64,000 nucleotides of DNA from Gaiellales bacterium (lineage in GTDB: Bacteria; Actinomycetota; Thermoleophilia; Gaiellales; JAICJC01): NCBI GenBank assembly GCA_036403155.1, contig DASWRM010000034.1:1-64000 (forward strand), in the 5' to 3' direction. Below are positions 1 through 64,000 of the stretch, piece by piece. Positions within the stretch are counted from its first letter, which is position 1, and each line of letters begins with the position of its first letter. The position numbers were made by a program, and so were the translations under genes. The notes under the pieces are model-generated. The model searched no databases and was not told where the DNA came from. It saw only the letters and a list, made by a program, of their open reading frames with translations.

Positions 1-1
1 C

Positions 2-361
2 CTGCACCTGCTCTTCTGGCTTTCGCTCGTTCCCGCTGGCACGGCATGGTTGGGCCAGACCGGCTTCGCGTCGATCCCGGTCGCGATATACGGCGTCATC
101 GTGCTGATGCCTGCGGTTGCGTTCACAATCCTGGTTCTCACGCTGATCCGTGCGCCCGGCCAGAACCCGCGCTTCGCCGCGGCGCTCGGCCGCGACCTGA
201 AGGGCAAGATCTCGATCGCGCTATATACCGTCTCGATCCCTGTGGCGCTTGCGCAGCCGCTCGCGTCGATTGCCATCTTCCTGTTCGTCGCCGCGCTGTG
301 GTTCGTGCCCGACAGGCGCTTCGAGCAGAGCGCAATTGATGGCGACTCCGCGGGCGGCTGA
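2..361 (+). CDS. TMEM175-family (DUF1211) membrane protein, C-terminal part
   Basis: The reading frame is open from the window edge, so the N-terminus and true start lie outside. The visible 119 residues begin with HLLFWLSLVPAGTAWLGQ, the typical second-helix signature of bacterial TMEM175/DUF1211 proteins, and hold about three more hydrophobic segments ending in a basic tail. Family members are six-helix tetrameric potassium-permeable channels of the cytoplasmic membrane; two such repeats occur in animals and one in bacteria. The gene ends 14 bases before the next plus-strand gene, so the two may be cotranscribed. Family assignment is from sequence resemblance; ion selectivity is not testable here because the first helix, which carries the filter, is missing. 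Confidence 0.8.
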   Translation: MHLLFWLSLVPAGTAWLGQTGFASIPVAIYGVIVLMPAVAFTILVLTLIRAPGQNPRFAAALGRDLKGKISIALYTVSIPVALAQPLASIAIFLFVAALWFVPDRRFEQSAIDGDSAGG

Positions 362-375
362 TAATCGGTCGCACG

Positions 376-1653
376 ATGAGCAACACGTACCGCTTTCCCG
401 GCGCGGTCACGACGGAGCGCGAGCACAGCGTTCCGCTCGATCATGCCCAGCCCGACGGCGAGCGGATCAGTGTCTTCACGCGTGAGCTCGCCGATCCCGA
501 CGGTGCCGACAAGCCGTACCTGGTGTACTTCCAGGGCGGCCCCGGGATGGAGGCGCCACGGCCCAATCCGCTGCTGCTCGGTTTCCTGAAGCCGGCGCTC
601 AAGCACTACCGCGTCCTGCTGCTCGACCAGCGCGGCACCGGCCGCTCGACGCCGGCAACGGCACGGACGGTCGCCGGAATCACGTCGCCCGCCGAGCAGG
701 CCGCCTACCTCGGCCACTTCCGCGCCGACAGCATCGTGCGGGATGCCGAATCGATCCGGCATGAGCTGATCGGCGACGCGCAGTGGGACCTGATCGGCCA
801 GAGCTTCGGCGGGTTCTGCATCACCAGCTACCTGTCCCTGGCCCCGGGCGGGATCCGGACGGCGTTCATCACCGGCGGCCTGCCGCCGATCGACCGCTCG
901 CCGGAGGACGTCTACCGGGCGTTGTATCCCCGCGTCCGTGCGAAGAACGGCCGGTACTTCGGGCGCTACCCCGGCGACCGGGCCCGCCTCGAGCGCCTGC
1001 GCGAAGCCATCGACGCGTCGGAGCCGACGCTGCCGGGCGGCGACCCGCTGACGGTGCAGCGGCTCCAGTGCCTCGGGATCGCGTTCGGCATGAGCGACGG
1101 CTTCGAGCGGGTGCACTATGCGGTCGAGGAGGCCTTCTTCGAGGATGCGGAGCGGCCGGCGTTCACCGACAGGTTCCTGCGCGCGGTCGAATCGGGCACC
1201 ACGTTCGCGACGAACCCGCTCTACGCGGCGCTCCACGAGGCGATCTACTGCCAGGGCGAGGCGTCCAGGTGGGCCGCCCACCGGGTGCGCGCGGAGTTTC
1301 CCGAGTTCGCGCCCGGCGCGCCGGACCTGCTCTTCACCGGAGAGATGATCTACCCCTGGATGTTCGAGACGCACGGCGCCCTGCGGCCGCTGGCCGCAGC
1401 GGCCGAGCTCCTGGCCGATCGCACGGATTGGCCGCCGCTCTACGACGCGGCCGCGCTTGGTACGTGCGATGCACGCGTGGCCGCCGTCATCTACCACGAC
1501 GACATGTACGTCGATGCAGGCGGCTCGCTGCAGACCGCCGCCGCGGTGCGCGGGCTGCGCGCGTGGGTCACGAACGAGTACGAGCACGACGGCGCGGAGC
1601 AGGGCGAGCGAGTGCTCGACCGGCTGGTCGGAATCGCCAACGGCGAGCTCTGA
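376..1653 (+). CDS. Alpha/beta hydrolase, prolyl aminopeptidase-like (peptidase S33)
   Basis: A 425-residue alpha/beta hydrolase. The oxyanion motif QGGPG is at residues 53-57, the LLDQRGTGRS segment near 76-85, and the nucleophile elbow GQSFGG at 141-146 places the catalytic serine at 143; a C-terminal NEYEHDG supplies the likely histidine. These are hallmarks of the S33 family, whose members release N-terminal proline or related residues from peptides in the cytoplasm. No signal peptide is visible. Length matches the family (about 310 to 430). It follows the channel gene by 14 bases and precedes a strong hairpin, so transcription probably ends just downstream. Exact substrate unknown. Confidence 0.85.
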   Translation: MSNTYRFPGAVTTEREHSVPLDHAQPDGERISVFTRELADPDGADKPYLVYFQGGPGMEAPRPNPLLLGFLKPALKHYRVLLLDQRGTGRSTPATARTVAGITSPAEQAAYLGHFRADSIVRDAESIRHELIGDAQWDLIGQSFGGFCITSYLSLAPGGIRTAFITGGLPPIDRSPEDVYRALYPRVRAKNGRYFGRYPGDRARLERLREAIDASEPTLPGGDPLTVQRLQCLGIAFGMSDGFERVHYAVEEAFFEDAERPAFTDRFLRAVESGTTFATNPLYAALHEAIYCQGEASRWAAHRVRAEFPEFAPGAPDLLFTGEMIYPWMFETHGALRPLAAAAELLADRTDWPPLYDAAALGTCDARVAAVIYHDDMYVDAGGSLQTAAAVRGLRAWVTNEYEHDGAEQGERVLDRLVGIANGEL

Positions 1654-1662
1654 CAGCGCCCG

Positions 1663-1701
1663 CGGGTGAGAAAAAACTGCCTGGCACCTTTTTCTCACCC
1701 G
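1663..1701 (+). terminator. Long A/T-edged palindrome, probable terminator or dispersed repeat
   Basis: A perfect 13-bp inverted repeat (CGGGTGAGAAAAA at 1663-1675 against its complement at 1689-1701) surrounds a 13-nt loop ACTGCCTGGCACC. It starts 10 bases after the hydrolase stop codon. The A-run in the left arm and T-run in the right arm make it able to act as an intrinsic terminator. The CTGCCTGGCACC core is itself nearly palindromic. Confidence 0.65.
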
Positions 1702-1739
1702 GGCGTCCCGGAGCGCCCGTCCGGGTAGGTGGGAGGGGC

Positions 1740-1865
1740 ATGCCCGTCCGCCGCGATCGCTTCGGCCACGGGACGGTGCAGCGGGTGACGGCGAGGACGG
1801 TGGTCGTGCTGTTCGAGCATGGGATCTACCGCAGATTCGCGCTGGAGCTCGCCGCCGGCAGCCCG
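1740..1865 (+). pseudogene. Possible fragment of a Tudor/DUF3553-like domain
   Basis: An ATG opens a frame whose first 42 residues (MPVRRDRFGHGTVQRV, then VVVLFEHGIYRRFALELA) look like the small beta-barrel domain found at the end of UvrD/PcrA helicases or alone as DUF3553. The frame then runs, without a stop, antisense into the glycosyltransferase gene and loses all resemblance, so an intact gene is unlikely. It could be a remnant or chance. Low confidence. Confidence 0.25.
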
Positions 1866-2747
1866 TCAGGAGCGCTCGAGCAGCCGCAGCTGCCGCTCCA
1901 CCGCCGCGGGCGCCGGGCGGCGGCTTCGCACCAGCGACGGCAGCTCCCGCGCCGTCCGCAGCAGCGCGCGCCGCGTCGGCGCATCGCCGGCGTGGCGGAG
2001 CGCGCGCGCCGTGGCGCGGATGGCCCGGGGCAGCGGCCGCCGCGCCCATGCCGTGGTCAGGTCGTTGCGCACCTCGGCGAACGCTCGCGCGGCGTCGTCG
2101 CGGTGTGCCGACGGGAAGTGCCGCGCGACCACGTCGTCCACGTAGCGCAGGGCCCAGCCGCGGCTGGCGAGGTCGATCGCGAGCAGCGTCTCCTCACCGC
2201 CGATCCCCCCGGCCCGAAAGCCGCCCACGTCGAGGAACGCCTCGCGCCGGACGACCGCTCCGCATGCGACGAATCCGAGCACCGGTACGCCCGGCAGGCC
2301 GTCCAGGTCGGGAAGCGGGCTGTTGCCCATCGCACGGGACGTGGGATCGAGCGACGCCTCGGGGCCGACGAGCACCCGCCCGGCGACCAGAGCGATGCGG
2401 CGGTGGTGCTGAAGAAGGCCGGCGGCCCGCGCCAGCGATCCCGGCAGCCACCATGAGTCGTCGTCTGCAAAGGCAACGGCCTCACAGCCTGCGGCATTCA
2501 CTCCGAGGGTGCGAGCAGCCGCGCCACGGTTGTCATCGAGCTCGATCAGCCGCACGCCCGGGAAGGCGCGGCGGACGAAGGCCTGGGTGCCGTCCGTGGA
2601 TCCGTTGTCCACGACGACAATGTCGGCCACGTCGGGAAGTGCCGACAGATGGCCGAGCGACCTCTCCAGCTCGCCCCGCCGGTTGCGGGTGGCGATCACG
2701 ACCGACGCGCGTCGAGCGGTTCCAGGCTGGGGCTCGTGGCTGGACAC
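1866..2747 (-). CDS. Family 2 glycosyltransferase
   Basis: A 293-residue protein with a GT-A fold. It opens with ASVVIATRNR, followed by VVDNGSTDGT (nucleotide-sugar binding) and the FADDDSWWLPGSL segment whose DDD is the metal-binding DXD motif; EETLLAIDLASRGW is the acceptor-side ED motif. No membrane span is visible, so it is probably cytoplasmic or peripheral. Family members add sugars to lipids, polysaccharides or proteins. The GTG start chosen lies where homology begins and overlaps the upstream membrane-protein gene by 52 bases, implying cotranscription. The frame is open further upstream but only antiparallel to that gene. Acceptor and donor unknown. Confidence 0.88.
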   Translation of the reverse strand: MSSHEPQPGTARRASVVIATRNRRGELERSLGHLSALPDVADIVVVDNGSTDGTQAFVRRAFPGVRLIELDDNRGAAARTLGVNAAGCEAVAFADDDSWWLPGSLARAAGLLQHHRRIALVAGRVLVGPEASLDPTSRAMGNSPLPDLDGLPGVPVLGFVACGAVVRREAFLDVGGFRAGGIGGEETLLAIDLASRGWALRYVDDVVARHFPSAHRDDAARAFAEVRNDLTTAWARRPLPRAIRATARALRHAGDAPTRRALLRTARELPSLVRSRRPAPAAVERQLRLLERS

Positions 2748-3979
2748 GCCCCTGCCATACCAGGATGCGCATCGCGGCAATCGCGCGGAGGTTCGCGTTC
2801 GGCAAGCGGCGGGCTCGGGGACATCGGGATCGCCTCTCCGGTGACGAGTCGCAGGCAGCACCACGTGACGAGCAGCCCGCCGCCGAACTCGTACAGATCC
2901 CCGAGGTTGAACGGCGTCATGCGAACGGCGCTCCCGAACCAGACGTAGTCTGTGTCGTAGCCGCGCAGAGCGACCTCCCCCCAGTTCGTCAGCATCCCGA
3001 GCACGGTCAACGCGGCCGCGACGAGCAGCAGCCGGCTGCCCACGCGCACGGCGGTGGCCGCGGCCAGCGCGACCGCGAGCGTGATCACGGCGGCCGCCAG
3101 CGGTCCCTCGTTGCCCCAGATGCCGATGTCGCCGTGCAGTGAGGCGTCGCCGAGCGCGACGCCGACCAGCGGAACCGGCACGTCCGCACTCGGGGTTCCG
3201 GGCGTCAGCAGCCAGCGGCAGGCCACGTCCACGAGCACCGCGGCAGCGATCGCGGCCACGGGCAGCGGAGACCGCAGACGGGAGCGGGCCACCGTCGGCC
3301 GCCGTAGCCACGCCAGCCCCGAGGCGGCGAGCAACGTGAGCGCGAGCACCAGCGCGGCGCCACCGCCCTGGGAGCCGTGGCCGAGGTGCGTGGTCCAGTC
3401 GACCGCGAGCGCCGCGACCGTGCCGGGAGACGGTTGTGGGCTCGCACTCTGCGCCGCCGCGGCCGCACGGTAGGCGGGCCCGCCGGTCGCCGCGGCCAGG
3501 GTCGCCCCGCTCGTCCAGACCACTCCGCTATACCGCAGCGGCGGATGGATCCCGGCGCATTGCACCTGCTCCGCCTCCGGCGAGGCCGGCGCGGGACGCA
3601 GCGCCACCGTCGTGCAGACGAAGTACACGCCGCGCCTCCGGACCACCGCGATCCGGTGCGGGCCCGGCCTGCCCGCCAGCCGGTAGCCCGTCGGGGCGGC
3701 GCCCAGCTGCCGGTTGCCACGTTCGATGACCGCCGCCGCGGGGGCGCCGCGGTCGTGTTCCACGACATAGGACACCAGCGCCAGCGCCGAGGACGCCCCG
3801 TGGGGCATCGGGGCCACGAGCCCGAACGCCCAGGCGTTTGGCGGCGTGTCGGTGAGGTCGGCCTTCGCCGCCCAGTCGACGCGCGCCCCGGTGAAGGCGT
3901 ACCAGGCCAGGGCGGCGGGTGCGAGCAGCGCCCACGCGGCCACGACGAGCAACCTGACATCACGGCGCGCATGCGTCAC
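2696..3979 (-). CDS. Polytopic membrane protein with signal-peptidase-II-like C-terminus
   Basis: A 427-residue protein: one N-terminal membrane helix (about 10-30), an extracytoplasmic region to about residue 190 with several cysteines, then five or so helices. The last part resembles lipoprotein signal peptidase II (LspA): a segment GMLTNWGEVALRGYDTDYV stands where LspA has GNLIDR, and FNLGDLYEF where it has the FNxAD motif. The second catalytic aspartate is thus present, but the first aspartate appears as glutamate. The GTG at 3979 overlaps the upstream stop codon (GTGA), supporting this start. It sits between a small membrane protein and a glycosyltransferase, suggesting an envelope role. 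LspA relationship is inference from motifs. Confidence 0.55.
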   Translation of the reverse strand: MTHARRDVRLLVVAAWALLAPAALAWYAFTGARVDWAAKADLTDTPPNAWAFGLVAPMPHGASSALALVSYVVEHDRGAPAAAVIERGNRQLGAAPTGYRLAGRPGPHRIAVVRRRGVYFVCTTVALRPAPASPEAEQVQCAGIHPPLRYSGVVWTSGATLAAATGGPAYRAAAAAQSASPQPSPGTVAALAVDWTTHLGHGSQGGGAALVLALTLLAASGLAWLRRPTVARSRLRSPLPVAAIAAAVLVDVACRWLLTPGTPSADVPVPLVGVALGDASLHGDIGIWGNEGPLAAAVITLAVALAAATAVRVGSRLLLVAAALTVLGMLTNWGEVALRGYDTDYVWFGSAVRMTPFNLGDLYEFGGGLLVTWCCLRLVTGEAIPMSPSPPLAEREPPRDCRDAHPGMAGACPATSPSLEPLDARRS

Positions 3980-4452
3980 GGCGACCGCTCGAGGAACCGG
4001 CCCGCCGCCCGGCACGCCGATGCCGGCGACGGCCCGTACGCAACGCCGAGGCGAGCGTCGGGCGGCAACCGCAGCACGACGCAGCCGGTGCGCCGGTTCC
4101 CGGCGCGGTAGGTCAGCGCGACGCCGCGCGACCCGTGCGGTGCGGCCCGCAGCCGCAGGGCGCTCCCGTCGACGCCGAGCACCTGCGCCTCGACCCGGGC
4201 CTTGGCGACGGCCTGTGTCTGGTCGTCACTCGCAACGAACAGCAGCGCGACCAGCGTCGACACCGACGGCGGCAACAGGGCGAACTGCTTCGCAAGCGGA
4301 GCGGGGAGCGTCTCCGCCGCCGCCTGGCCCTCCTCGTACCGCTGCCAGAGCGCCGCGTAGAGCAGGCAGCCGACCGCAAGCGGCAGGACGAGCCAGCAGA
4401 CCAGCTGACGGAGCGTGCGGATCAACGGTCGCGATGTCTCGGATGCAGGCAC
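3976..4452 (-). CDS. Small single-span membrane protein, unknown function
   Basis: A 158-residue product when started at the GTG at 4452, just before a hydrophobic helix (RQLVCWLVLPLAVGCLLYAA, residues about 13-32). The rest is predicted outside the membrane, with two cysteines (GCVVLRL and SACRAAGRF) that could pair. The frame extends upstream but that part is arginine-rich and looks non-coding. First gene of a three-gene minus-strand run (followed by the SPase-II-like protein and a GT2 enzyme) with a 4-nt overlap to the next gene, so it is probably translationally coupled and works at the envelope. I do not recognise the family. Confidence 0.55.
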   Translation of the reverse strand: MPASETSRPLIRTLRQLVCWLVLPLAVGCLLYAALWQRYEEGQAAAETLPAPLAKQFALLPPSVSTLVALLFVASDDQTQAVAKARVEAQVLGVDGSALRLRAAPHGSRGVALTYRAGNRRTGCVVLRLPPDARLGVAYGPSPASACRAAGRFLERSP

Positions 4453-4621
4453 GGCCCTCCGGCGGGCGCGATGGTCATGGCGGCGCCGCACGCGGCGGCG
4501 CCCTGGGAGTGAGCTGAGTCGCGGCGCCTGCAGCCGGCGACCGGCTGGCTCGGGTCGCCGTGCCCCGGGCATCCCCGGGTTCGGAAGCCGCGTGTGCGCG
4601 TCGCATACCCCCGCCCGTGAA

Positions 4622-4649
4622 GCGGTAAGCACGCGAGGACGTTTACCGC
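4622..4649. promoter_or_regulatory. Inverted repeat upstream of sugar porter gene
   Basis: GCGGTAA at 4622-4628 and its exact complement TTACCGC at 4643-4649 are separated by 14 bases, centre to centre 21 bp, i.e. two helical turns, which suits a dimeric repressor such as LacI or GntR. It lies about 70 bp before the sugar porter start. Inference from spacing only. The rest of 4453-4718 shows no recognisable gene. Confidence 0.4.
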
Positions 4650-4718
4650 GTCGTCGTCACGGGCACGCGCGTTGCAGCGGGCACAACCGCATCACGTTGT
4701 CTGCGTAGGAGGCAAGCA

Positions 4719-6116
4719 ATGGCTGGGTTCGTCTCGGAGGCTCGCCAGGAGAGCAATCCGTTCCTGTTCCTGCTCGCCATCGTCGCCGCCATCGGCGGCT
4801 TCCTGTTCGGGTACGACACGGGGGTCATCTCCGGCGCCCTGCTCTACATCAAGGGCGATCTGCACGCGAGCTCGTTCGAGCAGGAGGCGATCGTCGCCGC
4901 ACTGCTGCTGGGCGCCGCCCTCGGCGCCGTCATCTCCGGCTATCTGGCCGACAGGATCGGCCGGCGGCGGACGAAGATGCTGTCCGGATGCGTCTACACC
5001 GTCGCCGCGCTGGCCTGCGCCTTCGCGCAGTCGGCCAACGAGCTGATCGCGGCTCGCTGCGTGCTCGGCCTCTCGGTCGGGACGGCATCGTTCGTATCGC
5101 CGATGTACATCGCCGAGCTCGCGCCCAAGCGCATCCGCGGCGGTCTCGTCTCGTTCAACCAGCTTATGATCGTGCTCGGCATCCTCGCCGCGTACATCGT
5201 CAACTTCTCCCTGACCGGCGTGTCGGACAACTGGCGCTGGATGCTCGGCATCGGCGCGATCCCGGGCGTCGCGCTCGCCGTCGGCATGTTCATGATGCCG
5301 GAGAGCCCGCGCTGGCTCGCCGAGAAGGGGCGCGACGACGACGCCCGCGAGGCGCTGCAGCGGGCCCGGCGAACGGACGACGTCGACGAGGAGCTCGACG
5401 AGATCCACGAGGTCTCCAGCCAGACCGGTCGGCTGTCGGACATCTTCTCCGGCGCCGTCAGGCCGATGCTTGTGGTCGGCATGGGCCTGGCCATCTTCCA
5501 GCAAATCGTCGGGATCAACACGGTCATCTACTACGCCCCCACGATCCTGTCGTTCACCGGCAAGAGCACGGCCGGGGCGATCGGCCAGACGGTCTTCATC
5601 GGCGTCACGAACCTGGTCTTCACGGTCATCGCGATCCTGCTGCTCGACCGGCTGGGGCGCCGGGTGTTCCTCCTGGTTGGTACGGCCGGCCTGACGGTCG
5701 GCCTCGTCCTGCTCGGGCTGTTCTTCCACTCGAGCAGCCTCCAGCAGAACCAGTCGTGGCTCGCGCTCGCCGCGCTGATCATCTACATCGCGTCGTTCGC
5801 CATGGGCCTCGGGCCCGTGTTCTGGCTGATGATCTCCGAGATCTTCCCGCTCACGGTGCGCGAGCCGGCGATGGCGGCGTGCACGGTTGCGAACTGGACG
5901 TTCAACTTCCTCGTGTCGTTCACATTCCTGTCGCTGACCACGGGGATCGGCAAGGCCGGCACGTTCTGGCTCTACGCGGGGATCGGGGTGGTCGCGTTCC
6001 TGTTCTTCCTGTTCAAGGTTCCCGAGACCAAGGGCCGGACGCTGGAGCAGATCGAGGAGGAGCTCTCGGGCGATCGCGGCGGCTCGTCGAGCCCGGGCCG
6101 CACGGCGCACGCCTGA
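4719..6116 (+). CDS. MFS sugar porter (sugar/H+ symporter)
   Basis: A 465-residue, twelve-helix transporter of the sugar porter family (TC 2.A.1.1; relatives XylE, AraE, GlcP, IolT). Seen signatures: GYDTGVISGAL in helix 1, DRIGRRR between helices 2 and 3, PESPRWL after helix 6, QQIVGINTVIYYAP in helix 7, and PETKGRTLEQIEEEL at the C-terminus. It imports a hexose, pentose or inositol in symport with protons across the cytoplasmic membrane. An AGGAGG Shine-Dalgarno at 4707-4712 fixes the start. Monocistronic: a hairpin follows and the TetR gene converges. Regulation may involve the inverted repeat at 4622-4649. Which sugar is carried cannot be read from the sequence. Confidence 0.95.
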   Translation: MAGFVSEARQESNPFLFLLAIVAAIGGFLFGYDTGVISGALLYIKGDLHASSFEQEAIVAALLLGAALGAVISGYLADRIGRRRTKMLSGCVYTVAALACAFAQSANELIAARCVLGLSVGTASFVSPMYIAELAPKRIRGGLVSFNQLMIVLGILAAYIVNFSLTGVSDNWRWMLGIGAIPGVALAVGMFMMPESPRWLAEKGRDDDAREALQRARRTDDVDEELDEIHEVSSQTGRLSDIFSGAVRPMLVVGMGLAIFQQIVGINTVIYYAPTILSFTGKSTAGAIGQTVFIGVTNLVFTVIAILLLDRLGRRVFLLVGTAGLTVGLVLLGLFFHSSSLQQNQSWLALAALIIYIASFAMGLGPVFWLMISEIFPLTVREPAMAACTVANWTFNFLVSFTFLSLTTGIGKAGTFWLYAGIGVVAFLFFLFKVPETKGRTLEQIEEELSGDRGGSSSPGRTAHA

Positions 6117-6127
6117 GCTCGCGCGCG

Positions 6128-6147
6128 GGCCCGCTACAAGGCGGGCC
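6128..6147. terminator. Short GC hairpin between convergent genes
   Basis: GGCCCGC (6128-6134) and GCGGGCC (6141-6147) can form a 7-bp stem with a 6-nt loop between the convergent ends of the sugar porter and TetR genes. There is no T-run, so termination activity is uncertain. Confidence 0.35.
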
Positions 6148-6766
6148 GCGGCCCGATCAGCCGCTCGATCCCGACGCGGGCGCGGTCGAGGAACGCGGCG
6201 TCACCGAACATGGTGTGCGTGGCGTGCGCCATCAGCAGCATCGCGTTCACCTCGAACGCGACCTGGCCGGGGTCCGCGCCGGCCGGCAGCTCGCCCGCCT
6301 CGCGCGCGCTCTCGGCCGCACCGACCAGCTCGCCCTCCCAGCCGGCGAGGAACTCGACGATGCCCTCCTGCACCCGGCCGGGATGGGTGTCGAACTCGGC
6401 CCCGACCGCCGCGAAGAAGCAGCCGCCCGGGAACACGCCGCGCTGCAGGTGCTGGAGAAACTCCTCGCACAGCGCCCACAGCAGGCGAACTCCTTCGCCT
6501 TCCCGGTGGGCCGGGTCGAGCACCTCACGCTGGAAGATCTCGGTGGCGCGCCCGATGGTTGCGAGCTGCAGCTCCTCCTTTGAGCGGAAGTGCGCGTACA
6601 GCCCGCTCTTGCTCATGCCCGTGCGGCCGGCCAGGTTGCCGATCGAGAGCCCCTCGAGCCCGTCGACGGTCGCCAGCCGGGCGGCGGCGTCGAGGATCGC
6701 GTCACGGCTGCGGCGGCCGTCGCTCCGCGTCCGTCGCCCGTCGTCCGTTGTGGGGTGATGGTTCAT
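6134..6766 (-). CDS. TetR-family transcriptional repressor
   Basis: A 210-residue regulator. Residues about 18-65 form the TetR helix-turn-helix: DAILDAAARLATVDGLEGLS then TGMSKSGLYAHFRSKEEL. The C-terminal half (about 80-205) is the ligand-binding and dimerisation region of a TetR subgroup that often senses electrophiles or small hydrophobic compounds. It is transcribed away from the methyltransferase gene, 80 bp apart, with two similar palindromic sites between; it probably represses both itself and that gene. The ligand is unknown. Confidence 0.9.
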   Translation of the reverse strand: MNHHPTTDDGRRTRSDGRRSRDAILDAAARLATVDGLEGLSIGNLAGRTGMSKSGLYAHFRSKEELQLATIGRATEIFQREVLDPAHREGEGVRLLWALCEEFLQHLQRGVFPGGCFFAAVGAEFDTHPGRVQEGIVEFLAGWEGELVGAAESAREAGELPAGADPGQVAFEVNAMLLMAHATHTMFGDAAFLDRARVGIERLIGPRPAL

Positions 6767-6778
6767 GCTTGCAAGATA

Positions 6779-6828
6779 GCACGACCGTTCGTATACTCCG
6801 TCGCCATACAGAACGACCGATCGTGCTT
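6779..6828. promoter_or_regulatory. Divergent promoter with two TetR-type operator palindromes
   Basis: Between the TetR and methyltransferase genes lie AGCACGACCGTTCGTAT (from 6778) and, about 30 bp on, AGAACGACCGATCGTGCT (6810-6827). Read in opposite directions the two are closely similar (AGCACGAyCGkTCGT), and each holds an internal ACGAccgwTCGT palindrome. They span the region where both promoters must lie, so autorepression plus control of the methyltransferase is likely. Confidence 0.6.
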
Positions 6829-6846
6829 AAGCACTGGAGGAAGCAG

Positions 6847-7671
6847 ATGAGCATCACGACACACCGCACCACTGACGTCGACGACCTGACCGCGGCGCAG
6901 CGAGCCGCCTGGGCCGCCGGGGACGATTCCATGATCGCACCGCACCTGAGCGTGGTCGCCGAGCGCCTGTGCCACGACGGCGGGCTGCGGCCCGGCTGGC
7001 AGGTGGTCGACGTCGCCACCGGATCGGGCAATGCCGCACTGGCCGCCGCCCGGATCGGGTGTACGACCGTCGGCGTCGACCTCGTGCCCGAGCTGCTCGA
7101 GCGGGCGCGTGCCCGGGCGGCCGCGGAGCGGCTCCACATCGAAGTGACGCCGGCCGACGCCCGTGCACTGCCCTTCGAGAGCGACTCGTTCGACGCGGCG
7201 ACGTCGGTGTTCGGCGTCATGTTCGCCGTCGACCAGCAGGCCGCCGCCCGCGAGCTGGTGCGGGTAGTCCGGCCCGGCGGGACGATCGCCATGGCCAGCT
7301 GGATGCCGGACGGGTTCGTCGGCGAGCTGTTCGAGACGGCGGAGCGGTATGCCCCGCCGGGCCCCGCGCCCTCGCCGTTCGCATGGGGCACGCAGGACGG
7401 CCTCGTCCGGCTGTTCGGCCGCAGCATCAACTACCTCCAGCTGCGGCCGCGGCGCTTCACCTTCCGGTTCCGGTCGGCCGAGGAGTTCCTCGGCATCTTC
7501 CGGCGCTTCTACGGACCGCTCGTGCGGGCGTTCGAGGTGGCGGGTGACGAGCGGGCGCTTGCCCTCGAGCTCGACCTGCTGCGGTTGATTCGCCGGCACG
7601 ACCGCCAGCGCGGCCGCGGCGGCATCGCCGTCTCGGCGGCGTACCTGGAGGCGATCGCAATCACCCGGTGA
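6847..7671 (+). CDS. SAM-dependent class I methyltransferase
   Basis: A 274-residue protein of the Methyltransf_11/25 type. Motif I is VVDVATGSGNAALAAA (about residues 56-71), followed by the acidic GVDLVPELLERA end of strand 2, PADARALPFESDSFDAATS (motif for adenine contact), and LVRVVRPGGTIAMASW. It should transfer a methyl group from S-adenosylmethionine to a small molecule in the cytoplasm; resemblance is to ubiquinone/menaquinone-type C-methyltransferases but no substrate can be named. The ATG is preceded by GGAGGAAG at 6837-6844. The same frame is open well upstream, but that stretch covers the TetR gene and its operators. Probably released by the TetR ligand. Confidence 0.88.
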   Translation: MSITTHRTTDVDDLTAAQRAAWAAGDDSMIAPHLSVVAERLCHDGGLRPGWQVVDVATGSGNAALAAARIGCTTVGVDLVPELLERARARAAAERLHIEVTPADARALPFESDSFDAATSVFGVMFAVDQQAAARELVRVVRPGGTIAMASWMPDGFVGELFETAERYAPPGPAPSPFAWGTQDGLVRLFGRSINYLQLRPRRFTFRFRSAEEFLGIFRRFYGPLVRAFEVAGDERALALELDLLRLIRRHDRQRGRGGIAVSAAYLEAIAITR

Positions 7672-7739
7672 CGGCACGCGTGGCGGGGGCCGCCCGGCTC
7701 CCGCCACGCACGCGGCCCCCGGCGCACGGCCGGAGTCTG

Positions 7740-7752
7740 TACCATCGGCCAC
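7740..7752 (+). promoter_or_regulatory. -10 box of a leaderless start
   Basis: TACCAT at 7740-7745 stands exactly 7 nt before the GTG start at 7753, and there is no Shine-Dalgarno. This is the TANNNT plus about 7 nt arrangement of actinobacterial leaderless transcripts. Confidence 0.55.
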
Positions 7753-10494
7753 GTGCTTCTGGGGAGATCCGAACCGGTGGGCCGGATCGTGGAGCTCCTG
7801 GATCTGGCCCGCGAGGGAGAGAGCGGCGTGCTCGCCGTGGTCGGCGATGCGGGCGTCGGCAAGAGCGCGCTGATCGACCACGCCGCGGAGCTGGCCGACG
7901 GCTTCCATGTCGTGCGGACGAGCGGCTTCGAGTCCGAGACCGAGCTCGCGTTCGCGGGCCTGGGCGACCTCCTGCGCCCGCTCGCGTCGCATCTCCCGGC
8001 ACTGCCGGACGTGCAGAGGTCGGCTCTTGCGAGCGCGCTTGCGCTGGGGCCGCCGGTCGGCGGAGACCCGGTCACCGTGTGCGTCGCGGCTCTCAATCTG
8101 CTGGCGACAGCAGCCGACGACCGGCCGGTGCTCGCGGTGGTCGACGACGCCCACTGGCTTGACCGCGCGTCCGCCGACGTGCTGGCGTTCGTCGGCCGCC
8201 ACCTCCAGGACGAGGGCGTCGTGGTGGTGCTGGCCGCGCGCGCCGGCACGGATACGTTCGACTGGCGCGGCCTCGAGGTGCTCGAGCTGGGCGGCCTGGA
8301 ACCGCACGCCGCCGCCGAGCTTGCGGTGCGGTGGTCGGGAGTCGAGCCGGCCGTCGCCGCCCGGCTCGCCGCGCTCACGGGTGGCAACCCGCTCGCCCTC
8401 CGGGAGCTTGCGGGCGCCCTCGGCGACGAGCAGCGCAGCGGGGCCGAGCCGCTCCCCGACCCGGCGCCGGCGAGCGGCTGGGCGCAGCACGTCTTCGGGC
8501 AGCGCATCGAGGGGCTGCCGGCCGATACGCGGCGCGCGGTGGTGATCGCCGCGGCGGCGGGCGGCGAGGACATGCGGCTGCTCGCCCGGGCGCTCCGCGC
8601 CGAGGGGCTCGCGGCCGGCGTGCTCGAGCCGGCGGAGGCCGCCGGCCTGGTGTCCCTCGCCCCCGGCCGGTTCGCGTTCCGGCATCCGCTGGTCGCCTCG
8701 GCGGCGTATCACCTCGCCGCAGGAGCCGATGTGCGATCCGCGCACGCGGCCGTGGCGTCCGCGATGGAGGATGACGCGGAGGAGGCCCGCGCATGGCACC
8801 GCGCCTCGGCGACGCTCGAGCCCGACGCCAGCGTGTCGGCCGACCTCGAGCGGGCCGCGCGCTCCGCGGCCATGCGGGGCGGCCACGGGACGGCGGCGCG
8901 GGGCCTGCACCGAGCCGCGATGCTCGCTCCCGACCCGGCTGAGCGCGTCCGGCTGCTGCTCGACGCGGCCGATGCCTCGCACCGGGTCGGCTCGATGAGC
9001 TCCGCGGCGTCGTACGTGGCCGAGGCCGAGCGCCTCGGCACCGACCGGCGGGCGACCGCCCGCGCGGAGATGCTCCGCGGCCGGGCCGAGGCGCGCATGG
9101 GGTCGACCGAGCGCGCCGTCGAGCTGATGCTCTCGGCAGCCGGCAGGCTGCGCGACGACGACACGGCCGAGGCGGTGCACGTCATGGTGGAAGCGGTCGA
9201 CCCGTGCATCCGCGCCGGACGGCCGGCCGAAGCGCTCACGATCGCGCGAACCGCCGCGGAGCTCGCACGATCCGCCGGTGGGGCGGCCGCCGACTACGCG
9301 CAGGTCGCGGTGGCAGCCGCGTCGGCGTTCGTGGGCGATGCCGGCACGGCCACCCGGCTCGTGACCGAGGTTGCCGACCGCGTCCTCGACCGCGACGATG
9401 CCCGCGACGACCTGCAGCTGCGCGCCTACGTCGGCATGACGCTCGCGTTCGCAGAAGAGTGGAACCGCGCGCGCACGGTGCTGGGCGAGCTGGTCGCGGA
9501 CTGCGAGCGGCGCGCGCCCGCGATGCTGCCCTACCCGCTCGTCTCGCAGGCTTGGCTCGAACGGGGGACGGGCGACTGGGCGGCCGCCGTGACGAATCTC
9601 GAGATCGCGATCCGGCGGTCGCGCGAGAGCGGCCGCGCGAACGACGAGTGCTGGGCCCACAGCATCCTGGGGTGGATCCGGGCCGCGCAGGGCCGGGCGG
9701 AGCAGATGGAGGGGCACATCGCCCGGCAGCTGGAGCTGGATGCCCGTTTCGGGCTGCCCTACCAGGCGATGACCACGGCCGCGTCACGGGGCCTGCTGGC
9801 GCTGGGCGAGGGCGATGCAACGGCCGCCGTCCCGCACCTTCGCCGGGCGCTCGAGCGCAAGCTCGAGCTTGGGTACTGCGACGCCACGACGCAGCCGGTC
9901 GTGGCTGCCGACCTCGTGGAGGCGCTCGTGCGCCAGGGCGACCAGCGGTCGGCCGAGCCGCTCGCTGCGCGCCTGGCCGGCGAGGCGACGCGGCCGGCGG
10001 CACGCGCGCTGGCTCGCCGGTGCGCGGCGCTGCTCGAGGACGACGCGGCAATGTTCGCCGAAGCGGCCGCCCTTCACGACGAGGCCGGCGACCGCTTCGG
10101 CCTGGCACGGACACAACTGCTGCACGCCGAGCGGCTTCGCCGGGACGGCCAACGGCGGGACGCCCGGGCGCTGCTCGACCAGGCGCGGTCGGCGTTTACG
10201 GAGCTCGGCGCAGCGCCATGGCTCGCCCGAGTCGACGCCGAGGACGGGCGCAGCGCCCGCTCGCTCCGCCCCGCAGGCGAGGCACGCGACGAGCTGACCG
10301 AGAGCGAGCACCAGGTGGCCAGCCTCGCGGTGCGCGGCCTCCAGAACCGGGAGATCGCCGGACGGCTGTTCATGAGCGTGAAGACGGTGGAGGCGCACCT
10401 GACGCGCATCTATCGCAAGCTCGGCGTCCGCACCCGCGTGGAGCTCGTCCACAGCTACCAGCCGCAGGCTGAGGCGGGGGCGATGGCGCGCTGA
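7753..10494 (+). CDS. Large ATP-binding LuxR-type regulator (LAL family)
   Basis: A 913-residue regulator. Walker A GDAGVGKS lies at residues 31-38, Walker B with VLAVVDDAHWLD at about 126-137, and the AAA/STAND module continues to about 330. A long alpha-helical region of TPR-like repeats (about 340-830) follows, and the C-terminus (about 846-905) is a LuxR/GerE helix-turn-helix: LTESEHQVASLAVRG, NREIAGRLFMSVKTVEAH. LAL proteins (MalT-like) are ATP-driven activators that respond to a bound inducer. It stands alone between the methyltransferase and dinB with no tight operon partner, so the target genes are unknown. Start from a probable leaderless GTG. Confidence 0.93.
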   Translation: MLLGRSEPVGRIVELLDLAREGESGVLAVVGDAGVGKSALIDHAAELADGFHVVRTSGFESETELAFAGLGDLLRPLASHLPALPDVQRSALASALALGPPVGGDPVTVCVAALNLLATAADDRPVLAVVDDAHWLDRASADVLAFVGRHLQDEGVVVVLAARAGTDTFDWRGLEVLELGGLEPHAAAELAVRWSGVEPAVAARLAALTGGNPLALRELAGALGDEQRSGAEPLPDPAPASGWAQHVFGQRIEGLPADTRRAVVIAAAAGGEDMRLLARALRAEGLAAGVLEPAEAAGLVSLAPGRFAFRHPLVASAAYHLAAGADVRSAHAAVASAMEDDAEEARAWHRASATLEPDASVSADLERAARSAAMRGGHGTAARGLHRAAMLAPDPAERVRLLLDAADASHRVGSMSSAASYVAEAERLGTDRRATARAEMLRGRAEARMGSTERAVELMLSAAGRLRDDDTAEAVHVMVEAVDPCIRAGRPAEALTIARTAAELARSAGGAAADYAQVAVAAASAFVGDAGTATRLVTEVADRVLDRDDARDDLQLRAYVGMTLAFAEEWNRARTVLGELVADCERRAPAMLPYPLVSQAWLERGTGDWAAAVTNLEIAIRRSRESGRANDECWAHSILGWIRAAQGRAEQMEGHIARQLELDARFGLPYQAMTTAASRGLLALGEGDATAAVPHLRRALERKLELGYCDATTQPVVAADLVEALVRQGDQRSAEPLAARLAGEATRPAARALARRCAALLEDDAAMFAEAAALHDEAGDRFGLARTQLLHAERLRRDGQRRDARALLDQARSAFTELGAAPWLARVDAEDGRSARSLRPAGEARDELTESEHQVASLAVRGLQNREIAGRLFMSVKTVEAHLTRIYRKLGVRTRVELVHSYQPQAEAGAMAR

Positions 10495-10702
10495 AGGGGC
10501 GGGACCAGAGATTCGCCGCCATAGCGTGCCTTTCGTCCACCAGCCCAACAGACGTTCGAGTCGCCTCTACGATCCGTCCGGCTGGCTTCGCCCTACTCGG
10601 CTGCCCTTGGCGGCGCAGGGGGAACGTACGGGGCGCCGCCGGTGGATGCAACGGCCAAGATCGCAAAATGCGCAAAAAAAGCGTGCGCCGGCGGCACATG
10701 TG

Positions 10703-10716
10703 CGAACATGCGTTCG
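10703..10716. promoter_or_regulatory. LexA (SOS) box
   Basis: CGAACATGCGTTCG is a perfect match to the actinobacterial/Gram-positive LexA operator CGAAC-N4-GTTCG. It overlaps the start region of the DNA polymerase IV gene, so LexA should block its expression until DNA damage. Confidence 0.85.
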
Positions 10717-11904
10717 ATGGGCGGCGCGACGATCCTCCACGCCGATCTGGATGCGTTCTTCGCCTCGGTGGAGCAGCGCGACGACCCGGCGCTGCGCGGC
10801 GTGCCGGTGATCGTCGGCGCCGGCGTGGTGCTCGCGGCCAGCTACGAGGCGCGGGCCTGCGGCGTGCGCACGGCGATGGGCGGCCGTCTGGCCAGGCGGC
10901 TCTGCCCCGCCGCCGTGGTCGTGCGGCCGCGGATGAGCGCGTACGCCCAGGCCAGCCGTGACGTCTACCGGATCTTCGAGGACATGAGCCCCGTGGTCGA
11001 GGGCCTGTCGATCGATGAGGCATTCCTCGATGCTCGCGGGCTCGACCACATCTCCGGGACACCGGCGGACATCGCCCGTTCGCTTCGCAGGCGAGTCCGG
11101 GCGGAGGCCGGGCTGCCCATCACCGTCGGCATCGCCCGCACGAAGTTCCTCGCCAAGGTCGCCAGCGGAGTCGCGAAACCCGACGGCCTGCTGCTCGTCC
11201 CACCCGACCGGGAACTCGACTTCCTGCACCCGCTTCAGGTTGAGCGGCTGTGGGGCGTCGGGCCTGCGACGGCGGTGAAGCTGCACGCGCAGGGCATCTC
11301 GACGGTGGGCCAGGTGGCCGCGCTGACCGAGGCCCGGCTCGTGGAGGTGGTCGGGCGCGCTGCCGGCCGCCACCTGCACGCGCTGGCCCACAACCGCGAC
11401 CGCCGGCGCGTCGAGCCGGGCCGACGCCGCGGGTCGATCGGCTCGCAGCGGGCGCTCGGCCGCGGGCCGCACTCGGCCCAGGCGGTCGACGCGGCGCTGA
11501 TCGGCATCGTCGAGCGGGTCACGCGGCGTATGCGGCTGGCCGGCCGGACCGGTCGCACGGTGGTGCTGCGTCTGCGCTTCGGCGACTTTGCGCGCGTGAC
11601 GCGGTCGCACACGATGCCACGGGCGACGGCGCAGACGGACGCGATCCTGGCGGCCGCCAGGACGCTGCTGGCCGGCGCCATGCCGGCGATCGAGCGGCGC
11701 GGAATCACGCTGATCGGCGTGTCGGTCACCGGCCTCGAGCGCGCCGACCGGATGCAGCTCGCGTTGCCGCTCGACGGCCACGACCGCGACGCACTGGACG
11801 CGGCGCTCGACGCCGTGCGCGACCGGTACGGCTCGCGCGCGGTGATCCGTGCGGCGCTGCTCGGGCACGACCGCGGCTGGTCGCCGCCGCTGCTGCCCGA
11901 CTGA
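10708..11904 (+). CDS. dinB: DNA polymerase IV (Y-family translesion polymerase)
   Basis: A 398-residue Y-family polymerase. Catalytic residues are in HADLDAFFASVEQ (Asp13; the Phe17-Phe18 pair includes the steric gate) and SIDEAFLD (Asp103-Glu104). GIARTKFLAKVAS is the fingers/palm segment, the helix-hairpin-helix thumb is around LWGVGPATAVKL, and the little-finger domain fills the C-terminal third. RMQLALPLD near the end resembles a beta-clamp binding motif. It copies past damaged template bases at reduced fidelity. Start: ATG at 10708 or the in-frame ATG at 10717; both are close to or within the LexA box, so the transcript may be almost leaderless. The frame extends to 10642 but that part is unlike the family. 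Confidence 0.95.
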   Translation: MRSMGGATILHADLDAFFASVEQRDDPALRGVPVIVGAGVVLAASYEARACGVRTAMGGRLARRLCPAAVVVRPRMSAYAQASRDVYRIFEDMSPVVEGLSIDEAFLDARGLDHISGTPADIARSLRRRVRAEAGLPITVGIARTKFLAKVASGVAKPDGLLLVPPDRELDFLHPLQVERLWGVGPATAVKLHAQGISTVGQVAALTEARLVEVVGRAAGRHLHALAHNRDRRRVEPGRRRGSIGSQRALGRGPHSAQAVDAALIGIVERVTRRMRLAGRTGRTVVLRLRFGDFARVTRSHTMPRATAQTDAILAAARTLLAGAMPAIERRGITLIGVSVTGLERADRMQLALPLDGHDRDALDAALDAVRDRYGSRAVIRAALLGHDRGWSPPLLPD

Positions 11905-11983
11905 CCTCGGCGTGACACTTCTGTGACGGCCGATGTCGTCACAGGTTCGCAACGCCGCTGTCACTGCGCGGGGACAGGTGTCC

Positions 11984-12028
11984 GACTCCAATGATTGGGG
12001 GGCGGCGCGGTACCGGCCAACCAGGCGG
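11984..12028 (+). repeat. Dispersed intergenic motif, copy 1
   Basis: GACTCCAATGATTGGGG at 11984-12000 followed 13 bp later by CCGGCCAACCAGGCGG at 12013-12028. The first block matches, with one difference, the reverse complement of 26459-26475; the second block matches exactly 51606-51621. Both other places are also gene-free spacers. Confidence 0.55.
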
Positions 12029-12109
12029 CCGACCGGTGCCAGATGCGTCACGGACGCGTCACACCCACCGGTAGGGGCTTTGACGCCCTCACGGGGGGTG
12101 GGGCGCGGA

Positions 12110-12127
12110 TGTCACATCCATGTGACA
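12110..12127. promoter_or_regulatory. Perfect 18-bp palindrome, candidate operator
   Basis: TGTCACAT-CC-ATGTGACA is a perfect inverted repeat with 8-bp arms, about 60 bp before the start of the metallo-beta-lactamase-fold gene. It resembles binding sites of GntR- or CRP-type dimers in form. The binding protein is unknown. Confidence 0.45.
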
Positions 12128-12174
12128 CACGCTGCGGTGACGGACGCGTGACCGCCGCCGTGACACGGGCGGGG

Positions 12175-12187
12175 TACGCTGTCCGGC
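12175..12187 (+). promoter_or_regulatory. -10 box of a leaderless start
   Basis: TACGCT at 12175-12180 is 7 nt from the ATG at 12188, without a Shine-Dalgarno: the leaderless layout seen at several other genes here. Confidence 0.5.
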
Positions 12188-12805
12188 ATGAGCGAGCCGG
12201 CCGAGATCGCCCAGTCCGCCGACGAGGTCGCCCCCGGCGTCTGGCACTGGCAGATCAGAAACAGCGGCATCGGCGGCGCCGTCTCGAGCTGTCACCTGTT
12301 CGCCACCGACGACGGCGGCGTGCTCGTCGATCCCGTTCAGCTCGACCCTCCGCAGCTCGAGAAGCTCCCGCGCCCCGCGGCGATCCTGCTCACCAGCAAG
12401 GGCCACCAGCGCTCGGCGTGGCACTACCGCCGGGAGTTCGCAGCGCCCGTCTGGATGCCGGAGGGCACCGTGCCGCCTGACGAGGAGCCGGACCACCGCT
12501 ACGGCGACGGCGACCAGCTTCCCGGCGGCTTCCGCGCGATCGCCGCGCCCGGCCCCGGCCCCGTCCACTTCATCCTGCTCCGAGAGGACGGGCCTGGCGC
12601 CGTCGTGGCCGCCGACCTGCTCGGCGGCGATCCCTCGTCCGGGCTCCGGTTCGGGCCGCTCCAGTACCACGACGACCCGGACGCCACCCGCGACAGCGTC
12701 GCGCGGTTGCTCGACCTGCCGTTCACGCTCCTGTGCCTCGATCATGGAGCGCCGTTCACCGACGGCAAGGACGCGGTGCGCGGCCTCCTCGCCAAGAGCT
12801 CCTGA
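12188..12805 (+). CDS. Degenerate metallo-beta-lactamase-fold protein
   Basis: A 205-residue cytoplasmic protein with the strand pattern of the metallo-beta-lactamase fold: VAPGVWHWQIRN, SCHLFATDDGGVLVDPV, AAILLTSKGHQRSAWHYRREF, APVWMPEGT, and a late FTLLCLDHGAPF. In active members the third segment reads THxHxDH; here it is TSKGHQRS, so most zinc ligands are missing, while the final DHG survives. It may be a non-catalytic or altered-metal relative; similar proteins are annotated simply as MBL-fold metallohydrolases. Monocistronic, probably leaderless, and preceded by an operator-like palindrome. No function can be assigned. Confidence 0.7.
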   Translation: MSEPAEIAQSADEVAPGVWHWQIRNSGIGGAVSSCHLFATDDGGVLVDPVQLDPPQLEKLPRPAAILLTSKGHQRSAWHYRREFAAPVWMPEGTVPPDEEPDHRYGDGDQLPGGFRAIAAPGPGPVHFILLREDGPGAVVAADLLGGDPSSGLRFGPLQYHDDPDATRDSVARLLDLPFTLLCLDHGAPFTDGKDAVRGLLAKSS

Positions 12806-12817
12806 GCGCACCGTCCG

Positions 12818-12833
12818 GGTGACGAGCGTCACC
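12818..12833. promoter_or_regulatory. Perfect GGTGACG-AG-CGTCACC palindrome
   Basis: A 16-bp inverted repeat with 7-bp arms, 13 bases after the MBL-fold gene and about 95 bp before the small membrane-protein gene. Its GTGAC/GTCAC core matches the pentamers that crowd the 11905-12187 spacer, so the same factor might bind both. It could also be a short hairpin at the end of the transcript. Confidence 0.35.
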
Positions 12834-12926
12834 ACGGCCCCCGGCTGCGGCAATCCACGTACGGTCGATCGTTGCCAATCCGAAGCCGGCATGAGAAGGT
12901 CCTCCGATTCCGGACGGCAGGAGCCG

Positions 12927-13256
12927 ATGAAGACTTTCAGCATGTCGAAGCGATGGATCATCGCACTACAGGCCTTCGGCGTCATCGTGGCTCTCGCCGT
13001 CGTGATCGTCGTCGCGATCGTCGCCGGCTCCGCCGCGTCCGCCCCGTCGCACCAGCGCCACGCCGTGGCCGTCCACCCGCAGCACCACGCGACCTTCTCG
13101 CTCCCCGTCGGGGTCGATCTGAGCGCCGTGCTCGCCATCCTCTGCTGCGTGCTCGCCCTCTGCGGCTGGGCCGTCTGGCAGCGCCGCAACCGCTGCGGGG
13201 ACTGCGGCTACGCGCCGGTGTTCTGCCAGTGCGAGCTGGCCGGCTCCGGACACTGA
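12927..13256 (+). CDS. Small two-span membrane protein with C-terminal cysteine cluster
   Basis: A 109-residue product. Two hydrophobic helices are seen (residues about 11-32 and 53-74) around a His-rich loop (SHQRHAVAVHPQHHA), and the tail ends CGDCGYAPVFCQC, four cysteines that could bind zinc or form a rubredoxin-like knuckle in the cytoplasm. The ATG is preceded by GGCAGGAG at a good distance; the longer open frame upstream lacks this feature. The gene is alone between the MBL-fold gene and the convergent DeoR gene. Histidines plus cysteines hint at metal handling, but I do not recognise the family. Confidence 0.65.
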   Translation: MKTFSMSKRWIIALQAFGVIVALAVVIVVAIVAGSAASAPSHQRHAVAVHPQHHATFSLPVGVDLSAVLAILCCVLALCGWAVWQRRNRCGDCGYAPVFCQCELAGSGH

Positions 13257-13268
13257 CCGGCCGGCGAG

Positions 13269-14027
13269 TCAGACCAGCGTGACCTCCACGCCCGCATCGC
13301 GGATCTCCGCGACCGCATCGCCGTCAGCCGCGTCGTCGGTGATCAGCTCGTGCACCGCGCCCAGCTCGCAGATCCGCGCGAACGCAACCTGCCCGACCTT
13401 CGAGCTGTCGGCGACCACCACGACGCGGCGGGCGCGCGCGATCAGCGCGCGGTTGGTGTGCGCCTCGACCTCGTGGTGCGTCGTCAGCCCGGACGCCGCC
13501 GCGATCCCGTCCACTCCGATCAGCACGATGTCGAGATTGAGCGCGGCGAGGGACGCCTCGGCCAGCGGGCCGACCAGCTCGTAGGACTCCGGGCGGGCGA
13601 CGCCGCCCGTGACCAGCAGCTTCAGCGTTGGCCGCACGGCCAGCTCCGAGGCGATGCTGAGCGAGTTCGTGACCACCGTGAGACCGCGGCGGTCAGAGAG
13701 CGCCCGCGCCGCCTCGGTCGTCGTCGTGCCGCCGGTCATCCCCACCGCCGACCCGTCGGGCACCCGCTCCACGGCCGCCCGGGCGATCCGCGCCTTCTCC
13801 TCTTGGTGGCGTGCGCTGCGGTAGCGCAGCGGCAGCTCGTAGAGGACTCCCTGGGCGACGGCGCCGCCGTGCGTCCTTGCCAGCAGCCGCTGTTCCTCGA
13901 GCAGGACGAGGTCCCGTCGAACCGTCGCAGCCGAGACGCCCATCGCGGCTGCAAGATCGCCCACGCCGACCGAGCCGTTCGCGGAGATCTGCTCGACGAT
14001 GCGGCTGAGGCGGTCGGATTGGCGCAC
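13269..14027 (-). CDS. DeoR-family transcriptional regulator of the sugar locus
   Basis: A 252-residue DeoR/GlpR-type repressor. The N-terminal winged helix (1-57) contains VGVGDLAAAMGVSAATVRRD and the conserved ARTHGGAV junction; the C-terminal sensor domain (about 75-235) has the phosphosugar-binding motifs GMTGGTTTTEAA, VVTNSLSIA and GVDGIAAASGLTTHH. Such regulators are usually relieved by a phosphorylated sugar intermediate. The gene is divergent from the SIS isomerase and ABC genes with a 73-bp gap, so it very probably controls that operon and perhaps the opposing kinase/aldolase operon. Start is GTG. Confidence 0.92.
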   Translation of the reverse strand: MRQSDRLSRIVEQISANGSVGVGDLAAAMGVSAATVRRDLVLLEEQRLLARTHGGAVAQGVLYELPLRYRSARHQEEKARIARAAVERVPDGSAVGMTGGTTTTEAARALSDRRGLTVVTNSLSIASELAVRPTLKLLVTGGVARPESYELVGPLAEASLAALNLDIVLIGVDGIAAASGLTTHHEVEAHTNRALIARARRVVVVADSSKVGQVAFARICELGAVHELITDDAADGDAVAEIRDAGVEVTLV

Positions 14028-14063
14028 CGGCCCAGTGTACCGGCCTCTCGTGCGCTGGGATGG

Positions 14064-14092
14064 TTGATTTCTGCACGTTTACGGCCTAGAGT
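14064..14092 (+). promoter_or_regulatory. Sigma-70-type promoter of the SIS/ABC operon
   Basis: TTGATT at 14064-14069 and TAGAGT at 14087-14092 are separated by exactly 17 bp, an ideal -35/-10 pair. The -10 is 8 nt from the ATG at 14101, so the transcript is leaderless or nearly so. It lies in the gap shared with the divergent DeoR gene. Confidence 0.6.
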
Positions 14093-14100
14093 CGCCCGAT

Positions 14101-14973
14101 ATGAGCGCAATCGAGCACGAAGTGGCCAGCCAGCCGGAGGTCTGGCGCAGCGCCGCTGGACTCGCGCCCACCGCCCCGCTTCCACCGCCCGGAGCCCGGC
14201 TCGCGGTGGCCGGGTGTGGAACGTCGTTCTACATCGCACAGGCCTACGCCGCGGCCCGCGAGGCGGCTGGCCAGGGCGAGACGGACGCGTTTCCGGCGTC
14301 CGAGTTCCCGGGCGGCCGGCGGTACGACGCGCTGCTCGCGATCTCGCGGTCAGGAACCACCACGGAGGTGTGCGACCTGCTCCGCGCCGCGTCCGGCACG
14401 ACGCCGACCGTGGCCGTGACCGCGGTCGAGGACAGCCCCGTGCGCACGCTCGCCGACGAGACCGTCGTCCTGTCGTTCGCGGACGAGCGGTCGGTCGTGC
14501 AGACACGGTTTGCGACGTCGGCGCTCGTGCTGCTGCTCGCGCATCTCGGCATCGATTCCGAGCCCGCCGTGACAGCGGCCCGGCGGGCCCTCGCCGGCCC
14601 GCTGCCGGTCGACCCCGCCTCGTTCGGGCGGTTCCAGTTCCTGGGCCGCGGATGGACGATCGGCCTCGCGCACGAGGCGGCCCTCAAGCTGCGCGAGGCG
14701 GCGCAGGCGTGGGCCGAGGCGTACCCGGCCATGGAGTACCGCCACGGCCCGATCGCGCTCGCCGACGGCTCGACCGCCGTTCTCGCGCTGGGCGAGATCG
14801 ATGCGTCGCTCGCCTCCGACGTCCGCGCGACCGGCGCGACGCTGGTCGACGGCGACTCGCACCCGCTGGCAACGCTCGTCCTCGCGCACCGGCTGGCCAT
14901 CGATCTGGCACGCGCGCGTGGTCTCGATCCCGACGCTCCCCGCAACCTGACCCGATCGGTGGTGCTGCCATGA
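14101..14973 (+). CDS. SIS-domain sugar-phosphate isomerase/deaminase (GlmS C-terminal/AgaS-like)
   Basis: A 290-residue protein made of two SIS domains, like the isomerase half of GlmS or the ketose/aldose deaminases AgaS and FrlB. Seen motifs: VAGCGTSFYIA (about 38-48), AISRSGTTTEV (about 80-90), the second-domain stretch FLGRGWTIGLAHEAALKL (about 180-197), and the terminal DAPRNLTRSV. No glutaminase domain is present. It should convert a hexosamine 6-phosphate or aldose 6-phosphate into the ketose 6-phosphate in the cytoplasm. First gene of the operon, ATGA overlap with the ABC substrate-binding gene, under a clear promoter and DeoR control. Within the locus it is the likely source of tagatose-6-phosphate. 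Confidence 0.85.
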   Translation: MSAIEHEVASQPEVWRSAAGLAPTAPLPPPGARLAVAGCGTSFYIAQAYAAAREAAGQGETDAFPASEFPGGRRYDALLAISRSGTTTEVCDLLRAASGTTPTVAVTAVEDSPVRTLADETVVLSFADERSVVQTRFATSALVLLLAHLGIDSEPAVTAARRALAGPLPVDPASFGRFQFLGRGWTIGLAHEAALKLREAAQAWAEAYPAMEYRHGPIALADGSTAVLALGEIDASLASDVRATGATLVDGDSHPLATLVLAHRLAIDLARARGLDPDAPRNLTRSVVLP

Positions 14974-16241
14974 AGCGCTTGGCCTCGCTCGTCCTTCCCC
15001 TGGTGCTCCTGCTCGCAGGCGCCGCGTCGTGCGGCGGGTCGGGATCCTCCAACGGCGTCGTCGACATCACCGTCTGGCACGGCTACGAGGACGTCGAGGG
15101 CACGGCGATCAAGGCTGCCGCAGACCGCTTCAACGCCACCCATCCGAAGATCCACGTGACCGTGCAGAACTACGGCAATGCCGACTACGCGCTCCAGAAG
15201 GTGCTCACCGCGATCCGCGGCGACAGCGAACCCGACATCGCCTATCTGTACGGCTCCTGGGCAGCGAACATCGCCCGCAGCCCCGCGGCGGTCGACCTCT
15301 CGTCGATGATCCAGTCCGACCCGTCGGTCAACTGGGACGACTTCTGGCCGGCGGAGCGCCAGGCGGTACAGGTGGGGCCGAAGATCATCGGCGTCCCGGC
15401 GCTCGTCGACAACCTGGCGCTCGTCTACAACACGAAGCTGTTCGACCAGGCGGGGATCCCCTACCCGAGCGACACGTGGACGTGGGACGACTTCCGCGCG
15501 GCTGCGAAGAAGCTGACCGACCAGTCCGCCAAGCAGTTCGGGTGGGCATACGTCGCCGACGCCAGTGAGGACACGGTCTGGCGGTTCGACGCGCTGCTCT
15601 GGCAGGCCGGCGGCGACATCCTCAACTCGGACAACACCAAGGCCGAGTTCAACTCCCCTGCGGGCGTGAAGGCGGCCACGCTGCTCCAGCAGATGGCCAC
15701 CGTCGACCACTCCGTCTACCTGGACAACGGCAACGGCAACTACGCGAACCTCTTCAACTCCGGGAAGATCGCGATGCTGTTCACCGGCCCGTGGGATCTG
15801 TCCGGCTTCACCGACGTCGACTACGGCGTCCAGATCCTGCCCGGCGACCAGAGCCATCAGACCATCTCCGGGCCGGACCAGTGGGTCATGTTCGACCGCG
15901 GCAGCGACCGCACCAAGGCGGCGTGGACGTTCCTCAAGTGGTTCACCTCCCCGGCCGAGGCGCTGCAGTGGTCGCAGGCGACGGGCGACCTGCCGATCCG
16001 CCAGTCGATCGCGAAGCTGCCGCAGTACCAGCAGTACACGCAGAAGTACCCGGGAGCGGCGACGTTCGTCGAGAACGAGGCCAACGCGGCGAAGGCGCGG
16101 CCGGTGATCGCGAACTACAACGAGGTCTCGCAGGCGATGGGTCAGGCGATCCAGGCGGTGCTGCTCGGCAAGGCCCAGCCGCAACAGGCGCTCGACAGCG
16201 CGGCGGAGCAGGTCGACTCGGTGCTCGCGTCCGGCCAATGA
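14970..16241 (+). CDS. ABC sugar importer, substrate-binding lipoprotein
   Basis: A 423-residue extracellular solute-binding protein (family 1, MalE/UgpB type). A lipoprotein signal peptide ends at AGAAS-Cys21, so it is anchored to the outer face of the membrane. The mature part shows the family pattern: VDITVWHGYEDVE, FNATHPKIHVTV, DIAYLYGSWAANIA, VDNLALVYNTKLF, and FTGPWDLSGF. Together with the two permeases it imports an oligosaccharide or sugar; no ATPase gene lies here, so a shared MsmK/MsiK-type ATPase elsewhere is implied. Start ATG overlaps the SIS gene stop by 4 nt. Ligand inferred as an alpha-galactoside or amino sugar from neighbours. Confidence 0.93.
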   Translation: MKRLASLVLPLVLLLAGAASCGGSGSSNGVVDITVWHGYEDVEGTAIKAAADRFNATHPKIHVTVQNYGNADYALQKVLTAIRGDSEPDIAYLYGSWAANIARSPAAVDLSSMIQSDPSVNWDDFWPAERQAVQVGPKIIGVPALVDNLALVYNTKLFDQAGIPYPSDTWTWDDFRAAAKKLTDQSAKQFGWAYVADASEDTVWRFDALLWQAGGDILNSDNTKAEFNSPAGVKAATLLQQMATVDHSVYLDNGNGNYANLFNSGKIAMLFTGPWDLSGFTDVDYGVQILPGDQSHQTISGPDQWVMFDRGSDRTKAAWTFLKWFTSPAEALQWSQATGDLPIRQSIAKLPQYQQYTQKYPGAATFVENEANAAKARPVIANYNEVSQAMGQAIQAVLLGKAQPQQALDSAAEQVDSVLASGQ

Positions 16242-17122
16242 CGGGTCGGGCGGCGCGCTCGGAGCAGGTCACCGGCTGGCTCTTCGTCCTCCCCGCCGTC
16301 GCCCTGATCGGCCTGTTCGGCATCGTCCCGATCATCTGGGGACTGCTGCTCTCGCTGCAGCAGAACGACCTGCTGACGCCACCTGAATGGGTCGGCCTCG
16401 CGAACTACCGGACGCTGATCGACGACCCGGTGTTCCGTTCGTCGGTGCACCGGACGCTGGTCTACACGCTGCTGTTCGTCCCCATCTCGGTCGGCGGCGC
16501 GCTTGCCATCGCCATGCTGCTGGACGCCCGGATCCGGTTCGCACGGCTCTACCGGACGGCCGTCTTCATCCCGGTCGCGACCTCGACGGTGGCCACCGGG
16601 ATCATCTTCAACTGGCTGCTCGAGCCGACCTACGGGGTTGCGAACTACCTGCTCGGCGAGATCGGGCTCGGGCCGTACGGGTTCTTCCAGGATCCCGACC
16701 AGGCGCTCTACTCGATCATCGCGATGACGGTCTGGGGGTGGATCGGCTTCGACGTGATCGTCTACATCGCCGCCCTGCAGGGCATCCCGCAGGATCTCAT
16801 CGAGGCCGCGCGCCTCGACGGCGCCGGCCGGTGGGCGAGGTTCCGGCACGTCGTCTGGCCGTTGCTCTCCCCGGCGACGCTGTTCCTGGTCGTCTGGTCC
16901 ACGATCAACGCCCTGCAGGTGTTCGACGAGATCTACGTGACCACGCACGGCGGCCCGCTGCGAGCCACGACGGTGATGGTTTATTACCTGTTCAACCAGG
17001 CGTTCGAGCTGTTCCACGGAGGCTACGCGGCGGCCATCGCCTACGTGCTCTTCCTGATGACGCTGGTGGTCTCGGTCGTCCAGCTGTGGCTCGGCAACCG
17101 GCGGGTGCACTACAGCTCGTGA
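16238..17122 (+). CDS. ABC sugar importer permease, MalF/UgpA type
   Basis: A 294-residue inner-membrane permease with six helices. The cytoplasmic EAA loop that docks to the ATPase is [20 protein letters not shown] (about residues 188-207). The opening [19 protein letters not shown] and [12 protein letters not shown] are typical of carbohydrate-uptake (CUT1) permeases. ATGA overlap with the binding-protein gene and GTGA overlap with the second permease show a tightly coupled operon. Confidence 0.94.
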
Positions 17123-17940
17123 GGCTCCGGCTCCCGTTCAGCCCGCGGCATCTCGTGCTCGTCCCGATCTCCGCGCTGATGCTGCTCCCGCTGGCGTGGA
17201 TGCTGATCACGTCCATCCAGACGCTCCCGGAGTCGCGGCACTTTCCGCCCGACCTGATCCCGTCGGGCATCCACTGGCGAAACTACCCGGATGCGTGGAA
17301 CGCCGCCCCGTTCGGCCGGTTCTTCGTCAACAGCCTGATCGTCACGCTCGCCTCCGTCGGCGGCAACCTGCTCTTCTGCAGCCTGGCCGGCTACGCCTTC
17401 GCGCGGCTGCGGTTCGTCGGCAGCAACGTGCTGTTCGTGGCGCTGCTGGCCACCCTGATGGTGCCGTTCCAGGTGACCATGATCCCGACGTTCCTGATCG
17501 TCAAGCATCTCGGGCTGGTCAACTCGCTGGGCGCGCTGATCCTGCCGAACCTCGTCACGCCGTTCGGCATCTTCATGCTCAGGCAGTTCTTCCGGACGCT
17601 GCCGGTCGAGCTCGAGGAGGCGGCCCGGATCGACGGCTGCTCGCGCTTGGGCGTGCTCTTCCGGATCGTCGTCCCGCTGTCGATGCCGGCGCTGGCAACG
17701 CTCGCGATCGTCACCTTCCTGTGGACGTGGAACGACTTCCTGTGGCCGTTGATCGTGATCACCTCGCCGAACGAGAGCACCGTGCAGCTCGGCCTCGCCA
17801 GCTTCCAGGGCGCGCATCAGACGAACTGGACGCTGCTGATGGCCGGCAACGTGATGGCGCTCGCACCGATGCTGCTGGTCTTCGTGGGGGCGCAGCGCTG
17901 GTTCGTGCAGTCGCTCGCCTCCACGGGGCTGAAGGGCTAG
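17119..17940 (+). CDS. ABC sugar importer permease, MalG/UgpE type
   Basis: A 273-residue CUT1 permease with six membrane helices. The EAA loop is [21 protein letters not shown] (central portion, about residues 157-177), and the final [12 protein letters not shown] is the usual C-terminal tail of MalG-like permeases. It pairs with the preceding permease to form the channel. GTG start overlaps the previous stop codon. Its TAG stop overlaps the TAG stop of the convergent kinase gene, so the two operons of the locus meet with no spacer. Confidence 0.94.
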
Positions 17941-18842
17941 TCCGTCTCCACGATCCGGCAGGCGCCGGCAAGCCGCCGCGCCCTGTCCGCGTCGAGCACC
18001 CCTGCTCCGGGCATCTCCGCGTTTGCAGTCGCCGCGCCCAGGGCGAGGGCGAACGCCTCCCGCCAGGCCGCGCCGTCGTCGAGGGCGACCACGAGACCGG
18101 CCAGGAACGCATCGCCGCTGCCCACCGGGTAGCGGCCGGCGACGTCCACCCGGCCCGCGAGCGCGCTGCCGTCGGGAGCCACGAGCGCGGCGCCGGCCCG
18201 GCCGGCGGTGACGATGGCCGCGCCCGCGGTCGCCTCGTGCAGCTGTCTCGCGGCTGCGGCTGCGGCAGGGAGGTCGCCGACCGGCCGGCCCGTGATGCCG
18301 GCCGCCTCGTCGGCATTGACCTTCACCACCGCCGGGCGCGCCTCGACGCCCGCCTCGCGGGTGTCGAGCGCCACGATCGCTGCGCGGATCACCGGGAGGT
18401 ACGCATCCGCCGGGGCGCCGGCCGGGAGCGATCCGGACACGGTCGTCCACGGGGCGGCCGGGGCGATCCGCAGCACGAGCCCGGCGAACGCATCCCATTC
18501 GTCCGCGGCCACGGGAAACCCGTGCTCGTAGAACTCGGTCAGCCCCTCCTCCAGCGCGCTCGCCACCGACAGCGACGACCGCGTCTCGGCGGCCGCCCAC
18601 GTCGCATGCAGCTCGATGCTCTCGGCCTCCAGCCGCTCGGCGATCCAGCGGCCGGCATGCCCGCCGAGCAGCGCAACCACCTGCACCCGGCCGCCCAGCG
18701 CAGCGGCCGTGCGCGCGACGTTCAGGCCCTTGCCGCCCGGCACCTGGACGAAGTCCGCAGGCCGGTGAATCGCCCCGGGCACCAGCTGTTCGACCTCGAA
18801 CAGGCGGTCGATCGAGGGGTTTGCAGCGACGCAGACGATCAC
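17937..18842 (-). CDS. PfkB-family hexose-phosphate kinase (1-phosphofructokinase/LacC type)
   Basis: A 301-residue kinase of the FruK/LacC branch of the PfkB family. It has the early [10 protein letters not shown] segment, [17 protein letters not shown] (about 37-53), [23 protein letters not shown] and the catalytic [10 protein letters not shown] (Asp is the base). This branch phosphorylates ketose monophosphates at the 1- or 6-position, giving ketose 1,6-bisphosphates; with a LacD-type aldolase two genes upstream, tagatose-6-phosphate is the most likely substrate. GTG start overlaps the stop of the preceding kinase gene by 4 nt. Fructose-1-phosphate remains an alternative. Confidence 0.88.
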
Positions 18843-19720
18843 CGCGCGGCCGCCCGAGCCTCGTCGAACGCCGGCTGGGCCGCCGTGCCTCCGAGCGCGC
18901 GGGTGGAGAGGGCGCCGCAGGCACACGCCAGCGCAAGGGCGCCCGGCAGATCCACCCCGCGCAGCCGGCCCGCGATGAAGCCCGCGTCGAAGCTGTCGCC
19001 GGCGCCCGTGGCGTCCATTACCTCGACCTCGGGAGCGCTCGCCGTGACGACGGCTCCTCCGGCGATCGCCGACGCGCCGCGGGAGCCGCGCTTGACGACG
19101 ACGAGCGGGCAGCCGTCGGCGGCCACCATCCGGTGCTCGTGCTCGTTGAGGAACAGCACGTCCAGGGACGGCGCGAGGGCCGAGAGCCCGCCGTCCCAGC
19201 GGCCGGCCGGGTCGCCCTGCGGGTCGACCGACACCGTCGCGCCGCCCGAGTGGGCCGCGTCGACGAGGTCTCGCATCCCGGGCCGCAGGCCGTCCAGGAG
19301 AAAGAACGACGCGACGTGGAGGTGCCGTGCGGCGCGAAGCATGTCCGGCGGAACGTCGGCCGCCGTGAGCGCCGGGATCGCCCCGGCTGCCGTGAGCATC
19401 GCCCGGTCGTCGCCGCGCACGAGCGCGACGGTGATGCCGGTGCTGCGCGCCCGGTCGACCGGGCAGGCTGACACGTCCACGCCGTGCGACGCCAGCTCGT
19501 CCAGCATGAACCGCCCGAACACGTCGTCGCCGACGGCAGCGACGAGCGCGACCGACAGGCCCAGCCGGGCGGCGCCGCAGGCGGCGATGGCGGCCGATCC
19601 CCCGACCAGCAGCCGCGCATCGTCGACGCGCTTCTCGCCCTGGCCGAACTCGGGCGTGACGTCCGCTCCGGCGAGGAGCAGGTCGGGGTTGCAGTCGCCG
19701 ACGACGAGCAGGTCGAGCAT
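18839..19720 (-). CDS. PfkB-family sugar kinase (ribokinase branch)
   Basis: A 293-residue kinase of the ribokinase branch, different from its neighbour. [12 protein letters not shown] opens the protein, [18 protein letters not shown] is the substrate-lid region (about 37-54), [10 protein letters not shown] follows, and [18 protein letters not shown] (about 238-255) holds the anion hole and catalytic Asp. It probably phosphorylates the free imported sugar, replacing the PTS phosphorylation used in classical tagatose pathways. It lies between aldolase and LacC-like kinase with 6-nt and overlapping junctions, so all three are one transcript. Exact sugar unknown. Confidence 0.88.
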
Positions 19721-19726
19721 CGGGCG

Positions 19727-20599
19727 TCAGTATCGCGCAGCGATCGTCAGCAGCTGCTCGAGCCGGCGCCGCGCCTCGCCCTCCAGGAACGCCCGGCGCT
19801 CGCCGCCCGTGAGCGTCATCGACTCCTTCCAGATCGAGCGTCCGGCGATGAACCCCGACGCGCCGGCGCCGAGCGCCACCCGCAGCTGGGCGGCGAACGT
19901 CTCGTGGTCGACCCCCGCCGAGAGCAGCGCCCACGGGCAGGACAACGCCCCCGTCACGGCGGCGCAGGCCTGTTCGGAACCGGGGTACTCCAGCTTCAGG
20001 TACCGCGCCCCGCACGACTCCGCGAGCAGCGCCCCATCGCGGATCAGCTCCGCACGCCGCTGGAGGAACCGATCCTCCGGCTCGTCGTCGAGGCGGTACA
20101 CGAGGACCTCCACGACCAGCAAGAGATGGTGCGCCGCACAGTCGTCGACCGCCCGGCGAAGCAGCGTCGCGTTTGCGCCGTCCGCGCCCTCCCGGTCGGC
20201 CCGCAGCCGCAGCAGCAGCTTGGCGCCGGTTCCACCCAGGCGCCGCACCCCGTCCGCGCCCACACCCGGCAGGAGCTCCGCCCGCCGCAGGCCGTCATCC
20301 GACCGCCGCGAACCGCTTCGCTCGAGCGAGACGAGCACTCCCGTGCGCCCGGGGAGCGCGCCCTCGTCGACCACGTGGGGAAGCGCGATCTCAGGATCGA
20401 GCAGCATGGCCGGCGCGAGCGGCGCGAACGCTCGCACCAGATCGAGCTTGAACGCCCGCCTGGAAGCCTCATCGCTGGGAAGCCCGGCGCCCTCCAGCGC
20501 CGCCACCAGCTTGGTGCGCTGATCGGCCGCCAGCACCGCCAACCTGCCGCCCGCGTCCGAGAGCTGGGCGATCGCACGCTGCTCGGCGGTGGTGAACAT
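19727..20599 (-). CDS. Class I tagatose-1,6-bisphosphate aldolase-like protein (LacD/YihT family)
   Basis: A 290-residue TIM-barrel aldolase. [18 protein letters not shown] (about 21-38) is the LacD/YihT N-terminal signature; [10 protein letters not shown] contains the lysine expected to form the Schiff base; [15 protein letters not shown] near 250-264 is the phosphate-binding end. It should split a ketose 1,6-bisphosphate (or the related sulfofructose-1-phosphate) into dihydroxyacetone phosphate and a three-carbon aldehyde. Neighbouring kinases and the alpha-galactosidase favour tagatose-1,6-bisphosphate. It heads the minus-strand operon, 38 bp from the divergent alpha-galactosidase gene. 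Confidence 0.82.
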
Positions 20600-20637
20600 T
20601 CTTGATCGTTTCTATCAGATCTGAAACACTTTCGCGC
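20600..20637. promoter_or_regulatory. Very short divergent promoter region
   Basis: Only 38 bp separate the aldolase (minus) and alpha-galactosidase (plus) starts. This is the most AT-rich point of the locus and holds an inverted repeat GTTTC-N10-GAAAC centred on AGATCT. Back-to-back promoters must overlap here or extend into the genes; the repeat is a natural operator for the local DeoR-type repressor. Inference. Confidence 0.45.
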
Positions 20638-21948
20638 ATGACACGCATCGCCTTCGTCGGCGCGGGAAGCGTCGAGTTCACGCGCAACCTGCTCGGCGAC
20701 ATCCTCACGTTCCCCGAGCTCGCGGACGCCACCATCGCACTCCACGACATCGACGCGGAGCGGCTGGAGGCCGGCGAGGCGATGGCCCGGTGGACGGCCC
20801 GCGAGCTGGGCGCGCCCGCCACGATCGAGGCGCACCTCGACCGCCGGTCGGCGCTCGACGGCTGCGACCACGTCGTCAACATGGTGCAGGTCGGCGGTCA
20901 CGACGCGACGCTGATCGACTTCGAGGTGCCCGCGCGGCACGGCGTGCGGCAGACGATCGGCGACACGCTCGGGATCGGCGGCATCTTCAGGGCGCTGCGG
21001 ACGATCCCCGTCATGCAGTCCATCGCAGCGGACATGGCGGAGCTCTGCCCACAGGCCTGGCTGCTCAACTACACCAACCCGATGGCGATGCTGTGCTGGG
21101 CCACGTACGCCGGCACGCCGGCCACCCGGGTGGTGGGCCTGTGCCACTCGGTGCAGCACACCACGCAGAGCCTCGCCGAGCTTGTGGGCGTGCCGTACGA
21201 CGAGGTCACCTACCTCGGCGCCGGCGTGAACCACCAGGCGTGGATCCTCCGGTTCGAGCGCGACGGCGAGGATCTCTACCCCCGGCTGGACGAGGCGATC
21301 GAGCGCGATCCGGAGCTGCGGCGGCGCGTGCGGGTCGAGATGTACCGGCGATTCGGCCGGTTCCCGACCGAGTCGAGCGAGCACTCCGCGGAGTACCTGC
21401 CGTACTTCCTCCACGACGACGCGATGATCGAGGAGTTCCGGGTGCCCGTCGACGAGTATGTGCGGCGCAGCGAGGAGAACCTCGAGCTGTACGAGGAGAT
21501 GCGCAGGATGCTCGCCGCCGGAGAGCCGTTCGAGATCGAGCGAAGCCTCGAATACGCGTCGTTGATCATCCACTCGATCCTGACCGGCGAGCCGCGGGTG
21601 ATCTATGGGAACGTCCCGAACGACGGCCTGATCGGCAACCTGCCGCAGGGCGCCTGCGTCGAGGTGCCGTGCGTCGTGGACGGCCAGGGGCTGCATGCGC
21701 AGGCGGTGGGCGACCTTCCCCCGCAGCTGGCGGCGCTGAACAGGACGTTCCTGAACGTCTGCGAGCTGACGGTACGAGCGGCGCTCGAGGGCAGGCGCGA
21801 CCACGTCGTGCACGCTGCGCTGCTCGACCCGAACACGGCCGCGACGCTGTCTCCGGCGGCCATCGAGGCGATGGTCGACGAGATGATCGAGGCGCACGGG
21901 GCGGCGCTTCCCGACGGCATCCGCCGTTCGGCGCCCGCAGCTAGCTGA
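20638..21948 (+). CDS. melA: NAD-dependent alpha-galactosidase (glycoside hydrolase family 4)
   Basis: A 436-residue GH4 enzyme closely resembling E. coli MelA along its length. The N-terminal Rossmann strand IAFVGAGSVEFTRNLLGDIL binds NAD; LLNYTNPMAM and GLCHSVQHTTQ contain the Asn and the metal-binding Cys-His; GAGVNHQAW supplies the second metal ligand His; FPTESSEHSAEY and PQGACVEVPC are further MelA signatures. GH4 enzymes need NAD and a divalent metal and cleave by oxidation-elimination in the cytoplasm, here releasing galactose from alpha-galactosides. No phosphate-specific loop is evident, so an unphosphorylated substrate brought by the ABC importer fits. The start at 20638 is where similarity begins. 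Confidence 0.9.
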   Translation: MTRIAFVGAGSVEFTRNLLGDILTFPELADATIALHDIDAERLEAGEAMARWTARELGAPATIEAHLDRRSALDGCDHVVNMVQVGGHDATLIDFEVPARHGVRQTIGDTLGIGGIFRALRTIPVMQSIAADMAELCPQAWLLNYTNPMAMLCWATYAGTPATRVVGLCHSVQHTTQSLAELVGVPYDEVTYLGAGVNHQAWILRFERDGEDLYPRLDEAIERDPELRRRVRVEMYRRFGRFPTESSEHSAEYLPYFLHDDAMIEEFRVPVDEYVRRSEENLELYEEMRRMLAAGEPFEIERSLEYASLIIHSILTGEPRVIYGNVPNDGLIGNLPQGACVEVPCVVDGQGLHAQAVGDLPPQLAALNRTFLNVCELTVRAALEGRRDHVVHAALLDPNTAATLSPAAIEAMVDEMIEAHGAALPDGIRRSAPAAS

Positions 21949-23509
21949 CGCCTGCCTGATCCACCTCGCGCTGCCGAAGGAGGACGCGGCGGATCTTGCC
22001 GGTGAGCGTCTTTGGGAGATCGTCGACGAACTCGATCCGCCGGGGATACGCGTGGGCGCCAAGCCGGCGCCGCACGTGGCCGCGGATCTCGTCCGCCAGG
22101 TCCTCCGACGGGTCGCGGCCCTCGACCAGCACGATGAACGCCTTGACGACGTTCCCGCGGAGCTGGTCGGGCGAGGCCACGACGGCCGCCTCGCGTACCG
22201 CCGCGTGCTCGAGGCAGGCCGACTCGACCTCGAACGGCCCGATCCGGTACCCGGCCGAGATGATCACATCGTCGGCCCGGCCCTCGTACCAGATGTAGCC
22301 CTCGTCGTCCTGCCTGGCAGCGTCCTTCGTATGGAACCACTCTCCGCCGAACACCGCCTCCGAATCGTCCGGGCGGTTCCAGTAGCCGAGCGGATAGTGC
22401 GGGTTCGACCGCGCGCGCAGGCAGATCTCCCCGCGCTCGCCGCGGGCGACCGGGCGCTCGTCGTCGTCGAGGATCTGGACGTCCCAGCCCGGCATCGGGC
22501 GGCCCATCGAGCCCTCGCGGACATCCTGCCAGGGATAGTTGGCGGCGAGCGGGTACGACTCGGTGAGACCGTAGTAGTCGAGCACCGTGAGCCCGTACTG
22601 CTCCCGGAACCAGCGGATCGCCTCCGGGTTCAGCGGCTCCCCGGCCGAACAGACGCGGCGGAACCGCTGGGGGTACCGCGTGCCGGCGTCGCCGATCGAC
22701 ATCATCGCCCGCATCGCGGTCGGAGTCGTGAACACGTTCGAGACGGCGTTACGGCTGAGGAAGTCCAGCTGGCGGTGCGGATCGAAGCCCGCCTCCCGGC
22801 GATACACGTACTGCACGGCACCGAGGCGCCACGGACCGAGCAGCGGCGCGATACCGGCGGCCCAGGCCCACTCCCCCATCCCGTGGAACGACTCGCCGTC
22901 CTCGACCTCGTGGCAGTACGTGAACTCCTCGTGGGCGAGCAGGTAGCGGTGGGCATGCACGACGCCCTTCGCCATGCCGGTCGTCCCGGAGGTGTAGTAC
23001 AGCTGCGCTGGGTCGTCGGCCGCGGTGTCGCACGCGAGGTGGTCGGCCGGCGCGTCGGCGAAGCCCTCGGCTCCCAGCACCAGGACGTCGTACCCGCCGC
23101 CCGGGAAGCGCGCCGCCGACATCGCGTCCGTCACCACCAGCCGGGCACCGGAGTCCGACAGCCGGTGCTCGATCGCATCGTCGCCGTAGAGCAGCGAGAG
23201 CGAGAGCAGGATCGCGCCGAGCTTCCACACACCGAAGAAGACGGCCGCCGTCTCGGGGGCAGGCGGCAGGACGACCGCCACCCGGTCGCCGCGCGCCACG
23301 CCACGGGCGGCGAGCGTGTGGGCCGCCTGGTTCGCCATGTGCTGGAGATCGCCCCAGGTCAGCTCGCGGCGACTGCCGTCGTAGCTCTCCCACACCATGG
23401 CCGGCTTGGCCTGCGGATGCTTGTCGCACACGTCGGCCGCGAGGTTGTAGCGGGCCGGGACGTCCCAGGCGTGGGCGGCACACAGGTCGGCGTAACGGTC
23501 GTCGCTCAT
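21941..23509 (-). CDS. AMP-binding acyl-CoA synthetase (acetyl/medium-chain type)
   Basis: A 522-residue adenylate-forming enzyme. Motifs in order: YYTSGTTGMAKGVVHAHR (P-loop, about 170), DYYGLTESYP (A5, about 325), WFHTKDAARQDDEGYIWYEGRADD (A7-A8, given here only for the 400-425 region), and PKTLTGKIRR near the end with the catalytic lysine. It activates a carboxylic acid to an acyl-AMP and transfers it to coenzyme A. Size and C-terminus match medium-chain or acetyl-CoA-synthetase-like enzymes. Its end overlaps the melA end by 8 bp in convergent orientation. It stands alone, so the physiological acid is unknown. Confidence 0.9.
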   Translation of the reverse strand: MSDDRYADLCAAHAWDVPARYNLAADVCDKHPQAKPAMVWESYDGSRRELTWGDLQHMANQAAHTLAARGVARGDRVAVVLPPAPETAAVFFGVWKLGAILLSLSLLYGDDAIEHRLSDSGARLVVTDAMSAARFPGGGYDVLVLGAEGFADAPADHLACDTAADDPAQLYYTSGTTGMAKGVVHAHRYLLAHEEFTYCHEVEDGESFHGMGEWAWAAGIAPLLGPWRLGAVQYVYRREAGFDPHRQLDFLSRNAVSNVFTTPTAMRAMMSIGDAGTRYPQRFRRVCSAGEPLNPEAIRWFREQYGLTVLDYYGLTESYPLAANYPWQDVREGSMGRPMPGWDVQILDDDERPVARGERGEICLRARSNPHYPLGYWNRPDDSEAVFGGEWFHTKDAARQDDEGYIWYEGRADDVIISAGYRIGPFEVESACLEHAAVREAAVVASPDQLRGNVVKAFIVLVEGRDPSEDLADEIRGHVRRRLGAHAYPRRIEFVDDLPKTLTGKIRRVLLRQREVDQAGVS

Positions 23510-23617
23510 GGCTCCTCCGGGGGACTCGTGCGCCGACCCTACTCCGATCCGCGGGTCGAGTTTGGATCCAAGCTCGGTCCGGCATAGAATCCCGCCACCA
23601 CGATAGGAGGAACATCA

Positions 23618-24295
23618 ATGGCGCTTTCACTGGGCGACACCGCACCCGATTTCGAGGCGGACACCACCGAGGGACGCATCCGGTTCCACGACTGGATCGG
23701 CGACTCGTGGGCGGTGCTGTTCTCGCACCCGAAGAACTTCACACCGGTCTGCACGACGGAGCTGGGCTACATGGCCAAGATCAAGCCGGAGTTCGACCGG
23801 CGGGGCGTGAAGATCATCGGGCTGTCCGTCGACCCCGTCGAGAAGCATGCGGGATGGGCGCGCGACATCGAGGAGACGCAGGGCACGGCCCCGAACTACC
23901 CGATCATCGGCGACTCGGACTTCAACGTCTCGAAGCAGTACGGCATGCTGCCGGCGGCCGTGTCCGGTGACCCCGGCGACCGCACCCCGGCGGACAACCA
24001 GACCGTCCGCAACGTGTTCGTGATCGGGCCGGACAAGAAGCTGAAGCTGATCCTGGTCTACCCGATGACCACGGGCCGCAACTTCGACGAGGTGCTGCGC
24101 GTGATCGACTCGCTGCAGCTGACGGCGAACCACAAGGTCGCGACGCCGGTCAACTGGACGCCGGGCGACGACGTGATCATCGCCGGCTCGGTCAACAACG
24201 ACCAGGCGAAGGAGCTGTTCGGCACCTGGGACGAGCCGAAGCCGTACATCCGGATCGTGCCGCAGCCCGACAGCCAGAAGGCCGGAGTCTCCTAG
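23618..24295 (+). CDS. 1-Cys peroxiredoxin (Prx6 type)
   Basis: A 225-residue peroxiredoxin. The peroxidatic cysteine is Cys45 in FTPVCTTELG; no second conserved cysteine is seen, and the long C-terminal domain (about 160-225, with ATPVNWTPGDDVII) is characteristic of the Prx6/AhpC-TSA plus 1-cysPrx_C architecture. It reduces hydrogen peroxide and organic peroxides in the cytoplasm using an external thiol. An AGGAGG site stands 8 nt before the ATG, and a TAGAAT box further upstream is a possible -10. The gene ends at a strong hairpin, so it is monocistronic. Confidence 0.95.
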   Translation: MALSLGDTAPDFEADTTEGRIRFHDWIGDSWAVLFSHPKNFTPVCTTELGYMAKIKPEFDRRGVKIIGLSVDPVEKHAGWARDIEETQGTAPNYPIIGDSDFNVSKQYGMLPAAVSGDPGDRTPADNQTVRNVFVIGPDKKLKLILVYPMTTGRNFDEVLRVIDSLQLTANHKVATPVNWTPGDDVIIAGSVNNDQAKELFGTWDEPKPYIRIVPQPDSQKAGVS

Positions 24296-24305
24296 GCAGC
24301 CGCTC

Positions 24306-24333
24306 CCTGGGCGCGCCTGCGGGCGCGCCCAGG
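24306..24333 (+). terminator. Strong GC hairpin after peroxiredoxin gene
   Basis: A perfect 12-bp stem, CCTGGGCGCGCC at 24306-24317 with its complement at 24322-24333, and a 4-nt TGCG loop, starting 11 bases after the stop codon. No T-run follows, as is common for actinobacterial terminators. Confidence 0.7.
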
Positions 24334-24346
24334 CGGCGCCGCCCCG

Positions 24347-24955
24347 ATGCGGCTCTACAACTCCGAGGTCTCAGGGAACTGCTACAAGGTGCGGCTGCTC
24401 GCCGCCCAGCTCGGCGTCCCGCTCGAGCTCGTCGAGCTCGATGTCGTCGACCGGACGGACCGTGCCGACGTCCTGGGCGGGCTGAATCCCTCGCTGCGCG
24501 TGCCCACGCTCGTGCTCGACGACGGCCGGGCGCTCGGCGAGTCCGGCGCGATCCTCCTGTACCTCGCGGACGGAACGGAGCTGGTCCCCGCCGACCGCTA
24601 CGAGCGGGCGCAGATGCTCCAGTGGATGTTCTTCGAGCAGTACGACCTCGAGCCGAGCATCGCCGTCGCGCGCTTCTGGGTGAGCATCTCCGGAACGCCC
24701 GAGCGTTGGGCCGGGCAGCTTCCGGACAAGCAGGAGGCCGGGAACCGCACGCTCGCGGCGATGGAGCGCCACCTCGACGGACGGTCGTTCCTCGTGGGCG
24801 AGCGGTACACGCTCGCCGACATCGCGCTCTACGGCTACACGCACGTCGCGGACGAGGGCGGATTCGACCTGGGCCGGTATCCCGCGCTGCGCCGGTGGCT
24901 CGAGCGCGTGCGGTCGCAGCCCGGCCACGTGACGATCGACGGCCGGCAGCCGTGA
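24347..24955 (+). CDS. Glutathione S-transferase-like protein
   Basis: A 202-residue protein with an N-terminal thioredoxin-like domain (1-78: MRLYNSEVSGNCYKVRLLAA, the cis-proline in LRVPTLVL, and GESGAILLYLADG) and an all-helical C-terminal domain (about 85-195, containing FLVGERYTLADIALYGY). This is the classic GST layout. Many high-GC actinobacteria lack glutathione, so the thiol used may differ. It overlaps the next gene by 4 nt. It begins 14 bases after the peroxiredoxin terminator, so it may need its own promoter near that hairpin, but oxidative-stress context is shared. Confidence 0.88.
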   Translation: MRLYNSEVSGNCYKVRLLAAQLGVPLELVELDVVDRTDRADVLGGLNPSLRVPTLVLDDGRALGESGAILLYLADGTELVPADRYERAQMLQWMFFEQYDLEPSIAVARFWVSISGTPERWAGQLPDKQEAGNRTLAAMERHLDGRSFLVGERYTLADIALYGYTHVADEGGFDLGRYPALRRWLERVRSQPGHVTIDGRQP

Positions 24956-25269
24956 CGGGCGCAGTGCCCGGACCGTTCCGGCTCACGATCCGGCGCCGCG
25001 TTGCCGAGCTGGACGACGTGGTCGACCGGCTCGCGCGCATCGCTGATTCGCTGCGGTCGGCAGGCGTGCGCGCGTACACCGTGTCGCGCTCGGCGGACGA
25101 TCCCAGCGAGACGGAGGTTGCGCTCTACTTCGCCGACCGCGACCGGGCGGAGGCGATGGCCGGCCGGCTGGACTCGCCCGAGAGCAGGGAGCGGGCGCTG
25201 CTCGCCGGCGCGATGGAGCTCGGCGCGATGTGGCTGACCGAGACGGTGGCCGCCGCCGAGCTCGGCTGA
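24952..25269 (+). CDS. Small protein of unknown function, coupled to the GST-like gene
   Basis: A 105-residue cytoplasmic protein without cysteines, membrane spans or known motifs. It has a mixed beta/alpha pattern (FRLTIRRRVAELDDVVDRLA, then VRAYTVSRSA, then ETEVALYFADRDRAEAMA) that could be a small ferredoxin-like fold. The GTG start overlaps the upstream TGA, implying translational coupling with the GST-like protein and a shared role. I do not recognise the family. Confidence 0.6.
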   Translation: MTGAVPGPFRLTIRRRVAELDDVVDRLARIADSLRSAGVRAYTVSRSADDPSETEVALYFADRDRAEAMAGRLDSPESRERALLAGAMELGAMWLTETVAAAELG

Positions 25270-25294
25270 CGGCGGCCGGTGGCGTGGCGGGTGC

Positions 25295-26269
25295 TCACGC
25301 GGGCGCACGCCGCCTGCGGATGGCGACGCCCGTGAGCGTCTCCCGCACGACACGCTCGGCGACGAGTGCCGTGACGTCGGCTGAGCCGACGGCCGTGGGC
25401 GCGACCTCGACGACGTCGGAGCCGACCAGGTCGACGCTGGAGGCGACGGTGCGGCAGGCCCAGAGCAGGTCGGTCGGGGTGAGGCCGCCAGGCTCCGGAG
25501 TGCCGGTTCCGGGAGCGAACGCCGGGTCGAGCACGTCCACGTCGACGGTCAGCAGCACCGGCCCGTCGCCGACGATCGACATCGCCTGCTCGACGACGTC
25601 CCGGATGCCGCGGTCGCGCACGTCATGGGCGAACAGCGACGTGATCCCGCGCTCGCGCTGCCATGCGAACTCCGCCTCGCCCGGCCAGTAGCCGCGCAGG
25701 CCGATCTGCACGTAGCGCCGGGGATCGACGTGCCCGTCCTCCACCAGCCAGTACATCGGCGTGCCGTGCGAGCGCTTCGCCCCCCAGAGGTGCGTGCCCG
25801 TATCCGTGTGGGTGTCGAAGTGGATCAGGCCGATCGGGCCGTGCGCCGCCGCAAGCGCCTCGGCCTCGGGCTGCGTGATCGAGTGGTCGCCGCCGAGCAC
25901 GACGGAGAACGTCCCCGTCCCGGCGATCTCGGCAACGAGGGCCGCGATGGCGGCGTGCGAGGCCTCGGGATCGGCGGGGATGATCGCCGCATCGCCGTAG
26001 TCGACGACGCGCAGCACGTCGAACGCGTCGACGCCCGCCTCGAGGTGGATCCCGTGTGGCGCACTCGCTGCGCGGATGGCGCGCGGGCCGAAGCGGGTGC
26101 CGGGACGGTCCGAGACCAGCTCGTCCATCGGCGCCCCGATGATGGCGACGTCGACTGCGGCCAGGTCTGCGACGTCCTCGGTGTAGGGCAGGCCACCGTA
26201 GGTGAGCAGGCCCGCGTAGTCGGGCTTGCCGTCGGCGTAGGCGGCCCATCGCCGCTGCGGGTCGATCAT
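25295..26269 (-). CDS. Agmatinase/ureohydrolase-family protein
   Basis: A 324-residue member of the arginase/agmatinase family. The binuclear manganese ligands are visible in GGDHSIT (about 128-134), FDTHTDTG (about 150-157; usually DAHxD) and DVDVLDPAFAPGTGTPEPGG (about 232-251). The last motif is the family signature. Enzymes of this type hydrolyse agmatine, guanidinobutyrate or related guanidines to urea and an amine. The ATG at 26269 has an AAGGAG site just upstream; the open frame continues a little further but without support. No arginine or polyamine genes are adjacent, so the guanidino substrate is uncertain. Confidence 0.88.
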   Translation of the reverse strand: MIDPQRRWAAYADGKPDYAGLLTYGGLPYTEDVADLAAVDVAIIGAPMDELVSDRPGTRFGPRAIRAASAPHGIHLEAGVDAFDVLRVVDYGDAAIIPADPEASHAAIAALVAEIAGTGTFSVVLGGDHSITQPEAEALAAAHGPIGLIHFDTHTDTGTHLWGAKRSHGTPMYWLVEDGHVDPRRYVQIGLRGYWPGEAEFAWQRERGITSLFAHDVRDRGIRDVVEQAMSIVGDGPVLLTVDVDVLDPAFAPGTGTPEPGGLTPTDLLWACRTVASSVDLVGSDVVEVAPTAVGSADVTALVAERVVRETLTGVAIRRRRAPA

Positions 26270-26445
26270 TCGGTGCTCCTTGCCCTCGGGGGCGACCATT
26301 CTGACGGCTGCGCCACGCCTGCGCTGGGCGAGCGAATAACCACCCCGCGCGCGTCAATACCGCAAAACGGGAACCCGCCCGCGGTGTCAAACGCCTGACC
26401 CCGCGCGTGTGACGCCTGTGAGACGGCTCCGGCGCACTCGGCGGG

Positions 26446-26475
26446 ATGGTTGGGCCGACCCCATTCATTGGAGTC
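26446..26475 (-). repeat. Dispersed intergenic motif, copy 2
   Basis: ATGGTTGGGCC (26446-26456) directly followed by GACCCCATTCATTGGAGTC (26457-26475). On the minus strand this reads GACTCCAATGAATGGGG then GGCCCAACCAT, i.e. the same two blocks as at 11984-12028 with a much shorter gap. Confidence 0.55.
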
Positions 26476-26547
26476 AAACCCCGCCGGGGTCGGGCGGATG
26501 CGAACCGTTGCGGAGCCGTGAGCGACTGCCACGTCCGCGTGCGTGGT

Positions 26548-26560
26548 TACAGTCGAATCC
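26548..26560 (+). promoter_or_regulatory. -10 box of a leaderless start
   Basis: TACAGT at 26548-26553 lies 7 nt before the GTG at 26561; this spacing supports the GTG as the true start, which also gives the obligatory Met-Cys N-terminus of the SRAP protein. Confidence 0.6.
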
Positions 26561-27226
26561 GTGTGCGGTCGCTTCACCAACGGCGCCGATCCCGACGCCA
26601 TCATCAAGGCCTACTCGCTCGATCTGCCGATCGATCACCGGCCGCGGTTCAACATCGCACCCGGCCAGGACATGCTCGGCGTCCGGCGCGCCGGCGACGG
26701 CGCCGACGAGGCCGCCGTCCTGCGCTTCGGCCTGATCCCGGCCTGGGCGAAGGATCGGAGGATCGCCTACACGATGATCAACGCGCGGGCAGAGACGCTG
26801 GCGGAGCGCCCCGCCTACCGATCGCTGCTTCGCGCCGGCCGCTGCCTGATCCTGGCCGACGGCTTCTACGAGTGGCGTGTCATGCCGGACGGTACGAAGC
26901 AGCCGGTGCGGTTCTCCCTCACCGACCGCGAGGTGTTCGCCTTCGCCGGGCTGTGGACCTGCTGGCGCGACCGCGAATCCGGTGAGACGATCGAGAGCGC
27001 GGCCATCATCACGACACCACCGAACCCGCTCGTTGCTCCCATCCACGACCGGATGCCCGCCATTCTCGGCGACCAGGCCGAGGAGGACTGGCTCGACCCG
27101 GATGTCAGCCCCGGCCACGCGGTCTCGCTGCTTCGCTCCTATCCGGCCGAACTGATGACCGCGGCGCTGGCGTCGCCGGCCGTCAACAGCGCCCGCAACG
27201 ACTCGCCGGCGCTGCTCGTCGCCTGA
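26561..27226 (+). CDS. SRAP-domain abasic-site processing protein (YedK/HMCES)
   Basis: A 221-residue SRAP protein. After removal of Met the first residue is Cys2 (start MCGRFTNGAD), the nucleophile that forms a thiazolidine crosslink with abasic sites in single-stranded DNA. Other family features are PRFNIAPGQ, LIPAWAKD, MINARAET (about 77-84), ILADGFYEW (about 103-111, catalytic Glu nearby) and IHDRMPAIL (catalytic His). It shields abasic sites at replication forks from breakage. Start choice is decided by Cys2 and by the -10 box 7 nt upstream; an in-frame earlier start would bury the cysteine. Stand-alone gene, not linked to the SOS box found at dinB. Confidence 0.95.
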   Translation: MCGRFTNGADPDAIIKAYSLDLPIDHRPRFNIAPGQDMLGVRRAGDGADEAAVLRFGLIPAWAKDRRIAYTMINARAETLAERPAYRSLLRAGRCLILADGFYEWRVMPDGTKQPVRFSLTDREVFAFAGLWTCWRDRESGETIESAAIITTPPNPLVAPIHDRMPAILGDQAEEDWLDPDVSPGHAVSLLRSYPAELMTAALASPAVNSARNDSPALLVA

Positions 27227-27337
27227 CGCGTATCGTGGAACCGGCGCGGCCCCCGCGCACGTCCCGCGCGCCGGCGATGAGTTCGGGCGCGCTCGCCGGT
27301 CAACACCTCACAATCCCGCAACCGAGGAGCGCCGTCG

Positions 27338-28420
27338 ATGCCATCGAGAGTCATGCTACTGGTCGGAACACGGAAGGGCTGCTTCGTGCTCGAGAGCGAC
27401 GCCGACCGCCGGGACTGGGACGTGCGGGGGCCCTACTGCGACGGCTGGCCGGTGTACCGGGCCACCTACGACCCCGGTACCGGGACGATCTACGCGGCCG
27501 CCGCGAGCGAGTGGCACGGGGCGGGCGTCTGGCGCAGCGCCGACATGGGCGCGACCTGGCAGCTCTCGAGCGAGGGGCTGACCTATGGCGACGGCGGCGA
27601 GCTGCGCCTGTCCAAGATCTCGGGTCTGACAGCCTCGCACGGCCGCCTGCTCGCGGGCGCAGAGGCGGCGGGCCTGTTCGAGAGCCGCGACGGCGGCGTG
27701 ACCTGGTCGCTGCTCTCGACGCTCGAGGACCAGCCCGGCCGCGCGATCTGGAACATCCCCTCCAACCAGCCACCGGGGCATCTCGGCATGCCGGCGATCC
27801 TGGCCGACCCGGAAAGCCGCGACCATTACTGGATCATCATCCAGGGCATCGGCATCTTCGAGACGACCGACAACGGCACGACGTGGACGCCACGGAACCA
27901 GGGGCTCCGAGCGGCCTGGCCGCGGGAGTTCGACGAGGTCGGATTCTGCGTGCACAAGCTGGTCATGTCGCCCGCGGACCACTCGCGGATGTACCAGCAG
28001 AACCACTGCGGCATGCACCGAAGCGACGACGGCGGCCTGTCGTGGAATGAGATCACCGAGGGCCTGCCCACGGACTTCGGCTTCGCCGCGGCGGCCCACC
28101 CGCACGACCGCGACAGCTTCTACGTGATCCCGCTCGACCCGGGGCACGGCCGCATGATGCCGGACGGCCACGCGGCCGTCTGGAGGACGAGCGATGGAGG
28201 CTCGTCCTGGCGGCCGCTCGACCGCGGCCTTCCCCACGCCAACGCGCACGTCGGCGTGCTTCGCGAGGGCATGGCGGTCGACGACCTCGACGTCCCCGGC
28301 CTGTACTTCGGCACGAGCACCGGTCAGGTGTTCGCAAGCGGGGACGAGGGCGACACGTGGAGCGAGATCGCGAGCTACCTGCCCGCCATCGCGTCGGTCG
28401 ACGTGGCGGTGGTGGAGTAG
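27338..28420 (+). CDS. BNR-repeat beta-propeller protein (sialidase/photosystem-assembly-like fold)
   Basis: A 360-residue protein built of about six or seven propeller blades. At least five Asp-box repeats are seen: SADMGATW, SRDGGVTW, TTDNGTTW, SDDGGLSW, TSDGGSSW, and a variant SGDEGDTW. There is no signal peptide, so it should act in the cytoplasm, which argues against a true secreted sialidase; the catalytic Arg triad and Tyr of sialidases are not apparent. It is followed after 2 nt by a ThiS/MoaD-like sulfur-carrier gene, a pairing I believe recurs in actinobacteria. GAGGAGC at 27324-27330 serves as ribosome-binding site. Function unknown. Confidence 0.8.
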   Translation: MPSRVMLLVGTRKGCFVLESDADRRDWDVRGPYCDGWPVYRATYDPGTGTIYAAAASEWHGAGVWRSADMGATWQLSSEGLTYGDGGELRLSKISGLTASHGRLLAGAEAAGLFESRDGGVTWSLLSTLEDQPGRAIWNIPSNQPPGHLGMPAILADPESRDHYWIIIQGIGIFETTDNGTTWTPRNQGLRAAWPREFDEVGFCVHKLVMSPADHSRMYQQNHCGMHRSDDGGLSWNEITEGLPTDFGFAAAAHPHDRDSFYVIPLDPGHGRMMPDGHAAVWRTSDGGSSWRPLDRGLPHANAHVGVLREGMAVDDLDVPGLYFGTSTGQVFASGDEGDTWSEIASYLPAIASVDVAVVE

Positions 28421-28422
28421 CG

Positions 28423-28686
28423 ATGGCCACGGTGCACCTGCCCGCGACCCTGCCCTCCATGTACACCGACCTGCCCCGCACGGTGGACGTCGACGCGTCC
28501 ACCGTGGACGAGGCGATCAGTCGCCTCGAGACGCGCTGGCCGGGCCTCCGAGACCGCCTGTGCGAGTCGGGCCCGGCGCTGCGGCCGCACATCAACGTGT
28601 ACGTCGACCGCGAGCGGGCCGCCCTCGACACGCCGATCGGCGACACGACCCGGGTCGACGTGATCGCCGCGATCAGCGGAGGCTGA
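28423..28686 (+). CDS. MoaD/ThiS-family ubiquitin-fold sulfur carrier
   Basis: An 87-residue protein with a beta-grasp fold pattern and the C-terminal Gly-Gly (VIAAISGG) that is adenylated and thiocarboxylated in MoaD, ThiS and CysO. Other family marks: LRPHINVYVDRERA and DTPIGDTTRVDVI. It would deliver sulfur to a cofactor, cysteine or a metabolite, after activation by an E1-like enzyme that is not in this window. It begins 2 nt after the BNR propeller gene and is followed by a hairpin, so the two form a bicistron; the propeller may be partner or target. Confidence 0.88.
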   Translation: MATVHLPATLPSMYTDLPRTVDVDASTVDEAISRLETRWPGLRDRLCESGPALRPHINVYVDRERAALDTPIGDTTRVDVIAAISGG

Positions 28687-28699
28687 CCCAGACGCACAC

Positions 28700-28728
28700 G
28701 CGGGGCGGGGAGCGACGCCCCGCCCCGC
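28700..28728. terminator. Bidirectional hairpin terminator
   Basis: An 11-bp perfect stem, GCGGGGCGGGG at 28700-28710 and its complement at 28718-28728, with a 7-nt loop, lies between the convergent ThiS-like gene and the secreted-protein gene and can serve both. Confidence 0.7.
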
Positions 28729-28738
28729 GCTCTGCCGG

Positions 28739-29137
28739 CTAGAAGGAGCCGCCGGCGATCAGCGTTCCACCGAGCGTGCGGACGCGCACGGTGGAGCCGC
28801 TGCGGATGGTCGGGACGGACTGCCCGCGCTCCGTGCTGCGCTGGACGTTGATCGCGCCCAGGCTGCTGACGTTCGGGCTTGCCAGCTTGTTCCCGTTGAC
28901 GAACACGTTGACGTGCTTGCCGGCGAGCACCTTGATGTGCTGGACCTCGATCTCGAGCTCGCGCTTCGAGCCGTCCACCTTGTACTTCGCGGATCCGGTC
29001 GCGTTGGGGAACGACGCGCTCCCCTTCAGCGAGATGCTGCGGACGGTGCCGCCGCCGCTGGCCGACGCGGCCGGCGCGAGCGACGCCGCGACCGCCAGAC
29101 AGGCGATCAGGGCTGAGATGATGGTGATGCGACGCAT
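28739..29137 (-). CDS. Small secreted protein of unknown function
   Basis: A 132-residue product with a classical signal peptide (MRRITIISALIACLAVAASL, cleavage near ASA-SG at about 27). The mature part is a small, mostly beta protein: VRSISLKGSASFPNATG, then VQHIKVLAGKHVNVFVNG, then GSTVRVRTLGGTLIAGG. No cysteines are left after cleavage. A good GAGGAGG site stands just upstream of the ATG. It is divergent from the NarX-type kinase gene. The pattern resembles other actinobacterial secreted anchor-less proteins of unknown role; I cannot name a family. Confidence 0.7.
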   Translation of the reverse strand: MRRITIISALIACLAVAASLAPAASASGGGTVRSISLKGSASFPNATGSAKYKVDGSKRELEIEVQHIKVLAGKHVNVFVNGNKLASPNVSSLGAINVQRSTERGQSVPTIRSGSTVRVRTLGGTLIAGGSF

Positions 29138-29211
29138 GGTGTGCCTCCTCGTGGGGCGTTGATGACAGGGGCACCCTCGCCGCCCTCCGGTCGGCGCCGC
29201 AACGAGACCTT

Positions 29212-29223
29212 GGTCCTAGGACC
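29212..29223. promoter_or_regulatory. Perfect 12-bp palindrome GGTCCTAGGACC
   Basis: A perfect palindrome 37 bp before the histidine-kinase start. NarL/LuxR-type response regulators bind short palindromes of this kind, and the cognate regulator is encoded two genes on, so autoregulation is plausible. Confidence 0.45.
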
Positions 29224-29259
29224 GTGGCGCCACGGCTCCGTCGCAGGCATGCTGACCGC

Positions 29260-30558
29260 ATGCAATCGCGCGGCGGCATCCTCGGTCCTGTCGGCGTCTT
29301 CGCCCTCTCGGGCCTGGCCGTGCTCGTGCTCGTCGCCGTCGCCGGTGCGCTGGCGCTGCGCAACCTCGCGCACGAGGAGGCGATCCGCGACGCGCGCACG
29401 CTGACGACGCTGACCGGGCGCGGCATCGTCGAGCCGGCCCTGACCACCGGCGTCGTGCGCGGCGACCGGGCCGCCATCGGACGGCTCGACCACACGATCC
29501 GCACCCGCGTGAAGACCAGCGCAGTCGCGCGCATCAAGATCTGGAACGCGGAGGGCAAGATCCTCTACTCGGACGAGCCGCGCCTGATCGGGCGAACGTT
29601 CCCGCTCGGCGAAGACGAGCGTCGGGCGCTTCGAAGCGAGACGACGGCGACCGACGCGACCAGCCTGAACTCGCCGGAGAACGCCTACGATCGCAAGCTG
29701 GGCTCGCTGACGTCGGTGTACCTCGGGCTTCGCGCGCAGGACGGGACCCCCGTGCTCTACGAGGAGTACCTGCGCTCGAGCGCGATCGCCGGCGACAGCC
29801 GCGGCGTCGCCCGCCTGTTCGCTCCGGTCGGCATCGTCGCCCTGCTGGTGCTTGCACTGCTCCAGCTGCCGCTCGCCTGGCGCATGGCGCGGCGGATCCG
29901 CAGCGCGCAGCGCGACCGAGAGCTGTTCCTCCAGCGCGCCGTCGACGCATCGTCGACCGAGCGGCGCGCGATCGCCGCCGGGCTCCACGACGGCGTCGTG
30001 CAGGAGCTGGCCGGACATTCCTTCCGCATGGCGGCCGCGCTCGAGGGGCACCGACCCGAGGCCGAGCTGCGCGAGGCGCTCGACGACGCCGCCTCCGGCA
30101 CGCGAAACGCGATCCGACAGCTGCGCTCCCTGCTGCTCGAGATCTATCCGCCTGCGCTGGAGGAGCAGGGGCTGGCGGCGGCACTGCCCGACCTGGCGGC
30201 GCCGCTGACGGCACGGGGCGTCGACGTGTCCGTGGACATCGACCCCGGCCTGCGGCTCCCCACGGGAGTCGAGCAGCTGGTGTTCCGCACGGCGCAGGAG
30301 GCGCTGCGCAACGCCGGGTCGCACGCCGCCGCCGGCCACGTGGGCGTCGAGGTGCACAGCGCCGACGGCCACGTCACGCTGCGTGTCCGCGACGACGGCC
30401 GCGGCTTCGACCCGGCGCACCTCGCCGCGCTCCGCGGCGAGGGCCACTTCGGTCTCTCGATGCTGAGCGAGCTGTCCGACTCGGCGGGAGGCGAGCTGCG
30501 CGTGACCTCGGAGCCAGGACGGGGCACGCTGGTCGAGCTCGAGGTGCCGGTGCGGTGA
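29260..30558 (+). CDS. Membrane sensor histidine kinase, NarX/DesK type
   Basis: A 432-residue kinase. Two membrane helices (about 8-30 and 188-206) flank an extracytoplasmic sensor region of about 155 residues. The HisKA_3 domain has ERRAIAAGLHDGVVQELAG (about 237-255) with the phosphorylated His in LHDGV, and the ATPase domain ends with VRDDGRGFDPAH and GHFGLSMLSE. Its gene overlaps the response-regulator gene by 4 nt (GTGA), so both form one two-component system. The start ATG at 29260 lies after the palindrome at 29212-29223; an in-frame start 36 nt earlier is less likely. Stimulus unknown. Confidence 0.92.
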   Translation: MQSRGGILGPVGVFALSGLAVLVLVAVAGALALRNLAHEEAIRDARTLTTLTGRGIVEPALTTGVVRGDRAAIGRLDHTIRTRVKTSAVARIKIWNAEGKILYSDEPRLIGRTFPLGEDERRALRSETTATDATSLNSPENAYDRKLGSLTSVYLGLRAQDGTPVLYEEYLRSSAIAGDSRGVARLFAPVGIVALLVLALLQLPLAWRMARRIRSAQRDRELFLQRAVDASSTERRAIAAGLHDGVVQELAGHSFRMAAALEGHRPEAELREALDDAASGTRNAIRQLRSLLLEIYPPALEEQGLAAALPDLAAPLTARGVDVSVDIDPGLRLPTGVEQLVFRTAQEALRNAGSHAAAGHVGVEVHSADGHVTLRVRDDGRGFDPAHLAALRGEGHFGLSMLSELSDSAGGELRVTSEPGRGTLVELEVPVR

Positions 30559-31172
30559 TACGCGTCCTCGTCGTCGACGACCACACCATCGTGCGCGACG
30601 GGCTCGTGCAGCTGCTTGCATCGGACCCCGGGATCGACGTCGTCGGATCCGCCGGCGACGGCCAGGCCGCCGTCCGACTTGCGGCCGAGGCAGAGCCGGA
30701 CGTCGTGCTCATGGACCTCTCGATGCCGGGCATGGGCGGGATCGAGGCGACGCGGCTGATCGGCGAGGGCGGATCGTCCGCCCAGGTGCTCGTCCTGACC
30801 TCGTTCCTGGACCGCGACCGGGTGGTCGAGGCCCTGGAGGCGGGCGCGATCGGCTACCTGCTGAAGGATGCCGAGCCGGCCGAGCTGATCCGGGCGATCC
30901 ACGCGGCCGCCCGCGGCGAGTCGCCGCTGGATCCACGCGCCGCGCGGACGATGCTCTCCGCGCAGCGCACCGCCGGCCCGCTGGAGGCGCTGACCGACCG
31001 CGAGCGCGAGGTGCTGTCGCTCGTCGCCGACGGCCTGCCGAACAAGCAGATCGGCCGCCGCCTGGGGATCAGCGAGAAGACGGTGAAAGCCCACCTGACC
31101 AGCGCGTTTCGCACGATCGGCGTCGACGACCGGGTACAGGCCGGCCTGTGGGCGCGGCGGCAGGGGCTGTGA
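30555..31172 (+). CDS. NarL/LuxR-family response regulator
   Basis: A 205-residue regulator. The receiver domain (1-120) shows VLVVDDHTIVRDG with the acidic pair, the phospho-acceptor Asp in DVVLMDLSMPGMGG (about 54), the conserved Thr in VLVLTSFLD and Lys in YLLKDAEP. The LuxR helix-turn-helix is in ALTDREREVLSLVADG and KQIGRRLGISEKTVKAHLT. It is activated by the overlapping NarX-type kinase and probably binds the palindrome in front of the operon. Start GTG overlaps the kinase stop. Confidence 0.94.
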   Translation: MIRVLVVDDHTIVRDGLVQLLASDPGIDVVGSAGDGQAAVRLAAEAEPDVVLMDLSMPGMGGIEATRLIGEGGSSAQVLVLTSFLDRDRVVEALEAGAIGYLLKDAEPAELIRAIHAAARGESPLDPRAARTMLSAQRTAGPLEALTDREREVLSLVADGLPNKQIGRRLGISEKTVKAHLTSAFRTIGVDDRVQAGLWARRQGL

Positions 31173-31173
31173 C

Positions 31174-32184
31174 TCAGGGCTTGCGCGCGCGGCTCGGCGC
31201 AACCCGCGCGGGCTCGTTCGGCATCTTCGGATAGACCGGAGGCCACGGCGCGTCCATGAGCCCGGACGCCATGTCGCGCCGGTGCAGCTCGAGCAGCGGC
31301 TCCAGGCGCTGCGGCGACCGCTCCGACGCGGCCCACGGATCCCCCGACGCCTGCACGCGGCCCGGCACAGTCGCGATCGTGAAGGCGTCCGGGTCGACCG
31401 ACTCGAGCTCGTCCCAGGCGAACGGCGTGGACACCTGCGCCCCGACCCGCGGCCGGACGGTCCACGCCCCGAGCACCGTCTTGTGCGGCGCGTTCTGGTT
31501 GAAGTCGACGAACACCCTGCGCCCGCGCTCCTCCTTCCACCATGCCGCTGTGACGAGGTCCGGGCGCCGGCGCTCGAGCTCGCGGGCCAGGGCCACGGCC
31601 GCCTGCCGTACCACGATCGAGTCCTGCTCCGCCGTCAGCTCGAGGTAGACGTGGATGCCGCTTCTGCCGGTGGTCTTCGGAACGCCCTCGAGACCGAGCT
31701 CCGAGAGCAGTGCGCGCGTCTCGACCGCGGCCTCCTTGACCATCTCGAGCGTCACGCCGGGCGACGGGTCGAGGTCGATGCGCAGCTGGTCGGCGTGCTC
31801 GGGGTCGGCGGCGCGGTACGGCCAGACGTGCAGCCCGATGCAGCCGAGGTTGACCGCCCAGACGATGTGCGCGACGTCCGCTGCAACCAGCGCCTCCGAG
31901 GGCGTGCCGTTCGGCGTCTGCACGGTGGTCGTCTGAAGCCACTCCGGCGCGTTCTTCGGGACGCGCTTCTGGAAGAACGAGGAGCCGCCGGCGCCGTCGG
32001 GATACCGCTCCATCAGGACCGGGCGGCCGCCGAGGGCCCGCATCAGCGGCTCCTCCACGGCGACGTAGTAGCGAGCGAGATCGAGTTTGGTCTCGCCGCG
32101 TTCCGGAAAGAAGGTCTTCGCGGGGCTGGAGAGGACGAGCGTCCGTCCGGCTGCCTCGATCTCCGCTGCGTCCCCCTTCGCCAT
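31174..32184 (-). CDS. Stand-alone LigD-type polymerase/primase domain (NHEJ)
   Basis: A 336-residue protein of the LigD polymerase (archaeo-eukaryotic primase) family. Typical stretches are LSSPAKTFFPERGETKLDLARYY (start), PVLMERYPDGAGGSSFFQKR, LGCIGLHVWPYRAADPEHAD, the catalytic LRIDLDPSPG (metal-binding Asp pair), and FVDFNQNAPHKT. It adds nucleotides at broken ends during non-homologous end joining. The ligase and phosphoesterase domains of full LigD are absent, and no ku gene is in the window, so partners must lie elsewhere. Convergent with the response regulator with one base between stops. The ATG at 32184 is the best start; the frame extends slightly upstream over the MFS start. Confidence 0.92.
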   Translation of the reverse strand: MAKGDAAEIEAAGRTLVLSSPAKTFFPERGETKLDLARYYVAVEEPLMRALGGRPVLMERYPDGAGGSSFFQKRVPKNAPEWLQTTTVQTPNGTPSEALVAADVAHIVWAVNLGCIGLHVWPYRAADPEHADQLRIDLDPSPGVTLEMVKEAAVETRALLSELGLEGVPKTTGRSGIHVYLELTAEQDSIVVRQAAVALARELERRRPDLVTAAWWKEERGRRVFVDFNQNAPHKTVLGAWTVRPRVGAQVSTPFAWDELESVDPDAFTIATVPGRVQASGDPWAASERSPQRLEPLLELHRRDMASGLMDAPWPPVYPKMPNEPARVAPSRARKP

Positions 32185-32226
32185 TGCGCACCCGATGATA
32201 CGCGGGCCGATGTGCGAGGCTGGGCC

Positions 32227-33459
32227 ATGCATCCCGATCTCGATCGCGTGGTGCGGCGAAACACCCGGCTGCTCTCGGCCGTCAACGCGGTCAACTCGGT
32301 CGTGCTGCAGCTGGCCGCCGCGGTGTCATCCCTGACGTTCGTGCTGGTGACCGGCCATCACGGCCTGCTCGGGCTCGGCCCGGCCATCTTCCTGACGTCG
32401 TCGGGGCTGACGGCTGTCGTCGCCGGCCGCTCGATGGACCGCTTCGGCCGCCGGCCGGTGCTCGCGGCCGGATTCGTCACGCTGTCGGCGGGCTGTGCGC
32501 TGAACGCGCTCGCGGCGAGCACGCGGTCGGTGCCGGCCCTGCTGCTGGGATTCGTCCTGATCGGGACCGGCATGGCGACGTCGCTGCTGATCCGCACCGC
32601 CGCCGGCGACATGTACCAGCCGGAGAGCCGAGCACGCGGGATCTCCTACGTGCTGTTCGGCTCCGTGTTCGGCGCGGTGCTCGGGCCGGCGGTGTTCAGC
32701 CCGATGTTCGCCGGCCGGGAGGTCAGCGCGAGCGTCCTCACCGTGCCATGGCTGGCCGCCTCGGGGGTGTCGCTGCTGGCGCTGGGGGTGGTCCAGCTGG
32801 TGCGGCCGGATCCGCGCGAGATCGGCACGCTGCTCGGAGGGCGACGCGGCGACGCGCCCGCCGCACCGGCCGCGCCGCTCGGCGAGATCCTGCGACGGCC
32901 GGGCGTGCTGCCGGCGCTGGCCGCCGGTCTGGCGAGCTTTGCCGTGATGGTGTCGGTGATGAACCTCACCGGCTACGTCGTCGTCGAGATGCACCACCAC
33001 AGCCAGGATTCCGTCTTCCCCATCATCGGTGCGCACGTGCTGGGGATGTACGCGCTCGTGCTCGTCGTCGGCGGCCTGATCGACCGGATCGGACGCGCGC
33101 CGGCGCTCTCCGGCGGGCTCGCCGTGATGGCGGCGTGCGCGCTCTCGCTGCAGTGGGTGAGCGGCGTGCCGGCCACCGCCGCGCTGCTGTTCGGGCTCGG
33201 CATCGGCTGGAACGTCTCGTTCGTCGCGGCGACGGCTCAGATGGCCGATCTGACGAGCGCCGTCGAGCGGGGAACGCTGCTCGGGTTCAACGATCTGGTG
33301 GCCGCGCTGCTCGGCGCCGCGATGGCGCTGATCGGCGGCTACGGGCTCGAGACGTCCGGAGTCGGCGCGCTCGCGGTCGGCGCGGCGCTGATCGCGCTGT
33401 CTCCGGTGGCGTGGATCCTGTGGCTGCAGCCGCCGCGCGAGGTCACGCTCGAGCGCTAG
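32227..33459 (+). CDS. MFS transporter, unknown substrate
   Basis: A 410-residue, twelve-helix major facilitator. The loop after helix 2 reads AGRSMDRFGRRPVLAAG, matching the MFS signature, and a second copy GLIDRIGRAPALSGG marks the repeat in the C-terminal half. A histidine-rich EMHHHSQDS loop lies between helices 7 and 8. The type is drug/metabolite efflux-like rather than sugar porter. The gene is divergent from LigD-polymerase by 42 bp and its end overlaps the YdeI-like gene by 4 bases in convergent orientation. No repressor is adjacent. Confidence 0.88.
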   Translation: MHPDLDRVVRRNTRLLSAVNAVNSVVLQLAAAVSSLTFVLVTGHHGLLGLGPAIFLTSSGLTAVVAGRSMDRFGRRPVLAAGFVTLSAGCALNALAASTRSVPALLLGFVLIGTGMATSLLIRTAAGDMYQPESRARGISYVLFGSVFGAVLGPAVFSPMFAGREVSASVLTVPWLAASGVSLLALGVVQLVRPDPREIGTLLGGRRGDAPAAPAAPLGEILRRPGVLPALAAGLASFAVMVSVMNLTGYVVVEMHHHSQDSVFPIIGAHVLGMYALVLVVGGLIDRIGRAPALSGGLAVMAACALSLQWVSGVPATAALLFGLGIGWNVSFVAATAQMADLTSAVERGTLLGFNDLVAALLGAAMALIGGYGLETSGVGALAVGAALIALSPVAWILWLQPPREVTLER

Positions 33460-34046
33460 GGGTGGAGCTTCTCGCCGCGCGCCAGCATCTCGACGAACGT
33501 GTCGATCCGGCGGGCGCGCGTCTCCGGCCGCTTGGCCGTCTCGATACGGTGCAGCACGGAGTAGCGGTTGCGGCTGTCGAGCGTCTCGAAGAATGCCTTT
33601 GCCTCCGGGCGAAGGGCAAACGCCGCGGCGAGGTCCCGGGGCACCCGCGCGGCGCTCTGCGCGTCGTAGGCGCGTTCCCAGCGGCCGTCGGCCCGCGCCC
33701 GCTCCACCTCGCGAAGGCCGCCGGGGAACATGCGCCCCTCCTCGATCAGGCGCTCGGCGGCGGCGCGGTTCACCTTCGACCATGTGCTCCGCGCCGAGCG
33801 CGGGCCGAACCGCTGCAGCCACCACCGCTCGTCGAGACGCCGGCGCTGACCGTCGATCCAGCCATGCCGCAACGCCTGCTCGAGCGCCTCGGGGTGCGTC
33901 ACCGAGGCGATCCCGCTTCCCGCCCGGGCAAACTTCACCCACAGCCCCGGCGACTCGGCCGCGTGCCGCTCCAGCCAGCCGCTCCACTCGGCGGCCGACG
34001 TGAACGTCATCACCGGCAGCCCGCGAAGCGCCTCCTCCGCAGACAT
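33456..34046 (-). CDS. YdeI/OmdA-like protein
   Basis: A 196-residue protein of the YdeI family (PF13376, OmdA). It shows FTSAAEWSGWLERHAAESPG, LWVKFARAGSG, ALEQALRHGWIDGQRRRLD and the C-terminal RIETAKRPETRARRI that mark the family. Members are cytoplasmic, of unclear biochemical function; the bacteriocin-protection name comes from one study. Start overlaps the stop of the upstream flavoprotein gene by one base (TGATG), so the two are cotranscribed, though no functional link is obvious. Confidence 0.85.
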   Translation of the reverse strand: MSAEEALRGLPVMTFTSAAEWSGWLERHAAESPGLWVKFARAGSGIASVTHPEALEQALRHGWIDGQRRRLDERWWLQRFGPRSARSTWSKVNRAAAERLIEEGRMFPGGLREVERARADGRWERAYDAQSAARVPRDLAAAFALRPEAKAFFETLDSRNRYSVLHRIETAKRPETRARRIDTFVEMLARGEKLHP

Positions 34047-36469
34047 CAGGCGCGGACGCGGTCGTTGTCCGGATCGACGAGGACGTCGGCCGCCAGCTCG
34101 GCCGCAACCGGCCGGCCCAGGACCTCGACCTCGATCGCCGCGCTCTCGTCGATGCCCGAGGGCAGGTAGGCGTACACCACGTTGCGCCGCACGGTGTGCC
34201 CGTATGCCGCGCTGCGAACGCGCCCGGCCGTCGAGCCGTCGAGCAGCACCGCCTCCCCGCCGTACAGCGCCTGGTAGTCCTCCCCGCCGACCAGCAGCGT
34301 GCGGATCCTCGTCTGCGGCTGCTCGTGCCCGGCCAGCGCCTCGCGCCCGACGAAATCCTTCTCCCCCGAGACGCAGAAGCCGAGGCCGGCCGCGTACGGC
34401 GTGTCGCCCGCCGTCAGGTCGCTGCCCATGTAGCGGTAGCCCTTTTCGATCCGCAGCGTGTCGAGCGCCCGGTACCCCGCGACGCGCAGCCCGTGCTCCG
34501 CCCCGGCCTCGGCCAGCCGGTCCCAGACCTGCACGGCGTCGGCCCGGTCCGCGTACAGCTCGAACCCCAGCTCGCCCACGTAGGTGATCCGCTGCGCCAG
34601 CACCGGCGCGCCGATGCGGATCTCGCGCGCCGCCCGGAACGGGATCGCCTCGCCGGAGACGTCGTCATCCGTGCACGCCGCGACCACGTCGCGCGCGCGC
34701 GGCCCCCAGATCCCGACGACCGCCAGCTGCTCGGTCACCTCACGGATCGCGAGGTCGCCGTCCTCCGCCCTGCGGTGCAGCTCCAGCCACCCCATGTCCG
34801 ACTCGACCACGCCGGCGCCGGTGATCACCCGGAACCGCTGCTCGGCCAGCCGGGTGACGGTCACGTCCGCAACGATCCCTCCGCGCAGGTTGAGGAACTG
34901 CGTGTAGACCACGCGCCCGGCCGGCCGGTCGATGCGGTTGTCGCACACCCGCTCCAGCAGCGGCAGGGCGCCCGGCCCCTCCAGCTCGATCTTCCCGAAC
35001 GACGTCATGTCGATCAGCGCGACGCGCTCGCGCACGGCCCGATGCTCGTCAGCGACCGCGTCGAACCAGGGCGGCGACGTCCAGCCGTATCCGCGCTGAT
35101 CGGCCCCGGCGCGCCGCCACGGCCGGCCGGGCCGCAGGTGGTCGGCCCGCTCCCAGCCGTTCTTGACGCCGAACACGGCCCCGGCATCCTGCAGGCGCCC
35201 GTGCAGCGGGCTGAGCCTGTTCGGGCGCCCCCACTCGTCGTGGTCGTCCGGGTAGCGCAGCCGGTAGTAGTAGCGGTAGACCTCGCGGCCGGCGGCGTCG
35301 ACCTGGCCGGGTCGCCGGTACGCATCCCCAAACCGCCACGCCCGCATCCCGTGCGTGTCAAGCTCGGCCTCGCCGGCCGTCATCCACTCGGCGATCGACT
35401 TGCCGATGCCCCCGGCCCCACCGAACCCGTTCAGGGACAGGCCGGCCGCCATCCAGTAGCCGCGGACACCGGGCATGGGGCCGAGCAACGGGTTGCCATC
35501 GGGCGTCATCGCGTCGGGATGGCACTCGAGCGTCACCATGCCGGCGTCCTCGAGGAACGGGAACCGCCGGGCCGCGCCGCTCCACAGCTGCGCGAACCGC
35601 TGCTCGTCGGCGGGCAGGTTCGCCCCCGCGTGATCCCACGGCGCGCCGTCCTGCCACCGGGACACCGGGTTGGGCTCGTACCCGCCGAACAGCACGCCGC
35701 CGGCCTCGGACCGTCCGTAGACCAGGTTGTCGGTGTCGCGGAAGCACGGCATGTCGCGCGGCAGCTCGTGCCCCTCGACCGCGGCCAGCGCGATGTGCTG
35801 GTGGTCCACGGGCACCGACGGCGTGAAGGCGCCGACCATCGCAGAGACCTGCGGCGCCCAGAGTCCGCACGCGTTCACCACGTGGTCGGCCTCGATCCGG
35901 CCGCCGGCCGTGACGACCGCGCGCACGCTTCGCCGCTCGTCCAGCTCGATTCCGGTGACGAGCGTGTGCAGCGCGATGCGGACGCCGAGCTCGCGGGCCG
36001 CGTCGGCGAGCGCGTGCGTGGCGGTGTGCGGGTCGACGCAGCCGTCGGCGTCGACCCAGATCGCGCCGCAGAGGTGGTCTCCACTCGCCTCCGGCATCCG
36101 CTCGAGCGCCTCCGCCGGAGACAGCACGTGGACGTCGAGACCGATGCCGCGCGCCCGGCTCGCACCGCGCTCCAGCTCGACCAGGCTCTCGGGCGAGGCG
36201 GCGATCCGCAGGCTGCCGAGCCGGTCGAACACGCCCAGCCGCTCGTACAGCTCCACGCTGTAGCGCCGGAACCGCATCATCGTCGGGGACGGGTTGAACT
36301 GCGTGACCAGGCCGGCGGCGTGGCACGTCGAGCCGCTGGTCAGCTGTGCCTTCTCCACGAGCAGCACGTCCCGCCATCCCGCCTGCGCGAGGTGGTAGGC
36401 CACGCTGCAGCCTGTGACTCCGCCGCCGATGACGACGACCTGTGCTCGGTCGGGACTGGTCTGGACCAC
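34046..36469 (-). CDS. Dimethylglycine/sarcosine dehydrogenase-like FAD-GcvT fusion
   Basis: An 807-residue protein with an N-terminal FAD oxidoreductase (DAO) domain, about 10-390, and a C-terminal aminomethyltransferase (GcvT) region, about 430-800. The nucleotide-binding motif is VVVIGGGVTGCS at 11-22, and SGSTCHAAGL places His50 where mitochondrial DMGDH and sarcosine dehydrogenase bind FAD covalently. Later marks are VVNACGLWAP, MTPDGNPLLGPMPGV and, in the folate domain, YVGELGFELYADR and LDTLRIEKGYRYMGSDL. It should demethylate an N-methyl amine, passing the C1 unit to tetrahydrofolate. The GTG at 36469 fits homology; the frame is open further but runs into the divergent kinase gene. 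Confidence 0.88.
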   Translation of the reverse strand: MVQTSPDRAQVVVIGGGVTGCSVAYHLAQAGWRDVLLVEKAQLTSGSTCHAAGLVTQFNPSPTMMRFRRYSVELYERLGVFDRLGSLRIAASPESLVELERGASRARGIGLDVHVLSPAEALERMPEASGDHLCGAIWVDADGCVDPHTATHALADAARELGVRIALHTLVTGIELDERRSVRAVVTAGGRIEADHVVNACGLWAPQVSAMVGAFTPSVPVDHQHIALAAVEGHELPRDMPCFRDTDNLVYGRSEAGGVLFGGYEPNPVSRWQDGAPWDHAGANLPADEQRFAQLWSGAARRFPFLEDAGMVTLECHPDAMTPDGNPLLGPMPGVRGYWMAAGLSLNGFGGAGGIGKSIAEWMTAGEAELDTHGMRAWRFGDAYRRPGQVDAAGREVYRYYYRLRYPDDHDEWGRPNRLSPLHGRLQDAGAVFGVKNGWERADHLRPGRPWRRAGADQRGYGWTSPPWFDAVADEHRAVRERVALIDMTSFGKIELEGPGALPLLERVCDNRIDRPAGRVVYTQFLNLRGGIVADVTVTRLAEQRFRVITGAGVVESDMGWLELHRRAEDGDLAIREVTEQLAVVGIWGPRARDVVAACTDDDVSGEAIPFRAAREIRIGAPVLAQRITYVGELGFELYADRADAVQVWDRLAEAGAEHGLRVAGYRALDTLRIEKGYRYMGSDLTAGDTPYAAGLGFCVSGEKDFVGREALAGHEQPQTRIRTLLVGGEDYQALYGGEAVLLDGSTAGRVRSAAYGHTVRRNVVYAYLPSGIDESAAIEVEVLGRPVAAELAADVLVDPDNDRVRA

Positions 36470-36484
36470 GGGTGCGCGGCTGAC

Positions 36485-36496
36485 TATAGTGGCGCG
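36485..36496 (+). promoter_or_regulatory. -10 box of a leaderless start in a 27-bp divergent gap
   Basis: TATAGT at 36485-36490 is 6 nt before the ATG at 36497. The whole divergent gap between the flavoprotein and choline-kinase-like genes is only 27 bp, so the plus promoter's -35 region lies inside the start of the flavoprotein gene. Confidence 0.55.
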
Positions 36497-37408
36497 ATGC
36501 CGGTGGAAGACGCCATCGACGCGCTCGTCGACGTGGTGCCCGAGCTGCGCGGCGAGCGCACGGTGTCCGAGCTGGCGGGAGGCCTCACGAACACGAACTA
36601 CAAGGTCGAGACGGCCGCCGGCGCGTTCGTCGTGCGCATCTCGGCCAAGGACGCCGGCCTGCTGGCCATCGATCGCGAGAACGAGTACCAGAACACCGTC
36701 GCCGCCGCTGACGCCGGTGTCGGCGCCCGGGTTGTGGGATACGTTCCCGAGCGCTCGCTGATGGTGCTGGAGTTCATCGAGGGCCGGCCGCAGAGCGCGG
36801 AGGACCTGCGCAGCGGAGACAAGGTCGACATGATCGCGCAGGCCTGCAGGCGGCTCCACGGCGCCCGCCGGTTTCGCGACGACTTCAACATGTTCGACAT
36901 CCAGCGCCGGTACCTGACGCTGGTGCAGGAGCGCGGCTTCCGGCTGCCGGAGCGGTACCTTGAGTTCGAGCCCGCCGTGCGAGACATCGAGCGGGCAATG
37001 GCTGTGCGGGACGACGGCACCGTGCCGTGCAACAACGACCTGCTGGCCGAGAACTTCATCGACGTGGGCGGGGAGTTCCGTCTGATCGACTACGAGTACT
37101 CGGGCAACAACGACGCCTGCTTCGAGCTTGGAAACGTCTGGAGCGAGTCGAACCTGTCGCTCGACCAGCTCGAGCAGCTGGTCACCGCGTACTACGGCCG
37201 GCCGCTCCGCAACAAGGTTGCGCGGGCGCGGCTGTGGGGGCTGATGTCGAAGTACGGCTGGACGCTGTGGGCGTCGATCCAGGACGGCGTGTCGGACATC
37301 GACTTCGACTTCTGGGAATGGGGCATGGAGAAGTACCGGCGGGCAACCGCCGAGTTCGACGGCCCCGACTTCCCGCAGCTGCTGGAGGATGTCACCCGGC
37401 CGGACTGA
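36497..37408 (+). CDS. Choline/ethanolamine kinase-like phosphotransferase
   Basis: A 303-residue kinase of the choline kinase/APH fold. LAGGLTNTNYKVE (about 27-39) is the LicA/choline-kinase P-loop equivalent, VVRISAKDAG contains the ATP-binding region, VPCNNDLLAENFI is the Brenner catalytic loop (usually HNDLxxxN; here Asn replaces His) and RLIDYEYSGNNDACFELGNV is the metal-binding DYEY segment typical of choline kinases. It phosphorylates a small amino alcohol. Divergent from a dimethylglycine-dehydrogenase-like enzyme, which suggests a shared choline/betaine theme. Confidence 0.87.
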   Translation: MPVEDAIDALVDVVPELRGERTVSELAGGLTNTNYKVETAAGAFVVRISAKDAGLLAIDRENEYQNTVAAADAGVGARVVGYVPERSLMVLEFIEGRPQSAEDLRSGDKVDMIAQACRRLHGARRFRDDFNMFDIQRRYLTLVQERGFRLPERYLEFEPAVRDIERAMAVRDDGTVPCNNDLLAENFIDVGGEFRLIDYEYSGNNDACFELGNVWSESNLSLDQLEQLVTAYYGRPLRNKVARARLWGLMSKYGWTLWASIQDGVSDIDFDFWEWGMEKYRRATAEFDGPDFPQLLEDVTRPD

Positions 37409-37426
37409 GCACGACGCTCACCATCG

Positions 37427-39322
37427 TCACAGCGCCGCCATGCGGCGGCGGGCGACCTGCTCCACCTGCTCACCGAACGACGGCGACGACTGGACGAGCC
37501 AGTTGACCAGTTCCCAGTCGAGCACCGCCATGCGCGACGGCGCCCGCGCCACCACGGTCGCCGCGCGCGTGCGCCCGAAGCTCGCGCCCCAGTCGAGCGC
37601 AGCCATCTCACCGAAGAACTCGCCCGGCCCGAGCGTCGCCAGCTCGCGCTCGCCGTCGAGGACGCGCACCTCGCCGGACAGCAGGACGAACAGGTCGCGC
37701 CCCGCCTGCCACTGGCCGATCACCACCTCGTCCGGCCCCGCTCGTCGTTCCCGCACGCGCGAGAGCAGCTGCCGCACCTGGTCGTCTCCGAGCGCGGCGA
37801 ACAGCGGCAGGGCCCGCAGCATCTCCGCGTCCAGCGGCCGGCCGGCCAGCCATCCTGCGTCGAGCGCCGCGTCGCGTTCGAGCGGCGCCGATGCCGGCGC
37901 TCCCGGGTCGACGGGAGCACGTGCAACCAGGTCGAGTGCCAGGTCGACGATCTCCTTCGTGGTCGAATGGTTCAGGACGCACAGCCGAAGCGCAAGCCGC
38001 CCGCGCACCTGTCCCGTCGACAGGAAGACGCGGCCGTCGGCGGTCGTCGCCGCCGCCAGCTCCGCGGTGATCCGGTCGATCGCCGCCTCGTCGTCGACCC
38101 CCGGCGTGCGGCGCCGGAACGTGACGACGCCCAGCGACGCCGGCGTGACCAGCTCGAGCTCCGGTTCTGCCTCGATCCGCTGCTCGGCATGCTCGGCGAG
38201 GTCGAGGCAGCGATCGATCGCCTCCCTGAACGCGGCCAGCCCGAAGTAGCGCACCGAGATCCACAGCTTGAGCGCCCTGCTCGTGCGCGTGAGCTGCAGA
38301 CCCAGGTCCGAGAAGTTGACCTCGTGCGCCTCCGCCTGAACATCGTCCAGGTAGTCATGTGAGATCTCGAACGCCCGCCGCAGCAGGCGGCCGTCGCGGA
38401 CGAGCAGGGCGCCCATCTCGACGGGCTGGTAGAACCACTTGTGCGGGTCCAGGGTGATCGAGTCGGCCAGCTCCATACCCGCCAGCGCCTCGCGACCTCG
38501 CTCCGTGAGGCATGCGAAGGCACCGTACGCTCCGTCCACGTGCAGCCACAACCCATGCTCGGCGCAGAGCGCGGCGAGCTCGGTGAAGGGATCGACCGCC
38601 GCAACGGTGGTGCTGCCCGCGTTGGCGACGACGATCAGGGGCCGCAGCCCGGCCGCCAGATCCGTTTCCACGGCTCCACGCAGCGCATCGCACCGCATGC
38701 GCCCCGCGGCGTCGCTTGCGACGATGCGCACGCGGTCCGACCGGAAGCCGAGCGCGCGGGCGCCCTTGGCGAGCGACACGTGCGCCTGGTCGCTGAGATA
38801 GACGACGGCATCGGGCGTCATCGAGCCGACCAGCGATTCCCGCGCGCACGCCAGAGCCGTCAGGTTCGCCGCCGAGCCACCCGACACCAGCACGCCGCCG
38901 GCGGTCTGGGGATACCCGACCCATGTGCGGATCCAGTCCAGCACCACCAGCTCGAGAGCCGCCGGGCCGGAGGCCCCCAGCCACCAGCACGTGTCCAGAT
39001 TGAGCGCACTGGCGATCAGGTCGCCGAGCGCGCCGGGCCACGTCCCCTCACCCGGGATGAACGCCAGATAGCCGGGATGGCTGATACGCGCGACGTAGGG
39101 CAGCACCTCGCGTTCCAGGTCGGCCAGGATGTCGTCGTACCCGGCCGGCCTTTCGGGCGGGTCGATGGAGATGGCCTCACGCAGCCGCGCCGGGTCGGCC
39201 GACCGCACCACCGGCCCCGGATCGCCGGTCAGGCGATCCACGAGCATGTCGATGGTGCGGTAGCCGATCCGGCGCATCGTCTCGGCGTCGACGGAGAGCG
39301 GCGAACGGTCCTGTCGATCCAT
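37427..39322 (-). CDS. Group II PLP amino-acid decarboxylase fused to a cyclic-nucleotide-binding domain
   Basis: A 631-residue fusion. Residues 1 to about 480 are a group II decarboxylase (aromatic amino acid/tyrosine/glutamate type): SHPGYLAFIPGEGTWPGALG, GGVLVSGGSAANLTAL, WLHVDGAYG with the cofactor Asp, and LDPHKWFYQP with the PLP lysine Lys295. Residues about 503-625 are a CRP/cNMP-binding domain: LPLFAALGDDQVRQLL, DLFVLLSGEVRVLDG, LGPGEFFGEMAAL and GRTRAATVVA (phosphate-binding Arg). No helix-turn-helix follows. The enzyme would decarboxylate an L-amino acid to an amine under cAMP or cGMP control. Stand-alone gene, 18 bp from the convergent kinase gene. Confidence 0.9.
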   Translation of the reverse strand: MDRQDRSPLSVDAETMRRIGYRTIDMLVDRLTGDPGPVVRSADPARLREAISIDPPERPAGYDDILADLEREVLPYVARISHPGYLAFIPGEGTWPGALGDLIASALNLDTCWWLGASGPAALELVVLDWIRTWVGYPQTAGGVLVSGGSAANLTALACARESLVGSMTPDAVVYLSDQAHVSLAKGARALGFRSDRVRIVASDAAGRMRCDALRGAVETDLAAGLRPLIVVANAGSTTVAAVDPFTELAALCAEHGLWLHVDGAYGAFACLTERGREALAGMELADSITLDPHKWFYQPVEMGALLVRDGRLLRRAFEISHDYLDDVQAEAHEVNFSDLGLQLTRTSRALKLWISVRYFGLAAFREAIDRCLDLAEHAEQRIEAEPELELVTPASLGVVTFRRRTPGVDDEAAIDRITAELAAATTADGRVFLSTGQVRGRLALRLCVLNHSTTKEIVDLALDLVARAPVDPGAPASAPLERDAALDAGWLAGRPLDAEMLRALPLFAALGDDQVRQLLSRVRERRAGPDEVVIGQWQAGRDLFVLLSGEVRVLDGERELATLGPGEFFGEMAALDWGASFGRTRAATVVARAPSRMAVLDWELVNWLVQSSPSFGEQVEQVARRRMAAL

Positions 39323-39380
39323 GGCGCGGAACTGTACGTGCCGTCACGAACCCTGTCCATGGCTCCCGGCCGGTGAGCCG

Positions 39381-39893
39381 CTAGTAGCCGTAGCCGCCAC
39401 CTCCGCTGGGCGCGGCGGACGAGCCCGACACCGTGGCCGCCTGCCAGACGCCGACGTCGCGGAACCCGTTGCCGGCAGCCTGGCCGGGCCGGGCATCCTG
39501 CGCGAAGGTGTACAGCGGCAGGCCGCGGTAGGTGACCTGCCGACCGCCGTCGGGGCGGGCGATGGTGCCGAGCGACGACACGCCCGCGCCGCTGACCGAT
39601 CCATGGGCCATCAGCGGGTGCCAGACCGATGTGCAGGTCGCGCCGCTACCCGGGATCATCGAGCTGCTCGTGCAGATGAACCGCCCGTTGCGCTCAGCCG
39701 AAAGGGTGTACAGCGTGTGTCCCTTGGCGTTGACGAGCACCGTCGTCCCGAGGCTCGCGCTCTGCCGCGTGGCGACGGTCGGCGCCGCCGATCCACCGCT
39801 GCTCGCCGACGATCCGCACGCCGCCGCGCCGAACAGCACTGCGGCCGCCAGCATCGCGGTGCCTCCGATTCTCCACCTGTGAATGTCCATCAT
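39381..39893 (-). CDS. Secreted-repeat lipoprotein (Lipoprotein_15/COG4315)
   Basis: A 170-residue lipoprotein; the signal peptide ends at GAAA-Cys26. Two copies of the COG4315 repeat are seen: VLVNAKGHTLYTLSAERNG with CTSVWHPLM, and then VTYRGLPLYTFAQDARPGQ with GFRDVGVWQA. Repeat proteins of this type sit on the outer membrane face; function is not established, although some lie near redox or iron proteins. It has a glycine-rich tail (SGGGGYGY). Divergent from the PepSY-like gene, 205 bp away. No partner gene is adjacent on the same strand. Confidence 0.85.
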   Translation of the reverse strand: MMDIHRWRIGGTAMLAAAVLFGAAACGSSASSGGSAAPTVATRQSASLGTTVLVNAKGHTLYTLSAERNGRFICTSSSMIPGSGATCTSVWHPLMAHGSVSGAGVSSLGTIARPDGGRQVTYRGLPLYTFAQDARPGQAAGNGFRDVGVWQAATVSGSSAAPSGGGGYGY

Positions 39894-40098
39894 GTCCTCC
39901 GTTGTCGGTGTACCGAGGGATACGGCCGCTGGGGACGACGGTTTGTGACGCGCGCCTCAATCCGGCGGCGCCCCGCGCGCGTACGCGGCTCCCGCTCTCG
40001 GCGAACTCCCAGCCGGCTGTCAGCGGCGCGCAAGCGCTCGCCTCGATGCTCCGGCCATGGCCTCGGAACGAGGCGAAACCGCAAGGCAGGAGGACCGA

Positions 40099-40515
40099 AT
40101 GCAGACAGCACGCCTGAGATCCTGGGTCGTGACCGGCGCGGTCGCGGCCGGCGCGGCGCTCGGCGCCGCAGGCATCGCGAGCGCAGCGAGCGGCGGGTCG
40201 TCGGGATCCACATCGCCGGCGCAGCGACGCCCGCCGATGGTCGATCCCGCTCAGCTCGCGCACGGGCCCGGCGAGACGCTGCTCACCGGGACGACCGCGT
40301 CCAGGGTGACGGCGGCGGCGTTGAAGGCGGTCCCCGGAGCGACGGTGATCCGCGTCGAGACCGACTCGTCCGGGGCGGCGTACGAGGCGCACCTGCGCAA
40401 GGCCGACGGCTCGTACGTCACCGCCGAGATGGACAGCTCGTTCGCCGTGAGGGCGACCGAGGCCGGGTTCGGGGGCGGCCTCGGCGGCCCGCCGGGTGCC
40501 CCTCCGGCACAGTAG
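40099..40515 (+). CDS. Secreted PepSY-like protein
   Basis: A 138-residue exported protein. The signal peptide (RSWVVTGAVAAGAALGAAG) is followed by a low-complexity linker and one PepSY-like unit: TASRVTAAALKAVPGATVIR, then ETDSSGAAYEAHLRKADGSY and VTAEMDSSFAV. It ends in a Gly/Pro tail. PepSY units are often inhibitors of peptidases or partners of sensor kinases. GCAGGAGG stands 6 nt before the ATG. It converges on the OmpR-type two-component genes, with a strong hairpin between; many actinobacteria keep a PepSY gene beside such a system, so it may be a target or modulator. Confidence 0.8.
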   Translation: MQTARLRSWVVTGAVAAGAALGAAGIASAASGGSSGSTSPAQRRPPMVDPAQLAHGPGETLLTGTTASRVTAAALKAVPGATVIRVETDSSGAAYEAHLRKADGSYVTAEMDSSFAVRATEAGFGGGLGGPPGAPPAQ

Positions 40516-40527
40516 GCCGGCGCAGCA

Positions 40528-40560
40528 CGGCGGCCGGGCGCTCCCCTCGCCCGGCCGCCG
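40528..40560. terminator. Bidirectional hairpin terminator
   Basis: A perfect 13-bp stem, CGGCGGCCGGGCG at 40528-40540 and its complement at 40548-40560, with the loop CTCCCCT, between the convergent PepSY-like and sensor-kinase genes. Confidence 0.75.
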
Positions 40561-40563
40561 CGG

Positions 40564-41988
40564 TCATGCCTCGGTGGCCGGGGCGGGCGGCGGCTCGTGG
40601 GGAAGCTCGACCGTGAAGATCACCCCGCCGCCGGAGCGGTTGGCCGCCTGGACGCGTCCTCCGTGCGCGCGAACGATCCCGTCGACGATCGACAGGCCGA
40701 GTCCCGAGCCGCCACTGGCGCGCGCGCGGGACGGGTCGGCCCGCACGAACCGCTCGAACACCTGGTCGACGAGCTCGGGCGGTATGCCCGGCCCCTCGTC
40801 CGCAACCGATACCGCCACACCGTCGCCCTCGGCCTCCACACGGACATCGATGCGCGTACCGGGGGGCGTGTGTGCCCGCGCGTTGGCGAGGATGTTGGCG
40901 AACGCCTGTCGCAGCCGGGAGCCGTCCCCAACGACGGGCTCGGTCGCGCCGCGGTCGAACGCGACCGGCCAGTCCGGGTGCAGCAGGCGGTGGTCGTCAA
41001 CCAGCTCCCCGACGAGGAGGCCGACGTCGACCGGCTCCCGCAGAAGCGGGCGTCCCTCGTCGAGGTTCGCGAGCGTCAGCAGGTCGTCGACCAGCACGCC
41101 CATGCGCCGTGCCTCCGCCTCGATCCGTGTCATGGCGAGCGCCAGATCGGCCGGCCGCTCGGCGGCGCCGCGACGGAACAGCTCGGCGAACCCGCGGACC
41201 GACGTCAGCGGTGTCCTCAGCTCGTGCGAGGCGTCCGCGACGAACCGGCGCAGCCGCTGCTCCGAGCGGCGGCGTTCCTCGAACGCCAGCTCGATCTGGG
41301 CGAGCATCTCGTTCAGCGATAGCGCCAGACTCCCCGTCTCGGTGCGCGGATCACCGTCCTCCACCCGGCGCGACAGATCCCCGCCGGCGATCGCCGCGGC
41401 GGTCTGCTCGATGCGCCCGAGCGGGGCCAGCTCCCGGCGGACGAGCAGGTAGGCGAGCACGGCGAGCGCCGCTAGCACCGCCAGGCCGACCAGTGCCTCG
41501 AGCACGGTCAGCCGGTTGACCGTCGAGTTCAGGTCCGACAGCGGGATCGCCATGACCAGGCGAGCGGTTGCCGGCAGGTCGGGGTCGGGATCGCCGGGTG
41601 TCCGGGAGATCGCAACGACGTCGAAGCGGTAGCCCTGCTCCGTCGAGCGGCCATACGGAGCCTTCGCGGCGAGCCGGCTGAGCCACCCCGGCGGACTCGT
41701 CCCCGGTGCGAAATAGACGCTGGCCCCGCTCGGGTAGGCGACGGCATAGCCGCGTGACGGCAGCGCACCGGTGATCAGGCCGGCCGGCGGGGGGTCGCTC
41801 TCGTCGGCGAGCCGGCTCAAGAGCGGAGCTGCGGTGGCGAACTGCTGATCCAGCCTGTCGACGAGGAAGCGCTCGAGCTCGTAGCGCGTCGCGATGCCCG
41901 CGACCAGCAGCCCGCACGCGACGAGCGCAACGGCGACCGCCGCCAGGCGGACACGCAGCGGCAGCGAGCCGAGCCGCCGGACGCTCAT
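40564..41988 (-). CDS. OmpR-type sensor histidine kinase
   Basis: A 474-residue membrane kinase. Two membrane helices (about 12-34 and 163-186) border an extracytoplasmic sensor region; a HAMP domain follows (RRELAPLGRIEQTAAAIAGG), then the H-box FVADASHELRTPLTSVRGF, the N-box RLRQAFANILANARAHTPPG (Asn-rich), and G-boxes VADEGPGIPP and GSGLGLSIVDGIVRAHGG. Its ATG overlaps the stop of the response-regulator gene (ATGA), so the two are coupled with the regulator first. The signal is unknown; the nearby PepSY-like secreted protein could be involved. Confidence 0.94.
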   Translation of the reverse strand: MSVRRLGSLPLRVRLAAVAVALVACGLLVAGIATRYELERFLVDRLDQQFATAAPLLSRLADESDPPPAGLITGALPSRGYAVAYPSGASVYFAPGTSPPGWLSRLAAKAPYGRSTEQGYRFDVVAISRTPGDPDPDLPATARLVMAIPLSDLNSTVNRLTVLEALVGLAVLAALAVLAYLLVRRELAPLGRIEQTAAAIAGGDLSRRVEDGDPRTETGSLALSLNEMLAQIELAFEERRRSEQRLRRFVADASHELRTPLTSVRGFAELFRRGAAERPADLALAMTRIEAEARRMGVLVDDLLTLANLDEGRPLLREPVDVGLLVGELVDDHRLLHPDWPVAFDRGATEPVVGDGSRLRQAFANILANARAHTPPGTRIDVRVEAEGDGVAVSVADEGPGIPPELVDQVFERFVRADPSRARASGGSGLGLSIVDGIVRAHGGRVQAANRSGGGVIFTVELPHEPPPAPATEA

Positions 41989-42698
41989 TCGCGCGGCAGC
42001 CGGATGGCGTATCCGAAGCCCCGCACCGTCTGGATCAGCGGCCGGTCGCCGGCCCGGTCGAGCTTCTTGCGCAGGTAGCTGATGTAGGTCTCGACGACGC
42101 TCGCGTCTCCGTTGAAGTCGTAGCGCCAGACGTGGTCCAGGATCTGCGCCTTGCTGACCACCCGTCCGGCGTTGATGAGCAGGTAGCGGAGCAGGTGGTA
42201 CTCGGTCGGCGTCAGATCGACCAGCCGGTCGCCGCGCCGCACCTCGTGGGCGTCCTCGTCCATGACGAGGTCGGCGTACCGGAGCGCCCCGCCCGCCGCC
42301 CCGCCGTGCGTGCGCCGCAGCACGGCATGAACGCGGGCCACGAGCTCCTCGAGGCTGAACGGCTTGCCGACGTAGTCGTCCGCACCGAGCGTCAGCCCGT
42401 GCACGCGGTCTGCGGGAGCGTCGCGGGCCGTCAGGAAAAGCACCGGCATCTGGGCCGTCTCGGCCGCCAGGCGGCGGTACACCTCGAACCCGTCCCAGTC
42501 GGGCAGCATCACGTCCAGCACGACCAGGTCGGGCCGGAAGGTGCGCGCCTGCTTCACGGCGGCGCGGCCGTCGGACGCGCACCGCACGTCGAATCCCTCG
42601 TAGCGGAGCACCGTCGAGACGAGCTGCGTGATGCTGTCCTCGTCGTCGACGACGAGCACGCGAGCCGGCCTTCCCTCGATGTCGGCGCCCGCGGCCAC
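41985..42698 (-). CDS. OmpR/PhoB-family response regulator
   Basis: A 237-residue regulator. The receiver (about 12-125) has VLVVDDEDSI, the phospho-acceptor Asp in DLVVLDVMLPDWDG, Thr in FLTARDAP and Lys in DYVGKPFSLEELV. The winged-helix domain (about 140-235) has VDLTPTEYHLLRYLLINAG, ISYLRKKLD and VRGFGYAIRLP, the OmpR-class signature. Works with the overlapping downstream kinase. It probably binds direct repeats, none of which I could identify with confidence. Confidence 0.95.
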   Translation of the reverse strand: MAAGADIEGRPARVLVVDDEDSITQLVSTVLRYEGFDVRCASDGRAAVKQARTFRPDLVVLDVMLPDWDGFEVYRRLAAETAQMPVLFLTARDAPADRVHGLTLGADDYVGKPFSLEELVARVHAVLRRTHGGAAGGALRYADLVMDEDAHEVRRGDRLVDLTPTEYHLLRYLLINAGRVVSKAQILDHVWRYDFNGDASVVETYISYLRKKLDRAGDRPLIQTVRGFGYAIRLPRE

Positions 42699-42765
42699 GG
42701 GGACAGCGTACGGCGCGAAGCTGGGAAGTTCCTGTGAAGACGCGATGAGAACCGGCAGCCGCTCG

Positions 42766-44901
42766 CTACCGGCGGTCGAACACCACGTGCGCGGGCCCGG
42801 TCACCGTGAAGCTCGCGCCGGATTTCGCCGACCCGCCGGCGGTGCGGACGGTGATCTTGCCGGACGCTGCGGCGGCCGGCACGGTGGCCCTGATCTCGGC
42901 ACCCGACACGACCGTGTACGAGGACGCCGGCGCACCTCCGAAGAGCACGCCGGTCGCGTGAAGGAACCCGCTTCCCCTGATGTCGACCACGGTGCCGGCG
43001 GGCCCGCTCGCAGGTGAGAACCCCGTGATCGCTGGAAGCACGAGGAAGTTCGACGAGCTCCGGGCAACGGTCGCACCCGCCTTCACGGTGATCCTGCCCG
43101 TGCTCGCGGACATCGGGACGGTCGCCGAGATCGACGTCGGCGAGACGACCGTGAACCTCGCGGCGCCACCGTTGAAGAGGACGGCGGTGGCAGGCCCGAG
43201 CCCGCTGCCGGCGATCGCCACCGAAGCCCCGACCCGCCCTGACGCCGGGCTGAACCCGGTCACCACGAGCGCGGTGCCGAACGCCGTCGCGCTTGTCGCC
43301 GTCCCGTCCGGCGTGGTCACGGTGACCGGCCCGGGCGCGGAGTACGCGGGCACGGTCGCGGTGATCGACGAGTACGAGTTCGCGGTGAACGTTGCGGGAA
43401 CGCCTGCCACCGTCACCCCCGTCGCACCGAGCAAGGCGCTGCCGGTGATGGTCAGGGTCGCTCCAGCGGCCGCCGCCAGCGGAGAGAACCCGGTGATCCT
43501 CGGCTGCACCGCGAAGCTGCCGGCGTCGACGGCGACCCCGCCGAGCGCCGTCACGACGACCGGCCCGTCCGTCGCCCCGGACGGAACGACCGTGGTCAGC
43601 TGACCAGGCGACACGATCGTGAACGAGGCCCGCGTTCCGTTGAAGGTGACGCCGGAGATCCGATCCAGCGCGCTGCCGGTGAGCGTGACGGTCGCGCCGA
43701 CGGGCGCACCGGCCGGAGACATCCCGGTGACGACCGGAGGGTCGACCACGTGCAGCGTGGCGGTCGTCATGGCGGCACCGTCGACCGCGGTGACCGCGTA
43801 CGTACCGTTCGCACCCGCTCCGCACCTCGCGCCGGCGCACGTCCCGCCCTGGTCGATCGAGAGCGTGCTCTCGGCCGTGACATCGCCGAGGTCGTGACCG
43901 TCGGCGTCGAATCCCTCGACCGTGAACGGCTGCGCCCCGCCCGCGACGATGGTTGCGTCGGACGGGCTCAGCACGATCGACGCCAGCGGCCCCTTCGCCA
44001 TCGTGCGGTCCTGCAGCGACGCGACGAAGCTCGGCGACACGACCTGCGTGGTTGCGGGGATGGCGTCGATCACGCTCTGCCAGTCGGTGTAACAGTAGAA
44101 CTCACCCCGCGTCGACCAGTGGCTGGCGGGGTCAGCGCCGGTGCAATCCCACGACACGCTGCTCGACGAATAGCTGCCCGTGACGAACTTGTATCCCTGG
44201 ATCACGTTCCATCCCGCGCTCTGCACGAGCGCCTGCAGCGTCGACGGCTGCGTGTACCCATACGGAGCGCTGACGCCGTGGCAGGGCAGCGTCGTGTCCG
44301 CGCAGAACCCGCCGTTGATGGAGAACACCTTGACGAGGTACGGGCTTGGGACGGGAAGCGGGTTGGCGCCCGAACGATAGGTGCGCCCGTATGAGAAGCA
44401 CGTCGAGACGATGCTGGATTGCATGGTCGCGGAGTACGGGCCCCCGTAATACGCGTACATCGCCCAGGCGTCCGGGAAGCCGTTGCTAAGGAACGTCGGA
44501 AGCAGGCCGCACGAGTCGGCCGCCTGTTCGCTCGGAGACAGCGTGCGGTCGTCGCGGTCGCCGCGCGGGATGACGTCCCACCCGTACGTCGAGTGCAGCG
44601 ATCGAAGATCGTCCCACCCGAGCACGAGGTTCCCGCCGAAGCACCCCTCTCCGGTTGGCACCTCGAGGGACGGAGACGCTGCCTCGGTGGCCGCGTACCC
44701 CTTGGCCGCAAGGTCGCCTGCGACCTGCCAGATCGTCACGTCTCCGGGGAGCGGGGTACAGCCGGGCGACGTGACGCCTTCGACCTGCGCCCTGCTGAAC
44801 ATGAGCGTGACGTAGCTCTGGTCGGCCAGTGCCGGGGACGCCGTCACCAGGCTGAGCACGACGGCGGCGGCGGCGAGGAGACGGTGAAGCGGAAGGGGCA
44901 T
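42766..44901 (-). CDS. Large secreted protein with polysaccharide-deacetylase-like N-terminus and IPT/TIG repeats
   Basis: A 711-residue exported protein with a signal peptide (cleavage near ALA-DQ, about 26). Residues about 27-320 have the pattern of a NodB-type deacetylase barrel (SYVTLMFSRAQ, LAAKGYAATEAAS, WDVIPRGDRDD, LVQSAGWNVIQGYK) but without its usual TFDDG and HxxxH metal motifs. Then a Big-like domain (SIVLSPSDATIVAGG) and four IPT/TIG immunoglobulin-like repeats, each beginning with a variant of ITGFSPASGPAGT. No membrane anchor or sortase motif is visible. It follows the DUF1996 gene by 10 bases, so both are likely exported together, perhaps for surface binding. Confidence 0.75.
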   Translation of the reverse strand: MPLPLHRLLAAAAVVLSLVTASPALADQSYVTLMFSRAQVEGVTSPGCTPLPGDVTIWQVAGDLAAKGYAATEAASPSLEVPTGEGCFGGNLVLGWDDLRSLHSTYGWDVIPRGDRDDRTLSPSEQAADSCGLLPTFLSNGFPDAWAMYAYYGGPYSATMQSSIVSTCFSYGRTYRSGANPLPVPSPYLVKVFSINGGFCADTTLPCHGVSAPYGYTQPSTLQALVQSAGWNVIQGYKFVTGSYSSSSVSWDCTGADPASHWSTRGEFYCYTDWQSVIDAIPATTQVVSPSFVASLQDRTMAKGPLASIVLSPSDATIVAGGAQPFTVEGFDADGHDLGDVTAESTLSIDQGGTCAGARCGAGANGTYAVTAVDGAAMTTATLHVVDPPVVTGMSPAGAPVGATVTLTGSALDRISGVTFNGTRASFTIVSPGQLTTVVPSGATDGPVVVTALGGVAVDAGSFAVQPRITGFSPLAAAAGATLTITGSALLGATGVTVAGVPATFTANSYSSITATVPAYSAPGPVTVTTPDGTATSATAFGTALVVTGFSPASGRVGASVAIAGSGLGPATAVLFNGGAARFTVVSPTSISATVPMSASTGRITVKAGATVARSSSNFLVLPAITGFSPASGPAGTVVDIRGSGFLHATGVLFGGAPASSYTVVSGAEIRATVPAAAASGKITVRTAGGSAKSGASFTVTGPAHVVFDRR

Positions 44902-44911
44902 CAGCGGCCGG

Positions 44912-45970
44912 TCAGGGCGAGTGGATCGGCTTTCCGCATATCGCCGGATACTGCACGTGCGTCTGGGCGTCGCTGAGCGACGTATCGATGCAGCGGGTGA
45001 GCATGCGGGACAGCCCGCTCGGAACCCAGCTGTTCAGGAAGTCGGCGTGGGCGGTGTAGCCGGGGCCGGATGACAGGGTGACGTCGGTGCCGTCGCCGGC
45101 GTACTGCCATGAGATGTTTTCCCGAAGCGTCATCAGCTTGATCGGGTAGCCGGCCGGGCACCCCTTCGCCGTCCGGTAGGCAAGGTGCCTGACCACGGGC
45201 GACATCATGTTGCCGGTGTAGTCGGACGTATCTCCGTCGACGGTGTGATCGTTCAGCTTCCCGTCCCAGCAGCTCGGGAACGTGACGGCCAGGGTCAGCA
45301 GCACCTTCCCGCCGGATACCGGCTGCGCGGTCGCGCAATCGGCGTCAGCCGGGGTTGCAAACCGGTACAGGCTGCCGGGCTTTGTGCTGAATGCGCCGCA
45401 ATCCCAGAACACGTGCCGCGTGTCCATGTCGGTCGCCGAAGCGGCCATCATGTTTCCCGCGATCATGCGGAGATCGCTCGGAAATGTGCGCGTGACGGCC
45501 GAGGGGTCGGTGAGGGCGCCGTCCCACGCCATGTAGTACGCCTCCATTCTGGACAGCGGCACCGGCGCGCCGTTGCCGGTGAGCAGGGGAATCCAGTACT
45601 CGGCGGAATCCACGGTGATGTCGCACGTGGTCTGGGTGCCGACGAGATCGGCGAACCCGGCCAGTTCAGGGTGCGGCAGGGCGAGGATGGCGGTGCTTCC
45701 GAAGAACTCGTGCATGTGCGGCGAGACGGCAGCACCACGGGGAGCGATCGGGTCAACCTGAGCATCGCCGACGCTCCACGCGTCGCCGGCCCCGATCCGC
45801 GACGAGACCGTGCCTGCGCAATGGACCTGTCCCATCGCCTCGGCGGCCGGGAGTGCCAGGGAGAGGCGCACCAGCGCGAGAAGGAGGGGCAGCATCACGC
45901 CGCCGACCACGGCCGCCTTCCCCAGGCGGCGCCGTGCAGAGCCGTCGGTCACGGCGGCGCACGGTTCCAC
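44912..45970 (-). CDS. Secreted DUF1996 protein
   Basis: A 352-residue exported protein. The N-terminal hydrophobic helix (KAAVVGGVMLPLLLALVRLS) is a signal peptide or anchor. The DUF1996 core follows with SPHMHEFFGSTAI, TFPSDLRMIAGNMMA, FWDCGAFS, FPSCWDGKLNDHT and the C-terminal CIDTS and YPAICGKP cysteines. The family is found in actinobacteria and fungi; conserved His and Cys suggest a metal or polysaccharide role that is not proven. GTG start at 45970; an in-frame GTG at 45952, eight bases after a weak -10, is also possible. Operonic with the TIG-repeat protein. Confidence 0.85.
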   Translation of the reverse strand: MEPCAAVTDGSARRRLGKAAVVGGVMLPLLLALVRLSLALPAAEAMGQVHCAGTVSSRIGAGDAWSVGDAQVDPIAPRGAAVSPHMHEFFGSTAILALPHPELAGFADLVGTQTTCDITVDSAEYWIPLLTGNGAPVPLSRMEAYYMAWDGALTDPSAVTRTFPSDLRMIAGNMMAASATDMDTRHVFWDCGAFSTKPGSLYRFATPADADCATAQPVSGGKVLLTLAVTFPSCWDGKLNDHTVDGDTSDYTGNMMSPVVRHLAYRTAKGCPAGYPIKLMTLRENISWQYAGDGTDVTLSSGPGYTAHADFLNSWVPSGLSRMLTRCIDTSLSDAQTHVQYPAICGKPIHSP

Positions 45971-45979
45971 AATGTGACG

Positions 45980-46012
45980 ATGGGGTCAAGCGTTCGAGGC
46001 GGCCAACCATGC
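45980..46012 (-). repeat. Dispersed intergenic motif, copy 4 (split form)
   Basis: ATGGGGTC at 45980-45987 and GGCCAACCAT at 46001-46010 are the same two blocks as at 26446-26475, separated here by 13 bp. AATGTGACG just left adds a GTGAC box. It occupies the whole promoter region of the DUF1996 gene. Confidence 0.45.
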
Positions 46013-46057
46013 AAACTGCGGGAAGACTCGTTGCCGCCTCAGCCGGCGGCCCGCATC

Positions 46058-47527
46058 TCAGCCGTCGACGAGCAGACCCTGCAGCGGGCCAAGCAGCCGG
46101 GCGGTGCGTCGCGAGACGTGCGGCAGGCGCAGCAGCCTGTGCGTGAGCGGCCGGCCCTCCTCCAGCCGTTCAAGCTGTTCTTCTGCGACCGGACGCCAGA
46201 CACGGTCGATGACACGGCAGGGATCGTCGTCGATCTCATCCGTCCCACACTCGAGATGCTCGGCCCACAACCGCAGGCGCGTCGCCCGCGCGGCGCCCGG
46301 ATCATGCGTCACGACGTTCATCTCGCTGTCGTTGAACAGGGAGTGGTCGTTCAGGTTCGCGGAGCCGATCGTCAGCCACTCGTCGTCGACGACGCACACC
46401 TTGGCATGGATGTAGATGGGATCGTGCGCCTGGCCGGCGCGCGCCATGAGGGTCGTCGCCAGCAGCCGCCCCGCGCCGCCGTCCGCCTCCATCAGCTCAC
46501 CAAGGATGCCGCGCGTGTCGTCGCCGCCGCCCTTCGGCCGCGCGGGGAGGACCGCCACGACGCGAAACGCCGGATCCGGCGGGTTGCGCAGCCTGTCCGC
46601 GAGCACCGCGGCGATCTCCGGCGACCACAGGTACTGGCTCTCGATGTAGATGAACCGCCGTGCCGCGCGGAACGCCCGGATGTACGACTCGAGGATCCCG
46701 AACGTCCCGGGATCGTCCGGCCGGTACATCCGCTCCGGCATGGTCCGCACGACCTGCAGCTCGACGTCGCCGGCGTGGCCCTCGTCCGCGGGCTCGGGCA
46801 GCGGCTCGCCCGTCACGGCCGTCCAGCGGCCGCAGAAGCTGCGCGCGACATCCCCCACAGCCGGCCCCTCAATTCGTGTCGCGACGTCGTGCCAGCCGAG
46901 CGAGGCGCGCGCCGGATGCAGCGGCGTGTCCAGGCGGTCGCCGGCCAGGCCGGTGAGGTCGATCCCGCCCACGAACGCGACCCGGTCGTCGATCACCACC
47001 GTCTTCTCGTGGTGGCAGTGCATCGGCCGCTCGTGACGGTCGAGCGCGACCTGGACGGCGTCCGACCCCTCGCGCAGCGCGGCCGCCGCACGTGCGGTAT
47101 CACGGCGCGAGGGGGTGAACCCGGGAGCCGGCGATCCCGCCCAGAGCAGCACGCGCAGGTCGACCCGGTCGGCCACCTCGGCCAGCACGTTGCGAAGCAC
47201 GGCGGGCGGATCCCCATGGCGCAGCACGAACTCCGGCGACATGAACCAGCCCGTCATGTGGACATGGCTGCGCGCGGTGCGCAGCTCGTCCAGGAGCGTC
47301 CCGAACATCTGCTCGCCGTCCACCAGCACGTCGAGCCGGTTGCCGGGGCGCGGCGGCGGAGCGTCGTCCGCCCAGCCGCCGGCCGGCGCGTCGAGCGCGT
47401 GCTTGCCGAGCCCGTTCAGGCGCCGCCGGTGATGCGAGCAGACGGCGTTCGCCACCCGAACGCCGATGGCGCTGTCGAGGCGGCCGAATCCACCTGGCAG
47501 GGAAACCATGCTCCAGCGCATATGCAC
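46058..47527 (-). CDS. Phospholipase-D-superfamily synthase (cardiolipin-synthase-like)
   Basis: A 489-residue protein with two HKD half-sites. The first reads MHCHHEKTVVIDDRVAFVGG (about 168-187) and the second YIHAKVCVVDDEWLTIGSAN (about 373-392), each with the His-x-Lys and downstream Asp of the PLD family. No transmembrane helix precedes the catalytic part, unlike classical cardiolipin synthase, so it may be cytosolic or peripheral. Such enzymes join or exchange phospholipid head groups. Start is uncertain: the first 45 residues are weakly conserved. Confidence 0.88.
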   Translation of the reverse strand: MHMRWSMVSLPGGFGRLDSAIGVRVANAVCSHHRRRLNGLGKHALDAPAGGWADDAPPPRPGNRLDVLVDGEQMFGTLLDELRTARSHVHMTGWFMSPEFVLRHGDPPAVLRNVLAEVADRVDLRVLLWAGSPAPGFTPSRRDTARAAAALREGSDAVQVALDRHERPMHCHHEKTVVIDDRVAFVGGIDLTGLAGDRLDTPLHPARASLGWHDVATRIEGPAVGDVARSFCGRWTAVTGEPLPEPADEGHAGDVELQVVRTMPERMYRPDDPGTFGILESYIRAFRAARRFIYIESQYLWSPEIAAVLADRLRNPPDPAFRVVAVLPARPKGGGDDTRGILGELMEADGGAGRLLATTLMARAGQAHDPIYIHAKVCVVDDEWLTIGSANLNDHSLFNDSEMNVVTHDPGAARATRLRLWAEHLECGTDEIDDDPCRVIDRVWRPVAEEQLERLEEGRPLTHRLLRLPHVSRRTARLLGPLQGLLVDG

Positions 47528-47650
47528 CGGTCAGACCATGGCCGAAACCCTTCGCCCGCGCCGCCACGCGATTCCCGCCCGGGAGGGGAATGAGCTCGCC
47601 GGCCGCGAGCCCGACCCGCGCGAGGCGGTTCGTGGCTGCGAGGCGGGTGG

Positions 47651-48058
47651 TCAGCTCGCCCGGCGGTAGTCGATCTCCCAGAGCGGCTCCCAGACGGATC
47701 CGTCCAGCGCACGCGACCACGTCCATCGGAGGCTGTCGCGCTGAATGTCGGCGAACCGCATTCGCTTGCGGTACCCCTCCGCATCCGGCGCCGTCGTCAC
47801 GAGCTCCATCGCCCCGTCCCGCATCATGCCGTCGAGGTGGAACCAGGAGCCCTCGCTGTCCATCCACGTCTGCACCCAGCGTCCGGCCGCTCCGTCGTGG
47901 ACCGAGATGCTGGTGCCGATGAGCCCGTGCTGCGACGCGTCGAACGATTCCCGAAGCACGCGTCCGCCGCAGATCCATTCCACGGTGTTTTTCCCCCGGC
48001 CGCCCTCCCAGGTGCACTCCCAGACGCCGGCCCAGAAGTCGAAGTCCCGCTCGCTCAT
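47651..48058 (-). CDS. DUF1579-like small protein
   Basis: A 135-residue cytoplasmic protein with the calycin-like beta pattern of DUF1579/lipocalin-type proteins: RDFDFWAGVWECTWEGG (start), GRVLRESFDASQHGL, WVQTWMDSEGSWFHLDG and LRWTWSRALDGSVWEPLWEI. The many tryptophans suggest a ligand pocket. The ATG at 48058 is chosen since the open frame before it is unlike the family. The gene is divergent from the EAL/HDOD gene. No role can be assigned. Confidence 0.72.
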   Translation of the reverse strand: MSERDFDFWAGVWECTWEGGRGKNTVEWICGGRVLRESFDASQHGLIGTSISVHDGAAGRWVQTWMDSEGSWFHLDGMMRDGAMELVTTAPDAEGYRKRMRFADIQRDSLRWTWSRALDGSVWEPLWEIDYRRAS

Positions 48059-48188
48059 GTCAGGTGCGACGACGGGCCGCCCGCCGGAGTTTGCTCGACG
48101 CATCTCGATCGCAGGGCCGCCCATCGGGTGATCAACCTCCGCCGCGCAGTGTCGATCACATGTCTGTGAGCGCACCTGGGGGAGCCGG

Positions 48189-49484
48189 ATGATCGAGCGG
48201 GCATGGTCGGAGGCGCGGCGTCTCGAGTCGTGGCCGCCGCCGTCACTTTCGAAGGCGATCGCGAGCGCCGGCTCGGGCGAGTCGTCGCCGAGCTTCGTGG
48301 CGCGCCAGCCGATCTACGACCGGCTGCTCGACGTGTACGCCTACGAGCTGCTGTTCCGGGCGGGAGACGTTGACCATGCCGACGTCGTCGACGACGAGGT
48401 GGCGACCGCCAGCACGGTGGTCACGACCTTCGCCGACATCGGCCTCGACTCCCTCGTCGGCGGCCGGTGCGGCTTCGTCAACGCGACGCGCGAGTTCGTG
48501 ATGCGCGGGTTCGTGCCGCTGCTCCCGGCAGGGCGTGTCGCGCTGGAGCTGCACCGCACCGAGGCGCTCGATCCCGAGGTGCACGCCGAGCTGCACCGCC
48601 TGAGCGAGCTCGGCTACCCGATCGCGCTCGACGACTTCGTGATGCGCGAGGACAGCAGGCCACTGCTCGAGGTGGCGCACTTCGTGAAGCTCGATGTCCA
48701 GGCGTTCACCCGTGACCAGCTGGTCGAGCAGGTCGAGCAGCTGCGGCCGCACAAGGTCAAGCTGATCGCATCGAAGATCGAGGACCACCACACGTTCGAG
48801 TTCTGCAGGCAGTCGGGCTTCGACTACTTCCAGGGCTACTTCTTCTGCCAGCCGAGGACGGTCACGGGGCGCGGGATACCCGCCAACCGGCTCACGCAGA
48901 TGCGGCTGATGGCGGTGCTGCAGGACCCCGGCTGCGAGCTCGAGCAGCTTGACCTGGCCATCAGCCACGACCTCGGCGTCAGCTTCCGGCTGCTTCGATG
49001 GATCAACTCCGCATACTTCTCCTTGCCCCGGAAGGTCAGCTCGGTGCGCGAGGCGTTGATGCTGCTCGGCGTCCGGAATGTCCGCAGCTGGGCGCTTCTG
49101 ATGACGCTCGCCGGGATCGAGGACCAGCCGAGCGAGCTGATCCGAACCGCCATGACGCGCGCAAAGATGTGCGAGCTGGTCGGACAGGCGCTGGGACGCC
49201 CGAACCCGGATGCGCATTTCACCGTCGGGCTGTTCTCGGTCGTCGATGCGTTCATGAACATGCGGATGCAGGACGTTCTCAGCGAGCTCCCGCTCTCGCC
49301 GGAGGTTTCCGCGGCGCTGCTCGACCAGAGCGGCCCGCTCGGCGAGGTGCTCTCGTGGGTGCTCACATACGAGCGCGGCCACTTCGAGTGCCTCACCCCT
49401 GCGCCCGAGGCCGACGTGGTGCTGCGGGACGCCTACCTGGTCGCGCTGCGGTTCGCGGACGAGGCCGGGTCCGGCCGGCCCTGA
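48189..49484 (+). CDS. EAL-HDOD signalling protein (YuxH type)
   Basis: A 431-residue protein: an EAL-like domain (about 35-240) and an HDOD domain (about 245-425). The EAL part has FVARQPIYDRLLDVYAYELL, VALELHRTEALD and FDYFQGYFFCQP, but several catalytic acids of c-di-GMP phosphodiesterases seem changed (for example ELH in place of EITE), so it may bind rather than cleave the nucleotide. The HDOD part (LDLAISHDLGVSFRLLRWIN, REALMLLGVRNVRSWALLM) is the regulatory half of YuxH/CdgJ-like proteins that affect motility. GGGAG stands before the ATG. Confidence 0.88.
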   Translation: MIERAWSEARRLESWPPPSLSKAIASAGSGESSPSFVARQPIYDRLLDVYAYELLFRAGDVDHADVVDDEVATASTVVTTFADIGLDSLVGGRCGFVNATREFVMRGFVPLLPAGRVALELHRTEALDPEVHAELHRLSELGYPIALDDFVMREDSRPLLEVAHFVKLDVQAFTRDQLVEQVEQLRPHKVKLIASKIEDHHTFEFCRQSGFDYFQGYFFCQPRTVTGRGIPANRLTQMRLMAVLQDPGCELEQLDLAISHDLGVSFRLLRWINSAYFSLPRKVSSVREALMLLGVRNVRSWALLMTLAGIEDQPSELIRTAMTRAKMCELVGQALGRPNPDAHFTVGLFSVVDAFMNMRMQDVLSELPLSPEVSAALLDQSGPLGEVLSWVLTYERGHFECLTPAPEADVVLRDAYLVALRFADEAGSGRP

Positions 49485-49488
49485 CGGA

Positions 49489-49572
49489 TCACTCCGTGCC
49501 TCTCCAGCTCATGTGCCAGACGACCCCGAACGTGACGGCGAGGATCAGCGCGTTCTGCCAGTAGCTGCTCAC
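49489..49572 (-). CDS. Putative 27-residue single-span membrane peptide
   Basis: A GTG start gives VSSYWQNALILAVTFGVVWH followed by MSWRGTE and a stop: one hydrophobic helix with a polar N-terminus. A TACGCT box lies 6 nt before the GTG, the leaderless arrangement used elsewhere in this window. The spacer between the EAL/HDOD gene and the next minus-strand gene is otherwise unexplained. Too short for homology; moderate confidence only. Confidence 0.4.
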   Translation of the reverse strand: MSSYWQNALILAVTFGVVWHMSWRGTE

Positions 49573-49607
49573 CGTTCGAGCGTACGGGCGCCCGCGCGGC
49601 GGCGCAA

Positions 49608-49937
49608 TCAGGCGCCGGCGTCGTGCGCCGGCGAGTCGTCGTAGAGCTGGCGGGCGCCCATGCGCCCGACGGTCTCGACCTTCGTCAGCTGGTACGCCGA
49701 GCTGTAGTACAGACGGTGCGTGAGCCCGCCGGCGGTGTAGGGCTCATCCATCTCGAGCACCACGCTGGCGCCGGCGATCCGGACGATGCGGCCGAACGCT
49801 CCCTCGAGCTGCGCGTGGGCGGGCAGGTCGCCCGGCACCCCCCTGATGCGAACGTGGTCGCCGGGCTCGAGCTGCGGTGGCTCGGCGTGGACGACCGGGC
49901 GCCGCGTTGGGATGGGAGGAGCGTCGTACATCGCCAT
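49608..49937 (-). CDS. Hypothetical protein with SH3-like barrel pattern
   Basis: A 109-residue product. After a proline-rich start (MAMYDAPPIPTRRP) come short strands typical of a KOW/SH3 barrel: LEPGDHVRIRGVPGD, GAFGRIVRIAGASVVLEMD, and LYYSSAYQLTKVE. A role in nucleic-acid or protein binding is possible. The open frame extends upstream over the next plus-strand gene, but the ATG at 49937 is the likely start. Unrecognised family. Confidence 0.6.
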   Translation of the reverse strand: MAMYDAPPIPTRRPVVHAEPPQLEPGDHVRIRGVPGDLPAHAQLEGAFGRIVRIAGASVVLEMDEPYTAGGLTHRLYYSSAYQLTKVETVGRMGARQLYDDSPAHDAGA

Positions 49938-50007
49938 GCCGGGATGGTATCCGGGGCACCCTGACGGGGGTCGCGACCGCCCGCGCCGGGCCGATGCTCG
50001 ATGCAGG

Positions 50008-50925
50008 ATGGGGATCCGACGACTCGGTACGGCACTGGCGGTGGTTGCGGCAGCGCTCTCGGCGGGCGCCGCGACGCCGCAGGCGGCGCCACTGGTGCGA
50101 GCGCCGGGCTGCCCGATCTTTCCCGCGGGGAACGTGTGGAACGAGGACATCTCCGGGCTGCCCGTCGCGTCCGACTCCGCGGCGCTGATCGCGACGATCG
50201 GGGCCGGCACGGGGCTGCACCCCGATTTCGGGAGCTACCGCGGCTACGGCATCCCGATCAACACGGTGCCGAGCACGCGGCCGAAGGTGCGCGTCCGGTT
50301 CGATTACCGATCCGAGTCCGACCGCGAGCGGTACCCGATTCCGAAGCGGCCGAAGATCGAGGCCGGGAGCGACCGCCACATGCTGATCGTCGAGCGCGGC
50401 GCCTGCCGGCTCTACGAGATGTGGAACGTGCGGCACACGAGCACCGGCTGGCGGGCCGGATCGGGGGCGATCTGGGACATGGAGTCGAATGCCCTGCGGC
50501 CGGACGGGTGGACGAGCGCCGACGCCGCCGGCCTGCCGATCCTCCCGGGCCTCGTCCGCTACAACGAGGTCGCGGCCGGGCTGATCGACCATGCCCTGCG
50601 GTTCACGGCGCCGCAGACGCGAACGGCGCATATCTACCCGGCCCGGCACGACGCCGGCTCCGGGGGGTCGAGCGCCCTGCCGCCCATGGGCCTGCGGGTG
50701 CGCCTCAAGGCGTCGTTCGACGTCTCGCAGCTGTCGCCGCAGGCGAGGGTGATCGCGGTCGCTCTGCAGCACTACGGCATGATCCTGGCCGACAACGGGT
50801 CGCCCTGGTACATCACCGGTGCGTCGAGCGCCAGCTTCGACGACGGCGACCTGCACACGCTGGGCCGGATCACCGGCCGCGATCTCGAGGTCGTCGACAC
50901 GAGCGGCCTCGTCAACACGCCGTAG
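50008..50925 (+). CDS. Secreted protein of a conserved actinobacterial family, function unknown
   Basis: A 305-residue exported protein with a signal peptide (LGTALAVVAAALSAGAATPQ). The mature part starts CPIFPAGNVWNEDISGLPV and includes GLHPDFGSYRGYGIPIN, RHMLIVERGACRLYEMWN, HALRFTAPQTRTAHIYPARH and LQHYGMILADNGSPWYITG. I recognise this order of motifs from hypothetical secreted proteins of soil actinobacteria; no activity is established. The His and Asp residues in the late motifs could form an active site. ATG follows CAGGATG only weakly. A -10 for the next gene starts right after its stop. Confidence 0.75.
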   Translation: MGIRRLGTALAVVAAALSAGAATPQAAPLVRAPGCPIFPAGNVWNEDISGLPVASDSAALIATIGAGTGLHPDFGSYRGYGIPINTVPSTRPKVRVRFDYRSESDRERYPIPKRPKIEAGSDRHMLIVERGACRLYEMWNVRHTSTGWRAGSGAIWDMESNALRPDGWTSADAAGLPILPGLVRYNEVAAGLIDHALRFTAPQTRTAHIYPARHDAGSGGSSALPPMGLRVRLKASFDVSQLSPQARVIAVALQHYGMILADNGSPWYITGASSASFDDGDLHTLGRITGRDLEVVDTSGLVNTP

Positions 50926-50929
50926 CCCG

Positions 50930-50942
50930 TACCATCGCCGGC
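50930..50942 (+). promoter_or_regulatory. -10 box of a leaderless start
   Basis: TACCAT at 50930-50935 is 7 nt before the ATG at 50943; the same hexamer and spacing precede the LAL regulator gene. Confidence 0.55.
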
Positions 50943-51485
50943 ATGGCGACGCTCGGGCGAGGTCGCGTGCCGCGCGCGGATATGGGGCCGGAGACGGTGA
51001 TCGAGGTGCTCGACGCGTTCCAGGCCGCCGGGGTGCGGACCTGGCTCATCGGCGGGTGGGCGATCGACGCGCTGGTCGGCGTTCAGCGCCGGCCCCACGA
51101 CGACCTCGACCTGCTGGTCACCGAGCCTGACGCCGGCCGCGCGTCAGCGCTGCTCGCCGGTCTCGGATACCCGGGCCATGTTGCGGCGCCTGGCTCGACG
51201 TACATGGTCGACGCGGCCGGCCGGCAGGTGGACGTCCACGTCATCGCCGTGCGGCCGGATGGGAGCGCCGTATACCGGATGGACAACGGCTCGCCGTGGG
51301 TGTACGCGGCGGGGAGCCTCGAGGGCCGCGGCACGGTGCTGGGCCGGCCGGTTGCGTGCGTAACACCGGAGCAGATGATGCTCGAGCACACGATCGGCTA
51401 CGCGCTCGACGCGGTCCACCAGGCGGACGTCGCCGCTCTGGCGGCGGCATTCGGGCTGAGCGTGCCGCCGTTCGACCGGGCCTGA
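50943..51485 (+). CDS. Nucleotidyltransferase, aminoglycoside/lincosamide-type
   Basis: A 180-residue protein of the nucleotidyltransferase superfamily resembling ANT(2'')/Lnu enzymes: TWLIGGWAIDALVGVQRRPH followed by DDLDLLV, the GG-W and DxD metal-binding motif (about residues 34-60), then VDVHVIAVRPDG with the third acidic residue. It lacks the extra C-terminal domain of some resistance enzymes, so its substrate may be a protein or metabolite; an antibiotic-resistance role is only a family guess. Probably leaderless and monocistronic. Confidence 0.8.
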   Translation: MATLGRGRVPRADMGPETVIEVLDAFQAAGVRTWLIGGWAIDALVGVQRRPHDDLDLLVTEPDAGRASALLAGLGYPGHVAAPGSTYMVDAAGRQVDVHVIAVRPDGSAVYRMDNGSPWVYAAGSLEGRGTVLGRPVACVTPEQMMLEHTIGYALDAVHQADVAALAAAFGLSVPPFDRA

Positions 51486-51864
51486 AGGTTCGAGTCCGGC
51501 GGCGCAACCGTCACGCGGCTGCGACCGGGCGTAACGATTCGCTCGCGCGACATCGGCACGCCACTCGTTCGACTTGGTCACCGAGGAGTGGGTGCGGCGA
51601 CAGATCCGGCCAACCAGGCGGGCCGCGGTGACATGGCTGTGCCAACACGCCAACAGGCGCTTGGTGGGACGTGGTCTCCAATGGTTCCGGCCGGCCCGAC
51701 CGCGAATCGTCACGCCGGCGTGGCAGACGTCACGCCGATGTGACCGCGAGCGGCGATGCGCCGCCCGGGTCAGATCCGGATCACCCGACCGCGGGTGCGG
51801 CTCCCACCCCGCCGGCGCCGATACCACCACAGGGGCTGCTTCTCTCTCGATTGCGGGGTCATCC
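51486..51864. other. 379-bp spacer with motif copies and GTCAC boxes
   Basis: No gene is recognised. It carries a third copy of the dispersed motif (51606-51690), and repeated GTCAC/GTGAC boxes near 51505, 51578, 51628, 51709, 51728 and 51738. An open frame spans much of it but its product is arginine-rich and unlike any protein. The DUF1800 gene starts at its right edge. Confidence 0.5.
51606..51690 (+). repeat. Dispersed intergenic motif, copy 3
   Basis: CCGGCCAACCAGGCGG at 51606-51621 is identical to 12013-12028, and GTCTCCAATGGTTCCGG at 51674-51690 is a diverged form of the CCAATGATTGGGG block. The order of the blocks is reversed compared with copy 1. Confidence 0.5.
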
Positions 51865-53262
51865 GTGGCGTACAGCTATCCGAAATTGCCGTCGAACCCG
51901 ACCCGGGCGCACTTCCAGCGCCTGCTCTGGCGCGCCGGCTTCTCGGGCAGCAAGAAGCAGATCACGCACTACGCCGACCTCGGCCTGGGGCCGGCGATCG
52001 ACCAGCTGCTCACGCCGTTCACCTCGAACGTGCTGGCCGGCCCGGACCCGACCGACGGCGGCCAGAAGCTGGATCCGGTCAACCACTGGGGCCACGACTG
52101 CCTGTGGTGGCTCGACCGCATGGTGCGGAGCCGAAACCAGCTGGTCGAGCGCATGACGCTGAACCTGCACGACCTGTTCGCAACGTCGAACGACGGGGTC
52201 GGCAACACGCGGCACATGCTCCGCCAGAACCGGCTGCTGCGGTCGCACGCCGTCGGCAACTTCGCCGATCTGCTGTCGAGCATCACCGTCGACCCCGCCA
52301 TGCTGCTGTGGCTGAACGGCGCGGACTCGGACAAGTGGGAGCCCAACGAGAACTACGCGCGCGAGGTCATGGAGCTGTTCTGCCTCGGCAACGACCCGAA
52401 CCTCGAGTCGCTCACCCACGGCCTCTGGACGAGCGCGGCGATGTACACGCAGACCGACATCCACGAGGCGGCCCGCGCGCTGACCGGCTGGCGGTACGAC
52501 TGGAACAAGGCGTCGAACGGCACGCTCGCCGAGCGCGAGAACCCGACGTACTACGACCGGTCGGCGCACGACGGCGGCACGAAGACCATCTTCGGCCACA
52601 CCGGCAAGTGGGACTGGTCCGACGTCTGCCGGCTCGTCATCAACCACCCCAACCACGCTCCCTATCTCGCCTACTCGCTCTGGAGCTACTTCGTCCCGAC
52701 CCCGCCGCCCGAGTCCGCGATGCACCGGATGGTCGACAACTACCGCGCCTCGGGACACGAGCTGCGGCCGCTCCTGCGCGTGATCCTGCGCCACGGCGAC
52801 TTCTACGCGACGCTCGACGCGCCCGACCTGGTCAAGCCCCCGATCGTCTACGTCGCGGCCGGGCTGCGGATGACCGGCCGCTTCATCACGAGCAACGACT
52901 GGAGCTGGCTGCTCGAGAACATGGGCCAGGTGCCGTTCTACCCGCCCAACGTGTCCGGGTGGAAGCAGGGCCCCGCGTTCCTCAACACCAACACGGCGCA
53001 CGCGTACTGGCAGGCGACCGACTACCTGCTCTACCGGACGGTGTCGGACCCCGGCGGCCAGACGCCCGACGACGCCGTCAGGACGGCGCTCTCGGCACTG
53101 AACCACCCGTGGGTCAGCGACGAGACGCGGGCCAAGCTCGTCGCCTACGCACAGGACTACGTCAATCGCAACGGGCCCACCCTCGACGGCCACGACCGCG
53201 CCGAGCGCCAGAAGGTCATCCGCGCGCTCGCCATGGCGGGGCCGGACGGGCTCGTCCATTGA
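51865..53262 (+). CDS. DUF1800 protein
   Basis: A 465-residue DUF1800 protein: RAHFQRLLWRAGFSGSKKQI (start), LVERMTLNLHDLFATSNDGV, NENYAREVMELFCLG, EAARALTGWRYDW, FGHTGKWDWSDVCRLVINHP, and VPFYPPNVSGWKQGPAFLNT. DUF1800 and DUF1501 genes are nearly always adjacent, as here, and are thought to act at the cell surface or in export, with no proven biochemistry. No signal peptide is visible. The GTG start is where homology begins; the frame continues upstream as unlikely sequence. Confidence 0.9.
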   Translation: MAYSYPKLPSNPTRAHFQRLLWRAGFSGSKKQITHYADLGLGPAIDQLLTPFTSNVLAGPDPTDGGQKLDPVNHWGHDCLWWLDRMVRSRNQLVERMTLNLHDLFATSNDGVGNTRHMLRQNRLLRSHAVGNFADLLSSITVDPAMLLWLNGADSDKWEPNENYAREVMELFCLGNDPNLESLTHGLWTSAAMYTQTDIHEAARALTGWRYDWNKASNGTLAERENPTYYDRSAHDGGTKTIFGHTGKWDWSDVCRLVINHPNHAPYLAYSLWSYFVPTPPPESAMHRMVDNYRASGHELRPLLRVILRHGDFYATLDAPDLVKPPIVYVAAGLRMTGRFITSNDWSWLLENMGQVPFYPPNVSGWKQGPAFLNTNTAHAYWQATDYLLYRTVSDPGGQTPDDAVRTALSALNHPWVSDETRAKLVAYAQDYVNRNGPTLDGHDRAERQKVIRALAMAGPDGLVH

Positions 53263-53287
53263 ACCTCGGAACCAGGAGCACGAGCCC

Positions 53288-54670
53288 ATGAACCACTGCG
53301 GATGCAACGACTGGCAGATCACCCAGCGGCGGGCGATGCTCCGGCGCCAGGGGCAGGTGGTGCCGATCCCGCGCGCCGTGCTGGAAGGCGAGACGGCCGG
53401 GATGTGCCGCCGCGACTTCCTCCGAAACGGCGCGGTCGCGTTCCTGACCGTGTACGGAGCGCAGATGCTGTCCTGGAACCGGATCTGGGAAGCCGCCTCC
53501 GCGAGCGCCGCCACCTCGTCCAGCGACCCGATCATCGTGTCGATCTTCCTCGACGGGGGCAACGACGGCCTGAACACGCTCGTCCCGATCACCGGCAAGG
53601 ACGCGGCCGCGTACGCCGCCAAGCGGCCGAACATCGGCCTGCGCCCGCAGGACTGCCTGCCGCTCGGCGGGCCGGCCGGGAGCCCGGACTGGGCGTGGAA
53701 CCCCTCTGCCACCGGCTTCCAGCAGCTCTACGACGCCGGAAAGATGTCCGTCATCCCGGCCGTCGACTACATGCCGCCCGACCTCTCCCACTTCCATTCC
53801 CGCGCCTTCTGGCAGGCGGGCGAGCTCGACCCCGACCCGGCCACCGGCTGGCTGGGACGCTGGATCGACCAGAACGGCGCGACCGACAACCCGCTTCAGG
53901 CGATCTCCGCGGGATGGTCGCTCGACGGCTCCCTGAAGAGCGCCGACAACCCGGTCGCTGTGCTCTCGAGCGTCGACGACGCGCAGTTCACCATGGACAA
54001 CGTCTGGCAGGACTCGCAGCTGATGGTCGACGCGCTCGCCGGGCTGACGCAGCGAACCGCCCCGAACCCCGGCATGGCCGCCGCGGATGCGGCGCTGGGC
54101 GGCGCGGTCAACGTGGCGAACCGGCTGGCGGCGCTGAGCCAGCCGAACCTCCCGCCCAACGGGCTGGGCTACGGCACCACGGATTTCGACCGGCGCATGG
54201 CCAACCTCGCCTGGATGCTCGACTCGAACCTCGGCATGCGAGTCGCCTGCCTGTCCTTCGACGACGGCTGGGACTTCCACGAGGACCAGCTCAACCGCCA
54301 GTCGCAGAACCTCTCCCGCCTCTCGACGACGCTCGCCGCATTCCAGGCCGACCTCGAGGCCCGTGGTCTCGGCGACCGGGTGCTGACGCTCGTCTGGAGC
54401 GAGTTCGGGCGGCGCGTCGAGGACAACAGCGGCGGCACCGACCATGGAGCGGGCGGCCTCGCGATGGTGATCGGGACGCATGCCAAGGGCGGGCTGGCCG
54501 GCGAGTTCCCGGGTATCGCGGACGCCGATCTGGATCAGTGGGGCAACCTCAAGGTGCCAACCGACTACCGGCAGATCTACACGGCGCTGCTGGCGAACTG
54601 GATGGGCACCGATCCGTCGGACGTGGTGCCCAACGCAGGCAGCTACACGCCGCTCGATCTCGTCGCCTGA
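53288..54670 (+). CDS. DUF1501 protein with Tat signal
   Basis: A 460-residue protein of the alkaline-phosphatase/sulfatase-like DUF1501 family. A twin-arginine signal CRRDFLRNGAVAFLTVYGA begins near residue 40, after an N-terminal extension with a HCGC motif; the start could therefore be the later Met39. The core has IIVSIFLDGGNDGLNTLVP, FHSRAFWQAG, WSEFGRRVEDNSGGTDHG and VPTDYRQIYTALLANWMG. Folded export through Tat fits a cofactor-bearing protein. It is 25 bases behind DUF1800, with a GGAGCACG site, and surely cotranscribed with it. Confidence 0.9.
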   Translation: MNHCGCNDWQITQRRAMLRRQGQVVPIPRAVLEGETAGMCRRDFLRNGAVAFLTVYGAQMLSWNRIWEAASASAATSSSDPIIVSIFLDGGNDGLNTLVPITGKDAAAYAAKRPNIGLRPQDCLPLGGPAGSPDWAWNPSATGFQQLYDAGKMSVIPAVDYMPPDLSHFHSRAFWQAGELDPDPATGWLGRWIDQNGATDNPLQAISAGWSLDGSLKSADNPVAVLSSVDDAQFTMDNVWQDSQLMVDALAGLTQRTAPNPGMAAADAALGGAVNVANRLAALSQPNLPPNGLGYGTTDFDRRMANLAWMLDSNLGMRVACLSFDDGWDFHEDQLNRQSQNLSRLSTTLAAFQADLEARGLGDRVLTLVWSEFGRRVEDNSGGTDHGAGGLAMVIGTHAKGGLAGEFPGIADADLDQWGNLKVPTDYRQIYTALLANWMGTDPSDVVPNAGSYTPLDLVA

Positions 54671-54697
54671 GCCGGCAAACCGGACGCGGCCGGATGC

Positions 54698-54710
54698 CAT
54701 ACTGCACGGT
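54698..54710 (+). promoter_or_regulatory. -10 box of a leaderless start
   Basis: CATACT at 54698-54703 lies 7 nt before the ATG at 54711, marking a new transcript for the copper module after the DUF1501 gene. Confidence 0.45.
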
Positions 54711-55214
54711 ATGGTCTCGACCCGCCTCCGAGCGCTCAGCTTCGCCGCGCTCGCGGCGGCGTCGGCCGCCGTCGCACACGGCGGTGCGGCGGCACTGACG
54801 GATTGGGCGTGGGCGCTTCCCGCGCTCGGCGGCGCCACGGTGGCGACGGCAGTGCTGCTCGCTGGTTGGCGGCTGGTGGCGGCCCGCGGCGAGCTCGCCG
54901 CCGAGGCGTCGCTGGCCCTGTTGATCCCCGCGATGCTGGTGGCCCAGGGAGCTGCGCATGCCTGCCTGCTGGTGGCAGGCGCCGCCGCCCACCCTGACCC
55001 CTCGGGGTCGCTCGCGCTCCACCTCGTGCTCGCGGTGCTCGCCGCCGTGCTCGTGCATCGGATCGACCGCCACACCGTCGAGCGAGCCGCGCGCACCCTC
55101 GCCGGCGCTCCCGCAGCGCAACCCGCCGCGGTGCGCCGCCCGGCCGCGACGACGCTCTCGCGCAGCGCCGCCCCGGACGCGATTCGCGGCCGTGGGCCGC
55201 CCGTGACCGCCTGA
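54711..55214 (+). CDS. Four-helix membrane protein of the copper module
   Basis: A 167-residue membrane protein with four hydrophobic stretches (about 8-28, 32-54, 62-85, 98-116) and a hydrophilic alanine/arginine-rich tail. Histidines occur in helices 1 and 3 (AVAHGG, GAAHACL) and in LALHLVLA, a spacing that could serve metal transfer. The gene comes 29 bases before ycnI-like and copC-copD-like genes in the same direction, so a copper role is likely by context. Family not recognised. Confidence 0.6.
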   Translation: MVSTRLRALSFAALAAASAAVAHGGAAALTDWAWALPALGGATVATAVLLAGWRLVAARGELAAEASLALLIPAMLVAQGAAHACLLVAGAAAHPDPSGSLALHLVLAVLAAVLVHRIDRHTVERAARTLAGAPAAQPAAVRRPAATTLSRSAAPDAIRGRGPPVTA

Positions 55215-55243
55215 CCCGTTCCCTCAACGGCAAGGAGGTCCCG

Positions 55244-55777
55244 ATGGTCCGGCGCACGCTCAGCGTCGTCCTCATCATGGCGCTTGCATCCCCCGCAACC
55301 GCCGCAGCGCACGTCGAGCTGGCTCCCGACTCCGCCGAGCCGGGCAGCGACGTGCTGTTCACCGTCAAGTCGCCGAACGAGTCCGAGCAGCCGCTGACCG
55401 GCCTCCGGTTGACCGTCCCGTCCAGCCTCGTGGTCGAGGGAGCATCCGACACCCCCGGCTTCACGACGCAGGTCGTCCGCGACCAGGCCGGGCGCGTCGT
55501 CTCGCTCTCATGGCAGGGCGGCGACGTCCCGCCCGACGGGCTCGCGCTGTTCCAGTTCGCCGGCACCCTGCCGGACACCAGCGGCGAGCTGCGGTTGACC
55601 GCGCTGCAGACGTTTGCGGACGGCTCGACGAAGGTGTGGCACTCGCCGGTGGTCGACGTCCAATCCGCGTCCACCGGCGGCGACGACACGGCCCGCGCGC
55701 TCGCGGGCATCGGCGTCGGGCTGGGCGCGGCGGCGCTCGTCCTGAGCGTCCGGGCACAGCGGAGGAAGGGCACCTGA
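55244..55777 (+). CDS. YcnI-type copper-binding protein (DUF1775)
   Basis: A 177-residue exported protein. The signal peptide ends at AAA-His23, so the mature N-terminus is histidine, as in the YcnI mono-histidine copper site; the partner Glu and Trp lie in VELAPDSAEPGSDV and VSLSWQGGDVP. The body is a single DUF1775 beta-sandwich (about 23-140), followed by one membrane helix (ALAGIGVGLGAAALVLSV) and a short basic tail. It holds copper outside the membrane. AAGGAGG precedes the ATG. It overlaps the CopC-CopD gene by 4 nt. Confidence 0.92.
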   Translation: MVRRTLSVVLIMALASPATAAAHVELAPDSAEPGSDVLFTVKSPNESEQPLTGLRLTVPSSLVVEGASDTPGFTTQVVRDQAGRVVSLSWQGGDVPPDGLALFQFAGTLPDTSGELRLTALQTFADGSTKVWHSPVVDVQSASTGGDDTARALAGIGVGLGAAALVLSVRAQRRKGT

Positions 55778-58203
55778 GGCGCGTCGCCCTGATCGCTGCG
55801 CTGGCGCTGCCGCTGCTGTGGCCGGCGTCGGCGCAGGCGCACGCGAACCTCCTGCGCACGACACCGGCCTCGGGCACCCGTGTCGCGTCCCCGCCGAAGC
55901 AGCTGGTGCTGACATTCGACCAGCAGGTACGCCCCGTTTCGGGCGGGACGGACGTCGTCGACGGTGCGGGCACGTCCGTCGTCGCGGGTGACGCACACAC
56001 GGCCCCCGGGAACGTCGACCAGCTGATCGTCCCGCTGAAACCCGGCCTGCAACGCGGTGACTACACCGTCCGCTGGGAGATCGTCTCCACCGACGGGCAC
56101 CTGATCTCGGGGATCTACGCGATCGGCATCGGAAGCGGCGGCCCGCCGCCGCAGGCGGCCTCGCAGAGCACGCCGCTCGACTGGCCGTTCCTGATCGCCC
56201 GGTTCGTGTACTTCGCCGGCCTGCTGCTGCTGGTGGGAGGCGTCGTCTACCGCGTCGCGGTGTACCGGCCGGCGACGGCGTCGGTGACCGGCGAGGCACG
56301 AAGGCTGATGGGCCTGCGCGAACGGCACCGGGCAAACCAGGTGCTCGCGCTCTCGGCCGTGCTCGTGCTCGCCGGCGGGTGGGTCGCGCTGACACGCCAG
56401 GGCGCCGAGGTCGCGGGGGTGTCGTTCTGGGAGGCGTTCGACCATCGCGGGCCGGTCGCCTCGGCGCTCGATGCGACGCGCTTCGGCCGCCAGTTCGGCC
56501 GGGGCATCGACGTGACGGCGGTGTTCACCATCCTCGTGGCGCTCGCGTACGCGGCCGTGCCGCTCGGGCGCCGGGTGACGGAGGTGCTCGCGGTCCCCGC
56601 GGCGGCCGCAGGCGTCTGGGCGATCGCCGCCCCGGGCATCAGCGGCCACGCCGGCGATCCCGGGCGCGGCGAGCTCGCCATCGCCGTCGACGCCGTCCAC
56701 GTCGCTGCAGCGGCGATCTGGATCGGCGGCCTGCTGCAGCTTGCGCTGGTCACACCGCATGCCACGCGCGGCCTCGCGGACGCGCAGCGAGGCGCCGTCC
56801 GGGCGGCCGCGGCGGCGCGGTTCTCGCGAATCGCCGTCGTGTCGGTCGGGGTGCTTGCCGTGAGCGGCGGAGCGAGGGCGTTGTGGGAGCTGTCGAGCGT
56901 CTCGCAGGTGTGGACGACGTCGTACGGACGGACGCTGATCGCCAAGACCGTGCTGCTCCTGGTCACGCTCGCGCTCGCATCCCGCAGCCGCGCGCTCTTC
57001 ACGCGGTTTCCGCTGCTCCGCCGATCGGTCGCTGCGGAGCTCGCCGTGCTCGCCGTGGTCGTCGCCGCCGTCGCGCTCTTGACCAACCTCCCTCCCGGGG
57101 CCAAGCCGCCGGCGGCGAGCGCGGCAACGCCGCCGCCGGCGGGCGGCCCGGCGATGGTGGCGACCCGCGGCGCGCGCATCTCCGTCTGGCCGGGGACCGC
57201 CGGCCCAAACGCGATCGGCATCGAGCTGCCCCGCCGAAGCGGTGCGCCGACGCTCGTGCTGCAGCGCCAGAGCGGCGCCGGGCAGCCCGCAAAGCTGCAG
57301 CGCGTGGGGAGGCGAGCGTGGCTTGCATGGGTGGACGACATGCGGCCCGGGACGGTGACCGCGGAGCTCGCCGCGGGATCACGGACGTGGGGAGCAACGC
57401 TGCGCATCGGCGGCGAGCGACGAGCGCCGGGCGTGCCGCCGACGCCGGCGGCGGCGGGTGCGCTCGCCGCGGACGAGGCGGCCGACCTCGCCGTTGCGGG
57501 GCAGCGCGAGAGTGGGCACCGCATCCGGTTCACCATCCTGGGCGCGGACGGCTCGGCGCCGCGCGACGTCGCCATCGTCGCCGGCGGCGCGCTGGCCACG
57601 CCGTGCCTGCGCACGGCGGACGTCTGCTGGGAGGCGCCCGCGCCGCCGGCGGCCGGGCGGCTCGACGTCCGGGTGCTGCGCCCCGGCCGGCCGGCCGTCA
57701 CGGCGAGGCTCGACCTGCCCGCCGTGAGCGCCCGGCGCGCGACGTCCCTCGTGCGCGACACCGGGCGCGCGCTTCGCCGGCTGGAGTCCGTGCGGATCCT
57801 GAACGTGATCGCGTCCGACCCGGCCCACTCGGTGACGACGCACTTCACCGTGCAGGCGCCCGACCGGCTGGTGATCGACGTGCTCGGCGGAGTGCAGTCG
57901 CGCGTGATCGGCACCCACCGCTGGGATCTCCAGAACGGGCACTGGGTGGAACGCTCGACGCAGCCGGTGCGCGTCCCCGACCCGTTCTGGGCGCAGGGCG
58001 CACTCGCCGCCTACGTGCGGCGGTCGACGCGGCGCACGATCGAGGCGACGCTCGCGGTGCCGCAGGGGCCGACCTTCTTCCGCATCGTCGTCGACCGGCG
58101 CACGCACCTGGTGCAACGGCTGTGGATGGTGACGGCGGCGCACTTCATGCACGAGCGGTACGTGGACTTCGACTCCGCGCCACCCGTGAAGCCGCCCGCG
58201 TAG
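55774..58203 (+). CDS. CopC-CopD fusion copper importer with C-terminal extra domain; CTG start
   Basis: An 809-residue protein. After a signal peptide ending AQA-His23 comes a CopC domain (about 23-120, with STDGHLISG holding further copper ligands), then about eight helices of CopD (PF05425, about 140-430, with GISGHAGDPG and AVDAVHVAAAAIWIGG), then a linker and a soluble region of about 330 residues ending in a LolA/outer-membrane-sorting-like part (HFTVQAPDRLVIDVLGG). No ATG, GTG or TTG exists near the homology start; CTG at 55774 overlaps the ycnI stop as CTGA and has GGAGGA 7 nt before, so CTG is the probable start codon. It imports copper delivered by CopC and YcnI. Confidence 0.88.
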   Translation: MRRVALIAALALPLLWPASAQAHANLLRTTPASGTRVASPPKQLVLTFDQQVRPVSGGTDVVDGAGTSVVAGDAHTAPGNVDQLIVPLKPGLQRGDYTVRWEIVSTDGHLISGIYAIGIGSGGPPPQAASQSTPLDWPFLIARFVYFAGLLLLVGGVVYRVAVYRPATASVTGEARRLMGLRERHRANQVLALSAVLVLAGGWVALTRQGAEVAGVSFWEAFDHRGPVASALDATRFGRQFGRGIDVTAVFTILVALAYAAVPLGRRVTEVLAVPAAAAGVWAIAAPGISGHAGDPGRGELAIAVDAVHVAAAAIWIGGLLQLALVTPHATRGLADAQRGAVRAAAAARFSRIAVVSVGVLAVSGGARALWELSSVSQVWTTSYGRTLIAKTVLLLVTLALASRSRALFTRFPLLRRSVAAELAVLAVVVAAVALLTNLPPGAKPPAASAATPPPAGGPAMVATRGARISVWPGTAGPNAIGIELPRRSGAPTLVLQRQSGAGQPAKLQRVGRRAWLAWVDDMRPGTVTAELAAGSRTWGATLRIGGERRAPGVPPTPAAAGALAADEAADLAVAGQRESGHRIRFTILGADGSAPRDVAIVAGGALATPCLRTADVCWEAPAPPAAGRLDVRVLRPGRPAVTARLDLPAVSARRATSLVRDTGRALRRLESVRILNVIASDPAHSVTTHFTVQAPDRLVIDVLGGVQSRVIGTHRWDLQNGHWVERSTQPVRVPDPFWAQGALAAYVRRSTRRTIEATLAVPQGPTFFRIVVDRRTHLVQRLWMVTAAHFMHERYVDFDSAPPVKPPA

Positions 58204-58204
58204 G

Positions 58205-58780
58205 CTAGGACAGCGCGTCGTCCGGCCGGACAGCCGGGTGGCGGCGCAGCGGCAGCCGGGCGCCCATCGCGCCCGCCACGAGCGCGATCGCACCGACCGC
58301 GATCAGGACGTCGCCGACCGAGAAGACGTTGCCGGCGGGCACCCAGCCGGGCGCCGCCCAGCGGTCGACGAACCACGCGAGCGCCGGATGCGCCTCGGCC
58401 ACGCTGTTGTTGTGCACGCCGGTGTAGCTGAGGCCGGCATCCCGCATCGCGCCCGGCAGCGCCGGCATGTGGCCGCCGTTCGCAAGGATCGCGCTGAGGT
58501 TCAGGAGCATCCCGGCGCCGGCCACGGGCATTCCCGTGAGCCGTGCATTCAGCGCGAACACCGCGAGCAGGCAGACGTACGAGCCGATCGACAGTGCGGT
58601 CGCCAGCGTCTCGCTCGCGTGCCACGGCATGAACAGCGACGGGAACGCGAGCAGCTGCAGGGCGATCGCCGCGTAGAACAGCCAGGGCGCCCGCAGCCGC
58701 ATGTCGGCGATCCGGTCCAGCCGCCCGCCGAGCAGGAGCCCGACCGCGACGCCCACGATGACGACCGGGAACAGGAACAT
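58205..58780 (-). CDS. DUF5317 membrane protein
   Basis: A 191-residue protein with about five membrane helices. It resembles DUF5317: MFLFPVVIVGVAVGLLLGGR, LRAPWLFYAAIALQ, LLNLSAILANGGHMPALPGA, and FSVGDVLIAVGAIALV. The conserved NGGHMP motif is diagnostic. Function unknown. The ATG overlaps the stop of the GGDEF/HD-GYP gene by one base, so the pair is coupled; I believe the two families occur side by side in other actinobacteria. Confidence 0.85.
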   Translation of the reverse strand: MFLFPVVIVGVAVGLLLGGRLDRIADMRLRAPWLFYAAIALQLLAFPSLFMPWHASETLATALSIGSYVCLLAVFALNARLTGMPVAGAGMLLNLSAILANGGHMPALPGAMRDAGLSYTGVHNNSVAEAHPALAWFVDRWAAPGWVPAGNVFSVGDVLIAVGAIALVAGAMGARLPLRRHPAVRPDDALS

Positions 58781-60618
58781 CAGGCGGTCGCCGAGATCTG
58801 TTCGGGGATCTCCTCGCCCAGCGAGGCGAGGTACTTCTCGAGCGCCGAGACGACGCGGGCGTCGAACTGCGTCCAGCAGCGGCGTCGGAGCTCGGCGACC
58901 GCGTCGGCGGCCGTCCCGGCCGCCCGGTAGACGCGGTCCGACGTCATCGCGTCGAACGCATCCGCAACCAGGATGATCCGCGAGCCGAGCGGGATGTCCT
59001 CCCCGGCCAGGCCGAGCGGGTAGCCGCTGCCGTCCCACCACTCGTGGTGGTGGCGGATCCAGCGGTCGACCGGCGACACACCGAGCCCCTCGAGCAGGCG
59101 GTACCCGAGCTCCGCGTGCTCGCGCATCGTGCGCAGCTCGTCCGGGTCGAGCTTGTCCGGCTTCTGCAGAATCCGGTCGGGGATCGCGATCTTGCCGAGG
59201 TCGTGCAGCAGCCCCGCCAGGCGCACCTGCTCCACCGTCTCGTCGTCGAGGCCCATGGCCCGTGCGATCCCCTCCACCAGCCGCGACACCGACTGGCTGT
59301 GCGCGCCGGCGTAGGTGTCCTTGGCGTCCACCACCCGGATCAGGCCCTCCGCCGCCTTCAGCCGGGCGTGCCGCTCGGCCGTCTCGGCGAGCTCCTCCGG
59401 GGAGTAGATGCGCACGACCGACGGGCTGTAGACGCAGGAGCGGTTCTTGCCGTGGTTCTTCGCCCAGTACAGGGCGCCGTCGGCCACGCGCAGCAGCTGG
59501 TCGCGGTCCGTCGCGCTGGTCGGGTAGGAGGCGATGCCCGCGCTCACGGTCACCGGCTCGGCGTGCGGGAAGCCGGTCTGCCAGAGCCGGGCGTGCAGGC
59601 GCTCGACGGCGGTGTAGGCCTCCTGTTCGCCGTCGTCGGTGAGGAGGAGGGCGAACTCCTCGCCGCCGATCCGGTAGGCCTGCGCGTCGCTGTACTCCTC
59701 CCGCATCAGCTGCGCGAGCGTCGTCAGCACCTGGTCGCCCACGGGGTGGCCGAACCGGTCGTTGATGCTCTTGAAGTTGTCGATGTCGATCAGCACCAGC
59801 GACAGCTGCGCCCGGGTGGACGCGGACAGCGCGAGCGCTTCCCGCAGGTCGGTCTGGAATGACCGGTGGTTGCGAAGCAGCGTCAACGCATCGGTCTCGG
59901 CGTCGCGGGTCGCCATCACCGACCGGTAGGCGTAGCGCTGGTAGAGCGCGAGCGCGAACAGCGGGCCGGCCAGCAGCAGCTCCAGCCGCGGGTTGATCAT
60001 CCACAGCGACGTCGCGAGCGCGGCGATGAACGCCATGATCGCGAAGGCCGGCCCCGAGTGGCGGACGTAGTCGTCGAGCATCTCGCGCACGGTGACGCCG
60101 CTGTACATCGAGACCACGATGGCGACGGTGATCACATTCGTCAGGACGTAGACGGCCCCGCCCATGAACACCAGCGCAGTCAGCGTTTCGGCGTCGTGCG
60201 GCGAGACGGTCAGGCCGAGCAGGAGCCCCGGGCCGGCCGAGAGGAAGGCGGAGAGGCCGCACGACGCGGCGTTGAACACGAGCCGGATCAGCGGCGCGCG
60301 GTCGTGCGACTGCACGATCGCCATGCTGATGATGGCCGAGAGCGCCGCGTACTCCCACCCGAACAGGAACTGCGTGGAGAGCAGGAAGACGAATGCCAGC
60401 GAGACGGTGCGGCCACCGGACTCGTCGAGCGGCACCGGCTTGTATTCGGCCGCCAGCGCAGCGACGAAGAACAGGGCGACGCCGACCGCCGTGCCCAGGC
60501 CGGGCGGATGGGCGGCGATATGCAGAACCGCCCCGACCGCAACCGGTACCGTCACCGCAACGATCACGGTGACGAACCGGAGCAGCCGGGGCGGATACGT
60601 TTGGGACGAGTTCGTCAC
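58780..60618 (-). CDS. Membrane GGDEF and HD-GYP cyclic-di-GMP enzyme
   Basis: A 612-residue protein: about seven membrane helices (15-225), a diguanylate cyclase domain (about 240-395) with the active motif GGEEF at 318-322, and an HD-GYP phosphodiesterase domain (about 405-600) with HDLGK starting at His472 and HHHEWWDGSGYP. Both active sites look intact, so it may make and break c-di-GMP or one half may dominate. The N-terminal membrane part is a MASE-like sensor. The gene heads a bicistron with DUF5317. TTG, ATG and RBS features are weak; the ATG at 60618 is taken. Confidence 0.93.
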   Translation of the reverse strand: MTNSSQTYPPRLLRFVTVIVAVTVPVAVGAVLHIAAHPPGLGTAVGVALFFVAALAAEYKPVPLDESGGRTVSLAFVFLLSTQFLFGWEYAALSAIISMAIVQSHDRAPLIRLVFNAASCGLSAFLSAGPGLLLGLTVSPHDAETLTALVFMGGAVYVLTNVITVAIVVSMYSGVTVREMLDDYVRHSGPAFAIMAFIAALATSLWMINPRLELLLAGPLFALALYQRYAYRSVMATRDAETDALTLLRNHRSFQTDLREALALSASTRAQLSLVLIDIDNFKSINDRFGHPVGDQVLTTLAQLMREEYSDAQAYRIGGEEFALLLTDDGEQEAYTAVERLHARLWQTGFPHAEPVTVSAGIASYPTSATDRDQLLRVADGALYWAKNHGKNRSCVYSPSVVRIYSPEELAETAERHARLKAAEGLIRVVDAKDTYAGAHSQSVSRLVEGIARAMGLDDETVEQVRLAGLLHDLGKIAIPDRILQKPDKLDPDELRTMREHAELGYRLLEGLGVSPVDRWIRHHHEWWDGSGYPLGLAGEDIPLGSRIILVADAFDAMTSDRVYRAAGTAADAVAELRRRCWTQFDARVVSALEKYLASLGEEIPEQISATA

Positions 60619-60690
60619 GGCTTCTAACGACGTATCGGTACGGATCCCCGCGGCACTTGAGCGCCGAGGCCCGGGAGTCTCAGAACGGGC

Positions 60691-60789
60691 TTACGCCCAC
60701 TTGGTCTGCGCGCCGCTGGCGATCGCAAACGCGGCGATGGCACCAAGGGCAAGAGCGATCCGCGTTGCGCGGTAGTTCCACTTGATCAT
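60691..60789 (-). CDS. Tiny 32-residue membrane protein
   Basis: MIKWNYRATRIALALGAI followed by AAFAIASGAQTKWA and a TAA stop: a basic start, one hydrophobic helix and a short tail. GGGAGGTGCGAAGCAC before the ATG contains a strong Shine-Dalgarno (GGGAGG). It may be an orphan small membrane protein or a very short exported peptide. It is too short for standard gene calling. Located between the c-di-GMP gene and capA on the minus strand. Confidence 0.6.
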   Translation of the reverse strand: MIKWNYRATRIALALGAIAAFAIASGAQTKWA

Positions 60790-60951
60790 GTGCTTCGCAC
60801 CTCCCTTCGGGGTGAGCGACACTCGGCGTCGGCGAAGGGAGATCCGCGCATCCGGCACGTCGTGCGGTGTACCAGGGAGCGAAGACCGGAGAGCCGCGTG
60901 GAGCCTCCTTCGCGCTACACCACGTGATAGCCAAGCGACGGTGACGGCGAT

Positions 60952-60967
60952 TCCCCCAAACGGGGGA
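60952..60967. promoter_or_regulatory. TCCCCC-AAAC-GGGGGA palindrome
   Basis: A perfect 6-bp-arm inverted repeat in the 204-bp spacer before the tiny membrane gene. It could be the binding site of a LuxR/NarL-type regulator or a hairpin after capA. No other feature is seen in 60790-60993 except the ribosome-binding site of the tiny gene. Confidence 0.35.
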
Positions 60968-60993
60968 TCATCGACGGCGTTCGGGCGCCGGGA

Positions 60994-62193
60994 TCAGGGA
61001 TTGATCGCGCCGGCCGGGCTGAGATGCGCCCCCCGGCCGTGGAGGTCGTCGCGCGACAGCTGCTCGATCAGGGCGGCCCCCCGGCCGCCCGGGTCGAGCT
61101 GCGGCCGGCCGGCGCCCACGAGCAGGGTGGACGTGAACCGGCCGGAGAGGAAGCGGCCGTCGGCCGCCAGCTTCACATGCAGGATGCCCGACACTCCCAG
61201 GTCGCCTTCGATCGTGAAGTTGTGATAGCCGGCGAAGTTGCCGAGGCTGTAGGCGATCAGGCGATGGCGGTAGACCTCCATCGCCCGCAGCACGTGCGGG
61301 CTGTAGCCGAGGATCAGGTCGGCCCCGGCGTCGATCGCCATGTGCGCGAATGCCTCCGGGTTGCCGCGGTTCTCCCCGCCATAGATCTCGTCCTGCCCGG
61401 TCAGGTGCAGTGCCGCCGTTCCCTCGGCGCCCGCGTGCATGGCGACGACCACGATGTCGGCGCGCCTGTCAGCGCGGTGGATCAGCTGCGCGGCGGCCGT
61501 GTAGTCGTTCAGCGGCCCGGTGTTCGGGTAGCTTGCGACCCCGATGAAGGCCACCGTCAGCGCACGCACCTTCACGTAGCTGATCTCACGCGTGCGCCCG
61601 GTGTGGGCGAGCCCGGCCCGGTCGAGGGCGGCGACGGTGTCGTCGAGGCCGCCCTGCCAGTAGTCGAACGCGTGGTTGTTCGCATTGCTCACGATCGTCC
61701 AGCCGGCCCGCTTGAAATAGCGCGCCCAGCTCGGCGGCACGCGGAACTCGTAGCACGACGTGGCGAGGACGGCGCACTTGCCGGACGTCCGGTCGGTGAG
61801 CGTCCCCTCCAGGTTCATGAACCGGATGTCGCCGGTGATCTGCGAGCGCACGCCGTCGAAGTAGCTGCCGGGGCTCGGTGCCAGCGTCGTGCCGTAGCCG
61901 AGCATCGTGTCCCCGACGGCGGACAGCGTCACCGTGCCGGTCGGGCGCGGCTGCCCGGTGCTCGCCGGCGCCGTCGCTTCACTGCTCGATCGGCGGGAGG
62001 CAGACCGACCGGTCGCCCCGCCGGCCGCGTCGCCGCCCGCCGCCACCCGGCCCGCCGCCAGCCCTGCCACCAGCAGCACGGCTGCGCCGAGCACGGCCGC
62101 GAGCATGCGCCGCCGCCGCACCTCGCGCCGGCGCGCCTCGGCCCGGTGAAGCCGCATCGCGCGGCGTCGCCCGTCTGCATCCTGGTCGCCCAA
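60994..62193 (-). CDS. CapA/PgsA-family poly-gamma-glutamate or capsule protein
   Basis: A 399-residue protein with a basic start, one membrane anchor (about 30-50), a Ser/Thr/Ala linker and a CapA metallophosphatase-like domain (about 88-385). Motifs: LSAVGDTMLGYG, FMNLEGTLTD, VSNANNHAFDYWQGGLDDTV, VAMHAGAEG and LGYSPHVLRAMEVY. CapA anchors and perhaps hydrolyses poly-gamma-glutamate at the cell surface, but no capB or capC is nearby, so many such homologues have other roles. Start TTG at 62193; the in-frame ATG at 62157 is an alternative. Divergent from the M20 peptidase. Confidence 0.87.
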   Translation of the reverse strand: MGDQDADGRRRAMRLHRAEARRREVRRRRMLAAVLGAAVLLVAGLAAGRVAAGGDAAGGATGRSASRRSSSEATAPASTGQPRPTGTVTLSAVGDTMLGYGTTLAPSPGSYFDGVRSQITGDIRFMNLEGTLTDRTSGKCAVLATSCYEFRVPPSWARYFKRAGWTIVSNANNHAFDYWQGGLDDTVAALDRAGLAHTGRTREISYVKVRALTVAFIGVASYPNTGPLNDYTAAAQLIHRADRRADIVVVAMHAGAEGTAALHLTGQDEIYGGENRGNPEAFAHMAIDAGADLILGYSPHVLRAMEVYRHRLIAYSLGNFAGYHNFTIEGDLGVSGILHVKLAADGRFLSGRFTSTLLVGAGRPQLDPGGRGAALIEQLSRDDLHGRGAHLSPAGAINP

Positions 62194-62200
62194 CGCTCGG

Positions 62201-62214
62201 TATCATCGCGCACC
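62201..62214 (+). promoter_or_regulatory. -10 box of a leaderless start
   Basis: TATCAT at 62201-62206 lies 8 nt before the GTG at 62215 in the 21-bp divergent gap to capA. Confidence 0.5.
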
Positions 62215-63519
62215 GTGACGCTGGAGCAGGATGTCGCCGCGGCGATCGAAGCGGGGCGGGATCGCCTCGTCGAGCTGACGTCGCGGTTGATCGCCTTCGA
62301 CACGACCGCACGCGACGGCGACGCACCGGCGCGCGAGGAGGCCGCGCTCCAGGAGTACCTGGGTGACCGGCTCGACGCAGCCGGGGCCACAGTGGACATC
62401 TGGGAGCCGCGGCCGGACGAGATCTCGGGGACGCGCCAGATTCCGGCGCCCATCAGCTTCGCGGGCCGCCCGCAGATGGCGGCACGCTTTGCGGGCGCCG
62501 GGGGCGGCCGCAGCCTGCTGTTCAACGGGCACATCGACGTGGTGCCGTCGGAGCCGCGCGACCGCTGGACGAGCGATCCCAACCGGCCGGAGGTGCGGGA
62601 CGGCAAGCTCTTCGGGCGAGGGGCGTGCGACATGAAGGGCGGCGTGGCGGCGATGACGTTCGCTGCCGAGCTGCTCGCGGAGTCCGGCGTGCGGCTGAAG
62701 GGCGACCTGATCGTCAACACCGTCACGGACGAGGAGTCGTCGGGTGCGGGCGGGCTGGCCGCCGTCAGCCACGGCGTGCGCGCCGACGCGGGGATCGTCA
62801 CCGAGCCGACCGCGTTCGACGTCTGGGTCGGATGCCGGGGCTCGCTGTCGCCCACCGTGGTCGTGGAGGGCCGTCCCGGACATGCCGAGATGGCGCAGCC
62901 ACACTGGCGCGACGGCGGCGCAGTCAACGCGATCGAGAAGATGGGCGTGATCCTCGACGCGATCCGGCGCCTTCGCGAGGAGTGGCGCGACCGCCCCGAC
63001 AAGCAGCATCCGCACCTGTCGCCCAGCGACATCGTGCCGGCCAAGATCTCCGGCGGCGAGTGGGTGGTCACGTACCCCTCGAGCTGCACGCTCGAGAGCG
63101 AGCTGATGTACCTGCCCGCGAACGCGGACGCGGACGGTTGGGGCACCGAGGTCGAGCGCGAGGTGACCGAGTGGATCATGCGCGCGGCGGCCACGGACCC
63201 CTGGCTGGCCGAGCATCCGCCGGCGGTCACGTGGGGTCTGGACATCCCGCCGTACGAGGTCGACCCGTCGCACCCGATCGTGTCCGCGATGCTCGACGCG
63301 AGCGCGGCGGCCGGGCGGCCGTCGCGCCTTTCCGGGCTCGACTCGTGGTACGACGCGGCGAGCTTCAGCCGCTTCGGCGGGACGCCGTGCATCGGCTGGG
63401 GGCCGAGCAGCATTGCCTGGGCGCACACGATCGACGAGTACGTTCCGGTCGACGATCTCGTCCGCTGCGCCCAGGGGTTGGCGATCGCGGCGATCCGCTA
63501 CTGTGGGGTCGATGGCTGA
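62215..63519 (+). CDS. M20-family metallopeptidase/deacylase (ArgE/DapE-like)
   Basis: A 434-residue M20 enzyme. Zinc ligands: His in LLFNGHIDVVP (about 104), Asp in LFGRGACDMKGG (about 139), Glu in TDEESSGAGG (general base and ligand, about 172), and His in AWAHTIDEYVP near the C-terminus. A dimerisation lid lies between about 205 and 325. It hydrolyses an N-acyl amino acid or small peptide in the cytoplasm; ArgE, DapE and succinyl-diaminopimelate types are hard to tell apart. GTG start with -10 at 62201. Divergent from capA. The GNAT gene follows after 24 bases. Confidence 0.92.
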   Translation: MTLEQDVAAAIEAGRDRLVELTSRLIAFDTTARDGDAPAREEAALQEYLGDRLDAAGATVDIWEPRPDEISGTRQIPAPISFAGRPQMAARFAGAGGGRSLLFNGHIDVVPSEPRDRWTSDPNRPEVRDGKLFGRGACDMKGGVAAMTFAAELLAESGVRLKGDLIVNTVTDEESSGAGGLAAVSHGVRADAGIVTEPTAFDVWVGCRGSLSPTVVVEGRPGHAEMAQPHWRDGGAVNAIEKMGVILDAIRRLREEWRDRPDKQHPHLSPSDIVPAKISGGEWVVTYPSSCTLESELMYLPANADADGWGTEVEREVTEWIMRAAATDPWLAEHPPAVTWGLDIPPYEVDPSHPIVSAMLDASAAAGRPSRLSGLDSWYDAASFSRFGGTPCIGWGPSSIAWAHTIDEYVPVDDLVRCAQGLAIAAIRYCGVDG

Positions 63520-63543
63520 GTGGACGAACGGCGTGGCACGGGC

Positions 63544-64000
63544 GTGACGTCTGTGGCGGATCTTCCGTTGAGGATGGCGACGACCGCCGACGCGGCGCTC
63601 GTCACTCGGCTGCTGAAGGCGTTCTTCAGCCACGAGGGGCGGGTGGTGCCCCACCTCGGCCAGAACATCGAAGCCATCCTCGACGACCCGGGCCGCGGGT
63701 TCTTCACCCTGGCCGGCGAGCGGGGGGTCGCCACGACGACGATCCGCATCTCGGCGGGTGGCGGCGCGAGCGCCGAGATCGAGGAGATCTGGGTACAGCC
63801 GTCGGCGCGCGGTCAAGGGCTCGGGAGCCGGCTGCTGCGTGCGGCTGTGGCCGAGTGCAGGCGCCGCGGGATCAAGTCGATCGAGCTGCGCGTCACGCCC
63901 GACGACCAGGAGCTCGGCATCCCCGACTTCTACACGAAGCTCGGGTTCAGCCACGGCGGCCGGCTGATCTACGAGTACGCCGGCGCCGACTCCGAGGTTC
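63544..64000 (+). CDS. GNAT-family acetyltransferase, truncated by the window edge
   Basis: At least 152 residues of a GNAT protein; the 3' end is outside. The acetyl-CoA motif A is EIEEIWVQPSARGQGLGSRL (about 79-98), with the following ELRVTPDDQELGIPDFYTKL and FYxxLGF element typical of N-acetyltransferases. The start is either GTG 63544 or the in-frame GTG at 63553. It follows the M20 peptidase by 24 bases and may be in the same operon. The acceptor amine is unknown. Confidence 0.85.
   Translation, partial: MTSVADLPLRMATTADAALVTRLLKAFFSHEGRVVPHLGQNIEAILDDPGRGFFTLAGERGVATTTIRISAGGGASAEIEEIWVQPSARGQGLGSRLLRAAVAECRRRGIKSIELRVTPDDQELGIPDFYTKLGFSHGGRLIYEYAGADSEV

Follow-up and report, generated by a model that had tools for sequence, protein, structure and literature searches.

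The closest described relatives of the element reported here are the REP/RAYT systems, or REPtrons (Nunvar 2010, PMC2817692; Quentin 2018, PMC6006769), in which tens of species-specific palindromes with a GT[AG]G foot are dispersed through intergenic DNA, single-copy genes for Y1 HUH transposases with the class 2 motif Y-x-x-x-N-P lie nearby between two inverted repeats, and each species variant of the repeat comes with a variant of the transposase. In published class 2 proteins the HuH motif takes the form H-(L,V,I,F,Y,M)-H, a list that does not contain W, and published REPs avoid the spacers between divergent genes (PMC3733652). In REPINs (Bertels and Rainey 2011, PMC3116915), two conserved, mutually pairing inverted arms form a doublet at a fixed spacing, 71 or 110 bp, around a less conserved spacer, and this doublet looks like the replicative unit (PMC3116915). 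TIRYT genes and their TIRtrons (Di Nocera 2013, PMC3733652) are associated with a GGGGWSAS motif in inverted repeats around the gene. Bacterial MITEs are short, non-coding, intergenic, multi-copy sequences. The REP studies compared here are chiefly on Proteobacteria, Cyanobacteria and Bacteroidetes, and within the literature consulted no paper on REP elements of Thermoleophilia was found.

The present locus belongs to a Gaiellales genome (GCA_036403155.1; 3.2 Mb in 79 contigs), and the window, i.e., the whole stretch of DNA analysed, comprises positions 1 to 64,000 of contig DASWRM010000034.1. A first-pass annotation of the window had claimed a motif common to four intergenic spacers and had suggested a global regulator site, a structured RNA element or a mobile short repeat. 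We favour the last of these and consider the motif, with a probability of about 0.68, to be part of a REP/BIME-like repeat that is mobile but non-autonomous and is moved by a cognate RAYT of the HWH type. The copies form one dispersed family with species-specific variants, intergenic placement, recent sharp-ended duplicates and adjacency to RAYT genes. The element works like a REP/RAYT system, yet it is not a canonical REP, REPIN or TIRtron; it has an unusual architecture, and its transposase has an unusual catalytic motif.

A full-unit profile built from 23 copies of the same genome gives three convincing copies in the window and no others. Copy 1 extends from arm1 to arm2 at 11976..12097 on the + strand (profile R1, 77.8 bits, E 4e-23). 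Its arm1 palindrome, GACTCCAATGATTGGGG (11984..12000, +), contains the CTCCAA that is invariant in the 23 aligned copies, and is followed by a CAACCA box, GGCCAACCA (12015..12023, +), with a box identity of 0.86 vs. 0.44-0.49 in the linkers on both sides. Two GTCAC boxes 11 bp apart (at 12047 and 12058; 12047..12062, +) come next, at offsets of the +52/+63/+74 series that recurs in other copies, and arm2, GGGGCTTTGACGCC, was placed at 12074..12087 (+) by sequence and profile alignment. Copy 1 is flanked on the left by a GTGAC/GTCAC array at 11912..11964 (+), with boxes at 11912, 11923, 11938 and 11960 whose offsets match those in L008 and L025, and on the right by a GTCAC/GTGAC array at 12111..12164 (+), with boxes at 12111, 12122, 12137, 12148 and 12160.

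Copy 2 lies on the - strand at 26375..26492 and carries an 11-base deletion in its first linker (profile R1, 58.1 bits, E 6e-17). A search allowing one mismatch recovered its arm1 palindrome, GACTCCAATGAATGGGG, at 26459..26475 (-), bearing out the claimed recurrence of the 17-mer from copy 1, for which 0.07 such matches would be expected by chance. Read from the sequence, the CAACCA box (GCCCAACCA) is at 26447..26455 (-) and a conserved tail, TTTTGCGGTATTGACG, at 26352..26367 (-), the same tail forming the right end of several other copies (L003, L009, L011, L021, L023 and L059); arm2, GGCGTTTGACACC, is at 26383..26395 (-) by sequence and profile alignment. The decayed copy 3 (51565..51684, +; profile R1, 44.9 bits, E 8e-13) had been called rearranged, which it is not, as its parts stand in the standard order (arm1, AACCA, GTCAC region, arm2) with arm1 decayed. 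The 16-mer CCGGCCAACCAGGCGG is indeed exact at both 12013 and 51606; the CAACCA box of copy 3 is again GGCCAACCA (51608..51616, +), and its arm2, GGACGTGGTCTCCAATGG, was placed at 51667..51684 (+) by profile alignment. The supposed split form at 45980-46012 was considered as a copy (45979..46042, +) and rejected, because in the profile search of the window it scores 6.3 bits with E 0.87, the noise level among many chance matches. The common motif therefore stands for three sites, which are copies of one composite element, and falls to chance level at the fourth; every one of the sites is outside called genes, as had been stated.

The 23 copies align nearly gap-free, and the unit reads arm1, spacer, CAACCA box, GTCAC boxes (two or three, at 11-bp intervals) and arm2. 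Arm1 is GGGGTTGGNCTCC overlapping the palindrome CTCCAATNATTGGGG, and the linker between arm1 and the box (CTCAACCA) is fixed in length and nearly random in sequence. Relative to the arm1 core, the GTCAC boxes are at +52, +63 and +74, and arm2 follows about 97 bp after arm1, the two arms being direct rather than inverted repeats. A conserved GTAG/GTGG foot is absent at arm1 and arm2 among the aligned copies. A GTCAC triple also precedes arm1, and GTGAC/GTCAC boxes recur beyond both arms. Some copies stand in tandem with a period of 97-98 or 153 bp; at L049 (about 1499-2019) the element forms a tandem array with a 153-154 bp period rather than one of 97 bp.

Mean pairwise identity is 0.59-0.93 in the boxes and arms and 0.37-0.49 in the linkers, where composition predicts 0.28. 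Such near-random linkers of fixed length between conserved boxes, together with a GTCAC spacing of exactly 11 bp at recurrent offsets, would also fit clusters of binding sites, in which a regulator or nucleoid organiser would read the GTCAC boxes on one face of the helix, the arms would be further palindromic sites, and selection rather than mobility would keep the boxes. However, REPINs, too, typically pair conserved arms with variable spacers of fixed length (PMC3116915), and since the placement and duplication of the units also speak against it, as described below, this explanation appears distinctly unlikely.

The palindromic character of the arms differs between this genome and its sister species. 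In the sister, the variable positions are fully complementary in 24/44 arms of the form GGNNTNNGANNCC, vs. 0/20 in the window control, in a test that rests on two inner positions only, as the form fixes the outer letters. Only 5/43 arms of this form are fully paired in the own genome, so that the palindrome of the GGNNTNNGANNCC part is weaker there than in the sister; CCAATNATTGG is the better conserved palindrome in the own genome. An arm hairpin, CCAA-nnn-TTGG, is nearly invariant, and when whole units are folded as single strands some copies do better than their shuffles (z -2.7 and -2.9), both of which would suit a structured RNA element or attenuator co-transcribed with the neighbouring genes. 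However, other copies gain nothing over their shuffles (z -0.8, 0.4 and 0.0), the orientation of the copies to the genes is inconsistent, and the consensus RNA fold of the own-genome alignment consists of the 4-bp arm hairpin alone. The covariance check proposed for an RNA structure turned up no compensatory pairs in that alignment, and an Rfam 15 search of the window at the gathering score gave 0 matches. An RNA element is thus very improbable as the explanation, and the RNA reading of the first-pass annotation is not upheld.

Genome-wide, the 17-mer with up to three mismatches has 50 matches vs. 1 for a reversed control pattern, and the E-values go down to 4e-26. A chance likeness between intergenic spacers, which holds for the fourth site only, is refuted by these numbers for 3/4 sites and is next to negligible as a general account. 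Copies were located by profile searches and in the sequence stretches around the matches. All of the mapped copies (52/52) are intergenic according to gene calls from a simple codon model, although the window is about 83% coding; the motif thus survives the refuting condition that had been set for it, a lack of intergenic excess. Several contigs of the own genome end or start within near-identical copies (the ends of L102 and L053 and the starts of L127, L128, L129 and L132), and both the own and the sister genome are draft assemblies; because contigs end inside copies, the copy numbers are approximate, and that of the own assembly is probably too low.

The copies occupy 26 co-directional, 16 convergent and 4 divergent spacers, and their orientation relative to the genes is mixed. 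The depletion of divergent spacers (4/46 copies, p about 0.002), an avoidance that the published REPs exhibit likewise, argues against a promoter role, and promoter-type placement was rejected on this depletion and the mixed orientation. The same two observations count against the binding-site clusters considered above and displace a global regulator site as the primary explanation.

The distribution of the element is narrow. The profile matches the own genome 76 times at E <= 0.01 and the sister 16 times, gives 9, 1 and 7 matches in the family's second genus and has 0 in other sampled families. The exact core pattern occurs in 2/299 genomes of the class, both of them members of this genus, and the only named genome in which it recurs is that of the MAG Thermoleophilia bacterium LS_ISSM_2_bin.20, presumed here to be the sister species (G001). 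In the sister the element takes a distinct form, with arms GGTGTTTGACACC, GGCCTCTGAGCCC or GGCCTCAGAGGCC and unchanged CAACCA and GTCAC parts, and a sister-type profile finds 66 matches there. In the second genus the matches are only weak, mostly 18-30 bits, and some of them are GGGGTCTGACCCC repeats of other Y1 genes.

Direct comparison of units shows that they have been copied to new places. In the sister, units of about 300 bp that are 87-92% identical lie in three unrelated neighbourhoods (L117, L120 and L123), the identity stopping sharply on both sides; in the own genome, the unit of L103 and two units of L105, about 230 bp long, are 91-96% identical with sharp ends, and L021 and L023 have 158 bp in common at 85% identity. 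Identities of 85-96% between units with unrelated flanks and sharp ends mean that the units were copied and dispersed, and the duplication of entire 230-300 bp units at new places is a further point against the binding-site clusters. So is the comparison of the window with the sister, since counterparts of the three window copies are absent at the matching sister flanks. The sister also has different neighbouring genes at the first two sites; at the third it has conserved the genes on either side but lacks about 0.8 kb that includes the copy. Besides copy 3, this missing stretch within 50925-51814 takes in the terminal part of a long open frame (50001-51485), and the sister matches that flank it lie 49 bp apart. 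Of the readings first suggested, the mobile short repeat is the one that these data support: near-identical dispersed units with sharp ends and unrelated flanks, species-specific variants, adjacent RAYT-type genes, and orthologous sister flanks without copies. The unit ends were located by alignment, and at those examined neither a clear terminal inverted repeat nor a target duplication was recognised.

A separate duplication joins L015 (1493-1720) and L052 (1355-1583), where a copy and about 15-25 codons of the next gene start are duplicated; the gene start reads like rsmI (MADTGALVVCPTPIGNLGD), and the gene at the second place is a fragment. Either transposition that carried flanking DNA along or recombination may have produced it.

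The own genome has five Y1_Tnp genes. Two of them, C30:24454 and C37:120658, each adjoin a direct-oriented pair, with about 90 bp between the gene start and an arm (profile E 7e-24 and 4e-16), and have copies on the upstream side only and no matching inverted repeat opposite. These two HWH RAYTs span C30:24415-24942 and C37:120616-121170. The chance that at least 2/5 Y1 genes would lie so near copies is low (p about 0.004), a figure to be read with the paralogy of the two genes, by which their adjacency to copies may be one event. Upstream of the sister gene of the same type, C46:2953, lies a sister-type copy (E 1.5e-5 genome-wide). For the third such gene of the own genome, C30:2525, two upstream GGGCTCAGAGCCC palindromes score weakly (E 3e-4 and 0.008 in 63 kb) against the sister-type profile. 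The downstream neighbour sequence is common to C30:2525 and C46:2953 (L046/L062), so this RAYT locus appears to be vertically inherited in the genus. Degenerate arm-like tandem repeats such as GGGGGTTGACGCNATNGGGTG were also seen upstream of a RAYT arm pair in L044 (about 1400-1500).

All four proteins carry an HWH motif together with Y-x-x-x-N-P (YIPLNP/YLPLNP), whereas the best outside matches with a readable motif have HYH, HFH or HVH. They form one clade with 100/100 support in a tree of Y1 proteins, from whose set of 17 proteins L100 and L101 were left out; at 40-41% identity these two are not of the HWH clade. In a six-frame search of the 299 class genomes the HWH proteins are 65-73% identical to P0002, and the others, among the matches listed, are at most 50% identical. 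It was this search that settled the RAYT kinship, as a search of named genomes with short exact peptides had returned no relatives. The HWH proteins score above the cut-off of Pfam Y1_Tnp and below the curated 80-bit cut-off of NCBIfam REP_Tyr_transpos (NF047646; 63.8 and 65.7 bits, E about 1e-17), and a PDB sequence search with the RAYT gave nothing at E up to 1.

These proteins are not the only candidates, as several further Y1 transposases are present in the own genome, and the units could be mobile through another agent, i.e., another transposase acting in trans, or recombination or gene conversion between copies; recombination could also explain the copy and gene start common to L015 and L052. 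However, two RAYTs of the HWH clade adjoin full copies and the other two adjoin arm-type matches, while the genus's other Y1 genes have different palindromes without a profile match. Furthermore, element and HWH clade are both restricted to this genus among the 299 class genomes, save for the weak profile matches in the second genus, a co-restriction that rests on one genus and hence is one evolutionary observation. A different mover is accordingly only a slim prospect, and the HWH RAYT clade remains the probable mover of the units.

Measured against the described systems, the element resembles REP/RAYT systems in its tens of dispersed, intergenic, species-specific palindromes, in the nearby single-copy class 2 transposase genes and in the joint variation of repeat and transposase between species. 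It differs from them in that the foot is missing, the RAYT lacks the two inverted flanking repeats, the arms are direct and about 97 bp apart with conserved CAACCA and GTCAC boxes inside, and the HuH motif is HWH, with a residue outside the published list. A doublet of conserved arms at fixed spacing around a less conserved spacer is REPIN-like, but the arms of a REPIN are inverted so that one pairs with the other, whereas those of the element are direct and their spacer holds conserved boxes. The arm sequence is close to the GGGGWSAS motif of TIRtrons, and arm2-like GGGGTCTGACCCC palindromes are inverted around other Y1 genes of the family (G002 C8), but the element-adjacent HWH RAYTs have no matching inverted repeat opposite. 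Like bacterial MITEs, the element is short, non-coding, intergenic and multi-copy and has been duplicated with sharp ends, although the terminal inverted repeat and target duplication of MITEs were not recognised at the examined ends. Because the GT[AG]G foot, the inverted RAYT-flanking copies and the REPIN-type inverted arms all fail, the element is not filed under a canonical class.

By analogy with TnpA-REP (PMC6006769; PMC8266576), we infer that the HWH-clade transposase would recognise an arm folded into a hairpin in single-stranded DNA, cut beside this arm with its tyrosine and join the arm to DNA at another place. The limits of the mobile unit would be set by its two arms, and units would be copied or moved into intergenic DNA, where older copies would then decay. 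The GTCAC boxes are putative binding sites of a host protein or of the transposase; that they are conserved on one face of the helix points to binding in the double-stranded state, and protein binding to the phased boxes as part of the element is possible. A more speculative and on balance unlikely version is that the HWH RAYTs are a genus-specific subclass acting on a composite unit of hairpin arms and 11-bp-phased GTCAC boxes read as double-stranded DNA, where a second protein bound to the boxes would gate transposition or else a domesticated chromosomal role. As repeat and transposase both differ between the sister species, the system offers a natural test of REP/transposase coevolution and of the role of the spacer boxes.

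Other Y1 genes of the family have palindromes of their own (L045, L047, L060, L061, L093, L096, L097, L098, L100 and L101). Long terminal inverted repeats flank some of these genes (L093 and L096) and not the two clear HWH RAYT loci; GGGGTCAGACCCCAATT is inverted around the gene of L096, and AAAAAGGTGCCAGGCTCCTTTTT precedes that of L045. These other genes look like the published TIRYT type.
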